Positions 1 to 64,000 of a stretch of 64,000 nt of DNA are shown here, one piece after another. Source of the DNA: Trichormus variabilis 0441 (GTDB taxonomy: Bacteria; Cyanobacteriota; Cyanobacteriia; Cyanobacteriales; Nostocaceae); assembly GCF_009856605.1 (NCBI RefSeq), contig NZ_CP047242.1, forward strand, positions 5,770,501-5,834,500, given 5' to 3'. Each line of letters begins with the position of its first letter. Positions within the stretch are counted from its first letter, which is position 1. Made by a program: the position numbers and the translations under genes. The notes beneath the pieces are model-generated. The model was not told the DNA's origin. It made no database searches and was given only the letters and a program-made list of their open reading frames with translations.

Positions 1-51
1 TCCGTTAACACCTAATTTCAATCTTAATTGGTCAATGAGTTGGGAGTTCAT
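1..51 (-). CDS. DUF2231-type membrane protein, N-terminal fragment (runs off the window)
   Basis: Only the first 17 codons are inside the window (MNSQLIDQLRLKLGVNG). The ATG overlaps the stop codon of the preceding gene in an ATGA arrangement (bases 48-51), which indicates a translationally coupled operon. Paired DUF2231 genes are common in cyanobacteria, so the product is probably a second membrane protein of that family. That is inferred from context, because the domain itself lies outside. The start and coupling are seen directly; the family is a guess. Confidence 0.55.
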   Translation of the reverse strand, partial: MNSQLIDQLRLKLGVNG

Positions 52-542
52 GGCGATATCCTCTGGTTCATCGCTTCAACAACTGGCTCAACGTGCAATC
101 CGTATACCCAAAACAGCTTGCTTCCCAAGTACACTTGCAAGAACACTAAACAAATCAAAAATGTTGCCACACCAAGGTAAGCAGATGGAACTTTGAGGGG
201 GTGGCGATTGCGAATCACCCAACGCCAAGCTGTAATAGCGGCAACGATCGCCCCAAGTGACCAACCCATGATTGTATGAAAGTTAAGTGTGGACTGGACT
301 GCTGGATAAACTTGTGCCAAGCCTGCTTCAAACTGCCCAAAAATGATCGCGACAAAAATGGCGATCGCCGCAACAAACATATTCCAAAAACCGACCTCAA
401 ACAAACGTGGATTGCGGGTAAAATAGCCGACCACATCGCAAAAGAATGAGAAAAACACCATTGCAATCACGAAATGCACAACAATTGGGTGTATGGGGTC
501 GGGGTAGGGGAGATTTTGGCTATTAAGAAGCAGAGCGAACAT
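48..542 (-). CDS. DUF2231 family integral membrane protein
   Basis: This small membrane protein has about four hydrophobic segments. It carries the N-terminal signature of the DUF2231 family, a proline-rich stretch followed by HPIVVHF at the start of the first helix. The molecular function of the family is not established; a redox or haem-related membrane role has been suggested for relatives. I choose the ATG at 542 rather than the one at 617. An AGGAG ribosome site lies 6-7 bases before the 542 ATG, and the 25 extra residues of the long form are polar and unlike the family start. The gene ends in a 4-base overlap with the next gene on the same strand, so the two are probably co-translated. 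Bases 618-1120 upstream hold no gene, only a palindromic repeat. Confidence 0.75.
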   Translation of the reverse strand: MFALLLNSQNLPYPDPIHPIVVHFVIAMVFFSFFCDVVGYFTRNPRLFEVGFWNMFVAAIAIFVAIIFGQFEAGLAQVYPAVQSTLNFHTIMGWSLGAIVAAITAWRWVIRNRHPLKVPSAYLGVATFLICLVFLQVYLGSKLFWVYGLHVEPVVEAMNQRISP

Positions 543-774
543 CGCTTTCTCCTGGCTATCTCCAGACGCTGTAATATCAGTTAACTCTGAGCAGCTGGAA
601 AAATTGCTCTCCACCAAACCACTCTTAGTAACTCTTATCTAACAAATGGAATCAAGAATACTATCGGAAGGGTGATTTAGAAGCAAAACTATTAATTCAC
701 TTTTTTTACTGCACTGATAAATATTAAAAAATAAATATAAATCTTCGGAAATCTATCTTCTATTGGAAAAAACT

Positions 775-850
775 AGGTACCCTACGGGTACTCTGCGAGA
801 ACGCCTTTGGCGAACGCGGTAGCGTTCCGCAGGAAAGGCTGCGCCGACAA
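775..850. repeat. Palindrome-rich Nostoc-type interspersed repeat
   Basis: GC-rich DNA with nested inverted repeats sits in an AT-rich gap. GGTACCC/GGGTAC arms occur at 776-791 and GAACGC/GCGTTC arms at about 799-826. The wording (gaacgcctttggcgaacgcg) is of a type that recurs in Nostoc genomes. There is no open reading frame. It is probably a non-coding dispersed element. The rest of 618-1120 shows no gene. Confidence 0.6.
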
Positions 851-1120
851 AACCGTACTTCGTCCCGCTACGCTTGAATTTTGTAGCTTTAGCTTCCCGC
901 AGGGTATTTTAAATTGATTCATTTCTCAACTGGTTGGAGGCGCTCGCTACTGCAAACTTTTAAATTAATATCAGGATCAGAACAAGAATTATCAAAGTAC
1001 TAGATAGCTAATAGATGATTTTTGAGTCTGAAAGTGCGATCGCCTCCAAGTTATTAGCAGAAGAAATTATTTGTATCAAAATCTGCCGCTTGTTGCTATC
1101 TGAGTCAGGCAAAATTATAG

Positions 1121-1930
1121 TTATTGCGGTGTTTTAACAGGTTTTAAATTCCTAGCTTTATAGAATGTTTCTAGGCTATTGCGATCGCCTACAAAACGCC
1201 AGTGCCAAGGTTCATAACTTACTCCTTGAGAATTGTCCTTGGGAAAAGACATCTCAAAGCCAAAGCGAGCTGCATTAGCCTCTAACCATTTAAAAGCTCT
1301 GGTATTTTCAAAAATAGCTTGTAAATTGGTTGTGGGTGCTGCACCGTCCCCAATATCCACAGCGTAACCTGTGTGGTGTTCACTATGACCAGGAGGAGCG
1401 CTGAGAGCTGCTCTTTGGGCTGGGGTTTGATTACGTTGAGCGCCGATAGCAAAAAATAATTGCTCTTGCTCTTTTACAGAACGAAAACCCGAAATAGGCA
1501 ATAGAATTACACCCGCACTCCGCGCTGCCTGTGCCATTTCTTGGAACCGTTGAGCAGCAGTTCTACGCATTCGGATGCGTCCATCCCTGCTGATTGGCAC
1601 TAATTCTGACTCTGGAGCCTCTGGGTAAGCCAAATGACCTAATACAGCTTGCAGATCAGCCGGGTTGCTGGCTGTAGGTATTGGTGTAGCATCAGCAATA
1701 GCTGGCGAAGGCTGAGACTCAGTAGTTTTTCTAGGCGTGGTGATAAAAAAAACAAAACCACTAACAATCGCCAGTATCACAAACGCGCCTACTGCACCCA
1801 TCACGAAAATCAGGCGTTGTAAGCGTTGTTTAGGTGTGATACCAGGAGTGTCGCGTAAGGCTACTGGGATATCATCACTAAGTTCATCAAATGGGTCGTG
1901 TGGCTCTCCAGAAAACCCAGCTTTATTCAC
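1121..1930 (-). CDS. M15 family D-alanyl-D-alanine carboxypeptidase (VanY/LdcB-like), membrane-anchored
   Basis: This is a predicted zinc carboxypeptidase that trims the terminal D-Ala of peptidoglycan stem peptides in the periplasm. Residues 1-40 are cytoplasmic. A single transmembrane helix spans about 41-63 and is followed by a Pro/Ser/Thr-rich linker to about 95. The catalytic domain fills 95-260. The M15B signature is complete: SxHxxGxAxD with His185 and Asp192 as zinc ligands, and EPWHWR with Glu240 as catalytic base and His243 as third ligand. The length (269 aa) fits anchored VanY-type enzymes. It reads away from the neighbouring transporter gene at 2032, so the two share a short divergent promoter region. 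The family is certain; the exact substrate (D,D or L,D) is not. Confidence 0.9.
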   Translation of the reverse strand: MNKAGFSGEPHDPFDELSDDIPVALRDTPGITPKQRLQRLIFVMGAVGAFVILAIVSGFVFFITTPRKTTESQPSPAIADATPIPTASNPADLQAVLGHLAYPEAPESELVPISRDGRIRMRRTAAQRFQEMAQAARSAGVILLPISGFRSVKEQEQLFFAIGAQRNQTPAQRAALSAPPGHSEHHTGYAVDIGDGAAPTTNLQAIFENTRAFKWLEANAARFGFEMSFPKDNSQGVSYEPWHWRFVGDRNSLETFYKARNLKPVKTPQ

Positions 1931-2031
1931 AGGTCAACTCCTGGCTTTGTGGAACTCTCATAAAAATTGTAGACTTGATAAGAATAAGCTTATTGGGTAG
2001 CATTTTACATCTATAATTCTTAGGCGCAACA

Positions 2032-2958
2032 TTGATAAATCTCCTAGAACTATACGTCAAACTTGTCAGCTTAGTCTTAGTAGGTTTTATTCTGGGACGC
2101 AAGCTACCTAGTACAGTTCCTACCCGTCTGGGTCAGTTTCTTTTCTGGGTGGGAGTACCGATAAGTATAGTATCTTTTCTCCGACAAACTGACTTATCAG
2201 GACAAATCTGGATTGCTCCGGCGATCGCATACTTGGCTATTCTACTAGGTGCGTTCTTCGCTTGGCTAGCAATCAAAGGACAGACATACTTCAGTAATAC
2301 AACACCGGAAAAACCTACCCAGGGAAGCTTGTTACTAGCAGCCATGATAGGTAACACAGGTTACTTAGGCTTTCCCATTACCTTAGCAATGGTAGGTAAA
2401 GAATACTTTGCTTGGGCATTATTTTACGATTTACTGGGGTCTTTTCCTGGTGCTTATGCCTTGGGCGTAGCATTAGGCGCTCATTTCGGTACTAACTTAC
2501 ACAATCACAACCAATTTACGCAAGTAACAAGAGCTATTATTATTAATCCGGCTCTATGGAGTTTCGGATTTGGCTTACTATTTCGCCAAATAGCCATTCC
2601 TGAAATTTTGGAATATGGCTTAGATAAATTTGCCTGGAGTATGGTGGCTTTATCTCTAGTATTAATTGGAATGCGCTTAAGCAAACTAAATTCCTTAGCT
2701 AACCTACCGCAGGTAGGTATCAGCTTAGGAATCAAAATGCTGATAGTTCCCCTAATTTTAGGCTACACCTTACCGCTTTTTGGATTAACCGGGCCAGCCG
2801 CCAAAGTGATTATCCTGCAAACGGCCATGCCCCCAGCCTTTGCCTGTCTAGTAATCGCCGAAACTTTCAATTTAGACCACAACCTCGCAGTCACCACAAT
2901 AGCCGTGGGAGCTATGTTACTACTCCTAACGCTCCCCATGTGGCTATGGTTGTTTTGA
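2032..2958 (+). CDS. AEC (auxin efflux carrier) family transporter
   Basis: An integral membrane protein of about 308 aa with roughly ten hydrophobic helices. It has the AEC (PF03547) pattern of two five-helix halves, an N-terminal half with GNTGYLGFPI near residue 106 and a C-terminal half with a helix-breaking TAMPPA motif near 264. Family members export or exchange organic anions such as malate; the substrate here cannot be told. No ATG lies near the start of the homologous region. The reading frame opens at TTG 2032 after only a weak ribosome site, so the start is uncertain. The gene converges on the phosphoribosyltransferase gene at 3015, and only 56 bases separate their ends. Confidence 0.82.
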   Translation: MINLLELYVKLVSLVLVGFILGRKLPSTVPTRLGQFLFWVGVPISIVSFLRQTDLSGQIWIAPAIAYLAILLGAFFAWLAIKGQTYFSNTTPEKPTQGSLLLAAMIGNTGYLGFPITLAMVGKEYFAWALFYDLLGSFPGAYALGVALGAHFGTNLHNHNQFTQVTRAIIINPALWSFGFGLLFRQIAIPEILEYGLDKFAWSMVALSLVLIGMRLSKLNSLANLPQVGISLGIKMLIVPLILGYTLPLFGLTGPAAKVIILQTAMPPAFACLVIAETFNLDHNLAVTTIAVGAMLLLLTLPMWLWLF

Positions 2959-3014
2959 ATTGGTTCAGTTGTCAGTTGCCAATGCTTTTCCTCTACCCCT
3001 TCTCATCTTCCCCA

Positions 3015-3533
3015 TCAACAATACTGACCCACCCTAGCCGCCAAATCTGCGGGATTGATATGCTCATAATGTTCAAAGGGCTGATGAATCCAAGGATTGT
3101 CAGGTAAGTAATCGACGTAGTAATTAGGTGCTATTGCTGAACAAGCTTTATACCAAACTACAGCTGTGCGGATTTCCTCAATCGGGGAATCACTATATTG
3201 TTTTAGCCAAGGGATGGTTTCTTGGAGCGTGATTCCAGAGTCTACTAAGTCATCGATTAGGAGAATGTGTGAGCCTAAACTTTCGGTTGTCATTGTCAGA
3301 TGACGAGAAACAGTTAAATAACCTCTTTCTTGCTTACCTGCGCCACTATAAGAAGATGTAGCTAAAATTGCTAGGGGTTTGTGATAGATACGGGAAATGA
3401 TATCTCCCACTCGTAGTCCACCCCTGGCTAAACAGACAATCTGATTGAATTCCCAGCCAGATTGATAAATATGAGCAGCCAGTTGCTCAATTTTATAGTG
3501 ATACTCTGACCAAGAAACGTAAAGGTCTGGCAT
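3015..3533 (-). CDS. Phosphoribosyltransferase (hypoxanthine/xanthine-guanine type)
   Basis: A type I phosphoribosyltransferase, which transfers the ribose-5-phosphate of PRPP to a base. The diagnostic PRPP-binding loop is present as LLIDDLVDSGIT (residues 91-102, two acidic residues followed by DSG). An ARGG loop at 36-39 is typical of Gpt/HprT-like purine salvage enzymes. The length of 172 aa fits that group. The substrate base cannot be assigned by eye. Some cyanobacterial members of this clade are annotated only as phosphoribosyltransferase. It is a single-gene unit reading opposite to both neighbours. Confidence 0.85.
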   Translation of the reverse strand: MPDLYVSWSEYHYKIEQLAAHIYQSGWEFNQIVCLARGGLRVGDIISRIYHKPLAILATSSYSGAGKQERGYLTVSRHLTMTTESLGSHILLIDDLVDSGITLQETIPWLKQYSDSPIEEIRTAVVWYKACSAIAPNYYVDYLPDNPWIHQPFEHYEHINPADLAARVGQYC

Positions 3534-3598
3534 AAGGTAAGTAGGTTTTAGGTGATACTAAAGGCGATCGCAATATTTTAATATGAGCGCAAGCCATT

Positions 3599-5026
3599 AT
3601 GAAAAATAGTCAAAAATTAGATTTGAAAACCAAGCTGGCTTACGGTGCCGGTGATTTAGGCCCAGCAATTACCGCTAATATTTCTATATTCTTTCTATTA
3701 ATTTTTTTTACCAACGTTGCTGGTATTCCGGCTGGTTTGGCGGGCAGTGTTTTAATGATTGGTAAAATCTGGGACGCTGTTAACGATCCTTTTGTGGGGG
3801 TATTGACGGATAAAACTAAGTCTCGGCGCTGGGGTCGTCGTTTGCCCTGGATGCTTTATGGGGCAATTCCCTTTGGAATTTTCTTTTTCTTACAGTGGAT
3901 TGTACCGCGATTTAGTAGCGACCAGGGTAGTAATGTCTGGGCGTTGTTTTGGTATTACGTAGTGATTGGGTTGATTTCCCAGGTGTTTTACACCGTTGTA
4001 AATCTGCCTTATACAGCCCTGACTCCAGAACTTACCCAAGATTATGACGAACGCACTAGCCTCAATAGTTTTCGCTTCGCCTTTTCTATTGGTGGCAGCA
4101 TTTTATCTTTAATTTTATCTAAAGTTGTTTTGTCGTTGATTAGCGATCGCCAACAACAGTATATAGTTTTAGCGGCAATTTGCACCGTCATCTCGGTTAT
4201 ATCATTATATTGGTGCGTGTTTGGGGTGCGCGATCGCGTATTGGCATTTGAAGCAAAACGTATTCAAATTGAGGACTCTGACTCTATTCCCTTTTTTGAG
4301 CAATTAAAAATTGTTTTCAGCAATCGCCCTTTTCTATTTGTGATTGGCATATATTTGTTTTCTTGGTTAGGAGTACAAATCACAGCCAGCATTATTCCCT
4401 ACTTTGTGATCAATTGTATGTCTTTGCCTGAATCAGATATACCCACAACGATGATTGCAGTGCAAGGGACTGCTTTATTGATGTTATTTGTCTGGACAGC
4501 TTTAAGTAAAAAAATTGGGAAAAAACTTGTTTATTTCTTGGGAATGAGTCTGTGGATTATTGCAGCTGCTGGACTCTTTTTCTTACAACCCGGTCAAATC
4601 AGTTTAATGTATGTCATGGCTATCATGGCGGGTGTGGGTGTATCCACAGCTTACTTAGTCCCCTGGTCAATGATTCCCGATGTCATTGAATTGGACGAAC
4701 TGCAAACTGGACAACGGCGAGAAGGGATTTTTTACGGCTTCATGGTTTTATTGCAGAAATTTGGTTTAGCGTTCGGCTTATTTCTGGTGGGTAACGCCTT
4801 GCAAGCATCTGGTTTTAAAGAAGCTGTTGCTGGACAAACTACTCTACCAATACAACCAGAATCGGCTCTTTTCGCTATCCGTATTGCCGTTGGGCCTTTA
4901 CCCACCATCTGTTTAATTTTTGGCTTAGTCTTAACCTATTTCTACCCCATTACCCGTGAAATGCACGCGGAAATTCTGCTAAAACTCCAAGAACGTCAAA
5001 AGCAAAGAGAAACACATCCAGAGTGA
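3599..5026 (+). CDS. MFS sugar:cation symporter, GPH (MelB-like) family
   Basis: A 475-residue protein with about twelve hydrophobic segments. The hallmark of the glycoside-pentoside-hexuronide:cation symporters is present: DAVNDPFVGVLTD (about residues 58-70) followed by a basic loop SRRWGRRLPW between helices 2 and 3. The DERT-type loop of the family is also seen (YDERTSLNSFR, near 150). Such carriers couple uptake of sugars or glycosides to Na+ or H+. The specific substrate is not evident. ATG at 3599 gives a start right at the conserved region. The 268-base gap downstream holds a short G-rich period-8 stretch (ggggttta, 5081-5101) and no gene. Confidence 0.87.
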   Translation: MKNSQKLDLKTKLAYGAGDLGPAITANISIFFLLIFFTNVAGIPAGLAGSVLMIGKIWDAVNDPFVGVLTDKTKSRRWGRRLPWMLYGAIPFGIFFFLQWIVPRFSSDQGSNVWALFWYYVVIGLISQVFYTVVNLPYTALTPELTQDYDERTSLNSFRFAFSIGGSILSLILSKVVLSLISDRQQQYIVLAAICTVISVISLYWCVFGVRDRVLAFEAKRIQIEDSDSIPFFEQLKIVFSNRPFLFVIGIYLFSWLGVQITASIIPYFVINCMSLPESDIPTTMIAVQGTALLMLFVWTALSKKIGKKLVYFLGMSLWIIAAAGLFFLQPGQISLMYVMAIMAGVGVSTAYLVPWSMIPDVIELDELQTGQRREGIFYGFMVLLQKFGLAFGLFLVGNALQASGFKEAVAGQTTLPIQPESALFAIRIAVGPLPTICLIFGLVLTYFYPITREMHAEILLKLQERQKQRETHPE

Positions 5027-5294
5027 TAAGTATAGGACTTACCCATGAAAACGAAAGATCAAGGGTTTGGAGAAGGGTATAGGGGTTTAGGGGTTTAGGG
5101 GTATATAAGTAATTATTTTATTCCCATTACCCATTATCCATTCCCGATGATTTTTATAATCAATACAACCTTTTGAACATCTATTGAGCATAATAAAAAT
5201 AGTACGTGGGGACTGACGAAATATGCTCAAAACCAGCAAATCAGCCATTGTGAAAAATTCTTGAGTGTCGAACATGAATTAGAGATTAAAAGCC

Positions 5295-7031
5295 TTGGTA
5301 TACCGTTCTTCTGGGGTTCACTGCATAAATCCTGACTGTCAACGTCCCTACCCCCAGCCCTGGGGTAACAAATTTTGTAACAGCTGTGGCGCGGTGCTAC
5401 AGTTGTTAGATCGTTATGTGCCACTACAGACCTTGGGTGCGGGGGGTTTTGCACAAATTTATACCGTTTGGGATGAAAAGACCCAAACGGAAAAAGTGCT
5501 AAAGGTGTTGATAGAAGATTCCCCAAAGGCGTTGGAATTATTTACGCAAGAGGCAGAAGTTTTAGTCAGGTTACGCCATCCTGGTGTCCCCAAAGTTGAG
5601 GCTGATGGTCATTTTCAAGTTAATTTATCCAATCCCAAGCCGCGCCAACTACCTTGTTTGGTAATGGAAAAAATTAACGGGCCGACTTTGGAGGAAATGT
5701 TGAACAAATATCCCCAGGGATGCCCAGAAAATTTGGTATTAAACTGGTTAACTCAAGGGATCAAGATTTTACAAGAATTACATAAGCATCAAATCATACA
5801 TCGTGATATCAAACCTTCTAATTTGATGTTACGTACTCCCTCGCCCAGTGTCATCTCTCAAGGGGGAACAGGATGGGAACAATTAGTTTTAATTGATTTC
5901 GGTGGGGCAAAACAATTTAATACAGGAAGACAGCGCCAAGAATCTAGTTCCACAAGGTTATTTTCTTCGGGTTACAGTCCACCAGAACAAGTGACGGGTG
6001 GGCATATCGGGCCGAGTGTTGATTTTTATGCCCTCGGTCGTACGATGATTGAATTACTCACAGGTAAGTATCCACCAGAGTTGGAAGATCCCCAGACGGG
6101 GGTTTTGCATTGGCGTAATAGAGTTACTATCAGACCTGAGTTGGCAGATTTACTAGATGAGATGGTGCATGAGGATGTGCGATCGCGCCCGGCGAATGCT
6201 GCTATGATTCAAAAGCGGTTAACAAAAATTAACCAGCCCGCTTCAGGACAGAACAATTTTCAACAGTGGTTAACACAGCTTGCCAATCAACTAGCACTAT
6301 TAAATCAATCTACAGAGCAAGTTTTCAGCAACTTGGGACAAACCTTAGGCAAAATCCTGCGGTGGATTGCACAGACAATAGTGAAAATCATCACAGCTTG
6401 TTTTTCCACCATTTGGGCAATGTTGTTAACTGGTCTTGGTGCGAGTGTAGGAACGATCGCTGGATTTATTTTGGCATATCGCACAAACTTAGGCGATCGC
6501 TTAATAGAATTTATTGCCAGTCAATTACCCGAATTAATACCTAACCCTGAATCAGGATTTGGTGCAGAAATCATCGTATTTGCGGCCGCAGGCTTAGGTA
6601 CAGCCTGGGGACTGACAGCATCCGGATGTTTTGCCCAAAGACGGCGGTTTTTAGTCGCCTCATTCATGGGGATAATCAGCTACGCCTTTGGCTGGTTATT
6701 GTGGCAAATCATCACATCAACCGCAGATAGCGGTGAAGGTTTAGTAGGCGCAACCTCCATAGCCGTATTTTTACTAGCTCTAAGTATGAGTTTCCGTAGC
6801 CATCACATAGTTTATGCCATGATTGGCTCATTTGGAACAGCGATCGTTGTGGCAATTTTGATAGTTTTAGGTTTTCCCACTACCGTTTTACAATTTTCTA
6901 ATCGTCACCTCTGGTCAGAATTATCCTTACCTATCATCTTCTTTAGCTCTATCGGTATTTTGATGAGCTTTTGGTTAGGCGTAAGCTACTACCTCATTGT
7001 GCCAGGATTGCGGTTTTTGGGTTGGCGTTGA
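5295..7031 (+). CDS. Serine/threonine protein kinase with N-terminal zinc ribbon and C-terminal membrane region
   Basis: A Hanks-type kinase of a cyanobacterial architecture. Residues 10-31 form a four-cysteine zinc ribbon (C10, C15, C28, C31). The kinase domain follows at about 41-310 with a glycine loop (GAGGFAQ, 48-54), catalytic HRDIKPSN (Asp171), DFGG (Asp201) and an SSGYSPPEQ activation segment. After a short linker, about five hydrophobic helices occupy 370-575, so the kinase is tethered to the membrane. The start is TTG, since no ATG fits before the first zinc-ribbon cysteine; it is marked as uncertain. Its targets are unknown. A strong stem-loop follows about 100 bases downstream. 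Confidence 0.88.
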   Translation: MVYRSSGVHCINPDCQRPYPQPWGNKFCNSCGAVLQLLDRYVPLQTLGAGGFAQIYTVWDEKTQTEKVLKVLIEDSPKALELFTQEAEVLVRLRHPGVPKVEADGHFQVNLSNPKPRQLPCLVMEKINGPTLEEMLNKYPQGCPENLVLNWLTQGIKILQELHKHQIIHRDIKPSNLMLRTPSPSVISQGGTGWEQLVLIDFGGAKQFNTGRQRQESSSTRLFSSGYSPPEQVTGGHIGPSVDFYALGRTMIELLTGKYPPELEDPQTGVLHWRNRVTIRPELADLLDEMVHEDVRSRPANAAMIQKRLTKINQPASGQNNFQQWLTQLANQLALLNQSTEQVFSNLGQTLGKILRWIAQTIVKIITACFSTIWAMLLTGLGASVGTIAGFILAYRTNLGDRLIEFIASQLPELIPNPESGFGAEIIVFAAAGLGTAWGLTASGCFAQRRRFLVASFMGIISYAFGWLLWQIITSTADSGEGLVGATSIAVFLLALSMSFRSHHIVYAMIGSFGTAIVVAILIVLGFPTTVLQFSNRHLWSELSLPIIFFSSIGILMSFWLGVSYYLIVPGLRFLGWR

Positions 7032-7090
7032 TTGTTAGGGGTTTAGAGGTTTAGGGGTGTAGGGGGAAATTTGACAACCGAAAATTGTAC

Positions 7091-7110
7091 AGATGCGATT
7101 AATCGCGTCT
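7091..7110. repeat. 20-base palindrome (AGACGCGATTAATCGCGTCT type)
   Basis: Near-perfect inverted repeat centred on TTAA, with one position deviating from perfect symmetry (T for C at the fourth base). Palindromes of this wording are dispersed in Nostoc genomes. It is probably a repeat, though a protein-binding role is possible. Confidence 0.5.
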
Positions 7111-7130
7111 CTAACAAACACAAATTAAGA

Positions 7131-7164
7131 CCCCCTGACTGGTTATTTATATCTAGTCAGGGGG
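7131..7164. terminator. Stem-loop downstream of the kinase gene
   Basis: Perfect 10-bp stem (CCCCCTGACT at 7131-7140 pairs with AGTCAGGGGG at 7155-7164) around a 14-base AT-rich loop. It lies 100 bases after the kinase stop. There is no clear U-tract, so it may be an atypical terminator or an mRNA 3'-end stabiliser. Confidence 0.5.
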
Positions 7165-7470
7165 CTAATATAGGTGATAGACTATAATTGGTTCTGTATA
7201 GTTACTTACGACTCGATTCTAGAACCTTAATACATATTTGACTACTGTAATTCCTCCTATTAATAGTATTTTCATAGGTTCTTCATCGCCACTTCATTCT
7301 CGTTGATTTACCTAGACAAACACATAAATAAGGTAAGGCAGTCAGCTAAATCCTAAATTGTCATCCCCAACAACACCTAATACTAACTATTTCTCCCCAA
7401 TCCCCAATCCAAGGCAAAAGTCAAAAGTCAAAAGTCAAAAGAAAAAATCTTTTACCTTTTTACTTTTTCG

Positions 7471-7526
7471 TCCCCAGTCCCCAGTCCCCAGTCCCCAGTC
7501 CCCAATCCCCAATCCCCAATCCCCAA
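7471..7526. repeat. Tandem heptamer array, eight units
   Basis: Four copies of tccccag run directly into four copies of tccccaa, followed by a partial unit. A shorter run of aaaagtc units lies just upstream (about 7416-7440). Period-7 arrays are a known feature of heterocystous cyanobacteria, and others in this window are at 41598, 50949 and 35462. Apart from the two stem-loops listed, the gap 7032-7609 shows no gene. Confidence 0.85.
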
Positions 7527-7609
7527 TCCCCTAACTTATGTTGCAATCCAGAACAGAAGTAACGCTCCTGGCCGTAGACTGACATCTAGATTGCATTCTC
7601 AAATAGAAT

Positions 7610-8347
7610 ATGTCACTTACTTCCATTCCCTCGCTACGTGAGCAACAACATCCCCTCATTCGCCAACTAGCTGACTGTATTGAAGAAGTTTGGCATCAGC
7701 ACTTGGATTTGTCGCCTTACCATTTGCCTGCTGAGTTGGGGTATGTGGAAGGGAGACTAGAGGGTGAGAAACTGACGATTGAAAACCGTTGCTATCAAAC
7801 ACCCCAGTTTCGGAAGATGCACTTGGAATTAGCCAAGGTAGGAAATATGCTCGACATCCTGCACTGTGTGATGTTTCCCCGTCCAGAGTATGACCTACCG
7901 ATGTTTGGCTGTGACTTGGTTGGGGGTAGGGGTCAAATTAGTGCAGCGATCGCTGACCTTTCTCCTGTACACTTAGACCGCACCCTACCTGCATCCTATA
8001 ATTCGGCGCTGACAAATCTCGACACACTAAATTTCTCTCAACCCAGAGAATTGCCAGAATGGGGAAATATCTTCTCTGATTTCTGCATTTTTGTGCGTCC
8101 GAGTTCGCCAGAAGAAGAGGCGATGTTTTTAGGACGAGTGCGGGAGTTTTTGCAAGTTCATTGTCAAGGTGCGATCGCCGCTAGTCCTGTTTCAGCAGAA
8201 CAAAAACAGCACATTTTGGCTGGACAACACAATTACTGTAGCAAACAGCAACAAAACGATAAAACTCGCCGGGTGCTAGAAAAAGCTTTTGGTACAGATT
8301 GGGCAGAAAATTACATGACCACAGTGTTGTTTGACCTCCCAGAATAA
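7610..8347 (+). CDS. pcyA: Phycocyanobilin:ferredoxin oxidoreductase
   Basis: PcyA reduces biliverdin IX-alpha by four electrons from ferredoxin to phycocyanobilin, the chromophore of phycobilisomes and of phytochromes and cyanobacteriochromes. The 245-residue protein is collinear with the Synechocystis enzyme. The catalytic triad appears at the expected spacing as Glu73, His85 and Asp102 (Synechocystis Glu76, His88, Asp105), inside [22 protein letters not shown] and MFGCDLVGG. The product would supply pigment for any bilin-binding GAF domain, such as the candidate in the large kinase at 22882. It is monocistronic and followed by a strong stem-loop. ATG at 7610 fits the family start. Confidence 0.97.
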
Positions 8348-8360
8348 CCTGACAAGTCAT

Positions 8361-8394
8361 AGATCACCGACTTTTTTGAAACAGTCGGTGATCT
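8361..8394 (+). terminator. Stem-loop after pcyA
   Basis: A perfect 12-bp stem (AGATCACCGACT, 8361-8372, with AGTCGGTGATCT, 8383-8394) and a 10-base T/A-rich loop, 14 bases after the pcyA stop. It lacks a trailing T-run but is well placed to end the pcyA transcript. Confidence 0.65.
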
Positions 8395-8767
8395 GAACAC
8401 CTGCAAAACTCTTCCGGTCAGCGATCGCCCCTCATTTGTACAGTCTGTTACCTTTACCTGAAACAGATGAATGTAGAATTTACAAAATAAGTATTTGAGG
8501 GAGTAAATAACAAAGTTTAGATAATAAAATACGTAGGTACAATTCTAGCCACAGACTATTAGGAATCACTAATTAGAAATTACGAATTAGTCTTGGAGAA
8601 ATGTTATGTTATCGCACAAAATTTAACTGCATAAATCAGTTTTTGTGAAACTTTTGATAGAACCTCTTCAAAAAAACAAATAAAGTCATCTAAGTTGCAG
8701 AAAATCTTTAAAAGATTTGCCATAATGAAATCTATCTGCATACTCAGACTGACTAAATTCAGGAGTT

Positions 8768-8849
8768 ATACCAATTCAAAATTAAGAAATCTGGATTTGG
8801 CAAGGGTTTCTAGGTTTAGATATGTTTCAAGATTTTGGTGAATTGGTAT
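8768..8849. mobile_element. MITE-like element bounded by ATACCAATTC inverted repeats (copy 1)
   Basis: Perfect 11-base terminal inverted repeats (ATACCAATTCA at 8768-8778 and its complement at 8839-8849) enclose 60 non-coding bases. A second unit with the same ends sits at 9060-9205. Small size, shared termini and lack of coding capacity fit a non-autonomous element. I see no obvious target-site duplication. Confidence 0.55.
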
Positions 8850-8851
8850 TC

Positions 8852-8873
8852 CCTACGGTGGGCGGAATGCCAT
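8852..8873. repeat. 22-base small dispersed repeat, intergenic copy
   Basis: These 22 bases (beginning cctacggtgggcgg, ending gaatgccat) are identical to 52826-52847, which lies inside a histidine kinase gene 44 kb away. An exact match of this length between unrelated sites indicates a mobile small dispersed repeat of the kind known in Nostoc. Confidence 0.8.
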
Positions 8874-9059
8874 TTCTATTTAGAAAAGCTACTGAGATAA
8901 ATATTTATCAGGTATTCAAATTTAGTTAATACTTAACGTCAAGCCGATGTCGTTTTTCTTGAGAAACTATTACATTGTGGTGGAAAAATCTTTAATCGGC
9001 AAAGACTACAAAGTTTAACAGAAAAACTTTTATTTGCTTCTACCTCCTAACTTATTGTG

Positions 9060-9205
9060 ATACCAATTCCCCAAAATTCAATAACATATTCAAATTGATA
9101 AACTCTGATAGATATCTAGAATTTTGAATTTTGAATTTTGCGAAAAGTTCTGTAGGCGGGTTTCCCGCCGTAGGAAACTTTTCAAGACGAATTTTGAATT
9201 GGTAT
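9060..9205. mobile_element. MITE-like element with ATACCAATTC ends (copy 2), just upstream of devB
   Basis: Inverted ATACCAATTC ends lie at 9060-9069 and 9196-9205 and enclose 126 non-coding bases. The interior includes reiterated gaattttga units and a 42-base hairpin repeat (9142-9183). The right end is only 40 bases before the devB start codon, so the element must lie in the leader or promoter of the exporter operon. The remaining parts of the 8348-9245 gap contain no gene. I found no clean GTA-N8-TAC NtcA box there. Confidence 0.6.
9142..9183. repeat. 42-base hairpin repeat GAAAAGTT...AACTTTTC, copy A
   Basis: Forms a hairpin with a GGCGGG/CCCGCC core stem, an AAA (or TTT) loop, and outer GAAAAGTT/AACTTTTC arms. 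A second copy in the opposite orientation lies at 56453-56494 and differs at three positions, two of which are compensating stem changes. Confidence 0.75.
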
Positions 9206-9245
9206 TACTTTCATCAGCAAAATTCAGATAAACGGACAAAAAACC

Positions 9246-10670
9246 ATGTCAAGGGTGACGGAAGAACGTAGGTCAAGAGAGCAGCCACTTGATCTAGAAC
9301 AACCTAAGATTTGGTGGGGTCTTGCTGTAGCCCTACCAGTAGCCGTGGCTGCGGGGTTACTAGCTACAGCTAAATTTGAGCAATTAAAAAGGCTAGGCCC
9401 ATCCGTACCTGTTAAACCAGTCGTTACAAGTGTTAGTGCTGTGGGACGTTTAGAACCGCAAGGGGAAGTAATTAAACTTTCGGCTCCCGTGGGAGGAATG
9501 CAATCCGCATCACGAGTTAAACAACTTTTTGTAAAAGAGGGAGAACGTGTTAGGAAGGGTCAAATCATAGCAATTTTGGATAATCACGATACCCAACTAG
9601 CGGCCGTGGAAGAAGCGAAAGCCAAATTACTGGAATCTCGCGCTAACTTGGCTCAAGTCCGGGTTGGTTCCCCCAGGGATATCCAAGCGCAAACCGCCGT
9701 AATTGCTCGCTTACAGGCGCAGTTAGTTGGTGAAAGGGATGCTCAACAAGCAACTATTACGCGTATCGCATCCCAATTGAGTGCGGAAAAAGTAGCGCAA
9801 CAAGCATTAGTTAACCGCTTAGAAGCAGAACTCTTAGGACAGCAAGACAGTTTAAGAGCCACTCTGAACCGCATTAGAGCCGAGCAACGTAACGCTCAAG
9901 TGGATGCGGGGCGCTACGATTTTCTCTACCGGGAAGGTGCTATTTCCCAGCAAGAGCGAGATAGAAGGCGATTAACGGCGACTACTGCTAATCAACAGGT
10001 AATTGAAAGTCAAGCCACCTTGAGACAGGCGCTAGCCACTCTCAGACAGCAAGTTGCTGAGGCTAGAGCTAATCAGATGAAAACTCTAGCCAGTTTGCAA
10101 CAGCAACTCATCGAAGCGAGAGTTACCCGTGACAAAACCGTAGCGACATTACAAAGACAAATTGACGAAGAAAAAGCCAGGCTGAAAAGATTGGTGGAAG
10201 TTAGTCCTACTGATGTGCAGATGGCTCAAGCTCAAGTTAGTAATGCGATCGCCAACGTCAGAAAAGCCGAAGCCGAATTAAAATTAAGCTACATTCAAGC
10301 ACCCTCGGCGGGAGAAATCTTAAAAATTTATAGCAAGTCGGGAGAAGCCATCACCGCCGACGGTATCGCCGAAATGGGAGAAACCGAGCAAATGATGATT
10401 ATTGCTGAGGTTCCTGAAGACAGTATTGGTCGGGTACGCATAGGCCAAAATGTCACAGCCAGCAGCGATAACGGAGCCTTTAGCGGGGAAATCAGAGGAA
10501 CAGTCACCGAAATTGGCAGAAAAATTGGCAAAAAAGATGTCTTAAATACAGATCCAGCAGCTGATGTTGATGCCAGAGTTGTTGAAGTCAAAATTGCCTT
10601 ATCACCGGAAGACAGCCAAAAAGTCTCTGGTTTAACCTACGCCAAGGTAGTGGTTGACATTAATAAATAA
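9246..10670 (+). CDS. devB: DevB-type membrane fusion protein of a heterocyst glycolipid exporter
   Basis: This is the periplasmic adaptor (HlyD family) of a DevBCA ABC exporter. In Anabaena DevBCA works with TolC to export heterocyst envelope glycolipids, which form the oxygen barrier needed for nitrogen fixation. The protein has a cytoplasmic N-tail, one transmembrane helix at about 22-41 and a biotinyl-lipoyl-like half motif (VKEGERVRKGQIIAILD). A very long coiled coil spans about 115-325, followed by the second lipoyl half and beta-barrel region. The three genes follow in order B-C-A on one strand, which is diagnostic. Heterocystous genomes contain several DevBCA paralogues, so exact orthology is not proven. 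A MITE-like element ends 40 bases upstream, and the ribosome site is weak. Confidence 0.9.
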   Translation: MSRVTEERRSREQPLDLEQPKIWWGLAVALPVAVAAGLLATAKFEQLKRLGPSVPVKPVVTSVSAVGRLEPQGEVIKLSAPVGGMQSASRVKQLFVKEGERVRKGQIIAILDNHDTQLAAVEEAKAKLLESRANLAQVRVGSPRDIQAQTAVIARLQAQLVGERDAQQATITRIASQLSAEKVAQQALVNRLEAELLGQQDSLRATLNRIRAEQRNAQVDAGRYDFLYREGAISQQERDRRRLTATTANQQVIESQATLRQALATLRQQVAEARANQMKTLASLQQQLIEARVTRDKTVATLQRQIDEEKARLKRLVEVSPTDVQMAQAQVSNAIANVRKAEAELKLSYIQAPSAGEILKIYSKSGEAITADGIAEMGETEQMMIIAEVPEDSIGRVRIGQNVTASSDNGAFSGEIRGTVTEIGRKIGKKDVLNTDPAADVDARVVEVKIALSPEDSQKVSGLTYAKVVVDINK

Positions 10671-10710
10671 TCAATTTTCCGTTGATGAGAAAATCCACAT
10701 AATTACGGAA

Positions 10711-11868
10711 ATGAATCGTAAAAGAATCCCTCTATCTTGGTTACAATTAACGCGAGAAAAAACTCGCCTAGCCGTTGCTCTTGCGGGAATTGCCTTTGCT
10801 GATATTCTCATGTTTATGCAAATCGGTTTCCGCGATGCTCTTTACTATAGTAACGTTCGCTTACATACAAGTTTGCAAGGCGATATTGTTTTAATTAATA
10901 AACAATCCAACGCCGTATTAGCAATGAAACCCTTCTCACAACGGCGCTTGTATAAGTCTTTAGAGCTACCATCAGTCCAATCAGTACATCCTATTTATTT
11001 AGATTACTCAATTTGGAAAAATCCCTACACTGGTCTAACTCGTAGTATTTTGGTTTTTGGAATTAATCCAGAAACTAATATATTGAACTTGGCAGGAGTT
11101 CAGGAGAATTTAGATAAGCTTAAACTACCTGATGCTGTTTTATTCGACCGTTCTTCTAGACCAGAATATGGACCGATCGCCAAGAATTTTGAGCAAGGCC
11201 AGAGTATTTCGGCTGAAGTGCGCCGTAGACGCATAAATGTTGTTGGTCTTTTTACCTTGGGTGCATCTTTTGGCGCAGATGGTAATTTAGTTACTAGCGA
11301 TGTTAACTTTTTGCGGCTATTTCCTCTCCGTCGGCAAGGCTTAATTGATATTGGCTTAGTTAGATTAAAACCAGGGGTAAATCCGAATACTGCTGTTCAA
11401 GAATTACGGAGTTATTTACCTGACGATATCAACGTATTAACTAAACAAGAATTTATTGATTTTGAGCGTAATTATTGGGCAAGTAGTACAGCTATTGGTT
11501 TTATTTTTACCTTAGGAACAATCATGGGTTTTATTGTTGGTACGGTAATTGTTTATCAAATTCTCTATACAGAAGTTGCTGATCATTTATCTGAATACGC
11601 TACTTTAAAAGCAATAGGATATACCCAAAAATATCTATTAGGTGTAATTTTACAAGAAGCATTACTATTAGCTTGCTTGGGTTATTTACCTGGGTGGGTT
11701 TTTGCTATGGTTCTATATCAAACTGCTAGACAAGCTACATTGTTGCCTGTATTCATGAGCTATGATCGCGCTATTACAGTGCTGATTCTCACCATGATTA
11801 TGTGTTTTGTTTCCGGCTCAATTGCTGTACGTAAACTACGTTCCGCCGACCCAGCAGATATTTTCTAG
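10711..11868 (+). CDS. devC: DevC-type ABC exporter permease
   Basis: Inner-membrane permease of the exporter, of the MacB/FtsX-like (DevC) type. There is one N-terminal helix (about 18-38), a large periplasmic domain (about 40-260), and three C-terminal helices in the FtsX domain (about 270-385). ATG 10711 is chosen because the product then begins MNRKRIPLSWLQLTREKTRL, the usual start of DevC proteins. The TTG start at 10654, overlapping devB, would add 19 unrelated residues. It lies 40 bases after devB. The AT-rich 127-base gap to devA carries gaattttga-type repeats. Confidence 0.9.
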   Translation: MNRKRIPLSWLQLTREKTRLAVALAGIAFADILMFMQIGFRDALYYSNVRLHTSLQGDIVLINKQSNAVLAMKPFSQRRLYKSLELPSVQSVHPIYLDYSIWKNPYTGLTRSILVFGINPETNILNLAGVQENLDKLKLPDAVLFDRSSRPEYGPIAKNFEQGQSISAEVRRRRINVVGLFTLGASFGADGNLVTSDVNFLRLFPLRRQGLIDIGLVRLKPGVNPNTAVQELRSYLPDDINVLTKQEFIDFERNYWASSTAIGFIFTLGTIMGFIVGTVIVYQILYTEVADHLSEYATLKAIGYTQKYLLGVILQEALLLACLGYLPGWVFAMVLYQTARQATLLPVFMSYDRAITVLILTMIMCFVSGSIAVRKLRSADPADIF

Positions 11869-11995
11869 AAGTATAAATTAAAAATTAATCATGAAAAATA
11901 TTTCAATACCAAATTTTATAACTCCAGTACTAAAAAATTTATATTATAATTTTGAATTTTGAATTTTAAATTATAAATTAGCCAACCCAAATATC

Positions 11996-12730
11996 ATGAG
12001 ACAAGAAGCTGTAATTGCCATTAAAAGCCTCAATCATTACTATGGTAAAGGCGCTCTCAAAAGGCAGATTTTATTTGATATAAACCTAGAGATTTACCCT
12101 GGGGAAATTGTGATTATGACCGGGCCATCAGGTTCAGGTAAAACTACATTACTAAGCTTGATTGGTGGTTTGCGGTCGGTACAAGAAGGAAATCTGCAAT
12201 TTTTAGGTGTTGAGTTGTCAGGTGCTAGCCAGAATAAACTGGTGCAGATTCGCCGTAGTATTGGTTATATATTTCAGGCTCATAACTTGCTGGGGTTTTT
12301 AACTGCAAGGCAAAATGTGCAGATGGCGGTGGAATTGAACGAGCATATTTCCCAAGAAGAAGCGATCGCCAAAGCAGAAGCTATGCTGAAAGCCGTAGGT
12401 CTAGAAAACCGCGTTGATTACTACCCAGACAATCTTTCTGGGGGACAAAAACAAAGAGTAGCGATCGCCCGCGCCCTAGTGAATAATCCGCCCTTGGTAC
12501 TAGCAGACGAACCAACCGCCGCCCTAGATAAACAATCGGGACGGGATGTCGTGGAAATTATGCAGCGTCTCGCTAAAGACCAAGGTACTTCCATTTTGTT
12601 AGTGACCCACGATAACCGCATTCTCGACATCGCCGATCGTATCGTCGAAATGGAAGATGGTATATTAGCTCGTGATTCCCAAACAGCGATCGTCAGTTAT
12701 GATTCCGGCGCTTGGAGTGAAACCCCTTAA
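11996..12730 (+). CDS. devA: DevA-type ABC exporter ATPase
   Basis: The ATP-binding subunit powering DevBCA-type export. All nucleotide-binding motifs are intact: Walker A GPSGSGKT (43-50), Q-loop in YIFQAHNLL (about 91-99), signature LSGGQ (147-151), Walker B LVLADEP followed by the D-loop ALD (about 167-178), and H-loop VTHD (203-206). At 244 aa it is the standard length for LolD/MacB-like ATPases. It is the last gene of the B-C-A operon and is convergent with the gene ending at 12747, only 16 bases away. Expression in developing heterocysts is expected from the family; it cannot be read from this sequence. Confidence 0.93.
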   Translation: MRQEAVIAIKSLNHYYGKGALKRQILFDINLEIYPGEIVIMTGPSGSGKTTLLSLIGGLRSVQEGNLQFLGVELSGASQNKLVQIRRSIGYIFQAHNLLGFLTARQNVQMAVELNEHISQEEAIAKAEAMLKAVGLENRVDYYPDNLSGGQKQRVAIARALVNNPPLVLADEPTAALDKQSGRDVVEIMQRLAKDQGTSILLVTHDNRILDIADRIVEMEDGILARDSQTAIVSYDSGAWSETP

Positions 12731-12746
12731 GTTATCAATTTTGCAT

Positions 12747-13547
12747 TCATTTAACGCCAGGCTGCTTCTGTGGTGTGGAGGCGTTTGCTTGACGGCTGGT
12801 ACGGAAAGTTACATTTACACCATCATTCGATTGCTCTAACACTAATAAGGGCGTTGGTTTAGCCTTTTGATCCCAGTGCATATGAGCAATCCGACCTTGA
12901 ATAGTTGGTTGCCATGTATCTTCATCATCCATTGGACTGAGATAAGTTTCAATACAGTCGATAATTTGGCTAATAGTCGTAGAAGTTGCCTGTGTTGGTA
13001 ACTTCATTAAGCGAATTTGGATGCGAAATAGTACTCGTTTGGCTGTGTTTGGGGGAGTACCAGTTTCATATTCCACATCAAAGGTTTCATCAACTTGTCG
13101 TCCAGTGGTGTTGGCAATACCCACAGTCCCTTGTTGCGATTGATTGGGACGCAAAGCTTGAGATATTTTATCTTTAATTCTAATTTTTACTTGATTGAGA
13201 ATGGCAAAATGGAATACCTCTTCTGACATCCGCATCCGTAGATAATCGAGGTTAAAGTCCCGCGAGTTCACCAAGTCGGGATTGGTTTCCATTTTACGAA
13301 TCGTTTCGAGAGCCAGTTTAAATTTTTTCTCTAGTTCTTTAGCACGAAATTTTTCAAACTTCAGTTTTTTCTCCAGTTGCTTCATCTGGAGCCTACCATA
13401 AACCACTAAAGCAATCACCGCTAAAAGTAATCCTCCAGAGGTAGCCAGCAAAACAGGTGACATTTGAGTCTCGGCTGCTGGTTTTGGGCGGATTTCTTTT
13501 TGTGTTTTTTTCGGTGGGGTTTGGGCGAGGAATATTGAAGTTCGCAT
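12747..13547 (-). CDS. Conserved cyanobacterial membrane-anchored coiled-coil protein, unknown function
   Basis: I do not recognise a named family. The 266-residue protein has a Pro/Lys-rich N-terminus, one transmembrane helix at about 32-50, and a lysine/glutamate-rich coiled coil at about 53-86. A soluble alpha/beta region follows to about 250, and the tail is polar. The clear helix-coil-domain layout and normal codon use make it a real gene. It is divergent from the HAD phosphatase gene at 13653, with about 105 bases between their starts. Confidence 0.75.
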   Translation of the reverse strand: MRTSIFLAQTPPKKTQKEIRPKPAAETQMSPVLLATSGGLLLAVIALVVYGRLQMKQLEKKLKFEKFRAKELEKKFKLALETIRKMETNPDLVNSRDFNLDYLRMRMSEEVFHFAILNQVKIRIKDKISQALRPNQSQQGTVGIANTTGRQVDETFDVEYETGTPPNTAKRVLFRIQIRLMKLPTQATSTTISQIIDCIETYLSPMDDEDTWQPTIQGRIAHMHWDQKAKPTPLLVLEQSNDGVNVTFRTSRQANASTPQKQPGVK

Positions 13548-13652
13548 AGTGAGTAAACAGAAAAGTTTGACTACCTAGTGTTAGGATGCCCAAATTTATG
13601 TTTGTACATTGCTGTATTATTGGTATTTTTTACAGCTTCTCTCAAACCGCAT

Positions 13653-14465
13653 ATGTACATAAATCCCCATGTTGGTGCTGGGCATTCTCCAAATCTGCAA
13701 AGAATTTCCCAAAATACTGTGGCTGAATTGAGCCATGTCCGCCTCATTGCCACAGATATGGATGGTACTCTGACTCAGCAAGGAAGATTTTCTGCGGCTT
13801 TGTTGCAAACCCTAGAAGATTTAAAGGCTGGGGGGTTGACGGTATTGATTGTTACCGGACGTTCAGCCGGTTGGATGAGTGGAATTAGTAGCTTAATGCC
13901 AGTTGCGGGGGCAATAGGGGAAAATGGGGGTTTGTTCTATCCTGCGGAAAGTGAGCATCCCTTACTATTAACACCCATTGCCGATGTAACTGAACATAGA
14001 CAGAACTTAGCTTTGGTTTTTCAAGAATTAAAACTGAAATTTCCCCAAATTGAAGAATCAGGGGATAATCGCTTTCGCGTTACCGATTGGACATTTGATG
14101 TAGCTGGCTTGACTTTAGAGGAACTAAAAATTATAGCCAATCTCTGTCAAGATATGGGTTGGGGATTTACTTACAGCAACGTCCAGTGTCATATCAAACC
14201 ACAAGGACAAGAAAAAGCGATCGCCTTATTACAAGTTTTACAAAAATATTTTCCCGATTATTCCCCGACTCAGGTTGTAACTGTTGGTGATAGCCCTAAC
14301 GATGAAAGTTTATTTAATCAGCGTTATTTCCCCCTTTCTGTCGGTGTGGCGAATGTGTTGAAATATGCAGACCAGTTGCAGCATCAACCCAGTTACGTCA
14401 CCACTGCGGCTGAGGGGGAAGGATTTTGTGAGTTATCTAGTTATATTTTGAGGAAGGGCAACTAA
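13653..14465 (+). CDS. HAD superfamily (Cof/SPP-like, type IIB) phosphatase
   Basis: A haloacid-dehalogenase phosphatase that probably acts on a phosphorylated sugar or small metabolite. Motif I is DMDGT (35-39, with both aspartates). Motif II is VTGRS (67-71). Motif IV is GDSPND (212-217). A C2-type cap lies between motifs II and III. The layout resembles mannosyl-3-phosphoglycerate and sucrose-phosphate phosphatases, but the substrate is open. I prefer ATG 13653. GTG 13578 would add 25 hydrophobic residues and leave only 30 bases for two divergent promoters. Neither start has a clear ribosome site, so the N-terminus is uncertain. Confidence 0.8.
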   Translation: MYINPHVGAGHSPNLQRISQNTVAELSHVRLIATDMDGTLTQQGRFSAALLQTLEDLKAGGLTVLIVTGRSAGWMSGISSLMPVAGAIGENGGLFYPAESEHPLLLTPIADVTEHRQNLALVFQELKLKFPQIEESGDNRFRVTDWTFDVAGLTLEELKIIANLCQDMGWGFTYSNVQCHIKPQGQEKAIALLQVLQKYFPDYSPTQVVTVGDSPNDESLFNQRYFPLSVGVANVLKYADQLQHQPSYVTTAAEGEGFCELSSYILRKGN

Positions 14466-14485
14466 GGATTACCAATTACCAAATT

Positions 14486-14686
14486 ATGCAAGACTCAGCA
14501 TTTACCATTTTTATAGCTTTCGGCTGTATTTGGATACTCATAGGCGCAGTTGGTCTAATTGCTGTTGTGAAGTCGGAAGGTCAAAAACTTCGCTTTGATA
14601 AATGGGGACTGATAGTGTTAATCCCGATTATTGTGCCGATAGTGGTAGTTCTTCTGTATCAGGTGCTAAGACCGTTGTTTCGGTGA
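14486..14686 (+). CDS. Small two-helix membrane protein, unknown
   Basis: A 66-residue product with two hydrophobic helices (about 6-28 and 41-62) separated by a basic loop (VKSEGQKLRFDKWG), which suggests a hairpin in the membrane. It begins 20 bases after the phosphatase stop on the same strand and is likely co-transcribed. No family is recognised. The clean hydrophobic/polar alternation supports a real gene, though the small size limits certainty. Confidence 0.55.
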   Translation: MQDSAFTIFIAFGCIWILIGAVGLIAVVKSEGQKLRFDKWGLIVLIPIIVPIVVVLLYQVLRPLFR

Positions 14687-14953
14687 AGATGAGCAATTGT
14701 TCTTGAGCAAGGGATGATACTTGTTCGAGAGATAACCCGCTAGTTTGGGCAATTTTGCAACCATGAGGGTACAGCACTATCCTTGCTACCATTACGCCCT
14801 CATACCCTTCCCCAGCAAAAAGTCTCATACCGTCAATCCCATAAATATTGGGAAATATCTACTTAAAACAGTACGATTGTTCTACTATAACCATAGTAAA
14901 AATAGTATTATTAAAAACTGTTTCACGCTGCCTCACTTTATCACCCTGTCGAT

Positions 14954-17851
14954 ATGTCAGATAATAAGCTAGCCGCATCCCTGAATGGACATCTTCCCTA
15001 CGCCAATCACAACAGCCAGAATACCATTAGAATTCGGGGTGCGCGACAGCATAATCTGAAGAATATTGACTTGGAATTGCCACGCGATCGCCTAATCGTG
15101 TTTACTGGCGTATCAGGTTCGGGTAAGTCTTCTTTGGCGTTTGATACCATCTTCGCCGAAGGTCAACGGCGCTATGTGGAATCTCTCAGCGCCTACGCCA
15201 GACAATTTTTAGGACAATTAGATAAACCGGATGTGGAAGCCATCGAAGGTTTAAGCCCAGCGATTTCCATTGACCAAAAATCTACATCTCACAACCCCCG
15301 TTCTACTGTGGGGACGGTAACAGAAATTTACGACTATTTGCGACTGTTGTTTGGTCGCGCTGGTGAACCCCATTGTCCCATCTGCGATCGCTGTATTGCA
15401 CCCCAAACCATTGATGAGATGGTTGATAGGATTATGGAACTACCAGACAGGACTCGCTTCCAAATTCTCGCGCCTGTTGTTAGGGGTAAGAAAGGAACTC
15501 ACCGCAAATTATTATCTAGTTTGGCTTCCCAAGGCTTTGTTCGGGTGCGGGTTGATGGCGAAGTCCGCGAACTTTCCGACTCGATTGAATTAGATAAAAA
15601 TATTACTCATACCATTGAGGTTGTCATTGACCGACTGGTAAAAAAAGACGGTATTCAAGAACGTTTAGTAGATTCTTTGTCTACGTGTCTCAAACAAGCT
15701 GGTGGTATTGCTAACATATTAATCAGTAATTCATCAACAACGGACAACGGACAAGAGACAACTGACGATGAAGAATTAGTATTTTCGGAAAACTTTGCTT
15801 GTCCTGAACATGGCGCAGTTATGGAGGAGTTATCACCGCGTTTGTTCTCCTTTAACTCCCCCTATGGTGCTTGTCCCAACTGTCACGGTCTTGGCACTTT
15901 ACGCAGATTTTCACCAGAGTTAGTCGTACCTGACCCTGAGGCTCCAGTATATGCAGCGATCGCTCCTTGGTCAGAAAAAGAAAATTCCTATTACCTGGAA
16001 CTACTATATAGCTTGGGACAAACTCATAATTTTGAGTTGCAAATAAATTGGCATAAACTCACCCCAGAACAACAGCAAATTATTTTGTATGGGGAGAAAC
16101 AGGAAGGTAAAGATAATCCTAAGACACCAAGTTTTAAAGGTGTATTGCCAATTTTACAACGCCAATATGAAGGCGGTTCCGAATTAATTAAGCAGAAATT
16201 AGAGCAGTATTTAATTGACCAACCATGTGAAGTTTGTCACGGCAAACGGTTAAAACCAGAAGCCTTGGCGGTGAAGTTGGGACAATATAATATCTTAGAT
16301 TTAACTGGAGTTTCGATTCGGGATTGCCGAGAGAGAACAGAACAATTAAAATTAAGCGATCGGCAGATGCAAATTGCTGATTTAGTCTTGCGAGAAGTTA
16401 AAGCTAGATTACAATTTTTGTTAGATGTCGGCTTAGATTACCTCACCCTAGACCGTGCCGCCATGACCCTCTCTGGAGGGGAAGCCCAACGCATTCGCCT
16501 CGCTACACAAATTGGCTCTGGCTTAACAGGTGTTCTCTATGTTTTAGATGAACCAAGCATTGGTTTACACCAAAGAGATAACGCAAGATTACTCAAAACT
16601 TTAACTAAATTAAGGGATTTAGGTAATACCTTAATTGTAGTCGAACACGACGAAGAAACAATCCGCGCTGCGGACTATCTAGTTGATATTGGGCCAGGTG
16701 CGGGTATCCACGGCGGTAATATTATTTCTCAAGGCGATTTGCAAGCTTTATTAACAGCAGAAGAGTCTCTTACTGGTGCATATTTATCAGGACGTAAGGT
16801 CATTAATACACCAGGAGAACGCCGTGAAGGAAATGGTCGGAGTTTAACCATTAAAAATGCCCATCGCAATAATTTAAGAAATATTGATGTAGAAATTCCT
16901 TTAGGTAAATTAGTTGCTGTCACGGGAGTATCTGGTTCTGGTAAATCGACATTAATTAACGAATTACTTTACCCATCACTACAACATCATCTAACTAAAA
17001 AAGTTCCTTTACCTAAAGAGTTAGAAAAAATTCAGGGGTTGAGTGCAGTAGATAAAGCGATCGTCATCGACCAATCACCCATCGGACGCACACCACGTTC
17101 TAACCCCGCAACTTACACAGGAGTTTTTGACGTAATTCGGGACGTATTTTCACAAACAGTAGAAGCAAAAGCCAGAGGTTACAAACCCGGACAATTTTCT
17201 TTCAACGTTAAAGGTGGACGTTGTGAAGCCTGTAGCGGACAGGGTGTAAATGTCATTGAGATGAACTTTCTTCCTGATGTTTATGTGCAGTGTGAAATTT
17301 GCAAAGGTGCAAGATACAACCGCGAAACGTTGCAAGTGAAATATAAAGATAAATCTATTTCCGATGTTCTCAACATGACTGTTGAGGAGAGTTTAGATTT
17401 CTTCCAAAACATCCCCAAAGCTGCTACAAGATTGCAAACTTTAGTTGATGTTGGATTAGGCTATGTTCAACTAGGACAGCCTGCAACTACCTTATCTGGT
17501 GGTGAAGCGCAAAGAGTCAAATTAGCCACAGAATTATCTCGCCGCGCTACAGGTAAGACCCTGTATTTAATCGATGAACCCACCACCGGCTTATCTTTTT
17601 ATGATGTCCACAAATTACTAGATGTGTTGCAAAGATTGGTCGATAAAGGTAATTCGATTTTGGTAATTGAACACAACTTAGATGTAATTCGTTGTGCTGA
17701 TTGGGTCATTGATTTAGGGCCAGAAGGTGGCGACAAGGGGGGAGAAGTGATTGCTGTCGGGACACCAGAGGAAGTTGCTAAAAATACCAGTTCTTATACT
17801 GGGCAATATTTGCAGCAGGTATTGCAACAATATCCTGCATTAAAAGATTAA
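14954..17851 (+). CDS. uvrA: Excinuclease ABC subunit A
   Basis: DNA-damage sensor of nucleotide excision repair. UvrA dimers with UvrB locate bulky lesions. Both ABC modules are complete, with Walker A GVSGSGKS at 52-59 and again at 658-665, signature LSGGEAQR motifs in each half, and Walker [10 protein letters not shown] and LIDEPTTGL. Zinc-binding CxxC pairs are visible, for example CPICDRC, CPNC...CHG and CEACSGQG. The length of 965 aa is slightly above the usual 940. The excess includes a polar Ser/Thr/Asp-rich stretch at about 260-274 whose DNA resembles the intergenic acaactgac-type repeats. It stands alone in its transcription unit, followed by a MITE-like palindrome. Confidence 0.97.
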
Positions 17852-17928
17852 TGATGCAGTAATGACAATATAGTGATTTTAGAGCTTATAACACTAAGAA
17901 AAATAAAAATTTATCGTAATATTAGAGG

Positions 17929-18081
17929 TTGTTTGAAAAGTGATTTGCTGTGATTTTAGATACTTATTGATCCCCCCTAGCCACCCTTAAAAAGGGGAAA
18001 TAGAATCAAAGCCCCTCTTTTTAAGGGGGATTTAGGGGGAAATTAAACATTTTGCTGCCCACAATAAGACTTTTCAAACAT
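17929..18081. mobile_element. MITE-like palindromic element at the left edge of the accessory insert
   Basis: Outer inverted ends read TGTTTGAAAAGT (from about 17931) and ACTTTTCAAACA (to about 18080). Inside lies a second long inverted repeat, atcccccctag...aaaaagggg (17970-17997) against cccctctttttaaggggg...taggggg (18012-18039). It has no coding capacity. The size (about 150 bases) and nested palindromes fit a miniature inverted-repeat element. It sits between uvrA and the DUF262 gene and may mark an insertion boundary. Confidence 0.7.
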
Positions 18082-18177
18082 TTTCTTAAAGCTAACGTTT
18101 TGTAAAACTAAAATAAATCATCCTTGACATTCCATTTTGCTAATCTTATAACTGGATTACAAAAATGGAATAAAGTT

Positions 18178-19386
18178 ATGGAATCAGAGAATCAAGAATA
18201 TCAAAATGAAGCAGACCTCCTAAGTAAGCAAGAAGAATGGTGTGATGAAGAATTTCAAGAAGAAGATTCATTCGATATAAAAGAATATGATATAACAACG
18301 TCACCCAATGACTTCAATACTAAGACGATGTTTGATTTTATTGAATCTGGTGCTGTAAAAATCCCGGGTTTTCAACGTAATTATGTTTGGGATATAAAAA
18401 GGGCATCAAAACTGATCGAATCAATAATAATTGGCTTACCTGTACCACAAATCTTCCTTTATGAAGAGGCTAGAAACAGGTTTCTTGTTATAGATGGTCA
18501 ACAACGTTTGATGTCTATATATTATTTTGTTAAACAGCGATTTCCTATATATGAAAAAAGAATCGAATTAAGACATATTTTTGATGAGAACGGAAAAATA
18601 CCAGGCGAGGTATTGCATAACGATAAGTATTTTACAAAATTTAATTTACAATTACCATCTAGGCTATCTAATCAAAGAAATAAACTACATAGTTTAAATT
18701 ATTCAACATTAGATGAATATAAAATTACATTTGATTTACGTACTATTAGAAATATAATCATTAAACAAAATTTTCCTAGTGATGATAATTCATCCATATA
18801 TGAAGTCTTTAATAGACTAAATTCTGGTGGAATGAATTTAAAACCACAAGAGATTAGAGCAAGTCTTTACCATTCAGACTTTTACACTATGCTATATAGA
18901 ATTAATGCACTTCCTGAATGGCGTAAGATAGTTGGCGTTGAACCAGACCTACACATGAAAGATATTGAAATACTTTTGAGGGGGTTTGCTATGTTAGTAA
19001 AGGGAACAGAATACAAACCATCTATGGCAAAATTCCTTAATGAGTTTTCTAGCGGATGTAAAAAGCTAGAAGCTCAAAAAATTCAATATTTAGAAGAACT
19101 TTTTCATTCTTTTTTATCTAGCTGTTCTAACCTTCCTGAGAAAGCCTTTTATGGAAAGATTACAAATAAATTTAATTTATCTATGTTTGAATCTATTTTT
19201 TTTGCTCACTGTAAAAAATCATTTGCTCAAGAAATTTTTATAGAAGATAAGCTAGACTATACGCAGCTTGAAAGGCTAAAAAGCGATCCTGAATTTATTA
19301 ATGCTATACAGAACAGAACCTCTAGTACAGCAAATGTAAAAGCAAGGCTTGAAAGAGCTGTGTCTATATTAGCTGAAGAGGTTTAA
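18178..19386 (+). CDS. DUF262 (GmrSD N-terminal/ParB-like) domain protein
   Basis: A 402-residue protein with the DUF262 signature: IPGFQRNYVW (62-71), then DGQQR (106-110), the ParB/Srx-like nucleotide-binding motif of GmrS-type proteins, and FNRLNSGG (211-218) followed by PQEIRA. In Type IV restriction enzymes such as GmrSD this domain hydrolyses nucleotides and pairs with an HNH nuclease domain (DUF1524). That nuclease half is absent here, and the C-terminal region is helical. The HEPN gene follows after only 6 bases, so the two form one operon. The DNA is visibly more AT-rich than uvrA or the MscS genes, suggesting transfer. ATG 18178 is preferred over TTG 18124. Role inferred: sensor or regulator of a conflict system. 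Confidence 0.85.
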   Translation: MESENQEYQNEADLLSKQEEWCDEEFQEEDSFDIKEYDITTSPNDFNTKTMFDFIESGAVKIPGFQRNYVWDIKRASKLIESIIIGLPVPQIFLYEEARNRFLVIDGQQRLMSIYYFVKQRFPIYEKRIELRHIFDENGKIPGEVLHNDKYFTKFNLQLPSRLSNQRNKLHSLNYSTLDEYKITFDLRTIRNIIIKQNFPSDDNSSIYEVFNRLNSGGMNLKPQEIRASLYHSDFYTMLYRINALPEWRKIVGVEPDLHMKDIEILLRGFAMLVKGTEYKPSMAKFLNEFSSGCKKLEAQKIQYLEELFHSFLSSCSNLPEKAFYGKITNKFNLSMFESIFFAHCKKSFAQEIFIEDKLDYTQLERLKSDPEFINAIQNRTSSTANVKARLERAVSILAEEV

Positions 19387-19392
19387 TGTATT

Positions 19393-19929
19393 ATGCTACA
19401 AGAAACTATTATTGATAAGATTTATAAGGATAATCAAGAATTACTTAACTATCTCGAAAGTCAACAAGAAATATCTTTAAAAATTCAATTTGATACAACT
19501 TTTAAGAAGGCTCTTTTGCTATCAGTTGCAAGTTATTTTGAAGAAGAAATTTGCAAGATGATTCAGGAGTTTGTTGAACAAGTATCTCAGAATAATCAAT
19601 ATGTAGTTTCCCTGGTCAAAAAAAAGGCTATTGAAAGACAATATCATACATATTTTCAATGGGACGGTAATAATGCAAATACCTTTTTTTCGCTGTTTGG
19701 TCAAGATTTTAAAGATAAATTAAAAAGAGAAATAGATAATGATGAGACATTAAAATCTTCTGTTAAGGCATTTCTTGAGTTAGGTGAGACACGGAACAAG
19801 TTGGTTCATCTTAATTTTGCAAGTTTTCCTCTTGAAAAAACCGCAGAAGAAATATATAAAATGTATCAAGACTCATTAGTATTCGTAAATTTCTTGAGTA
19901 TAAGTTTCATCCATAAAAGTTTGAGTTGA
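19393..19929 (+). CDS. HEPN domain protein (MAE_28990/MAE_18760-like), putative RNase effector
   Basis: A 178-residue all-helical protein. Near the C-terminus, ETRNKLVHLNF contains Arg134 and His139, an R-x4-H motif typical of RNA-cleaving HEPN domains, preceded by a long helix (VKAFLELG). HEPN proteins of this type are commonly partners in toxin-antitoxin or abortive-infection modules. The gene starts 6 bases after the DUF262 gene and is certainly co-transcribed. Its stop codon lies about 11 bases from the point where homology to a HigB toxin on the other strand ends, so the gene runs to the very edge of the insert. HEPN assignment is by motif and helix pattern. RNase activity is an inference. 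Confidence 0.72.
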   Translation: MLQETIIDKIYKDNQELLNYLESQQEISLKIQFDTTFKKALLLSVASYFEEEICKMIQEFVEQVSQNNQYVVSLVKKKAIERQYHTYFQWDGNNANTFFSLFGQDFKDKLKREIDNDETLKSSVKAFLELGETRNKLVHLNFASFPLEKTAEEIYKMYQDSLVFVNFLSISFIHKSLS

Positions 19930-20192
19930 GACACAAAAAAAGTTAGAGCATACTTGATATAAATGACCTGTCGTTCATAGTTAATACTGGTAATTAATCG
20001 GTATTTATTACCTTTTATATTGAATACTGTAAAGTTACCTACAGCCTCAGCTTTAAGATAAACAGTCTGAACCTCTAACAGATTTCCCCAGTTAGCTTTA
20101 CTAGCAGTTATATAGAAATCATCAAACGCTTCACAAGAATCAGTGTGTGCTTGACAAAATTCTCTAAGCTTTTTACGACTGATGACGTGCAT
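19866..20192 (-). pseudogene. HigB-type mRNA interferase toxin, 3'-truncated remnant
   Basis: Residues 1-84 read as a HigB toxin (MHVISRKKLREF at the start, KANWGNLLEVQ, KAEAVGNFTVFNIKGNKYRL, then YIKYALT). In intact HigB proteins the next residues are H-x-E-Y-D and a final helix. Here they are replaced at about base 19940 by unrelated sequence (FFVSQLK...) that is the antisense of the HEPN gene's 3' end. The usual downstream HigA antitoxin is missing. The gene was therefore cut when the DUF262-HEPN module arrived or by a deletion, and the product is probably inactive. Confidence 0.8.
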
Positions 20193-20216
20193 TATTCAAA
20201 ATAGGATGAGATAAGA

Positions 20217-20417
20217 CTAAGCATCATCAGCAGTCTCATCACTTTGCGGTTGTAATGTTTTCACTACAACCCTACCATTCTCCACCACAGTGCAAGTTTT
20301 ACCCACACTTTTGCTGTGGTCAACAGGAGTATCCTCACCTTGGTTTTGATGAGAAGTATTTTGCATCTGTTGTTGGTTTAGGACGACTGCACAACTAGCG
20401 CAAGAAAAAGAAGACAT
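20217..20417 (-). CDS. Hypothetical small protein with N-terminal CxxC
   Basis: A 66-residue reading frame starting MSSFSCASCAVVLNQQQ. The tail is Gln/Asp/Thr-rich and polar, with no transmembrane segment. The two cysteines (C6, C9) could bind metal but only one CxxC is present. It precedes the HigB remnant by 24 bases on the same strand. No family is recognised. The codon pattern is plausible, but the short length keeps confidence moderate. Confidence 0.45.
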   Translation of the reverse strand: MSSFSCASCAVVLNQQQMQNTSHQNQGEDTPVDHSKSVGKTCTVVENGRVVVKTLQPQSDETADDA

Positions 20418-20461
20418 ATCCAGTAAATTGAGATATGTCTTTATTATCGCATATCTAAGTT

Positions 20462-21322
20462 CTAGCCTCTTCCTAAAGATGTTTGTTGGATAGTATTAGC
20501 TGATGTTCCATCTGGTGATTGTCCGCTAAACATATAGCGTTGTTCGGGAATTGGATAACCAGCTTGACCAAAAGTCTCCCTGATGGTTTTATTGGTATCA
20601 AAATAAACTTGCCAGTAATTTTCATTATGGCAATAAGGACGCACTGCTAATACTGGCCCTGCTAAATTGAATTCCAATATTTCTACATCTGGTGCAGGAT
20701 TATTTAATACATGAGGAATTTGGCTAATTCTCTCTTTTAAACGCCTAATTGCATCCGTAGGATCAACTGCGTGATGCAGTTGTGCTTGTAAGTCAACACG
20801 ACGGTAAGGATTGGCAGAAAAATTCTGGATATTATCAGCAAATATTTTATTATTACCAATAATTGTCTTTACATTATCGAGTGTATTGATAGTTGTAGTA
20901 AACAGTCCAATTTCTTCTACTGTTCCTGTAACTCCTGCTGCTTGAATAGTATCACCAACCATAAATGGGCGAAAAATAATTAAAAATGCACCAGCCGCAA
21001 AGTTAGCTAAAAGACCACTCCAAGCCGCGCCAATGGCTATACCAGCCGCCGCTAGTAATGCTGCAAAAGAAGTAGTTTCTATGCCGAAAAAGCCAAGAAT
21101 TGCTACGATTAAAACAATTTTCAGGATTACATTAACTATATTCACAATATAGTTAACTAGTGTAGGCTCAACGTGTTTATTGCGAAAAGCACGGCGCAGT
21201 AACTTTAAGCCAAAATCAATCAACCATTGAGCAATAATCCAAAGAGCGATCGCTCCTAAAACTCTCAGTCCAAACTGTGTTAAAAGAGCTAGAGCAACTT
21301 GACTAATTTCAGCTATATTCAT
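20462..21322 (-). CDS. Small-conductance mechanosensitive channel, MscS family (copy 1)
   Basis: A pressure-relief channel of the inner membrane, opened by membrane tension. Hydrophobic helices lie at about 15-35, 60-82 and 85-120. The last one is the pore-lining Gly/Ala-rich helix (AALLAAAGIAIGAAWSG), followed by the conserved RPFMVGD entry to the beta domain and a mixed C-terminal domain to about 265. The length of 286 aa matches minimal MscS. It lies downstream of a close paralogue at 21619, clearly by tandem duplication. The 296-base gap between them contains no gene but is long enough for its own promoter. Confidence 0.93.
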   Translation of the reverse strand: MNIAEISQVALALLTQFGLRVLGAIALWIIAQWLIDFGLKLLRRAFRNKHVEPTLVNYIVNIVNVILKIVLIVAILGFFGIETTSFAALLAAAGIAIGAAWSGLLANFAAGAFLIIFRPFMVGDTIQAAGVTGTVEEIGLFTTTINTLDNVKTIIGNNKIFADNIQNFSANPYRRVDLQAQLHHAVDPTDAIRRLKERISQIPHVLNNPAPDVEILEFNLAGPVLAVRPYCHNENYWQVYFDTNKTIRETFGQAGYPIPEQRYMFSGQSPDGTSANTIQQTSLGRG

Positions 21323-21618
21323 AAGAATTTATCTATTTTTGATGCTTTTTGAAAAGAACGGTAATTTAACGCTATATGCTGACTAAAAGTTATTAAATTT
21401 TTACAGCTTGCCATAATAGTGAGAATTAGTTGATGGCTTAACCTCTTTCTTAAGTTAGGTTTTATTTTTTACCCGGAAAAAGTGTTAATAATGAATGCTG
21501 AAACACAAGAAATAAGGGAATATAAACACAAAAAAGGTAAGCCAGAGAATGACCTACCTTGTAGTTAATCCTTATTCTGCTTGAGGAAAAATAAAGTACT
21601 TAAAACTCAGTAATTACC

Positions 21619-22473
21619 TTATGAAGATAATGCCGATGAGGGAATGACAGAACTAGTACCATTTTCGGGTGGCATACTAAAACCATAGCGTTGTTCAGGG
21701 ATGGGATAACCTGCTTCACCAAATGTTTCGCGTATGGCTTTATTGGTATCAAAATAAACTTGCCAGTAATGGTCGTTATTGCAATAGGGACGTACTGCTA
21801 ATACAGGGCCTGCTAGATTAAAGGTAAGAATTTCTACATCTGGTGCAGGGTTTTCTACCACATTGGGAATTTGACTAATTCTAGCTTTTAAAAGAGCGAT
21901 CGCTTGATTATGATCAACATCATGATGAAGTTGCGCCAGTAAGTCAACGCGACGGAAGGGATTAGCTGAGAAATTCTGGATATTATCAGCGAATATTTTG
22001 TTATTGGCGACTATTGTCAACACATTGTCAGGAGTCGTGATATCTGTGGTGAACAGGCCGATTTCTGAGACTGTACCGGTTATCCCTGCGGCTGTAATAA
22101 AGTCGCCAACCTTGAATGGACGAAAAATAATTAAAAATGCACCTGCGGCAAAGTTCGCCAATAATCCACCCCAAGCTGCACCAATAGCCACACCTGCGGC
22201 TGCTAACAATGCGGCAAAGGACGTAGTTTCAATGCCAAAGAAACCGAGAATTGCCACAATTAGCACAATTCTCAATGTGACAGAAACAATATTCAGTAGG
22301 TAGCTAATGAGTGTCGGTTCAATATTCTGGGTGCGTAAACCACGACGCACTAGCTTGAGGGCAAACTCAATCAGCTTTTGAGCAACAATCCATAGTGCGA
22401 TCGCCCCTACAACTTTCAGCCCAAATTGAGTTAACAGTGCAAGGGCTACCTGTCCAATTTGTGGGAAATTCAT
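21619..22473 (-). CDS. Small-conductance mechanosensitive channel, MscS family (copy 2)
   Basis: Same architecture as its neighbour: an N-terminal amphipathic start (MNFPQIGQVALALLTQFGLK), two helices, then the pore helix with AALLAAAGVAIGAAWGG and RPFKVGD, the beta domain and the C-terminal cage. Long identical blocks with copy 1 (IETTSFAALLAAAG, NNKIFADNIQNFSANP, IPEQRY) show recent duplication. Divergence is greatest in the extreme C-terminus. Together they could give channels of different threshold, or heteromers. The upstream gap 22474-22881 shows no gene. Confidence 0.93.
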   Translation of the reverse strand: MNFPQIGQVALALLTQFGLKVVGAIALWIVAQKLIEFALKLVRRGLRTQNIEPTLISYLLNIVSVTLRIVLIVAILGFFGIETTSFAALLAAAGVAIGAAWGGLLANFAAGAFLIIFRPFKVGDFITAAGITGTVSEIGLFTTDITTPDNVLTIVANNKIFADNIQNFSANPFRRVDLLAQLHHDVDHNQAIALLKARISQIPNVVENPAPDVEILTFNLAGPVLAVRPYCNNDHYWQVYFDTNKAIRETFGEAGYPIPEQRYGFSMPPENGTSSVIPSSALSS

Positions 22474-22881
22474 AATTTCTTCTTATTTTAGTGTTTATCA
22501 AAAAAGATACTAGAAATTCCGTAAAAACTGTCTATGGATACTTTTTTTTAATCTTTGGCATCAATAAGCATGATTGAAAACGTCTGTTACATTTCACAGA
22601 GTAGAAAACTCATCATCTATCTTCAGCTAGAGAAATAAGCTCTATGGAGAAAAATGTTGATACATGAAGCTGGATAACTGTACATAAATATGGGCATACT
22701 GGCTCATAGACAAGGTCTCTTACCATGAAACTCTTCGCTTGGGAGCATTGTGAAGGTGGCTACAAATTTGCCAAGCCGAGCGCTGACTACTCCTTTATAA
22801 TCCTCCCTTGTCCGAAGGCTGATTATTAGTTTTCACACATAAGTCCTCAGAAAAATTGATATCCGCGTGGAGTCAGTCAAG

Positions 22882-25800
22882 ATGAATACATATGTAGATT
22901 TGGCGATCGCAATTCCTGGTTATTTTGTATTAGAAGAAATTTATCATGGCTCCAAAACAGTTGTTTATCGGGCAGTAAGAGAAGTAGATCAGCAACCCGT
23001 GGTGATTAAACTGCTCAAGCGCGAGTATCCTACTTTTAGTGAACTGTTACAGTTTCGCAACCAGTATGCGATCGCTAAAAACTTAAAGATTCCCGGCATT
23101 GTCAAGTTATATAGCTTGGAAGCATACCGCAATAGTTATGCAATGGTAATGGAAGATTTTGGCGGCATTTCTTTACGAGATTATGCTCAGCAGCAATTGC
23201 TTTCCTTAACTGAAATTTTGACCATTACCATTCAACTAGCAGATATTCTGCATCATCTTTACCAACAAAGGATAATTCATAAGGATATCAAACCCGCAAA
23301 TATTCTCATTAACCCAGAAACTAAACAAGTTAAATTAATCGATTTTAGTATCGCCTCCCTACTTCCTAGAGAAACCCAAAGTATTATTAGTCCTAATATT
23401 TTAGAAGGAACTCTTGCCTATTTATCACCGGAACAGACTGGAAGAATGAACCGAGGAATTGATTATCGTAGTGATTTTTATTCTTTGGGGGTTTCACTTT
23501 TTGAATTACTCACTGGACAATTACCATTTACTTCTGATGATCCAATGGAGTTGGTTCATTGTCATATTGCTAAACAACCAGACCAATTCAAACTACCCTC
23601 CTCCTTCCCTAAGGAAGACTATGGGAACGGGTTCCCCAACGGAATACAAACTGCAAAATTGCCAAATGGGGAAACCATTCCCCAAGTTGTTGGTGAGATC
23701 GTGATGAAGTTAATGGCAAAAAATGCCGAAGACCGTTATCAAAATGCCTTGGGTTTAAAATATGATTTAGAAAAATGTCTAGCAGAATTACAAGAGACTG
23801 GTAAAGTCGAATACTTTACAATTGGTAGTCGGGACGTATGCGATCGCTTTCTGATTCCTGACAAACTCTATGGTCGAGAAGCAGAAATAGAAACTTTACT
23901 AGCAGCCTTTACTAGAGTGAGTCTTGGTGCTACAGAATTGATGCTAGTAGCTGGTTTTTCTGGAATTGGTAAAACGGCGGTAATCAAAGAAGTTCATAAA
24001 CCTATTGTTCGTCAACGGGGCTATTTTATTCAGGGTAAATTCGACCAATTTCAACGGAATCTTCCCTTCTCAGCATTTGTGCAAGCTTTCCGTAATTTAA
24101 TGGGGCAATTACTTACAGAAAGTGATACTCAAATTCAGCGATGGCGAGGCAAGATACTAGAAGCTGTAGGTGACAATGGACAGGTAATTATCGAAGTCAT
24201 ACCAGAGTTGGAACGAATTATTGGTAAGCAACCACCAGCACCAAAACTATCAGGTACGGCTTTACAAAATAGATTTAATTTATTATTTAAAAAATTCACT
24301 CAAGTGTTTACTAGTGCTGAACATCCACTTGTAATTTTTCTTGATGATTTGCAATGGGCTGATTCTGGTTCATTGAAATTAATTCAGTTGTTAATGAATG
24401 ATACAGGTTATCTGCTTTTAATTGGTGCATATCGGGATAACGAAGTGAATCCAGCACATCCACTAATGTTAACAGTGAATGAAATTGGCAAAGATAATTG
24501 CACCATCAAGAAGATTGATTTAGCACCATTAAATCAATCGCAGGTGAATACATTAGTGGCGGAAACACTTAAATGTTCGGAGGAAATAGCCCAGTCTTTG
24601 GCTTTATTAGTATTTCAAAAAACTCAGGGTAATCCTTTTTTTACTACACAATTTCTTAAGGCACTATACCACGATAATCTAATTCAATTTAACGGCGATT
24701 TAGGCTGTTGGCAGTGTGATATTGCCCAAGTTAATCACCAAGCTTTGACAGATGATGTGGTTGCCTTTATGGCATTTCAATTACAAAGACTGCCACGAGC
24801 AACTCAAGAAATATTGCAGTTAGCAGCTTGTATTGGCAATCAATTTGATTTAGAAACTTTAGCAATTGTTTGGGAATCATCGCCCACGAAAACGGCTGCT
24901 TGTTTATGGAAGGCATTAGAAGAAGGTTTGATTATACCCCAAAGTGAAGTTTATAAGTTTTTTGTTGGGCAAGAACAGGAAATAGATCATGCACAAACTA
25001 CGGAGATTTTTACATATAAGTTTCTTCATGACAGGGTGCAACAAGCTGCCTATTGTTTGATTCCAGAAGCTGAACGCGCGATCGCTCATCACAACATAGG
25101 ACAATTACTACTACAAAAAATCTCCCCCGCAGCGAGAGAGGAGCATATCTTTGAAATAGTTAATCAGTTAAACTACGGCATTACACTGATTACACAACAA
25201 AGCCAACGGGATGAACTCGCCCAACTCAACCTGAATGCGGCACAAAAAGCCAGAGCGGCAACAGCTTATCAAGCCAGTCGTGAATACGCTGACACAAGCA
25301 TCATACTTTTAGGTGAAACTGCTTGGCAGCGACAATATCAATTGACTCTCACCATCCATGAATTAGCGGCGGAGATTGCCTTATTGTGTGGGGATGTTGA
25401 GCAGATGAACCAGTTAATTGAGACGGTGGTTAACCGTGCCAAATGCCCTTTGGATCGGGTGCAAGTTTACCAAGTTAAAATCCAAGCTCTCACCTCCCGC
25501 AATGAGTTGTTAGAAGCGATCGCCACAGGTACATCCCTCCTGCAAGAACTAGGAGTCAGCTTGCCTGATCATCCGACTCCAGAGGATGTACAGCAGGCTA
25601 GAGAAGAAATTAACAGATTAATTGGCGATCGCCACCTAGAGGAATTTATCAATCTGCCGAAGATGACAGATCCGGAAAAACTTGCCATCATGCAAATTTC
25701 CAGCAGCCTCATCCCCGCTTGTTACATGACTGGTTCACTGTTGTATCTGTTGATTGTTCCTCTACAGGTGAAACTTTCTGTGCAATTTGGTAACAGTCTG

Positions 25801-28800
25801 TTTTCTGCTCATGGTTACGTGAGTTATGCCTTCCAACTGAGTACAACATGGCAAGATATGGCGTTGGCGCAGCAGTTGGGACAAATAGCTTACCAACTAG
25901 CCTCCGAGCCAGAGGCGAAAAACGTTCGCGCCGCCACTTTCATTGTCTTGGGAGGATATTTTTATCACTGCACAGCTCATCTGCAAGACACACTGCCAAT
26001 TATCCAAGAAGGATGTATTGCAGGATTAGAAACAGGTAATTGGGAATTTTTTGGCTACAACGTGCAGAATTTTGGGATGAACGCTTACTGGAGCGGTGAA
26101 TCTTTGAGCGAATTTGCATCCCAAATTTCTACTTATTACCAGCAGTTACTCGAATTTAATTTGGTGACAAGTGCAAATCATTGTTTCGTTTATTGGGAAT
26201 CAGCATTGACTTTACTAGGAAAACCAACTGATGAGATTTCATTACGCCAAGATGCCTATGGAGAGAAAATTGTCACTGAAGCAGTAGCTGCTAACGATTT
26301 GTGGCGATTATTCCAGTTTTACCTGTATCGCTTGGTGCTGAATTTTCTGCTAGCAGATCCTCGCGCCAAACAAGATGCAGAAACAGCCAGACAGTATTTA
26401 ACTGGCTGTATGGGGAGTGTAGCCGAACCAATTTTTTACTTCTACGATTCCTTAATAGCACTGGCTGAACTTCACTCATCACCAGCCGACAGTGATAGTC
26501 AATGGCAACGAATCCGAGAAAATCAAGCCATTCTGGACAAATGGGCGAACCATGCGCCGATGAATTACTTACATAAATGGCAATTGGTAACAGCAGAAAT
26601 ACATCGTCTGCTGGAGCAGAAAACTGAGGCCATGGAATTTTATGAGATGGCAATTAAAGGTGCAAAAGAAAATAAATACCTCCGAGACGAAGCCCTAGCC
26701 AATGAACTTGCAGCAAAGTTTTATCTGGATTGGGAAAAAGAAAAAGTTGCCGCAGTTTATATGCAGGAGGCTTACTATTGCTATGCCCGTTGGGGTGCTA
26801 AAGCCAAAACTAACGACTTAGAAAAACGCTATCCCCAACTACTCCAACCCATTTTGCAAGAACGACAGTTTAAATTTAACGCCCAAGAAACTATAGCTGT
26901 TTCTGGCACATCTTCATCTACCCTCATTTCCGCAGTAGGCAGTGCTAGTATCTCCGACACCCTAGATTTTGCCTCTATCTTAAAGGCTGCTCAAGTTATT
27001 TCCACTTCCTTAGAATTAGACGAACTCATCACCAATCTCACTGAGATTATTTTAGAAAACTCTGGGGCAAAAAAATCTGCACTGCTGCTTCCCCAGGAAG
27101 ATATTTGGCAAATCAAAGCCATGACTTTGAGCAACCTCCAACCAAATTCTTCCGAGTCTACCCAAACTATTCTGGAATCACAACCATTAGAAACTTGTGA
27201 AGATATCCCCAAAAACATTATTTACTATGTCAAAAATACTCAACAAACCGTTGTCATAGATAATCTACAAACAGATATTCCCGGACTGATTGGGGAATAT
27301 ATGTTACAAAATCAACCCCAGAGCGTATTTTGTACGCCAATGATGAATCAGGGGCATTTAGTGGGGATTCTCTATTTAGAAAATAGACTAACAAGGGGAG
27401 TATTTACTAGCGATCGCCTGGAAGTGATCCGCCTCTTATCTGCCCAAGCCGCAGTCTCTCTAGAAAAAGCTCGTCTTTATCAAGAATCTCAAACAACAGC
27501 TCAACAGCTAAAACAATCCCTCAAACAACAGAAAATCTTGTTTGATGTTGTTAATCAGATGCGCCAGTCTTTAGACTTGAATGCTATTTTCTGCGTAGTT
27601 ACCCAAAATATTCGTCGTATTCTCGATGTTGATCGGGTGGGAATCTATCAGTTTCACCTAGATGTAAATTATGAATATGGTGAGTTTGTCGCCGAAGATG
27701 TATCACCTGCATTTCCTTCCGCTCTCGCAGTCAAAGTTCAAGATCACTGCTTTGGCGAAAACTATGCCAACCTCTATAAACAGGGACGCATCTGTGCAAT
27801 AACCGATGTACAATCATCGGAGGTTTTAGATTGTCATCGGCAAATTTTGGCACAGTTCCATGTTAGAGCATCATTGGTAGTGCCAATTATGCAGGAAGAA
27901 GAACTGTGGGGACTACTTTGTATTCACCAATGCGATCGCCCTCGTCAATGGGAACCTTTGGAAATGCAGTTTGCCCAGCAAGTCGGCGCGCAAATGGGTA
28001 TTGCCCTCAAGCAAACAGACTTATTAATCCAAACGCAAAAACAAGCCACCCAACTAGAACACACGCTGCAACATCTCCAGCAAACCCAACTTCAGTTAGT
28101 GCAGAATGAAAAAATGTCTGCATTGGGTAATTTAGTTGCAGGGGTAGCCCATGAAATGAATAATCCTTTGGGCTTTATTGCCGTCAGTCTGCAACATACT
28201 CAACCCACCTTTGCTGATATTGTGGAGCATTTGAAACTATATCAAGAAAGTCTGCCCCATCCTGGAGATAAAATTCTCCATCATGCCGCACAAATCGATT
28301 TAGATTACACTTTAGAAGACTTACCCAAGTTAATTGAGGCGATGGTAATGGCGTGCGATCGCCTCAAAAATATCAGCACCAGTCTTCGCACTTTTTCACG
28401 GGCAGATAAAGATTACAAAATACCTTTTAACATTCATAAAGGTATCGATAGTACCATTTTAATCTTGAAACATCGATTGAAATCTAACGACAAACGTCCA
28501 GCTATTGAGGTAATAACTAAGTACGGTAATTTACCCCACATTGAATGCTTTCCCGGACAATTGAACCAGGTCTTTATGAATATCTTAGCCAATGCTATTG
28601 ATGCTTTAGAAGACGCAAATAATGGTTTGAGTTATGCGGAAATTGCAGCGAATACTAACCGCATTATCATTCGTACCACCCAAGTAAATAACCACGTCAA
28701 AATTTCTATTGCTGATAATGGTATCGGCATGAGTGAAGAGTTAAAGCAAAATATATTTGAGCATTTATTTACGACCAAAGGCGTAGAAAAAGGTACAGGA

Positions 28801-28935
28801 TTAGGACTAGCGATCGCTCGTCAAATTGTTGTAGAAAAGCATGGTGGAACAATCGAGGTCAATTCTCAACTAGGTCAAGGTACTGAATTTGTGATTATTT
28901 TGCCTATAACAGCAGAAAGAGCCAATAAATATTGA
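22882..28935 (+). CDS. Giant hybrid: Ser/Thr kinase - AAA-type ATPase - GAF - CBCR-like GAF - histidine kinase
   Basis: A 2017-residue signalling protein of the cyanobacterial Hstk type. A Ser/Thr kinase domain fills about 12-290, with catalytic HKDIKPAN and LIDFSIAS (DFS instead of DFG) and GTLAYLSPEQTGRMN. A STAND-like ATPase module runs from about 320-610, with Walker A GFSGIGKT at 358-365 and LVIFLDDLQWAD near 484. A long helical TPR-like region follows to about 1350. The first GAF is at about 1356-1533 and the second at about 1550-1713, with a Cys-His pair in LDCHRQILAQF like bilin-binding GAFs. The histidine kinase has His1757 in VAHEMNNPLG, then DNGIGMS and GTGLGLAI. ATG 22882 follows a GGAG box; GTG 22867 is possible. 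There is no receiver domain, so a separate partner is expected. Confidence 0.93.
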   Translation: MNTYVDLAIAIPGYFVLEEIYHGSKTVVYRAVREVDQQPVVIKLLKREYPTFSELLQFRNQYAIAKNLKIPGIVKLYSLEAYRNSYAMVMEDFGGISLRDYAQQQLLSLTEILTITIQLADILHHLYQQRIIHKDIKPANILINPETKQVKLIDFSIASLLPRETQSIISPNILEGTLAYLSPEQTGRMNRGIDYRSDFYSLGVSLFELLTGQLPFTSDDPMELVHCHIAKQPDQFKLPSSFPKEDYGNGFPNGIQTAKLPNGETIPQVVGEIVMKLMAKNAEDRYQNALGLKYDLEKCLAELQETGKVEYFTIGSRDVCDRFLIPDKLYGREAEIETLLAAFTRVSLGATELMLVAGFSGIGKTAVIKEVHKPIVRQRGYFIQGKFDQFQRNLPFSAFVQAFRNLMGQLLTESDTQIQRWRGKILEAVGDNGQVIIEVIPELERIIGKQPPAPKLSGTALQNRFNLLFKKFTQVFTSAEHPLVIFLDDLQWADSGSLKLIQLLMNDTGYLLLIGAYRDNEVNPAHPLMLTVNEIGKDNCTIKKIDLAPLNQSQVNTLVAETLKCSEEIAQSLALLVFQKTQGNPFFTTQFLKALYHDNLIQFNGDLGCWQCDIAQVNHQALTDDVVAFMAFQLQRLPRATQEILQLAACIGNQFDLETLAIVWESSPTKTAACLWKALEEGLIIPQSEVYKFFVGQEQEIDHAQTTEIFTYKFLHDRVQQAAYCLIPEAERAIAHHNIGQLLLQKISPAAREEHIFEIVNQLNYGITLITQQSQRDELAQLNLNAAQKARAATAYQASREYADTSIILLGETAWQRQYQLTLTIHELAAEIALLCGDVEQMNQLIETVVNRAKCPLDRVQVYQVKIQALTSRNELLEAIATGTSLLQELGVSLPDHPTPEDVQQAREEINRLIGDRHLEEFINLPKMTDPEKLAIMQISSSLIPACYMTGSLLYLLIVPLQVKLSVQFGNSLFSAHGYVSYAFQLSTTWQDMALAQQLGQIAYQLASEPEAKNVRAATFIVLGGYFYHCTAHLQDTLPIIQEGCIAGLETGNWEFFGYNVQNFGMNAYWSGESLSEFASQISTYYQQLLEFNLVTSANHCFVYWESALTLLGKPTDEISLRQDAYGEKIVTEAVAANDLWRLFQFYLYRLVLNFLLADPRAKQDAETARQYLTGCMGSVAEPIFYFYDSLIALAELHSSPADSDSQWQRIRENQAILDKWANHAPMNYLHKWQLVTAEIHRLLEQKTEAMEFYEMAIKGAKENKYLRDEALANELAAKFYLDWEKEKVAAVYMQEAYYCYARWGAKAKTNDLEKRYPQLLQPILQERQFKFNAQETIAVSGTSSSTLISAVGSASISDTLDFASILKAAQVISTSLELDELITNLTEIILENSGAKKSALLLPQEDIWQIKAMTLSNLQPNSSESTQTILESQPLETCEDIPKNIIYYVKNTQQTVVIDNLQTDIPGLIGEYMLQNQPQSVFCTPMMNQGHLVGILYLENRLTRGVFTSDRLEVIRLLSAQAAVSLEKARLYQESQTTAQQLKQSLKQQKILFDVVNQMRQSLDLNAIFCVVTQNIRRILDVDRVGIYQFHLDVNYEYGEFVAEDVSPAFPSALAVKVQDHCFGENYANLYKQGRICAITDVQSSEVLDCHRQILAQFHVRASLVVPIMQEEELWGLLCIHQCDRPRQWEPLEMQFAQQVGAQMGIALKQTDLLIQTQKQATQLEHTLQHLQQTQLQLVQNEKMSALGNLVAGVAHEMNNPLGFIAVSLQHTQPTFADIVEHLKLYQESLPHPGDKILHHAAQIDLDYTLEDLPKLIEAMVMACDRLKNISTSLRTFSRADKDYKIPFNIHKGIDSTILILKHRLKSNDKRPAIEVITKYGNLPHIECFPGQLNQVFMNILANAIDALEDANNGLSYAEIAANTNRIIIRTTQVNNHVKISIADNGIGMSEELKQNIFEHLFTTKGVEKGTGLGLAIARQIVVEKHGGTIEVNSQLGQGTEFVIILPITAERANKY

Positions 28936-28953
28936 TAAGATAAAAAGACAAAA

Positions 28954-28974
28954 GGGCATCTAAAATAGATGCCC
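28954..28974 (+). terminator. Stem-loop after the hybrid kinase
   Basis: Perfect 9-bp stem GGGCATCTA/TAGATGCCC with an AAA loop, starting 19 bases after the stop. No long T-run follows. The remaining bases to 29294 show no gene. Confidence 0.65.
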
Positions 28975-29294
28975 GTCATGCAGGGAAAACTTTTAATAGT
29001 TATCCCTACACCTTCCCAACAATCAGCAACAGTGGCTAGTTAGTGATTAGCCACACTCACAGTCACAAACGTGAATATAATTATCTTATTCACTACTAAT
29101 TATAAAAGCCGCAGTGTAACCACTGAAAATTTATTTCTAATATCAATAAAATTATCATTACATTTACTACTAGTAAGGTGAGTTGCTAATCAACTTCAAC
29201 GGAGGTAATGGGTAATGGATAATACGTACAGTTTCTTTTCTATCAGAAATTCCCCATTTCCACAGATACAATCAGTATTCAAGGAAACTGAATA

Positions 29295-30611
29295 TCAATT
29301 GTCCTCTTTAACAATTTTTTGGTGTTGATTGTAATAATATATATTTCCAGCAATAGCAGCCATCACTACCCAAGAGAGAGTATTCAGCCTAAAATCAAAG
29401 AGAGTTACATCCACTGTATTGAATAATAGCCACTCTCCAAAAACAACAAGATAGCTGAAAAATATCAATTTATCTTGCTGATTTATATTGTTGGATTTCC
29501 ATAAACTCTGCGAACCTGCAAACAATATCCAACTAAGCAATCCAAAAAATAAAAAAGTACTAGGTAATCCAGTTTCAGCAGAGAACATCAAAAACAAATT
29601 ATGGGGATGTCCCAAATCAATGTTCATCTGAGCTTTGTAAAGGTCTGTAAAATTACGCAGTCCCCACCCTGTCCAAGGACGTTGCTGAGTCAAAGACCAA
29701 GCAAATTGCCATTGAGTTTTTCGCATCAATGCCAGTGGTCTATCTGGATACATCTGGTCGTTTAATCTCGCCCAAAAGAAAGCAGGAACAATCTGGCGCA
29801 AAACTTGAGCAAGAGGGGGAGGTGCAAAAGCTGACAGTAAGACTGTGGTGACGACAGCAGCAACGCCACCGACTAATAAGCGCCAACCTTGATAAAGTGC
29901 AAAAGCTAAACAAGCAATAATGGCGATCGCCCACCCGTTACGTGAGTTAGTTAAAATCAAGGCGGCAAAGTCGGCAATTACTGAGAGTGTTAGGAAAATA
30001 ATCAAAGCTAGGGAATTATATTCTCCTTGCGCCCTGCGCCTTACTTGCCATTGTTCTAGGAGTAATCCTATACCTAATGTGAAGGCGATCGCTAAATAAG
30101 CAGCAAAAATATTGGCGTGCATAAATAGAGCAGCCATACGTCCTGGTGGACTACCTCCAGGTGCGATCGTCCAATCTAATAAAATCCACAAAACTTGTAT
30201 TTGCAGGTTCCAGCCGAAAAATAACTGCCCAAAGCCCATAACTACGACTGGTACAGAACCAAAAACTAAAATCCAAGCTATGTGCCGTAATTGAGCAGTT
30301 GTCTGAATCAGGAAACCTAAACCTGTAAATAACAAAAAGAATGGCAGTAAATTAAACAACCCTACAAAAGCGGCTGTTTTGTCATTGGCAAAGCAGGCGG
30401 AAATAAACAGCAAAAAACTCAGCAGTGCAAATCCCCAGTTGATAGGACGGCGGATAATACTGCGGTATTGGCGTGTCCAAGTTACTAACACTGCTAGCAT
30501 GATGCTCACAAATCCCACAAAGGGAGTGAGGGGAAAGATTAATAGTCCTAATTGAAAGCAATTCCAAGGAAATTGGCAGTTAGGTTTGGGATGATAAAAA
30601 GCTATCTTCAA
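29295..30611 (-). CDS. O-antigen ligase/polymerase-like (Wzy_C family) membrane protein
   Basis: A 438-residue polytopic protein with about ten to twelve hydrophobic helices and one larger extracytoplasmic loop (about 285-335). That loop contains the Wzy/WaaL-type signature WTGWGLRNF...GHPHNLFL, with the conserved H-x-H-N. Members join or polymerise lipid-linked glycans in polysaccharide or O-antigen pathways. The IctB-like proteins of cyanobacteria belong to the same superfamily, so a different role is possible. No glycosyltransferase genes lie nearby to define a pathway. It reads toward the terminator of the hybrid kinase gene. Confidence 0.82.
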   Translation of the reverse strand: MKIAFYHPKPNCQFPWNCFQLGLLIFPLTPFVGFVSIMLAVLVTWTRQYRSIIRRPINWGFALLSFLLFISACFANDKTAAFVGLFNLLPFFLLFTGLGFLIQTTAQLRHIAWILVFGSVPVVVMGFGQLFFGWNLQIQVLWILLDWTIAPGGSPPGRMAALFMHANIFAAYLAIAFTLGIGLLLEQWQVRRRAQGEYNSLALIIFLTLSVIADFAALILTNSRNGWAIAIIACLAFALYQGWRLLVGGVAAVVTTVLLSAFAPPPLAQVLRQIVPAFFWARLNDQMYPDRPLALMRKTQWQFAWSLTQQRPWTGWGLRNFTDLYKAQMNIDLGHPHNLFLMFSAETGLPSTFLFFGLLSWILFAGSQSLWKSNNINQQDKLIFFSYLVVFGEWLLFNTVDVTLFDFRLNTLSWVVMAAIAGNIYYYNQHQKIVKEDN

Positions 30612-30697
30612 ACTAGAAACCCAGGTTAATAATCACACAATCAGCGCATGAGAAAGGGGATTTAAGAAGGTCAGGGAGCAGGGACAAAGGGAAGAAA

Positions 30698-30813
30698 TTG
30701 AATTTTGAATTTTGTTGGCGCAGCCTACTCTTCTCCTCCGGAGACGCTAAAGCGAACGAGTTCTCCTTTAGAGTACACGTAGGAAATTTTGAATTTTGAA
30801 TTTTGAGTTTTGA
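30698..30813. repeat. Interspersed repeat flanked by gaattttga units
   Basis: Repeated gaattttga blocks on both sides enclose a GC-richer segment (about 30715-30785) with cctccggagacg and other short palindromic parts. A similar gaattttga run occurs at 9116-9139 and 11951-11965. It resembles non-coding Nostoc dispersed repeats. The reading frames across it are low-complexity artefacts. Confidence 0.55.
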
Positions 30814-30859
30814 ATTGATTTCATCCCAGTCCCCAATCCCCAATCCCCAGTCCCTATCT

Positions 30860-31702
30860 TCAAGCCAATTCCCAACATTCAGCACGGGTCAGACGAATTT
30901 GGGCCAAGGCAAAAATAGTGGGGATGATCCGACCGTAGTTTGTAGCAATGCTTCTCCAGCCTAAATCGGCGAAAAACCACGCCCACATTACCGGGCCAAC
31001 AAAGGCAAACATAGTGCGGACTGCTCCATAACGGGCTGCACTCACAGTCATACCCTGACGCGCCATTTGCAATGTAACGTAGCTTTGAAACTGCGTTGTC
31101 GCTGCTTGAGAACCTTTAACTAAAGCATCTTTAGCCACTTGATAGGTAGCAAAATGGATAGCAAATTGACGGGCAATTTGTTGGAGTACGAACGGTTTAA
31201 CCAGTGATGTGACAGCTAAAGCACTACCACCTTTTAACAGCAAGCCTAAGGGGTCGCTTTGCAATAACAAAGGTAAAGGTTCTTTTACCTCTGTTTTCAC
31301 AAGCTGACGTTGTACCTGCATAGCCAATTTTTGTTTTTCTTTTTCTGGTAATTTTTTCCAAACTTGTCCCAGCAGATGTAAAAATACTTCCGCTTCTAAA
31401 TCAATTGTTGTTAAATCTTGAGAGTAAGGAATTTTTAAATACTTACAGACTTGAATTAATGCTTGACGGTAAGTTACTTGGCTTGTCCGTCCTCGTAACA
31501 CTGTCACTCCATCGGCGGCTAAAAATCGAAAGCGATTTTCTAGCGAATCTAGCCAAGCTTCTCTATTTTGGCTTTGAATTTCGATTGGTTCAGGTGTCTG
31601 AACATAATCTAGGGGATTGAACTTACGACTAAACAGAATTGCTGTTAAATCCTGTAATTCTTCATCCGTTGCTAACTCCAGCGCCGCCCTCAGTTCATCC
31701 AA
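30860..31702 (-). CDS. YaaW family protein (DUF3944-type)
   Basis: A 280-residue conserved protein of unknown function. It begins MDELRAALELATDEELQDLT and continues FNPLDYV and GQVTYRQALIQVCKYLK-like wording (here SQVTYRQALIQ), which I recognise from cyanobacterial YaaW/UPF0174 proteins. The first 150 residues are soluble and helical. The second half contains Ala/Gly-rich hydrophobic stretches (about 160-190 and 225-250) that may associate with membrane. Its start faces the start region of the FAD protein gene at 31857, leaving about 150 bases for divergent promoters. Confidence 0.75.
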   Translation of the reverse strand: MDELRAALELATDEELQDLTAILFSRKFNPLDYVQTPEPIEIQSQNREAWLDSLENRFRFLAADGVTVLRGRTSQVTYRQALIQVCKYLKIPYSQDLTTIDLEAEVFLHLLGQVWKKLPEKEKQKLAMQVQRQLVKTEVKEPLPLLLQSDPLGLLLKGGSALAVTSLVKPFVLQQIARQFAIHFATYQVAKDALVKGSQAATTQFQSYVTLQMARQGMTVSAARYGAVRTMFAFVGPVMWAWFFADLGWRSIATNYGRIIPTIFALAQIRLTRAECWELA

Positions 31703-31856
31703 TTTCCCTTCCTCCCTTCCATGCAGCTTTCCTGTACCCTATTCTACTATTAGCTTTCAGCAGAAATTAGTATTGGGGAGTGCTGAGTCATTAGTCCATA
31801 GTCAACAGTTAATACTTCTTTCTTGCATTTCTTCCCAATCCTCAATCCCTAAAAAT

Positions 31857-32897
31857 ATGAATGACATTGTAATTATCGGTGCAGGTATCGCTGGCTTGGT
31901 TTGCGCCCAGCAATTAAGTCAGGCTGGGTATTCGGTGTTAGTTGTGGAAAAGTCCCGTGGTTTGGGGGGACGCTTGGCTACACGGCGCTTGCACGGAACT
32001 TGGGCAGATCATGGAGCCTGTTATTTAAAGCCCAAGGGTGAATTATTCACCGATTTTGTAGAGTTATTGCGCGATCGCCATATCCTAGAAATCTGGACAG
32101 ATGAAGTTTACGAACTCCAACCCAACGCCGCACCCCGTTATGTTGCCCCTGGGGGAATGAGTGCGATCGCTAAATTTCTCGCCCAAAATTTAAATATTTT
32201 GCTCAATCAACGTGTTACAGAAGTTAACTTAACACCCGAAAATACCTGGCGTTTAACTTTAGAATCCAGTAACGAAGAATTAAGGGCTAAGGCCTTAGTT
32301 ATTGCTATTCCTGCACCCCAGGCTGCGATGTTGTTGACACCATTGGGTGGAGGTGTTTTGGGTCAAGAATTTTTGACAAATTTGAGTGCTGTAGAATTTG
32401 CTCCCTGTATTAGTGCGATCGCTGGATATCCTACTTCATCTCATCCACTACCAAACTGGAAAGCTTTCAACTTTATCGATGATGCTGTTTTGGGGTGGAT
32501 AGGTTTAGATAGCAGTAAGCGTCATCAACCCCAACAACCAGTATTTGTTTTACAAAGTAGCGCCAATTTTGCCCAACTTCATTTAGAGTCTTCAGATTTA
32601 CAACCCATAGGACAGCAGATGTTACACCATGCAGCCCAAACGCTAGAACTCCCTTGGTTAGGTATTCCAGAGTGGTTACAAGTACATCGTTGGCGGTATG
32701 CCTTTCCTCATATTGTTTGGCACAATCAAGTTTTAGTAGCTCAAGCTAAACTCCCTTTAGTTTGCTGTGGTGATTGGTGTGGTGGCAATCTTGCTGAAGG
32801 TGCTATGCTCTCTGGACTGGCCGCATCTGTGGAAATTAACAATTATTTAAACCAGCTAATTCTACCTGATGTGAACTTTCTCAAAGTTTTTACCTAA
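31857..32897 (+). CDS. FAD-dependent amine oxidase-like (renalase-type) oxidoreductase
   Basis: A 346-residue flavoprotein. The N-terminal dinucleotide-binding motif is GAGIAG (8-13), followed by an acidic residue closing the second strand (VVEKSRGLGGR) and the GGRLATRR motif of the renalase/amine-oxidase group. Near the C-terminus CGDWCGGNLAEGAMLSG matches the flavin-binding ending. Such enzymes oxidise amines or dihydronicotinamide isomers; the substrate is unknown. The frame is open further upstream to 31617, but that part is low-complexity Ser-rich and overlaps the divergent gene. ATG 31857 is therefore the right start. Confidence 0.87.
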   Translation: MNDIVIIGAGIAGLVCAQQLSQAGYSVLVVEKSRGLGGRLATRRLHGTWADHGACYLKPKGELFTDFVELLRDRHILEIWTDEVYELQPNAAPRYVAPGGMSAIAKFLAQNLNILLNQRVTEVNLTPENTWRLTLESSNEELRAKALVIAIPAPQAAMLLTPLGGGVLGQEFLTNLSAVEFAPCISAIAGYPTSSHPLPNWKAFNFIDDAVLGWIGLDSSKRHQPQQPVFVLQSSANFAQLHLESSDLQPIGQQMLHHAAQTLELPWLGIPEWLQVHRWRYAFPHIVWHNQVLVAQAKLPLVCCGDWCGGNLAEGAMLSGLAASVEINNYLNQLILPDVNFLKVFT

Positions 32898-33101
32898 TAT
32901 TTCCATCTATCGTTAGACTGGTTTCGCAATGTAGTAAACCTCATTTTTATGAATTAGTAAATTACCTTCTAAAAATGATGTTTCACGAAATACATAGATG
33001 ATGAGAAAAGCCGTGCATCAGGCACATCCAATAATCTATAGGAATCCGATTTGATGATTCTTAGTGCAGGCTGCACTTGTGCATAAATATCTAAGTATCT
33101 G

Positions 33102-33154
33102 TAGGGTGGGCAATGCCCACCGTATCATATTTGTGGTGGGCATTGCCCACCCTA
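33102..33154. repeat. 20-bp perfect inverted repeat made of GGTGGGCAwTGCCCACC palindromes
   Basis: TAGGGTGGGCAATGCCCACC (33102-33121) is exactly complementary to 33135-33154, with a 13-base loop. Each arm is itself nearly palindromic, so several alternative cruciform or hairpin structures are possible. It lies in the 594-base gap between the FAD gene and the ComFB-like gene, which shows no other feature. It is probably a dispersed repeat. Confidence 0.75.
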
Positions 33155-33492
33155 AGTATATTTTACGTTGATCCCTAATTTTATTTAATGCGTTTTGTGT
33201 AGATTTTCGTTAAAAACTCATAAATTTGAAAAAATTAAAATATAAATAGAAAAAATTAGGCTTAGTAGTCTCTTGAGTCCTGTTTTTTAACAGCTATACT
33301 GTCCATCAGACTCTATTTCAAAGAAAGGTGTAAAACCAAATTTCTGGAAACTCACCAAAATAAAAAGTTCGTTTATGGTCGGTGTGTATATATAAAGATA
33401 ACTTCTAAATAGTTACCCGAAAAAGAGTGTTATTTAGGATCTTTCTGCTTTATACAAATCGAACCACCAAATAAATAAAAAAGGAGTTAAAA

Positions 33493-33873
33493 ATGATTAA
33501 AACAGTAGTCAATTTAACACAACAATCAGTCTTGGGAGAGATTGAAAACGTTTTAGATACCTATCCATATCATCCTTATCAACAAGCATTTGCAATTCCT
33601 GATTTGCGCCAAGAGCTAATCGCTTTTGTTCTCAATCGTATCCCCTGCCTCTATAGCGCCATATCTGACGAACAGTTACTCATACCAAGCCGTGAGCAAG
33701 AAAGCTGGTGGAACAACAAATTACCTCGTAGTCCTTTAGAGCAGCAACAACACCTACAACGCTTGATTCACCAAGGCATTTATTCTATATTCCAAGAAAA
33801 ATCAGACTGGATCAGTCACCACCTTTGTGAATCAGTACAAGTAGGCTGTGAGCCATCTCACTGGTTTGGTTAA
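33493..33873 (+). CDS. ComFB-like (late competence) small protein
   Basis: A 126-residue soluble protein. The pattern LTQQSVLGEIENVL...LIAFVLNRIPCLYSAI resembles the ComFB fold (PF10719), where an alpha-helical start is followed by an LNRLPPxY-type motif. ComFB-like proteins in cyanobacteria have been linked to cyclic-dinucleotide binding. No cysteine cluster is present. A good ribosome site (aaggag, 33481-33486) precedes the ATG by 6 bases. The assignment is tentative: it rests on wording around residues 42-58, and the C-terminal half (SWWNNKLPRSPLEQQ) is not recognised. Confidence 0.6.
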   Translation: MIKTVVNLTQQSVLGEIENVLDTYPYHPYQQAFAIPDLRQELIAFVLNRIPCLYSAISDEQLLIPSREQESWWNNKLPRSPLEQQQHLQRLIHQGIYSIFQEKSDWISHHLCESVQVGCEPSHWFG

Positions 33874-33875
33874 CT

Positions 33876-33972
33876 ATTTAGTCAATAGTCATTAGTCAGT
33901 GGTCATTAGTCATTGGTGATTCAACAAAAATCTCAGACTATGGACTATTGACTATGGACTATTGACTAATTA
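33876..33972. repeat. Period-7 repeat tract with inverted halves (agtcatt/gactatt)
   Basis: Runs of tagtcaatagtcattagtca and, after a break, actatggactattgactat form imperfect heptamers in opposite senses, so the RNA could fold back on itself. The rest of the gap to 34203 is GC-varied repeat-like DNA without genes. Confidence 0.6.
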
Positions 33973-34202
33973 CAACTATTAGATGATTGCTGATGTAGGC
34001 AGATGCGATAGACTACGCCTTAGTGGAAGCGCACATACTCCTGCAAAGAAGCAAGCTATGCGTAGCGTCTCGAAGCGTTTGTTGATTCCCCGATGTACAA
34101 AACGCCAATTCTACATTTGAGATATCGGCAGTTGTGGAGTAGACGATATTCTAAAGAAAGCTACTCTACACACCCTGAGAAGTGAGATAAATATCAACTT
34201 CA

Positions 34203-34436
34203 TCACCTAAGTTGGTGACGCTCTTCTTCTGATGTTAATTCAACACTGTCTTGTAGAGAACGCTCGTTTTCCTCGTACTCTTGTTGAATCATCTCAAAAA
34301 CGTCAATAAGTTCACCACGAGCTTGATCCGGTGTTTTTCCCCAAGAGTGATAACCAGACATTGTTGAGATGTGTGCAACAAATGAGCCATTATCGCCAGG
34401 GCGGTTCACAGTGGTGTAGCCTTGTTGAGACTGCAT
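34203..34436 (-). CDS. HicB-like antitoxin domain protein (orphan)
   Basis: A 77-residue protein whose core (FVAHISTMSGYHSWGKTPDQA...VFEMIQ) matches the HicB partial RNase-H fold, where a strand-rich start is followed by a helix beginning TPDQAR. HicB antitoxins usually pair with a HicA toxin of about 60-80 aa. No HicA-like frame is visible on either side, so this is either an orphan regulator or a relic. No DNA-binding C-terminal domain is obvious. It is transcribed toward the alpha/beta hydrolase gene's promoter side but separated by repeats. Confidence 0.6.
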   Translation of the reverse strand: MQSQQGYTTVNRPGDNGSFVAHISTMSGYHSWGKTPDQARGELIDVFEMIQQEYEENERSLQDSVELTSEEERHQLR

Positions 34437-34540
34437 GAGGATAGCCTAATGGTTGAAATTACATCTTCAGTGTAAAAGCAAAATCTCAAAAGTAGGTAAA
34501 TTTAAGGGTAATATTCAACTATAGTAATCTTTTGCAGCAC

Positions 34541-35461
34541 TTAACTAGTTTGTAATTCTGGTGTGGCCACTTGTAAAAACTCCCGTACCCGCCGCAGATA
34601 GGTAGGCGCATCTTCCAACATAGGGAAATGTGCTGTATTGGGAATCAAGACAAACTCCACTTTGTCATTTAAGGAAGCTGCTTGTCGTCCCATCTTCGCC
34701 GGGATAATTTGATCATATTCTCCAGCCACTAATAGAGTTGGTACTTGTAACTTAGCAAACTCCTGAGGCATGACTTCAGCTTGAGCTTTACTGACAGAAG
34801 TAAAAATTGTCCCTAATGCCGTGTCATAATCGGCTACTAGAAAATCCTCTAAGAAGGCCTTGCGCTCACTTTTAGGTATAGGACGATGTAAAAATCTCGC
34901 CATAAACATTCTGTCAACCAATGGTATTTTTCCTAACCACTTGGGACGGAACTTAACTACATAACCACCAAATTTATGAAAAGCGGCGAAAGCTTTTTCG
35001 TCATATTCAAAAATACCGCTACAGGTTAATATACCCCGTTCTACTCGTTGGGGATAGCGGTTAAAAAACATTGTGGCGACAGAAGCACCCATTGAGTGAG
35101 CGTTCACATAAACACGCTGAAGCTTTAATTCATCAAGGAGAACCACTAAATCCTCAGCGTATTCTTCTATCTCATAAGTTAACTCTTGAATGGCTTGAGA
35201 TTTTTCCTGAGTTGAATCAGCCCCAACTACAGACTCACTGGCTTGAGCAACAGTTGGTTTACCCTGGGAACGCCCAAAACCCCGCAAATCGTACAGTAAA
35301 CAATCAAATTGATCTGATAAAGCGTTAGCAGTGCTGATCCAGTATCTAGCTGAACCAGCCCAACCATGAATGAAAACCATCACAGGCTTAACTAAATCGC
35401 CCGATGGTTGTTTCACCCACTCGTAATAATGCTCAACGCCACGAACATTGATATAAGGCAT
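34541..35461 (-). CDS. Alpha/beta hydrolase
   Basis: A 306-residue hydrolase fold enzyme of unknown substrate. The oxyanion region is VFIHGWAGSARYW. The nucleophile elbow is NAHSMGAS, so the usual first Gly of G-x-S-x-G is Ala (AHSMG), a tolerated variant. The acid is likely Asp in AGEYDQIIP, and the histidine lies in PNTAHFPML. I choose ATG 35461. The frame is open to 35503, but those 14 codons are encoded by the caatagtcaatag heptamer repeat upstream. It lies downstream of clpX on the same strand, separated only by those repeats. Confidence 0.88.
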   Translation of the reverse strand: MPYINVRGVEHYYEWVKQPSGDLVKPVMVFIHGWAGSARYWISTANALSDQFDCLLYDLRGFGRSQGKPTVAQASESVVGADSTQEKSQAIQELTYEIEEYAEDLVVLLDELKLQRVYVNAHSMGASVATMFFNRYPQRVERGILTCSGIFEYDEKAFAAFHKFGGYVVKFRPKWLGKIPLVDRMFMARFLHRPIPKSERKAFLEDFLVADYDTALGTIFTSVSKAQAEVMPQEFAKLQVPTLLVAGEYDQIIPAKMGRQAASLNDKVEFVLIPNTAHFPMLEDAPTYLRRVREFLQVATPELQTS

Positions 35462-35530
35462 TTGCTCAAAGTCAATAGTCAATAGTCCAAAGTCGATAGT
35501 CAATAGTCAACAGTCTATTAACTATTGACC
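35462..35530. repeat. Period-7 repeat tract (caatagt units) between clpX and the hydrolase
   Basis: Imperfect heptamers of the caatagt type run from 35469 and then switch to the complementary sense (ctattaactattgaccattgactc). This gives a potential long imperfect hairpin after clpX that could serve as its 3' end. Confidence 0.7.
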
Positions 35531-35545
35531 ATTGACTCATGACTA

Positions 35546-36886
35546 CTAAGCTGATTCTGGTTTAGGCAATGAAGACGGGTGTACTAGCAATTCTGCTGTT
35601 GAGCGCTTCTCTACCATTTCCCTGGTGACTGTGCATCGCGTCACATCTTTACGGGATGGTAACTCGTACATCACATCTAGCATTAGTTCTTCCACAATAC
35701 CCCGTAATGCTCTCGCGCCAGTTTTCCGGCGGTAGGCTTCTTGCGCGATCGCCTTGAGGGCATCTGGTTTAAAGTCTAATTGGACGTTGTCCATCTTCAG
35801 CAGTTTTTGGTACTGCTTGACTAGGGCGCTGCGTGGTTGAGTAAGAATCGCCATCAAGGCTTCTTCATCTAGAGGATCTACTACGGCTACCATTGGTACC
35901 CGGCCGATAAATTCGGGAATCATGCCAAATTTCACCAGGTCATCTGGTTCCAGGTGGCGTAGAACATCTGCTGCCCGTTTTTCTTTAGATTGACCTTCTC
36001 CAGGCTGCACAAAGCCTATTGACTTTTTGCCCCCTCTCTGGTCTACAACCTTCTCTAAACCAACGAAGGCTCCACCACAGATAAATAAAATATTGCTGGT
36101 ATCAATTTGGATGCAGTCTTGGTAAGGGTGTTTCCGTCCTCCTTGGGGGGGAACATTGGCGATTGTACCTTCTAGCATTTTTAACAAAGCTTGTTGTACA
36201 CCTTCGCCGGAAACGTCCCTGGTGATGGAGGGGTTTTCACTCTTGCGGGCAATTTTATCAATTTCATCGATGTAGATGATGCCGCGCTGGGCTTCTTCTA
36301 CATCCAAATCAGCTACTTGTAATAATCGCAGTAAGATATTTTCTACATCTTCCCCTACATACCCTGCTTCTGTGAGCGTTGTCGCATCAGCCACAGCAAA
36401 GGGGACATCGAGAATTTTGGCTAGGGTTTGGGCTAGGAGAGTTTTGCCGCAACCGGTGGGGCCGATTAAGAGAATGTTGGACTTTTGCAGTTCTACGGCA
36501 TCATCAGCGCCATTTTTGCTACTACCCTTAGACTGCAATATGGCCAAGCGTTTGTAGTGGTTGTAAACAGCTACAGATAAAACTTTCTTGGCTTCATCTT
36601 GACCGATAACGTGTTCGTCTAGGTACTTTTTAATCTCTCTAGGTTTGGGTATTTGGCTCAGGGAGAGATTAGAAGAACGGGCGCGGCGTTTCTGAGGGGG
36701 TTCTGATTTTGGTGCTGGTTGCGCCGCTGCACCGCTAGTATCTAGCAACTCCTCATCTAGTATTTCATTACACAAGTCTACACATTCATCGCAGATGTAG
36801 ACTCCCGGCCCTGCGATCAATTTCCGCACCTGCTCTTGAGACTTGCCACAGAAAGAACATTTTAAATGGGAGTCGTACTTAGACAT
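35546..36886 (-). CDS. clpX: ATP-dependent Clp protease ATP-binding subunit ClpX
   Basis: The AAA+ unfoldase that feeds substrates into ClpP. An N-terminal zinc-binding domain has Cys10, Cys13, Cys32 and Cys35. The AAA+ module follows with Walker A GPTGCGKT (142-149), pore loop GYVG, Walker [10 protein letters not shown], and an arginine-rich sensor 2 region (TGARALRG). An IGF-type loop ([10 protein letters not shown]) that docks on ClpP is present, with a longer polar insertion than in E. coli. The length of 446 aa is typical for cyanobacteria. It starts 9 bases after the clpP stop, so clpP and clpX form an operon. Confidence 0.98.
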
Positions 36887-36895
36887 ACCAGCCTC

Positions 36896-37594
36896 TTATT
36901 TCACGATGGTGACGTTTTCCCCTGCTGTGGGAAGATTTTGTCTGGAGATGACTTGATCGATCAAACCGTAATTTTTTGCTTCTTCTGCTGACATAAAGAA
37001 GTCGCGATCGGTATCTGCTTCAATTCTTTCTAGGGGTTGACCAGTATGATTAGCCAATAACTGGTTCAACTGAGCCTTAATGTAAAGAATTTCCCGTGCT
37101 TGAATTTCTATATCAATGGCTTGACCTTGAGCGCCACCCAGGGGTTGGTGAATCATAATGCGGGAATCAGGTAGGGACATACGTTTACCTTTAGTTCCTG
37201 CTGTTAACAAAAATGCCCCCATGCTTGCTGCTAACCCAAAACATATAGTAACAACATCGGGACGGATTTGCTGAATTGTATCATAGATTGCCATGCCTGC
37301 GTAGACAGATCCACCAGGGGAGTTGATGTAGAGTTGGATATCTTTTTCTGAGTCTTCCGCGTCCAAAAACAACAACTGGGCAACAATTGTGTTGGCTACA
37401 GCATCGTCAATGGGAGTTCCTAAGAAGATAATCCGCTCTCGCAGCAGGCGGGAGTAGATGTCGAAGGCTCTTTCTCCCATACCAGATTGTTCTACGACCA
37501 TTGGCACGATGTTGCCTATGCCGTTGAGGTGTGAAGACATTCCAAATCGACTTAAACTGTTGATGGAGTGATTTGCCGACTGCGATACAAGCAT
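36896..37594 (-). CDS. clpP: ATP-dependent Clp protease proteolytic subunit ClpP
   Basis: The serine peptidase of the Clp machine in the cytoplasm. The catalytic triad has the family spacing: Ser124 in GLAASMGAF, His149 in IMIHQPLGG, and Asp198 in DTDRDFFMS. The protein is 232 aa. The first 25-35 residues ([18 protein letters not shown]) exceed the mature enzyme and may be a propeptide or indicate a later start, for instance Met19 or Met32. Cyanobacteria have several ClpP paralogues, and the one adjacent to clpX and tig is the form that pairs with ClpX. It is 341 bases downstream of tig. Confidence 0.97.
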
Positions 37595-37887
37595 ACGAGG
37601 ACAATTGGAGATAGTTGGGACAGAGATTTTGGCAACATATAGCTGCCTTTGGGTTAATAAATGAGATTTTGATTCACCTATGTGTTAACCATTATGCCTC
37701 ATCTATATTCTTCTCGTGTTACCCCCAATTAGGTGAGGGAGAGTGCAAAACATTCCATTGACTACATTTTCCACATTTACGGTGAGTCTTGAGTAATAAT
37801 TTTTCATACTCATGACTCAGCATTTATAACTTAAAAATTTCAATTTGGTGAGGGGGTGTTCTGGCGACAATGGCTGTTAACAGCTGG

Positions 37888-37922
37888 TAGGGTGTGTTGT
37901 GGTTTGAGTCTGACACACCCTA
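37888..37922 (-). terminator. Stem-loop after tig (TAGGGTGTGT/ACACACCCTA)
   Basis: A perfect 10-bp stem (37888-37897 with 37913-37922) sits 13 bases beyond the tig stop on the transcribed strand. No T-run follows, so it may be a processing or pausing structure, or a dispersed repeat, leaving read-through to clpP possible. The rest of 37595-37935 shows no gene. Confidence 0.5.
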
Positions 37923-37935
37923 CAAAATTGCCTTT

Positions 37936-39351
37936 TTATTCCCCTGTAGTCGATTCTGCTGTAACCTCTATGGTTTCTGCCTCAGTCTCAGGTGCAGTTA
38001 TCTCAGACTCTTGGCTAGCTAATGAGCCTTCTGGTACCAGTTCAATGGTGGAATTTGCTAACAGCCAATCGATGATTTTTTCGGATAATAGCTCGTTTTC
38101 TACGATTGTATGCAATCTTTCTACGTCAATATCCTCGTCTGGGTATTGTTGCACCAATTCTGTCACCCTGGCTTGAATTTCTTCTGGGGTGACTGCAATT
38201 GATTCGCGTTTAGCAACTTCTTGCAAACCCAAAGACCGTTTAAGGCGTTCTACAGCCTCAGGGCGCGATCGCTCCCGTAACTGGGGGATAATATCCTGGG
38301 TGAATAATTTCTTCACATCCAGTCCCTGTTGGGATAGGCGCATAGCTGTTTGTGTCAGCATCGCGTCTACTTCTTTCTCAATCAAGGTTTCTGGCAAATC
38401 TACTTCTATGTGCTTAACTAGTTCGCCTAACAAAGCCTCTTGCTGATTATTCTTGGTTTTGTCTTCCGCTTCTTTCTGATAACGCTCTGCCAAAGATGCG
38501 CGCAATGCTTCTAGGGTATCGAAATCGCTGACTTCTTGAGCAAAGTCGTCATTTAATTCCGGTAGTTCTTTTTCTTTAATTTCTTTGAGAGTCACCGTAA
38601 AGATTGCCGGTTTCCCTGCCAATTCTTGGTTAACGTAAGGATCTGGGAATTGAGCTGACACTTCTTTGGTGTCCCCTGGATTCATGCCCACGATGCCAGT
38701 TACGAAACCAGGAATAAATTTATCTTCCTGTAATTCTACCTGGAAATCGCTAGCGTCACCGCCAGGAATGGGTTCTGGTTCGGCATTTTCGTCATCACCT
38801 TCAGCTTTGGCGATTACACCTTTAAAGTCCACTACAGCTACGTCACCAATTTGGGCGGCTCTTCCTTCTACGGGAATTAATGTCGCCAATTCTTGACGTT
38901 CTTTTTCTAAAACTTCATCAACCCGCGCTGGATCATACTTGATTTCTTCGGCTTTGGCTTCTAAACCTGTGTACTGTACTAGGTTAATTTCTGGCTCTAC
39001 ATCCACCGCCGCAGTAAAAGTCAGGGGTTGTCCTGGTTCGTAACTATTAATTAAATCATCGAAAGATGAGCGCAGGCGTGGTTGACCAATTGCGGCAATG
39101 GATTCTTGTTTGATTGCTTGCTCTATCCCATCTTGCAGCAATTCTTCCAGGGCTGCGGCTTTGATGTGAGTTTTACCTAGACGCTGTAATAATACTTGTC
39201 TCGGTACTTTGCCTTTACGAAACCCAGGAATGTTAACGGTTCTGGATAAATTTTTAATTACCTGTTCGTAAGTTTTTTGCGTAATTTCTGGTGTAATCTC
39301 TATTTCCAGACCAATTTGGCTGGCGGGAAGTTTTTCCTGGGTAACTTTCAT
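37936..39351 (-). CDS. tig: Trigger factor (ribosome-associated chaperone and peptidyl-prolyl isomerase)
   Basis: The first chaperone to meet nascent chains at the ribosome exit. The N-terminal ribosome-binding domain (about 1-115) holds the signature GFRKGKVPRQV (about 43-53, corresponding to GFRxGKxP). The FKBP-type isomerase domain spans about 165-250 (GDVAVVDFKG, FIPGFVTGIVGMNPGDTKEV). A long helical C-terminal domain runs to about 440, with an acidic Glu/Thr-rich tail (ETEAETIEVTAEST). 471 aa is the usual length. Position upstream of clpP-clpX is conserved in many bacteria. Confidence 0.97.
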   Translation of the reverse strand: MKVTQEKLPASQIGLEIEITPEITQKTYEQVIKNLSRTVNIPGFRKGKVPRQVLLQRLGKTHIKAAALEELLQDGIEQAIKQESIAAIGQPRLRSSFDDLINSYEPGQPLTFTAAVDVEPEINLVQYTGLEAKAEEIKYDPARVDEVLEKERQELATLIPVEGRAAQIGDVAVVDFKGVIAKAEGDDENAEPEPIPGGDASDFQVELQEDKFIPGFVTGIVGMNPGDTKEVSAQFPDPYVNQELAGKPAIFTVTLKEIKEKELPELNDDFAQEVSDFDTLEALRASLAERYQKEAEDKTKNNQQEALLGELVKHIEVDLPETLIEKEVDAMLTQTAMRLSQQGLDVKKLFTQDIIPQLRERSRPEAVERLKRSLGLQEVAKRESIAVTPEEIQARVTELVQQYPDEDIDVERLHTIVENELLSEKIIDWLLANSTIELVPEGSLASQESEITAPETEAETIEVTAESTTGE

Positions 39352-40347
39352 GCTTCGTCTCTAAATTTTGGGGGTTTGTGACTCCAAGTACATACAAGAT
39401 GCGATTAACTAAAGTGAGTGCTGGGTTTTGGGTTCTGAATTCTGAGCAAGATTTCTTATTCAGTCATCTTTACTGGGAACTTTTCCAGGAGAACTTGCTT
39501 GGCACTTGTAACTTTGCATCGCTTCTGTGATTTGATGTTTCTTGGTGATAAGTGGGAAGTGTCTACAAGGCAGATTTCTAGGCCTACAGTAGATATCCAG
39601 TTTACTGCTAATGGCAAAAAACTTGACGCTTTAGTGCTATAACTTTACCGAAAGAGTCATAGTTAACCTACCGCATCAGTTCTATAGGACTATTATCGTG
39701 ATATCCTGGTTTTCACAAACAACAAACCAATAGCCTGTATCCTATAATAAAACGCCAAGTTTGTTTATTGTCCAAGCGTTAACGCCTTCACAGTAAACTA
39801 GTCTTGGGTTGTTAGATGGGCTATTTTAGATGAACTCTAGCCACAAGGACAAAGAGCTGGAGAACTTTACATTGGTACTTTTGGATTTTTTCTGTCTACA
39901 AAAGACAGGGTGTGTAGTAAAAAACCAGTTTACAATTCAAAGTTGTTTGGTTGGACTGACTTCGTTGACATTGAATCATAGTACATTACTCATCAAGCTA
40001 ACCCACATCACAGACAGGTGTGATTGTTTCCCAGAGTGAATTTTGTATATCATCTTGAAAACATAACTCTTCTCTATATTTTTCTCTGCAATAGAGATTT
40101 ATTGTATAATGGGGTTAATTTTTTAATTAAGCAGTGAATTTAAGCAAAAATTGCTGTGAGAACCTGCATTTATTAAAGTTATGTAAACTTTAAAATCAGA
40201 TTACCTAATTTAAGAAATATCGCTAAAAATCAGGAAAGTTTGCACTCAATATTTGATTATTCTTATTTTCAAAGACTGGATAAATTATAAATCTGTAAGA
40301 AACCACCAAAAACTTAACCGTAACCTCTGAGGAAGGAGGATTTTAGT
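39352..40347. other. About 1 kb non-coding gap between tig and asd
   Basis: This divergent intergenic region carries the promoters of tig and asd. A TATAAT hexamer is at 39743-39748, but I could not place a matching -35. A 69-codon frame at 39830-40039 looks non-coding (no ribosome site, odd composition). I see no RNA gene, repeat array or riboswitch that I can name. The length is unusual for the window and leaves room for a long leader or small RNA. Confidence 0.5.
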
Positions 40348-41391
40348 TTGTCTAAAACGTATCGTGTAGCTATTTTGGGAGCAACTGGTGCTGTCGGCAC
40401 AGAGTTGCTGGAGTTGTTGGAAAGCCGTAATTTTCCGGTGGCGGAACTAAAATTATTGGCATCAGAAAGGAGCGTAGGCCGATCGCTCCCTTTTAAAGGT
40501 GAAAATATAATAGTCGAGGCAGTGAGCGATCGCGCCTTGGAAAATGTTGATATAGTTTTAGCCAGCGCTGGTGGTTCCACATCCAAAGCTTGGGCATCTG
40601 TAGCAGTGGAAAAAGGTGCCGTAGTTATCGATAACTCCAGTGCCTTCCGCATGAACCCAGATGTTCCCCTGATTGTGCCAGAGGTGAACCCCCAAGCCGC
40701 CGCCGACCACAAAGGCATCATTGCCAACCCCAACTGCACAACTATTTTGATGACCTTGGCTGTATGGCCACTACATCAAGTTAGACCAGTACAACGCATT
40801 GTGGCAGCAACTTACCAGTCTGCCAGTGGTGCAGGTGCTAAAGCAATGGCAGAAGTGAAAACCCAAAGCAGTGCCATCTTGAAAGGTGAGGAACCAGTCG
40901 CCGAAGTATTACCTTACCCCCTAGCATTTAATTTATTTCCCCATAACTCTCCCTTGACAGATTCGGGGTATTGTGAGGAAGAGTTGAAAATGGTCAACGA
41001 AACCCGCAAAATCTTTGGTACACAAGAAATTAGAATTACAGCTACTTGTGTACGGGTTCCCGTACTACGCGCCCACTCAGAAGCAATTAATCTAGAGTTC
41101 GCAGAACCATTTTCTCCAGACGAAGCGAGAGAAATTTTAAGTCACGCACCTGGAGTAAAATTATTGGAAGACTGGGGAAAAAATTACTTCCCCATGCCCA
41201 TTGAAGCTAGTGGTCGTGATGAAGTTTTAGTGGGGAGAATCCGCCAAGATATTTCTCACCCTTGTGGTTTAGAACTCTGGCTTTGTGGCGACCAAATTCG
41301 TAAAGGCGCAGCATTGAACGCGGTACAAATAGCCGAGTTGTTGGTAGAAAAGAATTTACTCCAACCTACAAAAGCTTATGTTGCTAGGTAG
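40348..41391 (+). CDS. asd: Aspartate-semialdehyde dehydrogenase
   Basis: NADPH-dependent reduction of aspartyl phosphate to aspartate semialdehyde, the branch point to lysine/diaminopimelate, threonine and methionine. GATGAVG (11-17) binds the cofactor. The catalytic Cys130 lies in NPNCTT, and the acid/base His243 in VPVLRAHSEA. The 347-residue length is normal. Translation starts at TTG 40348. A very strong AGGAGG site lies 8 bases before it and no ATG is nearby, so this start is well supported. It is followed by dapA in the same pathway and then rnj. Confidence 0.97.
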   Translation: MSKTYRVAILGATGAVGTELLELLESRNFPVAELKLLASERSVGRSLPFKGENIIVEAVSDRALENVDIVLASAGGSTSKAWASVAVEKGAVVIDNSSAFRMNPDVPLIVPEVNPQAAADHKGIIANPNCTTILMTLAVWPLHQVRPVQRIVAATYQSASGAGAKAMAEVKTQSSAILKGEEPVAEVLPYPLAFNLFPHNSPLTDSGYCEEELKMVNETRKIFGTQEIRITATCVRVPVLRAHSEAINLEFAEPFSPDEAREILSHAPGVKLLEDWGKNYFPMPIEASGRDEVLVGRIRQDISHPCGLELWLCGDQIRKGAALNAVQIAELLVEKNLLQPTKAYVAR

Positions 41392-41597
41392 TCAGTGGTC
41401 ATTGGTCAGTGGTCAGTAGCCATCATGAACTGCATCAGGGATGGGGGATTAGGGGCTAGGAACTCAGCACAGGCTACACGCCCCAAAACCGCTCAAACGC
41501 AGCTATGCCCACAGGGCTTTACAGCACTTTTTCCAGTCAGTAGCTAGCAAGAAGCAACTGACCACCTTTGACCGAGGACTATTAGCAGTTAACTGGC

Positions 41598-41625
41598 AAC
41601 TAACAACTAACAACTGACCACTGAC
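41598..41625. repeat. Heptamer array between asd and dapA
   Basis: Four period-7 units (aactaac, aactaac, aactgac, cactgac) directly before the dapA ribosome site. A looser gtcagtggtcattg run lies right after asd (41391-41420). These could pair (tcagtggtc with gaccactga) into a long-range hairpin within the operon. Confidence 0.75.
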
Positions 41626-41648
41626 AAACATAAAGGAGTAACAAAAGG

Positions 41649-42533
41649 GTGGGAGATTTTGGCACAGTTTTAACCGCTATGATTACACCGTTCAAAGCGG
41701 ACGGGAGTGTTAACTATGCTGTAGCGGCAGAACTAGCAGCGCATTTAGTTGACAATGGTACAGACACATTGGTTGTGTGTGGTACAACTGGAGAATCACC
41801 CACCTTGAGTTGGGATGAAGAATACAATTTATTTGTAGAAGTTTTGCAGACAGTAGCAGGCAAAGCCAAGGTAATAGCTGGATGTGGTTCCAATTCCACC
41901 AAAGAAGCGATCGCAGCTACGCAAAAAGCAGCTAAAATAGGAGTACATGGTACTTTACAGGTTGTACCTTACTACAACAAACCGCCACAAGCCGGACTAT
42001 ATCAGCACTTTCAGGCGATAGCGCAAGCCTGTCCAGACTTACCGCTATTGTTATACAACGTTCCTGGTCGTACTGGTCAAAATCTCAGTCCAGAGACAGT
42101 TGTGCGGTTAGCCGAAATCGACAATATTATTGGTGTTAAAGAAGCTAGTGGCAATCTCGACCAAGCGGGTGAAATCCGTCGCTCGACACCAAAAGAATTC
42201 CAGATTTACGCTGGAGATGATTCGTTAACCTTGCCCTTGTTAGCGATAGGGGCAAAGGGCGTAGTTAGTGTAGCTTCCCATTTGGTAGGGAACCAACTAC
42301 AACAGATGATTCAAGCTTTTAATTCCGGGCAAGTGACAGTCGCCAGTGATATTCATCTTCGACTCTTGCCGTTGTTTAAAGCTTTATTTATCACTACAAA
42401 TCCGATTCCCATTAAACAAGCACTAAAACTTCAAGGTTGGGAGGTTGGTTCAACCCGTCCGCCCCTAAGTGATGCGGATGCGGAAGTCAGTCAAAAACTA
42501 GAAGCAGTAATGAAACATCTCAATTTAATCTAA
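41649..42533 (+). CDS. dapA: 4-hydroxy-tetrahydrodipicolinate synthase
   Basis: Condenses pyruvate with aspartate semialdehyde, the first committed step to diaminopimelate and lysine. The (beta/alpha)8 fold shows CGTTGES (44-50), Tyr136 in [10 protein letters not shown] and the Schiff-base Lys164 in GVKEASGN. The length is 294 aa. The start is GTG 41649, preceded by AAGGAG at 41633-41638. No better ATG exists, since the next (MITPFK) would remove a conserved strand. It uses the product of asd just upstream; the operon is interrupted only by heptamer repeats. Confidence 0.97.
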
Positions 42534-42850
42534 TCACCAATATCTCAGGACTAGTTAAATTCTATTTGTCAAAACTGTATATCTATAACTAATGGGGTTT
42601 ATTAGAAAAATCTGATGATTAAAGTTTTATTACCGCCCAGCTTCTAATACTCTAAAAATTTGTGCTAAAACCTAATAAATATACAATGAATTTTTCAACT
42701 TAAAATTCCTTTTTATTGAATCAGAAACTGCACATTTAATCAAAATTTGGCTGCTTGTGAAAAGTAGGCTCATGTTTGTCATTCCTAAAAGAAGCTGAAT
42801 TTGCAAATTTACTTAAAGTCTAAAACAACAAACAACAATCTCAGGAGAAA

Positions 42851-44620
42851 ATGGCTAAAAACGAAACTAATGCTGGCCTAAAAATTATTCCCTTAGGCGG
42901 TTTACATGAAATTGGTAAAAACACCTGTGTTTTTGAATATGATGATGAAATCATTCTTTTAGATGCAGGGTTGGCTTTCCCCACAGAGGCGATGCACGGG
43001 GTAAATATCGTCCTGCCAGATATGACCTATCTACGGGAAAATCGCCACAAAATCAAAGGTATGGTTGTTACCCACGGCCATGAAGATCATATTGGTGGGA
43101 TTGCTTTTCACCTCAAACAATTTGACATTCCAGTAATTTATGGGCCTAGACTAGCAATGGCAATGCTAGAGGGTAAATTAGAAGAAGCTGGAGTACGCGA
43201 TCGCACAGAATTAAGAAAAGTTTTACCCCGTGATGTTGTACGCATTGGTAAATCATTTTTTGTCGAGTACATCCGCAACACCCACTCCATTGCTGATAGC
43301 TTCACCGTTGCCATTCACACCCCCTTAGGTGTGGTGATTCACACGGGAGACTTCAAATTTGACCACACCCCAGTTGATGGTGAAAAATTTGACCTGCAAC
43401 GCCTGGCAGAACACGGCGAAAAAGGCGTACTTTGTCTGTTGAGTGATTCCACTAACTCGGAAGTCCCAGGCTTCACCCCTTCAGAAGCATCAGTTTTTCC
43501 CAATCTAGATAGAGTTTTTAGTCAAGCGGAAGGACGGCTATTCGTCACCACCTTTGCTTCCAGCGTCCATCGCATCAACATGATTTTGCAACTGGCGAAA
43601 AAGCATAACCGCGTTGTCACAGTTGTTGGGCGTTCCATGCTGAACTTGATTGCCCACGCCCGTAATTTGGGTTACATCAAGTGTGAAGATAATCTGTTGC
43701 AGCCCTTGCACATGGTACGTAATCTGCCAGACGATAATGTTCTGGTTCTCACCACTGGTTCTCAAGGTGAAACAATGGCAGCCATGACCAGGATTGCCAA
43801 CAAAGAACACCCCCATATTAAAATCCGTCAAGGCGATACTGTTGTCTTCTCTGCTAACCCAATTCCGGGGAACACAATTGCTGTAGTCAATACCATCGAC
43901 AAATTGATGCAGCAAGGGGCGAAAGTAGTTTATGGAAGAGACCAAGGGATTCACGTTTCGGGTCACGGCTGTCAAGAAGACCAAAAGCTGATGATTGCCT
44001 TAACTCGACCCAAGTTCTTTGTTCCAGTCCACGGTGAACATCGGATGTTGGTGAAACATTCCCAAACCGCCCAGAAGTCAGGCATTCCCGCCGAGAATAT
44101 GGTGATTATTCAAAATGGGGATATCATCGAACTGACGGAAGACTCAATTCGTGTCGCGGGGAAAGTTCAATCTGGTATCGAGTTAGTCGATACTACAAGC
44201 TCTGGAATGGTCAGCGCCAAAGTACTGCAAGAACGTCAACGCATGGCAGAGGAAGGACTGGTGACTATTGCAGCTGCTATTGATTGGCAAGGTAAATTGT
44301 TGGCTAAACCAGAAATTCACCTGCGTGGTGTTGTTACTAGTGTAGAGCGATCGCTGTTACAAAAGTGGGTACAACAGCGTATTGAAGAAATTTTGAGCGT
44401 GCGTTGGTCAGAGTTTGCGACTTCTGAAGGTGAACAGCCTGAGATTGATTGGGGTGGTTTGCAAGGAACTTTAGAACGGGAGTTGCAACGTTCTATTCGT
44501 CGTGAGTTGCAATGTCAGCCATCGGTTACTTTGCTGATGCAAATTCCTGATGAGCCACCTGTGAAGGTTGCTGATGGTAGAAGGCGGCGGACTCGCACGG
44601 CTGCTCAAGTAGCTTCTTAG
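42851..44620 (+). CDS. rnj: Ribonuclease J
   Basis: A metallo-beta-lactamase/beta-CASP ribonuclease with 5'-exo and endonuclease activity, involved in mRNA decay and rRNA maturation. The zinc site is THGHEDHIGG (His75, His77, Asp79, His80), with NTHSIADS and GDFKFDH further on. The beta-CASP motifs follow (GSQGE, and HVSGHG about residue 375). A C-terminal domain reaches 560, and the tail is basic (GRRRRTRTAAQ). 589 aa is typical. ATG 42851 has AGGAG 5 bases ahead. The asd-dapA-rnj order is conserved in cyanobacteria. The 317-base gap before it shows no feature. Confidence 0.95.
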   Translation: MAKNETNAGLKIIPLGGLHEIGKNTCVFEYDDEIILLDAGLAFPTEAMHGVNIVLPDMTYLRENRHKIKGMVVTHGHEDHIGGIAFHLKQFDIPVIYGPRLAMAMLEGKLEEAGVRDRTELRKVLPRDVVRIGKSFFVEYIRNTHSIADSFTVAIHTPLGVVIHTGDFKFDHTPVDGEKFDLQRLAEHGEKGVLCLLSDSTNSEVPGFTPSEASVFPNLDRVFSQAEGRLFVTTFASSVHRINMILQLAKKHNRVVTVVGRSMLNLIAHARNLGYIKCEDNLLQPLHMVRNLPDDNVLVLTTGSQGETMAAMTRIANKEHPHIKIRQGDTVVFSANPIPGNTIAVVNTIDKLMQQGAKVVYGRDQGIHVSGHGCQEDQKLMIALTRPKFFVPVHGEHRMLVKHSQTAQKSGIPAENMVIIQNGDIIELTEDSIRVAGKVQSGIELVDTTSSGMVSAKVLQERQRMAEEGLVTIAAAIDWQGKLLAKPEIHLRGVVTSVERSLLQKWVQQRIEEILSVRWSEFATSEGEQPEIDWGGLQGTLERELQRSIRRELQCQPSVTLLMQIPDEPPVKVADGRRRRTRTAAQVAS

Positions 44621-44651
44621 AGAGTATTAAGAGGTAAAGCTCACGCAAAGG

Positions 44652-44690
44652 CGCAAAGACGCAAAGGCTCGTAAGGTGTCTTTGCGTTTT
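44652..44690 (+). terminator. Terminator-like hairpin after rnj
   Basis: Stem CGCAAAGAC (44652-44660) with GTCTTTGCG (44678-44686), immediately followed by TTTT. It is placed 32 bases after the rnj stop. The left arm overlaps a gcaaaggcgcaaag repeat of a kind common in Nostoc. Confidence 0.65.
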
Positions 44691-44699
44691 GCTGTGGGA

Positions 44700-44914
44700 T
44701 ATTAGGCGTATACAAGTTCTCTGTAGAGCGAGACTATATCCAAAAAACCTGTCTTAGAGAATATTGGATTGTTGACCCTCTAAAAAATATAGTTACTGTC
44801 TGTTTACTAGAGAAAGGTAGTTATCCGCAAATTGTATTTATCGAAAATCAACAGATTATTTCTACCTTATTTCCAGCATTAACTTTTACTGTTCAGCAAA
44901 CACTTTCAACCTAA
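44700..44914 (+). pseudogene. Uma2/DUF820 family nuclease, C-terminal remnant
   Basis: No start codon is present. In one frame the DNA reads ...VERDYIQKTCLREYWIVDP followed by a Val/Leu-rich strand, then FIENQQIISTLFPAL and a stop at 44912-44914. EYWIVDP with the STLFP-L ending is the hallmark of the C-terminal third of Uma2 (PD-(D/E)xK) proteins, abundant in cyanobacteria. The helix that normally precedes EYWIVDP is shortened and everything upstream is missing. It is therefore a decayed fragment between the rnj terminator and the converging transporter gene, whose last bases it overlaps. Confidence 0.8.
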
Positions 44915-46108
44915 GTTAACCCACAGATAGGTAATTATTAAAGTGCATATTGTTAGTGGTAAGCCAAAACGTAAATGCTCTAAAAATGTAAGCTTGTAAC
45001 CTAAATCGGCAGCAGCTTCTACAGTAATGAGATTGGCAACTGCACCAAATAAAGTTAAATTACCTGCTAGAGTTGAACCTGCTGCTAGTAATAGCCAAGA
45101 TTTGGTATCATCTGGGGAAATTAACGGTTGCAATAGCAGCACAGCCGGAACATTAGAAATCAAGTTAGATAAAACAACTGTCACACCCAATAAACTTGCA
45201 GCAGAGTTGATGACATGGGTAAATGGCTGTAATAAATTCAATTTTTGGGTGGCTTTCGTCAAAATAAACAGTCCCGAAAACATCACCAAAAGATTCCAAT
45301 CTACCTTTTTTAAAACTCGTTGTGGTTTAATTCTTCTAGTAATTAAAAGTAAACTAGCTGCAACGAGGGCTGACTGTGCTAAAGGTAAGCCGATAGTAAA
45401 AGCAATAAGTAAGCCTGTAGTAATAACTAATGTTTTATTAAATAAGGGTTTAAATATTCGTTGGTTGTTGATGGCTACAACTTGGCAAGGTTTAGCTGAA
45501 CGCACATCTGGGTAAAGTAGCCACAGTAATCCTACCTGAATTATTAAGCCGATAAAAGCAACGGGAGCTAAGATACGCAAAAATTCTAGGTAGGGAATCC
45601 CAGAAAAAGATCCTATCAAGATATTTTGGGGATTACCGCTTAGGGTAGCCACAGAGCCTATATTAGTTGCTCCGGCGATCGCTAGTAAATAGGGAATTGG
45701 ATTTAAACTCAAGGCTTGAGCCAGACTCAAAGTCAAAGGCGTGAAGACTAGCGCCAAAGTATCATTCAGGAAAAAGGCGGAGAGAATACCGCTACCAAAG
45801 GTTAAAGCAATCAACAAACCTAAAGGACTACGGGTAAAACTCAACAACACAGCTAAAGCACGTCGGAAAAACCCTGCATAGGATAAGTTGGCGTTGACTA
45901 CCATCATACTTAAAAGAAATACGATGGTATTTGGGTCAATTGCCTGCCAAGCTTCCTGTAAATTCAGTACACCAAAGGCAATTAAAAAGGTAGAGCCAAC
46001 TAAGGCAATGGTGGCGCGGTTCATCCGTAAGCCTGGAATGTAGCCCAAGGCTAAACCCAGGTATGTCAGCCCTATTACGCCATAAATGGCAAATTGGATG
46101 AGAATCAC
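44906..46108 (-). CDS. ArsB/NhaD (ion transporter superfamily) anion transporter
   Basis: A 400-residue membrane protein with about ten to eleven helices in two homologous halves. Conserved features are FLLSMMVVNANLSYAGFF, a re-entrant FFLNDTLALVFTPL in the first half and ATNIGSVATLSGNPQN after it. The second half has LISNVPAVLLL and GSTLAGNLTLFGAVAN. This is the ArsB/NhaD/CitM fold, whose members move arsenite, Na+/H+ or dicarboxylates. No ars genes are adjacent, so the substrate is open. It ends against the Uma2 remnant. The 393-base gap upstream shows no gene. Confidence 0.87.
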   Translation of the reverse strand: MILIQFAIYGVIGLTYLGLALGYIPGLRMNRATIALVGSTFLIAFGVLNLQEAWQAIDPNTIVFLLSMMVVNANLSYAGFFRRALAVLLSFTRSPLGLLIALTFGSGILSAFFLNDTLALVFTPLTLSLAQALSLNPIPYLLAIAGATNIGSVATLSGNPQNILIGSFSGIPYLEFLRILAPVAFIGLIIQVGLLWLLYPDVRSAKPCQVVAINNQRIFKPLFNKTLVITTGLLIAFTIGLPLAQSALVAASLLLITRRIKPQRVLKKVDWNLLVMFSGLFILTKATQKLNLLQPFTHVINSAASLLGVTVVLSNLISNVPAVLLLQPLISPDDTKSWLLLAAGSTLAGNLTLFGAVANLITVEAAADLGYKLTFLEHLRFGLPLTICTLIITYLWVNLG

Positions 46109-46501
46109 TGTTTCTAATGTGTTATTGTCGGTTTTAGTACCTAAAGATATTGTCTACACTACCTAGCCAACAATAAAACTATTTCCGTATAAATATTCTT
46201 TTACTAGCAAAAATACTTGTGTTAACCTTTGTGAAGATTACCGCAAATTCCACCCTAGTACAGATGTCTTCACTAAAATTTAAACTGTGTCAAGTTATGA
46301 ATAAGATCGGATGATCACACTACCACTTCCGAGAAAATTACGATTAACTTGACGTAGTAATAAGTTGTGTTCTGGCTTCAGTACTTTTCCCCAATTAACG
46401 TTATATCGCTTTTTATGAGCGTTTTTTCCCGACAAGCTAGTTATCACACTGTATAAGTTCATCGGAAAGGTGAATACCCTCATATAAAAAGAGGCATAAC
46501 C

Positions 46502-46879
46502 ATGAAGGTATTTGATAATACCACAAAAAAGTTTTTGGTTGCAAGTTGGGTTTGGATAAGTCACACAGAAGTTAACAATACTCGTTTAGGCCAGTTGCAG
46601 ACTTCTCCGTCTCGGTCAGGTTGGGACATTCTCAGACCCTTAAGACGCTACTTAGATAGCATTGAAGTGAGCGATCGCTTATTAGCTCACCGCCTATGTC
46701 AACTAATTCCTGCTCAATGTCCGTTTGAACGCGACATCAATCTATTTGGCAAAACTCTGCTGCACATTCCGCCATTGTGTAAACTCAACCCTCTATATGA
46801 AGAAGTCGTTAGCTTGCGTTTTCGGGCGCTGTGCTATTTAGCTGATGAATGCGGCGAGGATGTATCGCAGTATTGTTAG
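46502..46879 (+). CDS. Mo-dependent nitrogenase C-terminal family protein (Mo-nitro_C)
   Basis: A 125-residue protein. Residues 42-120 read as the Mo-nitro_C domain (PF06967): ILRPLRRYLDSIEVSDRLLAH, CQLIPAQCPFERDI, and LLHIPPLCKLNPLYEE ending in CYLADECGEDV. Despite the name, such stand-alone proteins in cyanobacteria are not nitrogenase subunits and their function is unknown. Conserved cysteines suggest metal or redox chemistry. A GAGG site lies 7 bases before ATG 46502. It is single and convergent with the orthocaspase gene; between them is a short caatagt repeat. Confidence 0.85.
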   Translation: MKVFDNTTKKFLVASWVWISHTEVNNTRLGQLQTSPSRSGWDILRPLRRYLDSIEVSDRLLAHRLCQLIPAQCPFERDINLFGKTLLHIPPLCKLNPLYEEVVSLRFRALCYLADECGEDVSQYC

Positions 46880-46941
46880 TCAATAGTCAACGGTCAATAG
46901 TCAATAGTTAAAAGCTAAAAATGAAGGTTTTGAACTATTGA

Positions 46942-48891
46942 CTATTGACTTTTTTTCCGCGCCTCCCATTTCTGGATGGCTTCTTGAGCATCTTCGTAGA
47001 CAGTTGTTCCTTCGGGGACTAAGGTAGCGGTTGCAATTGCAGCACTAAAATTTTCTTGATCGGCGCGATTTTTAGCGAGGTCAAGAATTTTTTGACTCCA
47101 TTGATTGATAGATATTTGTGCCAAATCAAAGCCTGGTTGCCCTTGGGGTACTCTTTTAGCTACTTCGATGGCACGGTTATAAGTGGAAGCTTGCCCTTGT
47201 TTAATTAAAGCGTTAGCGGCATCTATCAGAGTTTGATTAGCTAGAAACTGTTTGGCTTCTGAGCGCCACTGGGCAATTGTGGTTTGAGCTTGGGGATAGA
47301 GTGCTTCGTCTTTGGGAATTAATTTAGCAGCTGCGATCGCATTGGTATATTGTCTTTGTTTGGCGCGACCTTCTGCTAAATCGAGAATCATCCGACTCCA
47401 AATTTTAATATTTTCCTGGGCTTGTTCGTAGAGTGGTTCGCCGGGTTTGATTTTCTTTGCAGTGGCGATCGCCAAACTGAGATCGCTAGCTTGAGTCTGT
47501 CTCAAAGACATTTTGGCTAGGTCTAATACAGCTTGATTACGTTTTTTTGATTCAGAAATAGGCGCAATTTGGGCAGTTGATTGATTCTTGGGTCGATTGA
47601 GTGGAGCTAACTTGGCGACTGGACGAGGAGTTGAGGGAGTTTTGATGATTTGTGAATCACTGGTAGCGGTAGGTAGTTGCTGTCTCGCTCTTAAAACCCT
47701 GGCTTGATTACGCAGGAGAATAATAGAAATTAACGCTACAACCACCATAGTTCCGCCTCCCCACAGCAAAAACTGTCTCCATAATGGAGGCTCTGGCTTA
47801 TTGCTTGGTAGCCGAGAGATATAGGCTTGGGGAGCATTGGGGATGAACCTCCCGCCTGTTTCTTCCTCGTCGGGGATTGGTGGTTGGTATGGTTGGGGAA
47901 AGTCAGTATTTATGGGAAATGGCTGTCTATCTAAAGTGATGGTGGGTGATTTGCCATTACCGTTAGTTTCAAACTTGGGAGAATCTTCCCATTTCCCAAA
48001 TTTTGGGGGCTTAGAGGTTGTTCTAGGGGGTTCTCCCAAAGATGGTGCTGTTAAGGCTACAGCAAAACTTTCTTCTGAAAAAATAAGAGGTTCGGCTTCC
48101 GAAGGTTCTAAGGTACTAGGTACGGCGGCGCTCAGTTCTACTTCAGGATTGTTGGTTGTTGCTACTGGGGGTAAAATTTCCTGTTCATCAAAGGGGATAA
48201 AGGCTACAGGATTTTGTGTAGGTCGCCAGTAATGCTGAGATAATTCGGGAGTCAAAACACTTAAGTATTTTTCTAGTTCCCCTAAATTACTGCCGTAACC
48301 AGAACGCAAGGCTGATAATAATGCGCCTGTAAATATGCCGTGGCCTAGCTCTCTACTTTCCTGGGAAAACTGGTCTGGCTGACAAGAAAGAATGGTGGCT
48401 AGTTGTAGTTCTTCGGCTAGTTCGATGATTTCTTTACCTACGGGAGTATCCCCAAAGCTTGCAGAAGCACGGTTGATATCAAATAGCAGCAAAACATTGA
48501 GGTTAGCTAGCTGCAAACTTTGCATCAGCGATCGCACTTCTATGCCAGTTTCTTCTACTAGCTTGGGGTCGCCTTCTGTGGGCATTAAATAATCTCTGCC
48601 GTTGTAATTAACCCCATAACCGCTAAAGAAGAACCATAAATGGTCTTCTGGTTGCCAACAGGCTGCGGCTAAGTCTTCTAGCAACAGCAATATATTTTCT
48701 TTAGTTGGATAAGTATCTCTATCGTCAATTGGTGGCGATGTATCCGTCATGAGCAAGCAGCGTTGGTTGACAAAACCTGCTTGGTGAACCAAAAAGTCCT
48801 TTAGCGCCTCGGCATCGGCTTGGGCGCAGCGTAAAGGTTGAAATAATTGATATTGATTAACGCCTATGGCGATCGCCCAGTAGTTTGCCAT
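46942..48891 (-). CDS. Pseudo-orthocaspase (caspase-fold p20 domain without catalytic dyad), membrane-anchored
   Basis: Residues 1-240 form a caspase-like C14 domain (MANYWAIAIGVNQY..., LWFFFSGYGVNYNGRDYL, LLLFDINRAS). In active metacaspases these motifs read SGHG and DxCR/H. Here the catalytic His is Tyr92 and the catalytic Cys is Asn140, a YN variant known among cyanobacterial orthocaspases and expected to be proteolytically dead. A low-complexity linker runs to 365, with one transmembrane helix at about 370-390. The C-terminal 200 residues contain about four helical repeats (AQ..I..W...ILDLA..RA). It probably acts as a scaffold or sensor. Confidence 0.88.
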   Translation of the reverse strand: MANYWAIAIGVNQYQLFQPLRCAQADAEALKDFLVHQAGFVNQRCLLMTDTSPPIDDRDTYPTKENILLLLEDLAAACWQPEDHLWFFFSGYGVNYNGRDYLMPTEGDPKLVEETGIEVRSLMQSLQLANLNVLLLFDINRASASFGDTPVGKEIIELAEELQLATILSCQPDQFSQESRELGHGIFTGALLSALRSGYGSNLGELEKYLSVLTPELSQHYWRPTQNPVAFIPFDEQEILPPVATTNNPEVELSAAVPSTLEPSEAEPLIFSEESFAVALTAPSLGEPPRTTSKPPKFGKWEDSPKFETNGNGKSPTITLDRQPFPINTDFPQPYQPPIPDEEETGGRFIPNAPQAYISRLPSNKPEPPLWRQFLLWGGGTMVVVALISIILLRNQARVLRARQQLPTATSDSQIIKTPSTPRPVAKLAPLNRPKNQSTAQIAPISESKKRNQAVLDLAKMSLRQTQASDLSLAIATAKKIKPGEPLYEQAQENIKIWSRMILDLAEGRAKQRQYTNAIAAAKLIPKDEALYPQAQTTIAQWRSEAKQFLANQTLIDAANALIKQGQASTYNRAIEVAKRVPQGQPGFDLAQISINQWSQKILDLAKNRADQENFSAAIATATLVPEGTTVYEDAQEAIQKWEARKKSQ

Positions 48892-49088
48892 CCCGCTCTT
48901 TGTAGGTTGTTGTGTGCTTGCCTAAAATTGCGGTTGGCTTTGCTGAAAAAACAAAGCTAACCTATGTCTAATAGTCTAGGAGATTCTCATTGAGTCATTA
49001 AAGATACGTATTTTTTATTACTTCCACTTTCGGGAAATTTTCTTGAGTTATTCAAATTACAGAACCTCAATTAAGGAGCTATCAGGTT

Positions 49089-49643
49089 ATGACTAGGAGT
49101 AGTACTCACCCACTATCATCAATCATTCCCTTTAAAGTTATTAGCCAAATTGACAAAAAAATCCGGACATTTCCGTTAATCTTTTTGCTTTTATTTCCTG
49201 TTCCTGTATGGCTTGTAACAGAATTGGTTTTCCCGCAAATTGTCCGTGCTTACACTGCCAGAGTGGACTTGACTATCGACAGATTACCTGATGAAGCCTA
49301 CGAAACCATACTACGCAGGGCAGAAATGAGTGCTAGGGCTGCCGCACAAAGGAGCTTTGATCAAGATATTTTGGTAACAGATATTTCCGTGATTATTTCC
49401 GTACAAAGTAATGGAGCGATCGCACCAGTGTTAGCCTTAGATGTCAGCCGTCAGCAATGGCGCACCCGCCCTGATCCGCAACGTTGGGCAACTTATTTCA
49501 AAAGCGCGCGATCGCTCTTATTTTTTGAACAGCCACAAAGCACTTCTAACCCAGCCGCCGCCGTCACTATTCCCTCAGCAACCCCTAATCCCTCCCCGTC
49601 CCCACAACCAACAGTAGAACCCGCCAATCAGCCACCAAAGTGA
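49089..49643 (+). CDS. Conserved cyanobacterial protein with one transmembrane helix, unknown
   Basis: A 184-residue protein. One helix lies at about 28-52 (FPLIFLLLFPVPVWLV). The soluble domain begins ARVDLTIDRLPDEAYETILRRAEMSARAAAQRSFDQDI and ends near 150. The C-terminal tail is Pro/Ser/Thr-rich. No family is recognised, but its sequence quality and aagga ribosome site (49072-49076) argue for a real gene. It lies divergent from the orthocaspase gene, sharing a 197-base promoter region. Confidence 0.7.
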   Translation: MTRSSTHPLSSIIPFKVISQIDKKIRTFPLIFLLLFPVPVWLVTELVFPQIVRAYTARVDLTIDRLPDEAYETILRRAEMSARAAAQRSFDQDILVTDISVIISVQSNGAIAPVLALDVSRQQWRTRPDPQRWATYFKSARSLLFFEQPQSTSNPAAAVTIPSATPNPSPSPQPTVEPANQPPK

Positions 49644-49812
49644 ATATTAGGGGGTGTTAGGTAGTAAGAGGCAAGGGAGTAGGGAGCAGGAGAAAAAATA
49701 ACTACTGACCACTGACCATTGACTATTGACAAATCCTGAAACTTTTCCATTTGACTTAGCCAAGCGATCGCTTAGAATAGAAAGGTTGTCAAGAATTGCG
49801 ATATCGGCTATC

Positions 49813-49986
49813 ATGGCGGTTCCTAAGAAGAAAACATCTAAATCAAAACGAGATAAACGTCGAGCTACCTGGAGACATAAGGCTGCTGTGGAAGCGCAAA
49901 AAGCTCTCTCTTTGGGCAAATCAATTTTGACTGGACGTTCTACATTTGTCTATCCTACTGCGGAAGAAGAAGACGAAGAAGAATAA
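49813..49986 (+). CDS. rpmF: 50S ribosomal protein L32
   Basis: A 57-residue basic ribosomal protein: [20 protein letters not shown] at the start, a helical middle ([14 protein letters not shown]), and a short acidic tail typical of cyanobacteria. The frame is open upstream to 49726, but the L32 start is unambiguous at ATG 49813. The zinc-binding cysteines found in some L32 proteins are absent, making it the C-minus type. The downstream inverted GGTAATG/CATTACC repeats (49994-50030) may end the transcript. Confidence 0.95.
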
Positions 49987-50219
49987 AAAAATAGGTAATG
50001 AGTAATTGGCAGAACCTATTACCCATTACCTTTCACCCATGACTGATGATCAAATAATGATCTACAGCGTAAGTTATCTCTAGCTATTAATTTTTTAGTG
50101 TTTAACAAAATTAATATTTGTAAGTATTTGTAGGGTAAATATTAACTTAGTATTGCTTTCAATCAGTTTGTCATATTTTTAAGCTGAGTCGTCTCTCTAT
50201 TTTTGATTGTTATATAAAT

Positions 50220-50810
50220 ATGCTAGGAAAATTTTTTCAGAAACCAGACCAAGAAAATAGCGATCGCGTTCCCCCAGGACAGCATTTAGCTAAGGGTTTT
50301 CCTGTATTGACTTATGGCGCAGCCCCTAAAGTTAGTTTGGAAGGTTGGGAGTTTCGGGTTTGGGGTTTGGTAAAACCAACTGTATTTACTTGGTCTGATT
50401 TCATGAATTTACCTCATCATGAATTTACAGCCGACTTTCACTGTGTAACCCGTTGGTCTAAGCTTGATGTCAAGTGGACGGGGATTAAGGTCACAGATTT
50501 TATGAGTCTGATTGAGGTAGATTCCAAGGCTGCTCATATTATGGAACATTGCTATGGCGGTTACACCACAAATATCGCAATAGCAGATTTTGTCAGGGAA
50601 GAGAATTTTTTCGCTTTTAAGTTATTTGGTGAAGACTTACCCTCAGAACATGGTGGGCCAATGCGTCTGGTTGTACCCCACCTCTACGCCTGGAAAAGCG
50701 CCAAGTGGATTAATGGGCTGGAGTTTCTTGACAAGGAAGAATTGGGTTTTTGGGAACGCAACGGCTACCACCGTCGTGGTGAACCTTGGGAAGAGGAAAG
50801 ATACAGTTGA
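50220..50810 (+). CDS. Sulfite oxidase-like molybdopterin oxidoreductase (MsrP/YedY-like catalytic domain)
   Basis: A 196-residue protein of the sulfite oxidase fold. The molybdenum-coordinating cysteine is Cys75 in FHCVTRWS, followed by the WTGIKV and HCYGGYTTNI motifs and a GGPMRLVVPHLYAWKSAKW segment lining the cofactor. Without a signal peptide or dimer domain it is a minimal, probably cytoplasmic, version. The physiological substrate is unknown. It starts with ATG 50220 after a 233-base gap containing only AT-rich DNA, and is followed by period-7 repeats. Confidence 0.88.
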   Translation: MLGKFFQKPDQENSDRVPPGQHLAKGFPVLTYGAAPKVSLEGWEFRVWGLVKPTVFTWSDFMNLPHHEFTADFHCVTRWSKLDVKWTGIKVTDFMSLIEVDSKAAHIMEHCYGGYTTNIAIADFVREENFFAFKLFGEDLPSEHGGPMRLVVPHLYAWKSAKWINGLEFLDKEELGFWERNGYHRRGEPWEEERYS

Positions 50811-50948
50811 TGGGATTGGTAATGGGTAATGGGAATATTAGCCGTTACCAGATTCCTCATCTTTTTGTGGGTGAGAAATTTTAATTTCTATTTCCTGATT
50901 TACCAATCCCTAGTTCAAGGTAAAAGTCAAAAGGAAAAATCTTTTACC

Positions 50949-50983
50949 TTTTAACTTTTAACTTTTAACTTTTAACTTTTAAC
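50949..50983. repeat. Perfect tandem heptamer (ttttaac)x5
   Basis: Five exact copies of ttttaac end 17 bases before the 3' end of the aldehyde dehydrogenase gene. A complementary-sense aaaagtc run lies just upstream (50922-50932), so the region can fold. It lies between convergent genes. Confidence 0.9.
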
Positions 50984-50999
50984 CTTTTTCCCCAATCCT

Positions 51000-52382
51000 T
51001 TACTTCATCATTCGTTTGAGTAAAGATAATTTATCTTTGTAGGGTGCATAACGCCAATCTAGGTCTAGCCAGAAGGCGTTTTTTAAGACACTCTTGTAAT
51101 GGGAAAATGTGTCAAAGCTGGCTTTACCATGATAGCTACCAATACCGCTATCGCCTACACCACCAAAGGGTAAGGATGAAACACCCACCTGCATAATGGT
51201 GTCGTTAATACACACTCCACCTGATGAGGTTTCTTGCAGAATTTGTTGTTGTAGGTCTTTATTTTGGGAAAATATGTATAAAGCCAGGGGTTTTGGCTGA
51301 GAATTAATGAGGGCGATCGCATCTTTTATCTCTGTGTATTCAATCACAGGTAAAATCGGCCCAAAAATTTCTTCCTGCATTACAGGATCTGTTACAGAGA
51401 TGTTATCTAGTAATGTGGGAGCAATATATTTATCTTCGTAGTTTGTTTCCCCACCAACAATAACTTGACCATTGTTAAGGAATTTAGCTAAACGCTCAAA
51501 ATGTCTATGGCTAATAATCCTCCCATAATCAGGACTATCTATTGGGTTATCGCCATAAAATTCTGTGAGACTTTTTTGTATGGCAGCGATTAAATCTTTT
51601 TTAATTTTCTGATTAACTAAAAGATAGTCGGGTGCGATGCAAGTTTGTCCGGCGTTAATGAATTTGCCCCAAGTAATGCGTTTAGCTGTATATTCGAGAT
51701 GAATCTCACTATCAACAATGCAAGGACTTTTACCACCCAACTCTAAAGTAACTGGTGTCAGATGTTTGGCGGCGGCTTCCATAACAACTTTGCCTATGGC
51801 TGTACCACCAGTAAAAAATATATGATCGAACTTTTCGGCTAGTAACTCTTGGCTAGTTTCTGCGCCACCTTCTACTACTGTCAAATACTCACTGGAAAAA
51901 TATTTACTAATCAGTTCTGCTACTAAATTAGATGTGTGAGGTGCAAGTTCTGAAGGTTTGATAATGGCACAATTTCCGGCGGCGATCGCCCCTACTAACG
52001 GTGAAATTATTAATCCGAATGGATAATTCCAAGGACAGATAATTAAAACGACTCCTAGCGGTTCTGGATAAATTCGCGCTGAATAAGAAAAGAAATCTAG
52101 GGGAACATCTGCTTTTTTAGGCTTAGACCAATTTTTCAGATTTTTTATGGCGTAATCAATTTCTTTAATTACACCAATCTCGGCAAAGTAAGCTTCGTAT
52201 TCCGACTTGTTTAAATCCGCTTTTAATGCCTTAGTTATTGCTGTTTCATTATCAGTAACTAATTTTCTCAGTTTTTTGAGTTGTTCCAGCCGGAAGTTGA
52301 TATTTTTAGTTTGTCCAGTCTGAAAAAAATTACGTTCTTGTTGAATTATTTCCCTAATCTTCGATGTTTCAATAGTAAGCAT
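51000..52382 (-). CDS. Aldehyde dehydrogenase (fatty aldehyde type)
   Basis: A NAD(P)-dependent oxidation enzyme for long-chain or aromatic aldehydes. The class 3-like layout lacks an N-terminal extension. PWNYPFGL (117-124) and IKPSE (141-145) bind cofactor. Glu214 lies in LELGGKSP, and the catalytic Cys248 in NAGQTCIAPD. The C-terminus is basic (KLSLLKRMMK), as in membrane-associated fatty aldehyde dehydrogenases. Cyanobacterial members of this group oxidise fatty aldehydes in competition with alkane synthesis. It lies 52 bases after the REC-histidine kinase gene on the same strand and may share its transcript. Confidence 0.9.
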   Translation of the reverse strand: MLTIETSKIREIIQQERNFFQTGQTKNINFRLEQLKKLRKLVTDNETAITKALKADLNKSEYEAYFAEIGVIKEIDYAIKNLKNWSKPKKADVPLDFFSYSARIYPEPLGVVLIICPWNYPFGLIISPLVGAIAAGNCAIIKPSELAPHTSNLVAELISKYFSSEYLTVVEGGAETSQELLAEKFDHIFFTGGTAIGKVVMEAAAKHLTPVTLELGGKSPCIVDSEIHLEYTAKRITWGKFINAGQTCIAPDYLLVNQKIKKDLIAAIQKSLTEFYGDNPIDSPDYGRIISHRHFERLAKFLNNGQVIVGGETNYEDKYIAPTLLDNISVTDPVMQEEIFGPILPVIEYTEIKDAIALINSQPKPLALYIFSQNKDLQQQILQETSSGGVCINDTIMQVGVSSLPFGGVGDSGIGSYHGKASFDTFSHYKSVLKNAFWLDLDWRYAPYKDKLSLLKRMMK

Positions 52383-52434
52383 TTTTTCCAGCCTTTAATT
52401 TTTCTACTTTCTCAAACTCTAAAAATATTTTCAT

Positions 52435-53616
52435 CTAGTCTGCTTTACCTACTATTTGAATAGGTAAACTAACGACAAAAACACTGCCTTTGCCTAACTC
52501 TGAATTAACCACTATTTTACCGTGATGAGCCTCAACAATGCGCCGAGAAAGATACAAGCCTAGACCACTACCAGAAATTTTATGACTACCTTGACGAAAT
52601 CTTTCAAATAATGTGGCGTGTTCTTCTAATGGAATACCTGCGCCTGTATCTGCGATTTCAACCTGTACATAGTCGATGTTGCTAGAAAGTAAGGAAGGGT
52701 CGGAAAAATCTTGTTTAGCATTTAATATAATGCCTTTGAGGCGAATAGTCACTGAGCCAGAGGCTGTAAATTTGATGGCGTTACCTATAAGGTTGGTAAA
52801 TAAGCGATGCAATTCTAAGCGATCGCCTACGGTGGGCGGAATGCCATCGCCTAGTTTATTTGGTGTTGATGTGTCGCCAAAATCGCTATTAATTGCCAAG
52901 TTTTTTTCTTGAGCCAAGGGTGTCAGTTCTGCAATCACCTCATTTAATAATTGACTGAGATTTACTGGTTGAAATGCTAAGGTTTTGCGACCAGCTTCAA
53001 AGCGATAAACTTCTAATAAAGTATTCACCATTGACAGCAGGTTAATATTACTCCGCGCCATGATGGTGATTACTTCCTGCATTTGCGGTGATAAATTTCC
53101 CAAAGCACCTTGTTGAAATAGTGCCAACATCCGATCAGCCGCCACTAAGGGAGTGCGTAAATCGTGGGTGAGACGAGAGACGAAATCTTCGCGCTGACGA
53201 GCTATTTCATCGCGTTCATCCATACTATGCTTCAAACGAAGAAGCGATCGCACTCTTGCCAGTAATTCATCCACTGTGACGGGTTTGCGGATAAAATCAT
53301 CAGCACCCAAATCTAATCCATGCGCTACATTTGGGGCATCGTGGGCGGTAATCAGCAAGATGGGGATGTATTGCTGCAACTTCATCTCCCCACGCACCCG
53401 CCTAGTAACTTCATAACCATCCATCCCTGGCATCATTAAATCCAACAGCACCAAATCACAAGGGGATGCTTGCAGTTCTGCTAATGCTGAGATGCCATTT
53501 TCGGCGGTACTAACTGTATAACCTTCTTCCTCCAGAATGGTTTTAATCAAAAACACGTTATCTGGAGAATCATCAACCACCAGAATTTTTCCAGATTGAG
53601 CAGTTGGTAAACTCAT
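52435..53616 (-). CDS. Hybrid two-component protein: receiver domain followed by histidine kinase
   Basis: A 393-residue protein with an N-terminal receiver (phospho-acceptor Asp59 in LVLLDLMMPGMDGYE, Lys111 in FIRKPV). A HisKA domain follows (His151 in SRLTHDLRTPL) and then HATPase_c (NAIKFTASG, DTGAGIP, GSGLGLYLSRRIVEAHHG). There are no membrane helices, so the input comes from another kinase. About ten residues (GDGIPPTVG, near 256-264), just before the conserved DRLELHRLFTNLIGNA, are encoded by a small dispersed repeat and look like an inserted surface loop. The signal is unknown. Confidence 0.92.
   Translation of the reverse strand: MSLPTAQSGKILVVDDSPDNVFLIKTILEEEGYTVSTAENGISALAELQASPCDLVLLDLMMPGMDGYEVTRRVRGEMKLQQYIPILLITAHDAPNVAHGLDLGADDFIRKPVTVDELLARVRSLLRLKHSMDERDEIARQREDFVSRLTHDLRTPLVAADRMLALFQQGALGNLSPQMQEVITIMARSNINLLSMVNTLLEVYRFEAGRKTLAFQPVNLSQLLNEVIAELTPLAQEKNLAINSDFGDTSTPNKLGDGIPPTVGDRLELHRLFTNLIGNAIKFTASGSVTIRLKGIILNAKQDFSDPSLLSSNIDYVQVEIADTGAGIPLEEHATLFERFRQGSHKISGSGLGLYLSRRIVEAHHGKIVVNSELGKGSVFVVSLPIQIVGKAD
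52826..52847. repeat. 22-base small dispersed repeat inside the histidine kinase gene
   Basis: Identical to 8852-8873 and directly abutting an HIP1 site (gcgatcgc, 52819-52826). Inserted in frame, it adds the peptide GIPPTVG ahead of a conserved ATPase-domain segment. Confidence 0.8.
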
Positions 53617-53915
53617 AGGATGCCAAAGTATAGGGTAATAGGGATGTTGTTATTAGCAAGTATTTAGCTCAATATGCGCCTTGACTCTTCCGTAGAGTAG
53701 GATAGCTCCCTATAAACAATCTGGCAATTGAAAATTTGATGGAATTGCTCGGAATTATATAATTTGTACCGATTGCGTGTTAATTTCTGTTAATTTAGTT
53801 AGTTGTATATCATTTGTTAATAGTGTGGCATTTAGAGGTTATTTATCAAGAAAAAATAAAATTAAACGACCACCCAATAAATACAAGATTACATTTGTAT
53901 CTAACAAAAATAAAG

Positions 53916-54176
53916 CTAGTGCCAAGTCCATTCATTCCTAATATTCTGCTGATACTCTAAAGGATCTAGCTTCAGTTTTATAACACCAGAATACGTGTTA
54001 ATGTTGAAGTCTTGACTCTCCTGTAATTGATAAGTCTCTAGGATTTTTTCTATTTGTTGCCAATCTTGATAATCGATCAAAACAGCTACCGGATTCATTG
54101 CTTCATCTGTAACAATTTTTTTCTTAAAATGTCGCATTACTTTCGAGTTTAACTGTCGGTTTAACTCTTCGATCAT
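53916..54176 (-). CDS. Small antitoxin-like protein (Phd/YefM-like), orphan
   Basis: An 86-residue protein with the pattern VTDEAMNPVAVLIDYQDWQQIEKILE (residues about 22-47), where a beta-hairpin and helix resemble cyanobacterial type II antitoxins. The C-terminal half would wrap a toxin. A GGAG site precedes ATG 54176; Met14 is an alternative start. No toxin frame is found downstream, where 53617-53915 holds no gene. It lies directly after the urease alpha gene in the opposite order (upstream of it is 54229). It is probably a solitary regulator or relic. Confidence 0.6.
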   Translation of the reverse strand: MIEELNRQLNSKVMRHFKKKIVTDEAMNPVAVLIDYQDWQQIEKILETYQLQESQDFNINTYSGVIKLKLDPLEYQQNIRNEWTWH

Positions 54177-54228
54177 AACTCCAAAACGAAATTTCAGCTA
54201 ATAGTAAAGCTCTAAAAACATTAACGCT

Positions 54229-55935
54229 TTAAAATAAAAAATACCTCTGCGCCATTGGTAAAACCGTTGCAGGTTCACAAGTCAACAATTCCCCATCTGC
54301 TCTGACTTCATAGGTTTCGGGATCTACTTCTATATGGGGTAAAGCATCATTCAGTTTCATCTCCTGCTTAGTTAATTGGCGAGTTCCAGAAACTGCGACT
54401 GCTGATTTTCGTAAACCCAACTGCTGGGGAATGTCTCTTTCTAAAGCAGCTTGGGAAACAAAGGTTAAAGATGTGGCATTTCTCGCACCTGCAAAACTGC
54501 CAAACATGGGGCGCATATGGACAGGTTGCGGTGTGGGAATGCTGGCGTTGGCATCCCCCATCTGTGACCAAGCAATCATCCCGCCTTTAATGACTATCTC
54601 TGGCTTGACACCAAAAAATCCTGGTCGCCACAAACATAAATCGGCAAGTTTACCTGCTTCTACAGAACCTACATACTGAGAGATTCCGTGAGTAATTGCG
54701 GGGTTAATTGTGTATTTAGCAACGTATCTTTTGGCTCTTAAATTGTCTGCTTTGCCATCTCCAGCCAGGCTTCCCCGTTGTACTTTCATTTTGTGAGATG
54801 TCTGCCAAGTGCGAATTATTACTTCACCTACTCTACCCATAGCTTGGGAGTCGGAAGCAATCATACTAAATGCGCCTAAGTCGTGGAGGATATCTTCGGC
54901 GGCGATGGTTTCGCGGCGGATACGGGATTCGGCAAAAGCCACATCTTCAGCGATCGCCGGATCGAGGTGATGACATACCATTAACATATCTAGATGTTCG
55001 TCTAAGGTGTTGACGGTGTACGGACGGGTGGGGTTGGTGGAAGATGGGAGGACGTTGGCTTGTCCGCAGACTTTGATAATATCTGGTGCGTGTCCACCGC
55101 CTGCGCCTTCAGTGTGATAAGTGTGAATGGCACGATTTTTAAAGGCGGCGATGGTATCTTCAACAAATCCGGCTTCGTTGAGGGTGTCAGTGTGAATTGC
55201 CACTTGTACGTCGTATTCATCGGCTACACTCAAGCAAGTGTCAATGGTGGCGGGGGTGGTTCCCCAGTCTTCATGCAGCTTTAAACCAATTGCACCAGCG
55301 AAAATCTGTTCTGTCAGTCCTTGGGGTTGACTGGCGTTACCTTTACCTAAGAAACCTAAGTTCATAGGAAAAGCATCAGCCGCTTGCAGCATCCGGTACA
55401 TATTCCAAGGGCCGGGGGTGCAGGTGGTGGCGTTGGTTCCTGTGGCTGGGCCTGTACCGCCGCCAATCATAGTAGTGATACCGGAGGCGATCGCTACTTC
55501 AATCTGCTGGGGACAAATAAAATGGATATGAGTATCAATACCGCCAGCCGTGAGAATCATTCCTTCTCCGGCTAAGGCTTCGGTTCCAGGGCCGATAATA
55601 ATATCTACATGATCTTGAATATAGGGATTCCCGGCTTTCCCAATTTTAAATATCTTGCCATCTTTAATCCCAATATCTGCTTTAACTATTCCCCACCAAT
55701 CGAGAATCAAAGCATTAGTAATCACTAAATCTACTGCACCATCGGCGTTAGCAATGGGAGATTGTCCCATACCATCTCGGATGACTTTACCACCACCGAA
55801 TTTCACCTCATCGCCGTAGGTTGTGAAGTCTTGTTCTACTTGTATAAATAATTCTGTATCTGCCAGTCGGATGCGATCGCCTACTGTGGGGCCGTAGGTT
55901 TCTGCGTAGGCTTGGCGGGACATTCTGTAAGGCAT
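54229..55935 (-). CDS. ureC: Urease subunit alpha
   Basis: The catalytic subunit, which hydrolyses urea to ammonia and carbamate at a di-nickel centre. The 568 residues are complete. Nickel ligands His-x-His lie in GGIDTHIHF, and the carbamylated lysine in [10 protein letters not shown]. Further ligands are in [10 protein letters not shown] and [12 protein letters not shown], the mobile-flap catalytic His in [13 protein letters not shown], and Asp in [10 protein letters not shown]. The start at 55935 has AGGAG 8 bases upstream. It belongs with ureDAB but is separated from ureB by a reversed GxxExxY gene. The accessory ureEFG genes are not in the window. Confidence 0.97.
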
Positions 55936-56055
55936 TATACACTCCTGAGAAATGAGGTTATAGTTGAAACGCAGAGGGGAGGCAGCGCGTTGGGCGGCTT
56001 TGCCGACTTGAAGCGACTGCCGTCGCGCTGAGGTTAGCGCAGAGGGGAGAGGAGT

Positions 56056-56433
56056 ATGGAGGAGAATGATTTAAGTGGGATGATAATTGGGTGTGGAATG
56101 AGGGTGCATACGGTGTTGGGTCCAGGGTTGTTGGAGTCGGCTTATGAGGAGTGTTTGTTTTATGAGTTGAGGCGGGAGGGATTGAGAGTGGGTAGGCAAA
56201 TTCCCGTACCGCTTGTGTATAAGGAAGTGGAATTAGATTGTGTTTATCGATTGGATTTAATAGTAGAAAATAAAGTAATTGTTGAAATCAAATCTGTAGA
56301 ATCTCTCAAACCCATTCACGCAGTACAACTTCTAACTTATTTAAAACTCACAAACTGCAAACTAGGACTCCTCCTTAACTTTAACGTCCTCCACCTCAAA
56401 GAAGGCATCAAACGCTTAGCCAACAACCTCTAA
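56056..56433 (+). CDS. GxxExxY protein (PD-(D/E)xK nuclease-like)
   Basis: A 125-residue member of the GxxExxY family, named for Gly24-x-x-Glu27-x-x-Tyr30 in [12 protein letters not shown]. The nuclease-type core follows: Asp67 in [10 protein letters not shown] and Glu77-Ile-Lys79 in VIVEIKS, then [11 protein letters not shown]. The fold resembles restriction and Holliday-junction nucleases. Function is unproven, although such genes multiply in cyanobacterial genomes as if mobile. It reads against ureB and ureC from inside an inverted-repeat cassette. GGAGAGGAGT immediately before the ATG serves as ribosome site. Confidence 0.88.
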
Positions 56434-56452
56434 CTCCGCGTTCCTCTCTCTT

Positions 56453-56494
56453 GAAAAGTTTCCTACGGAGGGAAACCCTCCTTCAGAACTTTTC
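56453..56494. repeat. 42-base hairpin repeat, copy B
   Basis: Same family as 9142-9183 in reverse orientation. The core stem is GGAGGG/CCCTCC around AAA, with outer arms GAAAAGTT and AACTTTTC. Two of three differences from copy A preserve base pairing. Confidence 0.75.
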
Positions 56495-56500
56495 GCTGCG

Positions 56501-56827
56501 CTAACCTCCGCGCCCCTCTGCGTTAATTTCCCCATTCACCCTCCCATTAAATCCATAAACCTCACGACTCCCAACCAAAGGAACCAACGTCACTTCCTTC
56601 TCATCCCCAGGTTCAAACCTAACCGCCGTCCCCGCAGGAATATCTAAACGCATTCCTAACGCCAATTCCCTATCAAAAATTAACCCATGATTAACTTCAT
56701 AAAAATGAAAATGGGAACCAACTTGTATAGGGCGATCGCCTGCATTCGCAACACTTAATTTCACAGTATTACGACCAGCATTTAGTTCAATTTCGCCATC
56801 TGGTGTAATTATTTCCCCTGGAATCAT
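56501..56827 (-). CDS. ureB: Urease subunit beta
   Basis: The small structural subunit of urease (108 aa): [16 protein letters not shown] at the start, [19 protein letters not shown] in the middle and [17 protein letters not shown] near the end, all family hallmarks. The last residues (INAEGRGG) are encoded inside the inverted-repeat edge of the GxxExxY cassette, so the native C-terminus may have been replaced. It starts 11 bases after ureA. Confidence 0.95.
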
Positions 56828-56838
56828 AATTAATTAAA

Positions 56839-57141
56839 TTAACGAATAGGATTATGCACAGTTACCAACTTTGTCCCATCAGGAAAGGTTGCTTCTACTT
56901 GTACCTCATGCACCATTTCCGCTATACCTTCCATGACATCATCTCGTGTTAAAAGAGTTGTGCCATAACTCATCAATTCTGCTACTGTATTGCCATCTCT
57001 TGCACCTTCTAAAATAGCCGCAGAAATATAAGCAACGGCTTCTGGATAATTAAGTTTTAAACCTCTATTTTTACGCCTTTCTGCTACTAAAGCGGCGGTA
57101 AAAATCAATAATTTATCTTTTTCTTGTGGTGTAAGCTGCAT
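56839..57141 (-). CDS. ureA: Urease subunit gamma
   Basis: The 100-residue gamma subunit: [44 protein letters not shown] and [14 protein letters not shown] are the standard motifs. It lies 13 bases downstream of ureD and directly upstream of ureB. It is required for assembly of the (alpha-beta-gamma)3 enzyme. Confidence 0.97.
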
Positions 57142-57154
57142 GATTAATTAAGAA

Positions 57155-57994
57155 TTAAGTTTGCCACACTCTGGGTGTACATTTACTACGACTGAAAAAC
57201 TCAACTCGCAGCAATTGCCAAACATCTGTAAACCAGTTTCTCACCTCAGATGTGGAAGCACCACGATATCGACATAAAAATCCATTTTCTAAACTTGTAA
57301 CGCCTTTTTCGCCTTGAGTATTCCCTAAATTTCGGGCTTTGGCGATGATTTCTGTGGAAACCGCACTACCCAACCAAACTAGACTACCCACTATTGGTTG
57401 CCCAGCCAAACCATGAGGACTGTGAAAAACAGCTTCGTTCCCCGGTAGCCATTGACGGTCTATCCACAAAGGAACGCCTTGTCGCCAAATTTCTGTATGC
57501 GATCGCCATTCTCCTTGGTAGAATTTCTCTCCTCTAGCACTACGACCAAATCGCGTAATTTCCCAGCCTAAAAAATTAGCGCCAGTGGCTAATTCTACCC
57601 GTAAATCTTGGCGATAAATTGCCCCGTTAAATAAAATCGTTTCTTGCGGTAGCCATTCTAAACAAGCACCCGCATCAATTTTTATATCTATGGTTTGTCT
57701 GGCTTGTAAGCCTTCGCTGCGATATATTTTCCCTGCGGCGGCGGTGGTAATTAAAGCTTGTGCGTTGGGTTGGAGGTGGAGGTTATAAGATAAGCGATCG
57801 CCTCCCACCACACCCCCAGCCGTATGTAAAATCACGCTATGACAAACTTTTTCCCCTTCTGGATAAAAGGGACGCTGTACTTTTAGCGGTGCTTGCTGGT
57901 GATTGTAAATTAACTGGGTAGAATTTGAGCGATCGGCATAAACTAAATCAAGTTTGCCATGCCAGCCTTCTATTGGCTGTGAATTGAAAGCCAT
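57155..57994 (-). CDS. ureD: Urease accessory protein UreD
   Basis: A scaffold for nickel delivery that binds apo-urease with UreF and UreG. The 279 residues show the UreD pattern: HTAGGVVGGDRLSYNLHL (about 52-69), ITTAAAGKIYRS, and CLEWLPQETILFNGA (about 108-122). It is the first gene of the D-A-B-C cluster; the promoter should lie in 57995-58128, shared with the convergent end of the 58129 gene. A short frame at 58048-58233 is not considered coding. Confidence 0.95.
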   Translation of the reverse strand: MAFNSQPIEGWHGKLDLVYADRSNSTQLIYNHQQAPLKVQRPFYPEGEKVCHSVILHTAGGVVGGDRLSYNLHLQPNAQALITTAAAGKIYRSEGLQARQTIDIKIDAGACLEWLPQETILFNGAIYRQDLRVELATGANFLGWEITRFGRSARGEKFYQGEWRSHTEIWRQGVPLWIDRQWLPGNEAVFHSPHGLAGQPIVGSLVWLGSAVSTEIIAKARNLGNTQGEKGVTSLENGFLCRYRGASTSEVRNWFTDVWQLLRVEFFSRSKCTPRVWQT

Positions 57995-58128
57995 TTGTTT
58001 ATATAGTTGGCAATTAATAACTAAGACGAATAATCAATCTTTAATATATGCGAATGGGAGTGTTGGCCATAGTCTCAAAGCGATCGGAGGTCATCACTAA
58101 AAAAAGTAACATAGAGTTAAACATACTT

Positions 58129-60795
58129 TTATACCGCACCTTGGCGAATCATCTCAAAACCATATACATATATATCCGCAACCTTATAACGTTTCTCTTT
58201 TTCGCGCCATTCAATAATGCCAATTTCACGTAAAAAAGAAGTAAATTCTTCAAAATCTGCTATGTCATGTGCAGACTCTTGCCATATAGTACGTAATTCA
58301 TCTTGAGTTAAAAAGGCTGATTTATGCTTGAGAGATTCAAAAAATTTAGCCAAATCAGGATATTCCTCTCGGATCTCATCACAGCGTTTTTCTGATGCCT
58401 TCTTCAACCCTAATTCTAAAGATTTACTTCGCAGTAAACGGTCAGTAGGTGGTTGAATTGATGATTTTCCTTTATAGCTTAATTCTTGCTCTTTTGCTCC
58501 TTCTAATAATATGCTTAAACTTCGAGGAAAGGTAGTATCACTTGAGTCTGTTAATCTTTCATAAACCCATCTGGATACATATTTAGCTTTGTCTCCTGTT
58601 CTACGACGACTTCCCCAAAGTAATTCTAAGGCTTTATCAATCACTTCTTCACTAGCTTGATCAATACTTTCAACAGCAATAGGAGAGAATTTATCAACTA
58701 AGTTCTTGAAATCTTGAGATTGTATTACTTGACGCAGTGCTAATCGTAAAAAATCAACTCTAGTCCACTGTAGTAGAATATCGCGTCCATTGAAATGACT
58801 TCTGTTGTCAAAAATTAAGCGATTCCATATATCTTCTCTCAAGAAAACTTTAAATCTAATTGCTGTTAATCTGTTGGCATCACAAGACTGAATCAATTGA
58901 AATAAGCCCGTTATTGCTTGCTGTCTTACTTCTCCTGCTTGACGAAAATCTTCATCTAAATCATCGTAAAGAAACCACAGTTTTTGAGATTTATTTTTAG
59001 CTTCTTGATGAATTATGTTTATGAGATCTTTGACGATAAGCCGTAGATCAGAATGAGTAGACATTTGTAATAAAGCCTGGGTAGATTCATACTGCCATCC
59101 TTCTGTAGGTAACTTATTAATAATTTCTTTCAATCGGCTAAATTTATTATTTCTAGGGAATTTAAATAATTTTTCTTGATGACATCTCAGCAGTAAATAA
59201 GCTCTCCAAAAAGACTCCCATGTTCCATGATTTTGCTGCAAATGCCGATGGATAACTTGGAACTCATCACGAGAGGGACGGCTTTCTTTAAATCTACCAT
59301 GTGCTGACAAAAATACAGTATTATCTAATCGTCCATGAGCCAGTTTCTGACCAACGCTTTTGTGTTTTAGAAAAAGCGAATACAGAGCGGTTTTACCTGT
59401 TCCCTTTCGTCCTCTTATCAAACAGGTAGTATCATCTAAGAATTTTTCAAAATCAGTGGTACGCTGAAATATTAGACCTAAATGTTCTGTATCAGCAGCA
59501 TTTACTTCAGGAAATTGCAGGCTTTCAATAATAGTCCAGCGTTTTTCTGAGTTAGCTAAAACATTTTTGCGTTCGAGATCATCAGTTTCTTCATCAATCA
59601 AATTGGCAATTTTATTATAGTAATCTAGTAAAGCTGGGACAGGATAGTTGTCAGCCAAAGCAATTAGCTGTATGTAAGGAACTACTAAAGGTTCTTCTAT
59701 TTTTGATTGATAATTATCTATATCTTCCTCGTTATTATTTTCATTAGTTACGATTTTTATCCTCTCAAACAAAGATTTGCAAATTTCTTTTACTTTAGAT
59801 AAACCTATTTTAGTAATATCAGGTACAGGAGAAAAAACAAAATTAATTGATAATTTCTTCAGGCTTTGAAGCGATTGTAAAAGTAGTTCTATGCCCTGTT
59901 TATTTTGTTCGTTAGGGAAAAGGAAAATGATTGCTTCGTCAGCAGCTTGGATTAATGATAAAGCTCCCCATTGATTAATTCCGGTTCTCGAATCAATTAA
60001 GATAATATCTGGTTTTAATTGTTCGTAAATTTCAACCTTAAAAACAGACCAAAGACTTTGATCTCCATCAATAACAGTAGTAGCATGTAGATCATCAACC
60101 TTAGAAACATAATCAAGATTAAGAAAACCAGCAGGAACAACAAATAATCTCCCTGTAGCATTAGGTATTCTCACTTCACCAAATATTTCTGCAATTGAAA
60201 TATTTGGCTTTATTCCTTCTGGTAAGTAGGAACGCTCATAAAAATAGTCAACAATTCCATATTTTGGTTGTGGTTTGAGGTTAAATGCTGTACTCAAACC
60301 TGGTGCTTCTAAATCTAAATCAACAGCTACAACTTTACGTCCCCGCTTTGCTAAAATCCAAGCAACATGAGTTAATGCTGTAGTACGTCCTACTCCTCCT
60401 TTAAAGGAATAAAAAGTTACGGTTCTGGGTAAACTAGGTTCACGCTGGAGAAGTTGAGGTTGATTTTGCGGATTTGCTGCTTGAATTGCTAAATCTTGCC
60501 ACGTTTTTACTGAAGTTGTATTAAAAACCTGCGGTGCTGAAAGATTCAGTGAATCTGCTTCTTGAGGCGTATACAAGGAAATAAACCCAGCAGATAAATG
60601 AGGAACTTGTGATTTAAATAAGTTGTAAATCTGTTCTTTACGTTGAGGAATAGATAAATTAATAAATTCCTCGCTCACAACCGTCAAATTTAGTAAACCT
60701 GATGTAGAAATATTTAAATCAACCCATTCTTGTGAATTATGCACATACTGGTTTGTAATTTCTTGCTTTAGCAAAATTTGCCAATTTTCCTGCAT
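58129..60795 (-). CDS. BolA-like / KGGVGR (ParA-MinD-like) ATPase / second P-loop ATPase fusion
   Basis: An 888-residue three-part protein. Residues about 30-80 (LNLTVVSEEFINLSIPQRK...ISLYTPQEA) resemble the BolA fold, a reading I make by eye. Residues 124-400 are a deviant ParA/MinD-type ATPase: KGGVGRTT (132-139), VDLDLEAPG (158-166) and IILIDSRTG (264-272). Residues 430-730 form a second P-loop module with GRKGTGKT (462-469) and Walker B-like LWFLYDDLDED (606-616), like the Sll1717-type family. A helical, winged-helix-like C-terminus ends in REIGIIEWREKEKRYKVADIYVYG. The HEPN-like gene ends 12 bases upstream, so both are co-transcribed. The DNA is AT-rich. It is probably an NTP-dependent conflict or defence component. 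Confidence 0.85.
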   Translation of the reverse strand: MQENWQILLKQEITNQYVHNSQEWVDLNISTSGLLNLTVVSEEFINLSIPQRKEQIYNLFKSQVPHLSAGFISLYTPQEADSLNLSAPQVFNTTSVKTWQDLAIQAANPQNQPQLLQREPSLPRTVTFYSFKGGVGRTTALTHVAWILAKRGRKVVAVDLDLEAPGLSTAFNLKPQPKYGIVDYFYERSYLPEGIKPNISIAEIFGEVRIPNATGRLFVVPAGFLNLDYVSKVDDLHATTVIDGDQSLWSVFKVEIYEQLKPDIILIDSRTGINQWGALSLIQAADEAIIFLFPNEQNKQGIELLLQSLQSLKKLSINFVFSPVPDITKIGLSKVKEICKSLFERIKIVTNENNNEEDIDNYQSKIEEPLVVPYIQLIALADNYPVPALLDYYNKIANLIDEETDDLERKNVLANSEKRWTIIESLQFPEVNAADTEHLGLIFQRTTDFEKFLDDTTCLIRGRKGTGKTALYSLFLKHKSVGQKLAHGRLDNTVFLSAHGRFKESRPSRDEFQVIHRHLQQNHGTWESFWRAYLLLRCHQEKLFKFPRNNKFSRLKEIINKLPTEGWQYESTQALLQMSTHSDLRLIVKDLINIIHQEAKNKSQKLWFLYDDLDEDFRQAGEVRQQAITGLFQLIQSCDANRLTAIRFKVFLREDIWNRLIFDNRSHFNGRDILLQWTRVDFLRLALRQVIQSQDFKNLVDKFSPIAVESIDQASEEVIDKALELLWGSRRRTGDKAKYVSRWVYERLTDSSDTTFPRSLSILLEGAKEQELSYKGKSSIQPPTDRLLRSKSLELGLKKASEKRCDEIREEYPDLAKFFESLKHKSAFLTQDELRTIWQESAHDIADFEEFTSFLREIGIIEWREKEKRYKVADIYVYGFEMIRQGAV

Positions 60796-60807
60796 TTGAC
60801 TACCTCT

Positions 60808-61248
60808 TTAAAGTTGAGTAGTTTGCTTCTGTAACCACCCTTTGAGACTCTGATAGGATTTTAACCAGCGTTTGTAACTTTCATCATCAGGCTCAAGGCC
60901 AGAATAACGCATATCTATAAAATTTTGACTATTTGGATTTTCCACTTCATCAAGCCACTTTCGTACTTCAGGAAAATTAGCAATTCTAGATTTAAGTCGA
61001 TTGTGCCGGTTTAATGCTTCTATGTAACTATGTCCAGGATTAGTAATAGTATGCCCAGGATTAGTAGAATCTGTCTTCCATTCCTGAGTTGCACCCCTTG
61101 GTAAGTTAGCAAAAATCATGGCTTTTAATAAACACTCAATGGTTACACCTCCAAAGTGCATAGCTGCTACTCTTCTTTCTGAGTCCTTTCTACATAATAT
61201 TTCAGTATCAAGGTGACGCTGCATAAAAGCGGCTTGGTAATCTTCCAT
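60808..61248 (-). CDS. HEPN-like small protein, partner of the 58129 ATPase
   Basis: A 146-residue helical protein starting MEDYQAAFMQRHLDTEILC. The segment GGVTIECLLKAMI (about 33-45) and the later IDMRYSG (111-117) match HEPN-domain proteins of cyanobacteria (GLAAECxLKA and DMRYS). The catalytic R-x4-6-H of RNase HEPNs is not evident, so it may be a non-catalytic or adaptor HEPN. A small internal duplication (TNPGHT, TNPGHS at about 62-73) lies in a loop. It is the first gene of the pair; translation of the ATPase begins 12 bases after its stop. HEPN identity is moderately secure. Confidence 0.6.
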   Translation of the reverse strand: MEDYQAAFMQRHLDTEILCRKDSERRVAAMHFGGVTIECLLKAMIFANLPRGATQEWKTDSTNPGHTITNPGHSYIEALNRHNRLKSRIANFPEVRKWLDEVENPNSQNFIDMRYSGLEPDDESYKRWLKSYQSLKGWLQKQTTQL

Positions 61249-61467
61249 ACTTAGTAAACTTAGAGTTCAAACTGTAACAGTATATTATTCACTAGAAATT
61301 CCCTTAACATAATCAATCGGTTATTTTATTTTTACAAAAACCTGAAATTTGACATAAAAAACACCAACCTCAGCTTAGGTTTTAGGTAAGTCAGTTACAT
61401 AATGTTTTGAACAATCAAGAAATGATTTGTAATAATACGAATTACAGACTACTACAGTTAAAATCAA

Positions 61468-61872
61468 CTAATTAATGAGCCAATTGTCTAACTGTAAATC
61501 TTTCACTCTAGTCAAATCGGAATCATGAGAGAATAAAATTAAATCATGAGTTATAGCGGTTGCAGCTATCAATATATCTGCATCCTGAATAATTTGACCT
61601 CGGCTGGCTAAATCAGCATGAATTTCTGAGGCTTTTTCAAAAATCTTGATATCATCTAAAAATAAAATAGGATAATCTTGGCAAAATTGTTGAAATAAAA
61701 CTAGTTTCTTTGTAGCATTGCTTCTTAAAAGTCCTCTTTGAACTTCATAGTAAGTTATGCCACTAATGCTAATAAATTGACCTTGGCGACGTATTTATGT
61801 AATTTTTAATCCTATTTCAATATTTTGTTTCAGTGATGCGGAAACAATATTAGTATCTAATAAATAACCCAT
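61468..61872 (-). pseudogene. VapC-type PIN-domain toxin with in-frame nonsense codon
   Basis: Reading from ATG 61872 gives MGYLLDTNIVSASLK..., then a TAA at codon 26 (61795-61797). The same frame then continues IRRQGQFISISGITYYEVQRG, and near the end IIQDADILIAATAITHDLIL and TRVKDLQLDNW, up to a TAG at 61468-61470. The PIN acidic residues are present: Asp in LLDTN, Glu in YYEVQ, and Asp in QDADILIAA. One substitution (for example GAA or CAA to TAA) explains the break, and no frameshift is needed. It starts immediately after the antitoxin stop. Unless the stop is read through, the toxin is dead. Confidence 0.88.
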
Positions 61873-62160
61873 CTAACCTCGTCTTACAGATTCATCAAAG
61901 ATTTGCATTTGCTCTGGAGTCAAATCATTTAGCATTCCTGAAACTAAATTCAAAGACAAAATACTTTTAATACGCTTCGTTAATTCCTCTTCAGAGATAC
62001 TTTCCAGATCAGGAACAACAGATGGATCAAAAGTGCGATTAATCATTGCAATCATTTCCTGTTTATTTAAGTTTTCCTGATAAAGATGATTATTGTCAAT
62101 TAAGGTTTTGACAATTTCAGTTAATCTTTGAGAATTAGATTGATGATTAATCAAACTCAT
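61873..62160 (-). CDS. Antitoxin partner of the VapC remnant
   Basis: A 95-residue soluble protein (MSLINHQSNSQRLTEIVKTL...). It has a helical middle and a C-terminus (LNDLTPEQMQIFDESVRRG) of the type that precedes PIN toxins in cyanobacterial TA operons. Its TAG stop (61873-61875) abuts the toxin ATG with no gap, a coupled arrangement. It remains intact although the toxin is broken. No typical AbrB or RHH DNA-binding motif is clear. The 145-base gap to groEL holds the groEL terminator. Confidence 0.7.
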   Translation of the reverse strand: MSLINHQSNSQRLTEIVKTLIDNNHLYQENLNKQEMIAMINRTFDPSVVPDLESISEEELTKRIKSILSLNLVSGMLNDLTPEQMQIFDESVRRG

Positions 62161-62241
62161 AGTTAAATTTTCTCAGAAAATATATCTATTGGTTAAATCC
62201 TATGTTAACAGGTTCCATTCTTCTGGAAAGGTAAGAGTTAA

Positions 62242-62284
62242 CAAAAAAATAGCCACTTCCACTAGGGAAGCAGCTATTTTTTTT
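62242..62284 (-). terminator. Rho-independent terminator of groEL
   Basis: Read on the minus strand: AATAGC-TG-CTTCC, loop CTAGT, GGAAG-TG-GCTATT, then a run of seven T. The central TG/TG positions form two G-U wobble pairs, so the stem is continuous only in RNA from this strand. This proves the orientation. It lies about 20 bases after the groEL stop. Confidence 0.9.
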
Positions 62285-62305
62285 AACTTATCTGACTACA
62301 GAATA

Positions 62306-63946
<1,641 letters not shown>

Positions 63947-64000
63947 CTAAATCTCAGGAAGTTAAATCAAGTTTTGTGTCGTGAAATTTGATCATCAGTA

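Follow-up and report, generated by a model that had tools for sequence, protein, structure and literature searches.

The locus and the domains of its two products

Within the window, i.e., the whole stretch of 64,000 nucleotides that was analysed, two minus-strand genes with ATG starts are separated by an intergenic gap of 12 nt (60796-60807). The first (60808..61248) encodes a protein of 146 aa with a predicted HEPN fold, and the second (58129..60795) an ATPase of 888 aa that joins a BolA-like domain, a KGGVGR domain and an Sll1717-type module. The genome holds a single full-length match to the 888-aa protein, four further matches being partial and lying over its ParA-like part, and a promoter and terminator scan of the locus gave signals at the level of shuffled sequence. 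Two syntenic neighbours on the same strand form the context outside the system: an upstream ORF that we take to be groEL (62306..63940) and a downstream ORF that is presumably ureD (57155..57994). Between groEL and the HEPN gene lies an ORF of 95 aa (61873-62160, minus strand), whose relatives (69-80% identity) occur at varied places near the system (L044, L048, L051, L053-L055, L058 and L156) and whose match to Pfam CTD9 (ABC-3C) is weak (0.013). Additionally, a GxxExxY/PDDEXK_3 protein (3e-44, 9.9e-44) is encoded at 56056-56433 on the plus strand, opposite to the urease genes between which it lies.

The N-terminal domain of the ATPase (residues 1-86; 60538..60795, minus strand) is predicted to fold like BolA. 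Searched alone, it matches Pfam BolA with an E-value of 1.3e-4 (22.6 bits, below the gathering cut-off of 25.7), and 41 of 58 related N-termini match this family on their own at E<=1. When compared by hhalign with 30 cyanobacterial BolA proteins, the N-termini reached a probability of 96.9% (E 1.9e-10), against a maximum of 1.01% in 30 column shuffles; these shuffles, the predicted structure and profile matches to the PDB rule out a chance resemblance. The JGI label 'BcsQ/stress-induced morphogen', the latter part of which we assume to denote BolA, is carried by 2 of 120 listed homologs, indicating that an automatic pipeline had already caught the likeness. In BolA proteins a conserved histidine before the last strand serves Fe-S/glutaredoxin function, and 28 of the 30 BolA proteins compared have an IHAL-like motif; no histidine is found at positions 69-71 in any of the 58 N-termini, position 70 being glycine in 47 of them.

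The next domain (residues 123-310; 59866..60429, minus strand) is a KGGVGR variant of the ParA/MinD-like ATPases, matching NCBIfam NF047398 AAA_KGGVGR (2.9e-50, 171.2 bits, above the cut-off of 90) and the PADLOC model PDC-M28B. In its deviant Walker A motif, KGGVGRT (residues 132-138; 60382..60402, minus strand), the lysine of GK[TS] is replaced by arginine; in the four subfamily III proteins compared, arginine also takes the place of the first lysine (RGGVGRS). The C-terminal module (residues 433-870; 58186..59499, minus strand) matches NCBIfam NF047389 ATPase_Sll1717 (3.5e-42, 145.1 bits, above the cut-off of 75) and PDC-M28C, and retains on the same strand an intact Walker A, GRKGTGKT (residues 462-469; 59389..59412), and an acidic Walker B, FLYDDLDED (residues 608-616; 58948..58974). 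Pfam matches of this module in 31 relatives at E<=0.1 comprise AAA_16 (21/31), nSTAND3 (12/31), ORC-CDC6-like (9/31, best 4.2e-7) and NACHT (7/31), and point to candidate kinship with STAND/ORC-like AAA ATPases; the NACHT and AAA_16 matches of the window's own protein lie below the cut-off, and no solved structure close to the module was found by sequence (best 0.0056).

The 146-aa partner is predicted to have the HEPN helical fold. HEPN structures ranked first in the VIA structure comparison, Foldseek alone gave weak support, and 14 of 56 family members match PF05168 at E<=1; the Pfam search with the window's protein returned no match, and the family profile found no HEPN protein in the PDB by sequence. 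An unrelated helical bundle was considered as well and is countered by the PF05168 matches and the VIA ranking. Residues E38, K42, H73, R114 and Y115 are invariant in all 56 partner proteins, a pattern that agrees with the alternative-His HEPN class in the portions of PMC3710099 covered here. An Rx4-6H motif starting from R114, its usual place, occurs in none of the 56, so that catalysis may have been lost; according to the same portions, the motif is also absent from that place in the AF0298/AbiV class (PMC3710099). The bare Rx4-6H pattern is present elsewhere in 44 of the 56, the window copy lying at residues 25-31. A sequence-only reading of this DNA had described both ORFs, the 12-nt gap and the motifs KGGVGRT, GRKGTGKT and FLYDDLDED, all of which were re-read at the same positions; its BolA-like wording of the N-terminus is borne out above chance and by the predicted fold, and its HEPN-like partner by the predicted fold.

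Distribution of the pair and its chromosomal site

A scan of genome contigs yielded 245 stretches encoding a relative of the ATPase, the best 80 of which were kept as loci. These best 80 of 245 come mostly from cyanobacteria, and further from Ktedonobacteraceae, Bacillus, Tumebacillus, Paenibacillus, Methylococcales and other Gammaproteobacteria, Nitrosospira and Electrothrix. The HEPN gene stands beside the ATPase in 74 of the 80, in several phyla, and 67 loci have an intact pair as judged by length (ATPase at least 850 aa, HEPN at least 115 aa). Six loci are without a partner: L088 and L104 begin at a contig end, L067 and L083 show none, and L061 and L090 hold remnants of 43 and 50 residues, respectively. 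In Calothrix sp. NIES-3974 (L019/L080) the ATPase is broken by a stop, with an opposite-strand ORF of 305 aa between the pieces and the HEPN frame open. The sequence-only reading had suggested a search for the same domain order elsewhere, and the pair recurs across several bacterial phyla; neither of the outcomes it had named against itself, an N-terminal fold unlike BolA and a HEPN gene not conserved beside the ATPase, was found. The module is not restricted to the multicellular bacteria which that reading had in mind, as loci also occur in Microcystis, Bacillus, Paenibacillus and Methylococcales.

The correlation between tree distances of the HEPN proteins and those of the ATPases is 0.97 (68 pairs, from 67 loci plus the window), as expected for any long-linked pair, and of the 30 HEPN clades with support, 12 contradict ATPase clades that are likewise supported. 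Among 22 groEL-linked loci (within L034-L058, and L072) the HEPN protein is of one of two types, with 59-68% or 88-94% identity to that of the window, independently of ATPase identity (77-94%), which is a hint of possible allele exchange in a fixed operon. Among 119 relatives, own genome included, the ATPase is present in 28 (subfamily I in 15, II in nine and III in four), and a fused subfamily II copy lies near hsdR on a plasmid of Nostoc sp. UHCC 0870. In the phage collection only a partial ParA-like match was obtained, in 12 records, all of Enterococcus.

In 24 of the 80 loci groEL lies upstream on the same strand, and in 18 of these it ends 388-671 nt before the ATPase start, leaving room for the HEPN gene only; one of the 18, L083, is without HEPN. 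In L062 groEL is on the other strand, and no groEL was found in 18 random stretches. The linkage is nearly confined to close relatives: 23 of the 24 belong to the 32 loci whose ATPase identity is 75% or more, and among the 48 others of the best 80 only L083 has it. The gene ureD falls within the flank of 13 of the 80 loci. In a survey of ureD itself, found in 57 of 69 genomes (own included), 30 of which became loci, groEL was within the 1.5-kb flank in five of the 30. Four groEL-ureD sites are empty of the operon (L187, L191, L199 and L206), and a fifth, L195, holds a HEPN relic (805-1131) in pieces that are 95% identical in nucleotides and have ~139 nt inserted between them, with the ATPase absent before ureD. 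The empty sites and the relic show that the operon has been gained and lost at a single site, in one case or more by decay.

Possible functions of the module

On balance, the two genes probably make up a conflict module, directed most likely against phage, in which an NTPase gates a HEPN RNase of the abortive-infection kind. The HEPN protein would be the effector, a putative RNase of the AF0298/AbiV type that acts independently of metal through H73, R114 and E38, and the 888-aa ATPase its sensor and switch. Since its P-loop lysine is arginine, the KGGVGR domain could serve as a slow, nucleotide-dependent dimer switch; the Sll1717 module, putatively STAND/ORC-like, would assemble when triggered, and the ligand of the BolA-like (KH-type) domain would be nucleic acid or a protein of phage or host, not an Fe-S cluster. 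In an infected cell the HEPN protein would be set free or activated by the ATPase, RNA would be cleaved and growth would stop.

Several lines of evidence favor this defence role: the kinship to the candidate anti-phage system PDC-M28 and the gene order shared with split plasmid loci of Paraburkholderia and Calothrix; the predicted HEPN fold with its five invariant residues and its likeness to the alternative-His class, together with a PDB title naming AbiV 'an RNase in a two-component antiphage system'; the retention of the partner across phyla with correlated tree distances; and the patchiness seen in the limited carriage among relatives, presence or absence at one site, the relic, the plasmid copies and the tree conflicts. 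What counts against it is that in many Nostocales the locus keeps a fixed place behind groEL, unlike a mobile island, that PDC systems are predictions, two others of which gave no defence when tested (PMC12409345, in the part covered), and that Rx4-6H is missing at R114. The surroundings of the locus were also compared with PADLOC models. Near 18 cyanobacterial copies, 142 of 162 neighbour ORFs were searched (left out were 20 syntenic ORFs, namely copies of groEL, presumed groES, urease genes and a further conserved neighbour), and no family was matched by more than three ORFs among the 25 families listed; the control was a random draw of 142 from 197 ORFs in random stretches of the same contigs, where the family maximum was six among the families listed. 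The families matched at all, counted as families and not as proteins, numbered 77 near the copies and 53 in the control, a difference in the other direction.

A toxin-antitoxin pair, in which the ATPase would hold a HEPN toxin in check for self-maintenance or stress response and not against phage, is improbable. Such a role has been proposed for the HEPN protein MAE_18760 with a ParA/Soj ATPase (PMC3710099, in the portions covered), and it would suit the tight operon with its small gene first, as well as L061, L067 and L078, where the ATPase is intact and HEPN absent or truncated. However, MAE_18760 keeps Rx4-6H, according to the same portions, and the partner described here does not at R114. 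HEPN ORFs also stay open beside broken (L080, L111) or shortened ATPase genes (L063, L075), which one would not expect if a toxin had lost its antitoxin, assembly errors aside; with that proviso, the frames beside the broken genes fit an ATPase-dependent effector better than a free toxin. A three-domain ATPase of 888 aa is, moreover, far bigger than usual antitoxins. Across the loci, the asymmetry of HEPN being lost before the ATPase gave mixed cases and no trend.

It is equally unlikely that the BolA-like domain and the groEL site mark a chaperonin- or stress-linked regulatory module with a role in stress or proteostasis, whose HEPN protein would bind or cleave RNA under stress. BolA proteins are known stress factors, and the upstream groEL in 24 of the 80 loci, 18 with room only for HEPN, would agree with such a role; its near confinement to close relatives does not, and the empty groEL-ureD sites show the locus to be dispensable. 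Furthermore, no groEL was found within ~6 kb of the subfamily II/III copies in L161-L167, and none is annotated around the plasmid copy L118. A HEPN protein acting as a non-catalytic RNA- or nucleotide-binding adaptor, with the output made by the ATPase itself, would explain the missing Rx4-6H at R114 and recalls the motif-less HEPN domains discussed as RNA binders in the covered portions of PMC3710099, but it too has little likelihood, as binding alone need not require the invariance of E38, H73 and R114 in 56 of 56 proteins.

Returning to the NTPase-gated RNase, a more specific and rather doubtful, if possible, extension is that a bacterial immune NTPase captured a BolA/KH-type domain, removed its metal-binding histidine and employs it as the trigger sensor of a HEPN-RNase abortive-infection module; split systems would sense by a different N-terminal domain, the sensor having been exchanged and the core kept. 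If this is true, BolA-like domains would serve a purpose beyond iron-sulphur and morphology control, namely within a signalling NTPase that is coupled to an RNase-type effector. Strains with and without the module at one Nostocales chromosomal site offer natural pairs for comparison.

Comparison with PDC-M28 and other known systems

The MAE_18760 dyads share with the pair a small HEPN gene adjoining a ParA-type ATPase; their HEPN protein belongs to another family, the portions of PMC3710099 covered contain no Sll1717-type module, and the word 'BolA' does not occur in the text of that paper as searched. With HEPN-T/AF0298 and AbiV, as far as the covered parts of the sources go, the partner has in common the HEPN fold, a conserved arginine ahead of the last helix (R114), a conserved histidine after the second long helix and before the one that follows (H73) and an acidic residue in the second helix (E38). 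The partner differs from them by its obligate-looking ATPase, and identity is low (8% to 2hsb over 118 residues). The N-terminus resembles the BolA family (PF01722) in its predicted fold, and departs from it by scoring below the cut-off, by the missing histidine and by its fusion to two NTPases.

The sequence-only reading had supposed an undescribed system, which stands in part. In the literature searched, judged mostly by title, no description of BolA in a HEPN/KGGVGR ATPase-type module was found: articles on BolA and anti-phage defense held none on such a module among the matches listed (title and start of abstract), those on BolA domain, ParA and ATPase none by title, and those naming HEPN with BolA were unrelated by title. 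A search for papers naming PDC-M28, KGGVGR or Sll1717 likewise found none. Thus, the BolA-like domain together with the B/C fusion is a variant without a description found in that literature, but the core is already described, both as the PADLOC candidate PDC-M28 in its split three-gene form and by the NCBIfam names of both ATPase modules. Two other PDC candidates gave no defence when tested (PMC12409345, in the part covered).

To judge by its model matches, the module appears to be a fused form, with a BolA-like domain added, of PDC-M28, whose models were matched in order (A 2.2e-5, over residues 2-67 only; B 3.9e-41; C 6.6e-28). The split form is found on plasmids of Paraburkholderia (L116) and Calothrix PCC 7716 (L117), with strong model matches, and, by tblastn and annotation, of Burkholderia glumae (L119); in Calothrix PCC 7716 it (L117, 204-3077) is divergent from an adjoining HmaC-like ATPase (5.3e-118). 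Unlike the window protein, B proteins of split length have N-termini that are not BolA-like: a BolA-like N-terminus was sought with a profile of 118 of them (from 122 sequences, i.e., two plasmid proteins and 120 listed homologs of one, classed without their gene neighbours) and rejected at 0.2% against BolA by hhalign. Against the fused N-termini the same comparison gave 2.05% (E 0.023), and the split-length N-terminus may be their diverged relative. Both forms share the order of a HEPN-type gene, a KGGVGR ATPase and an Sll1717-type ATPase, B and C being separate genes in PDC-M28 and one gene in the window, and the fused module makes PDC-M28 available in a form that spans phyla, aligns well and offers clear residues for mutation.
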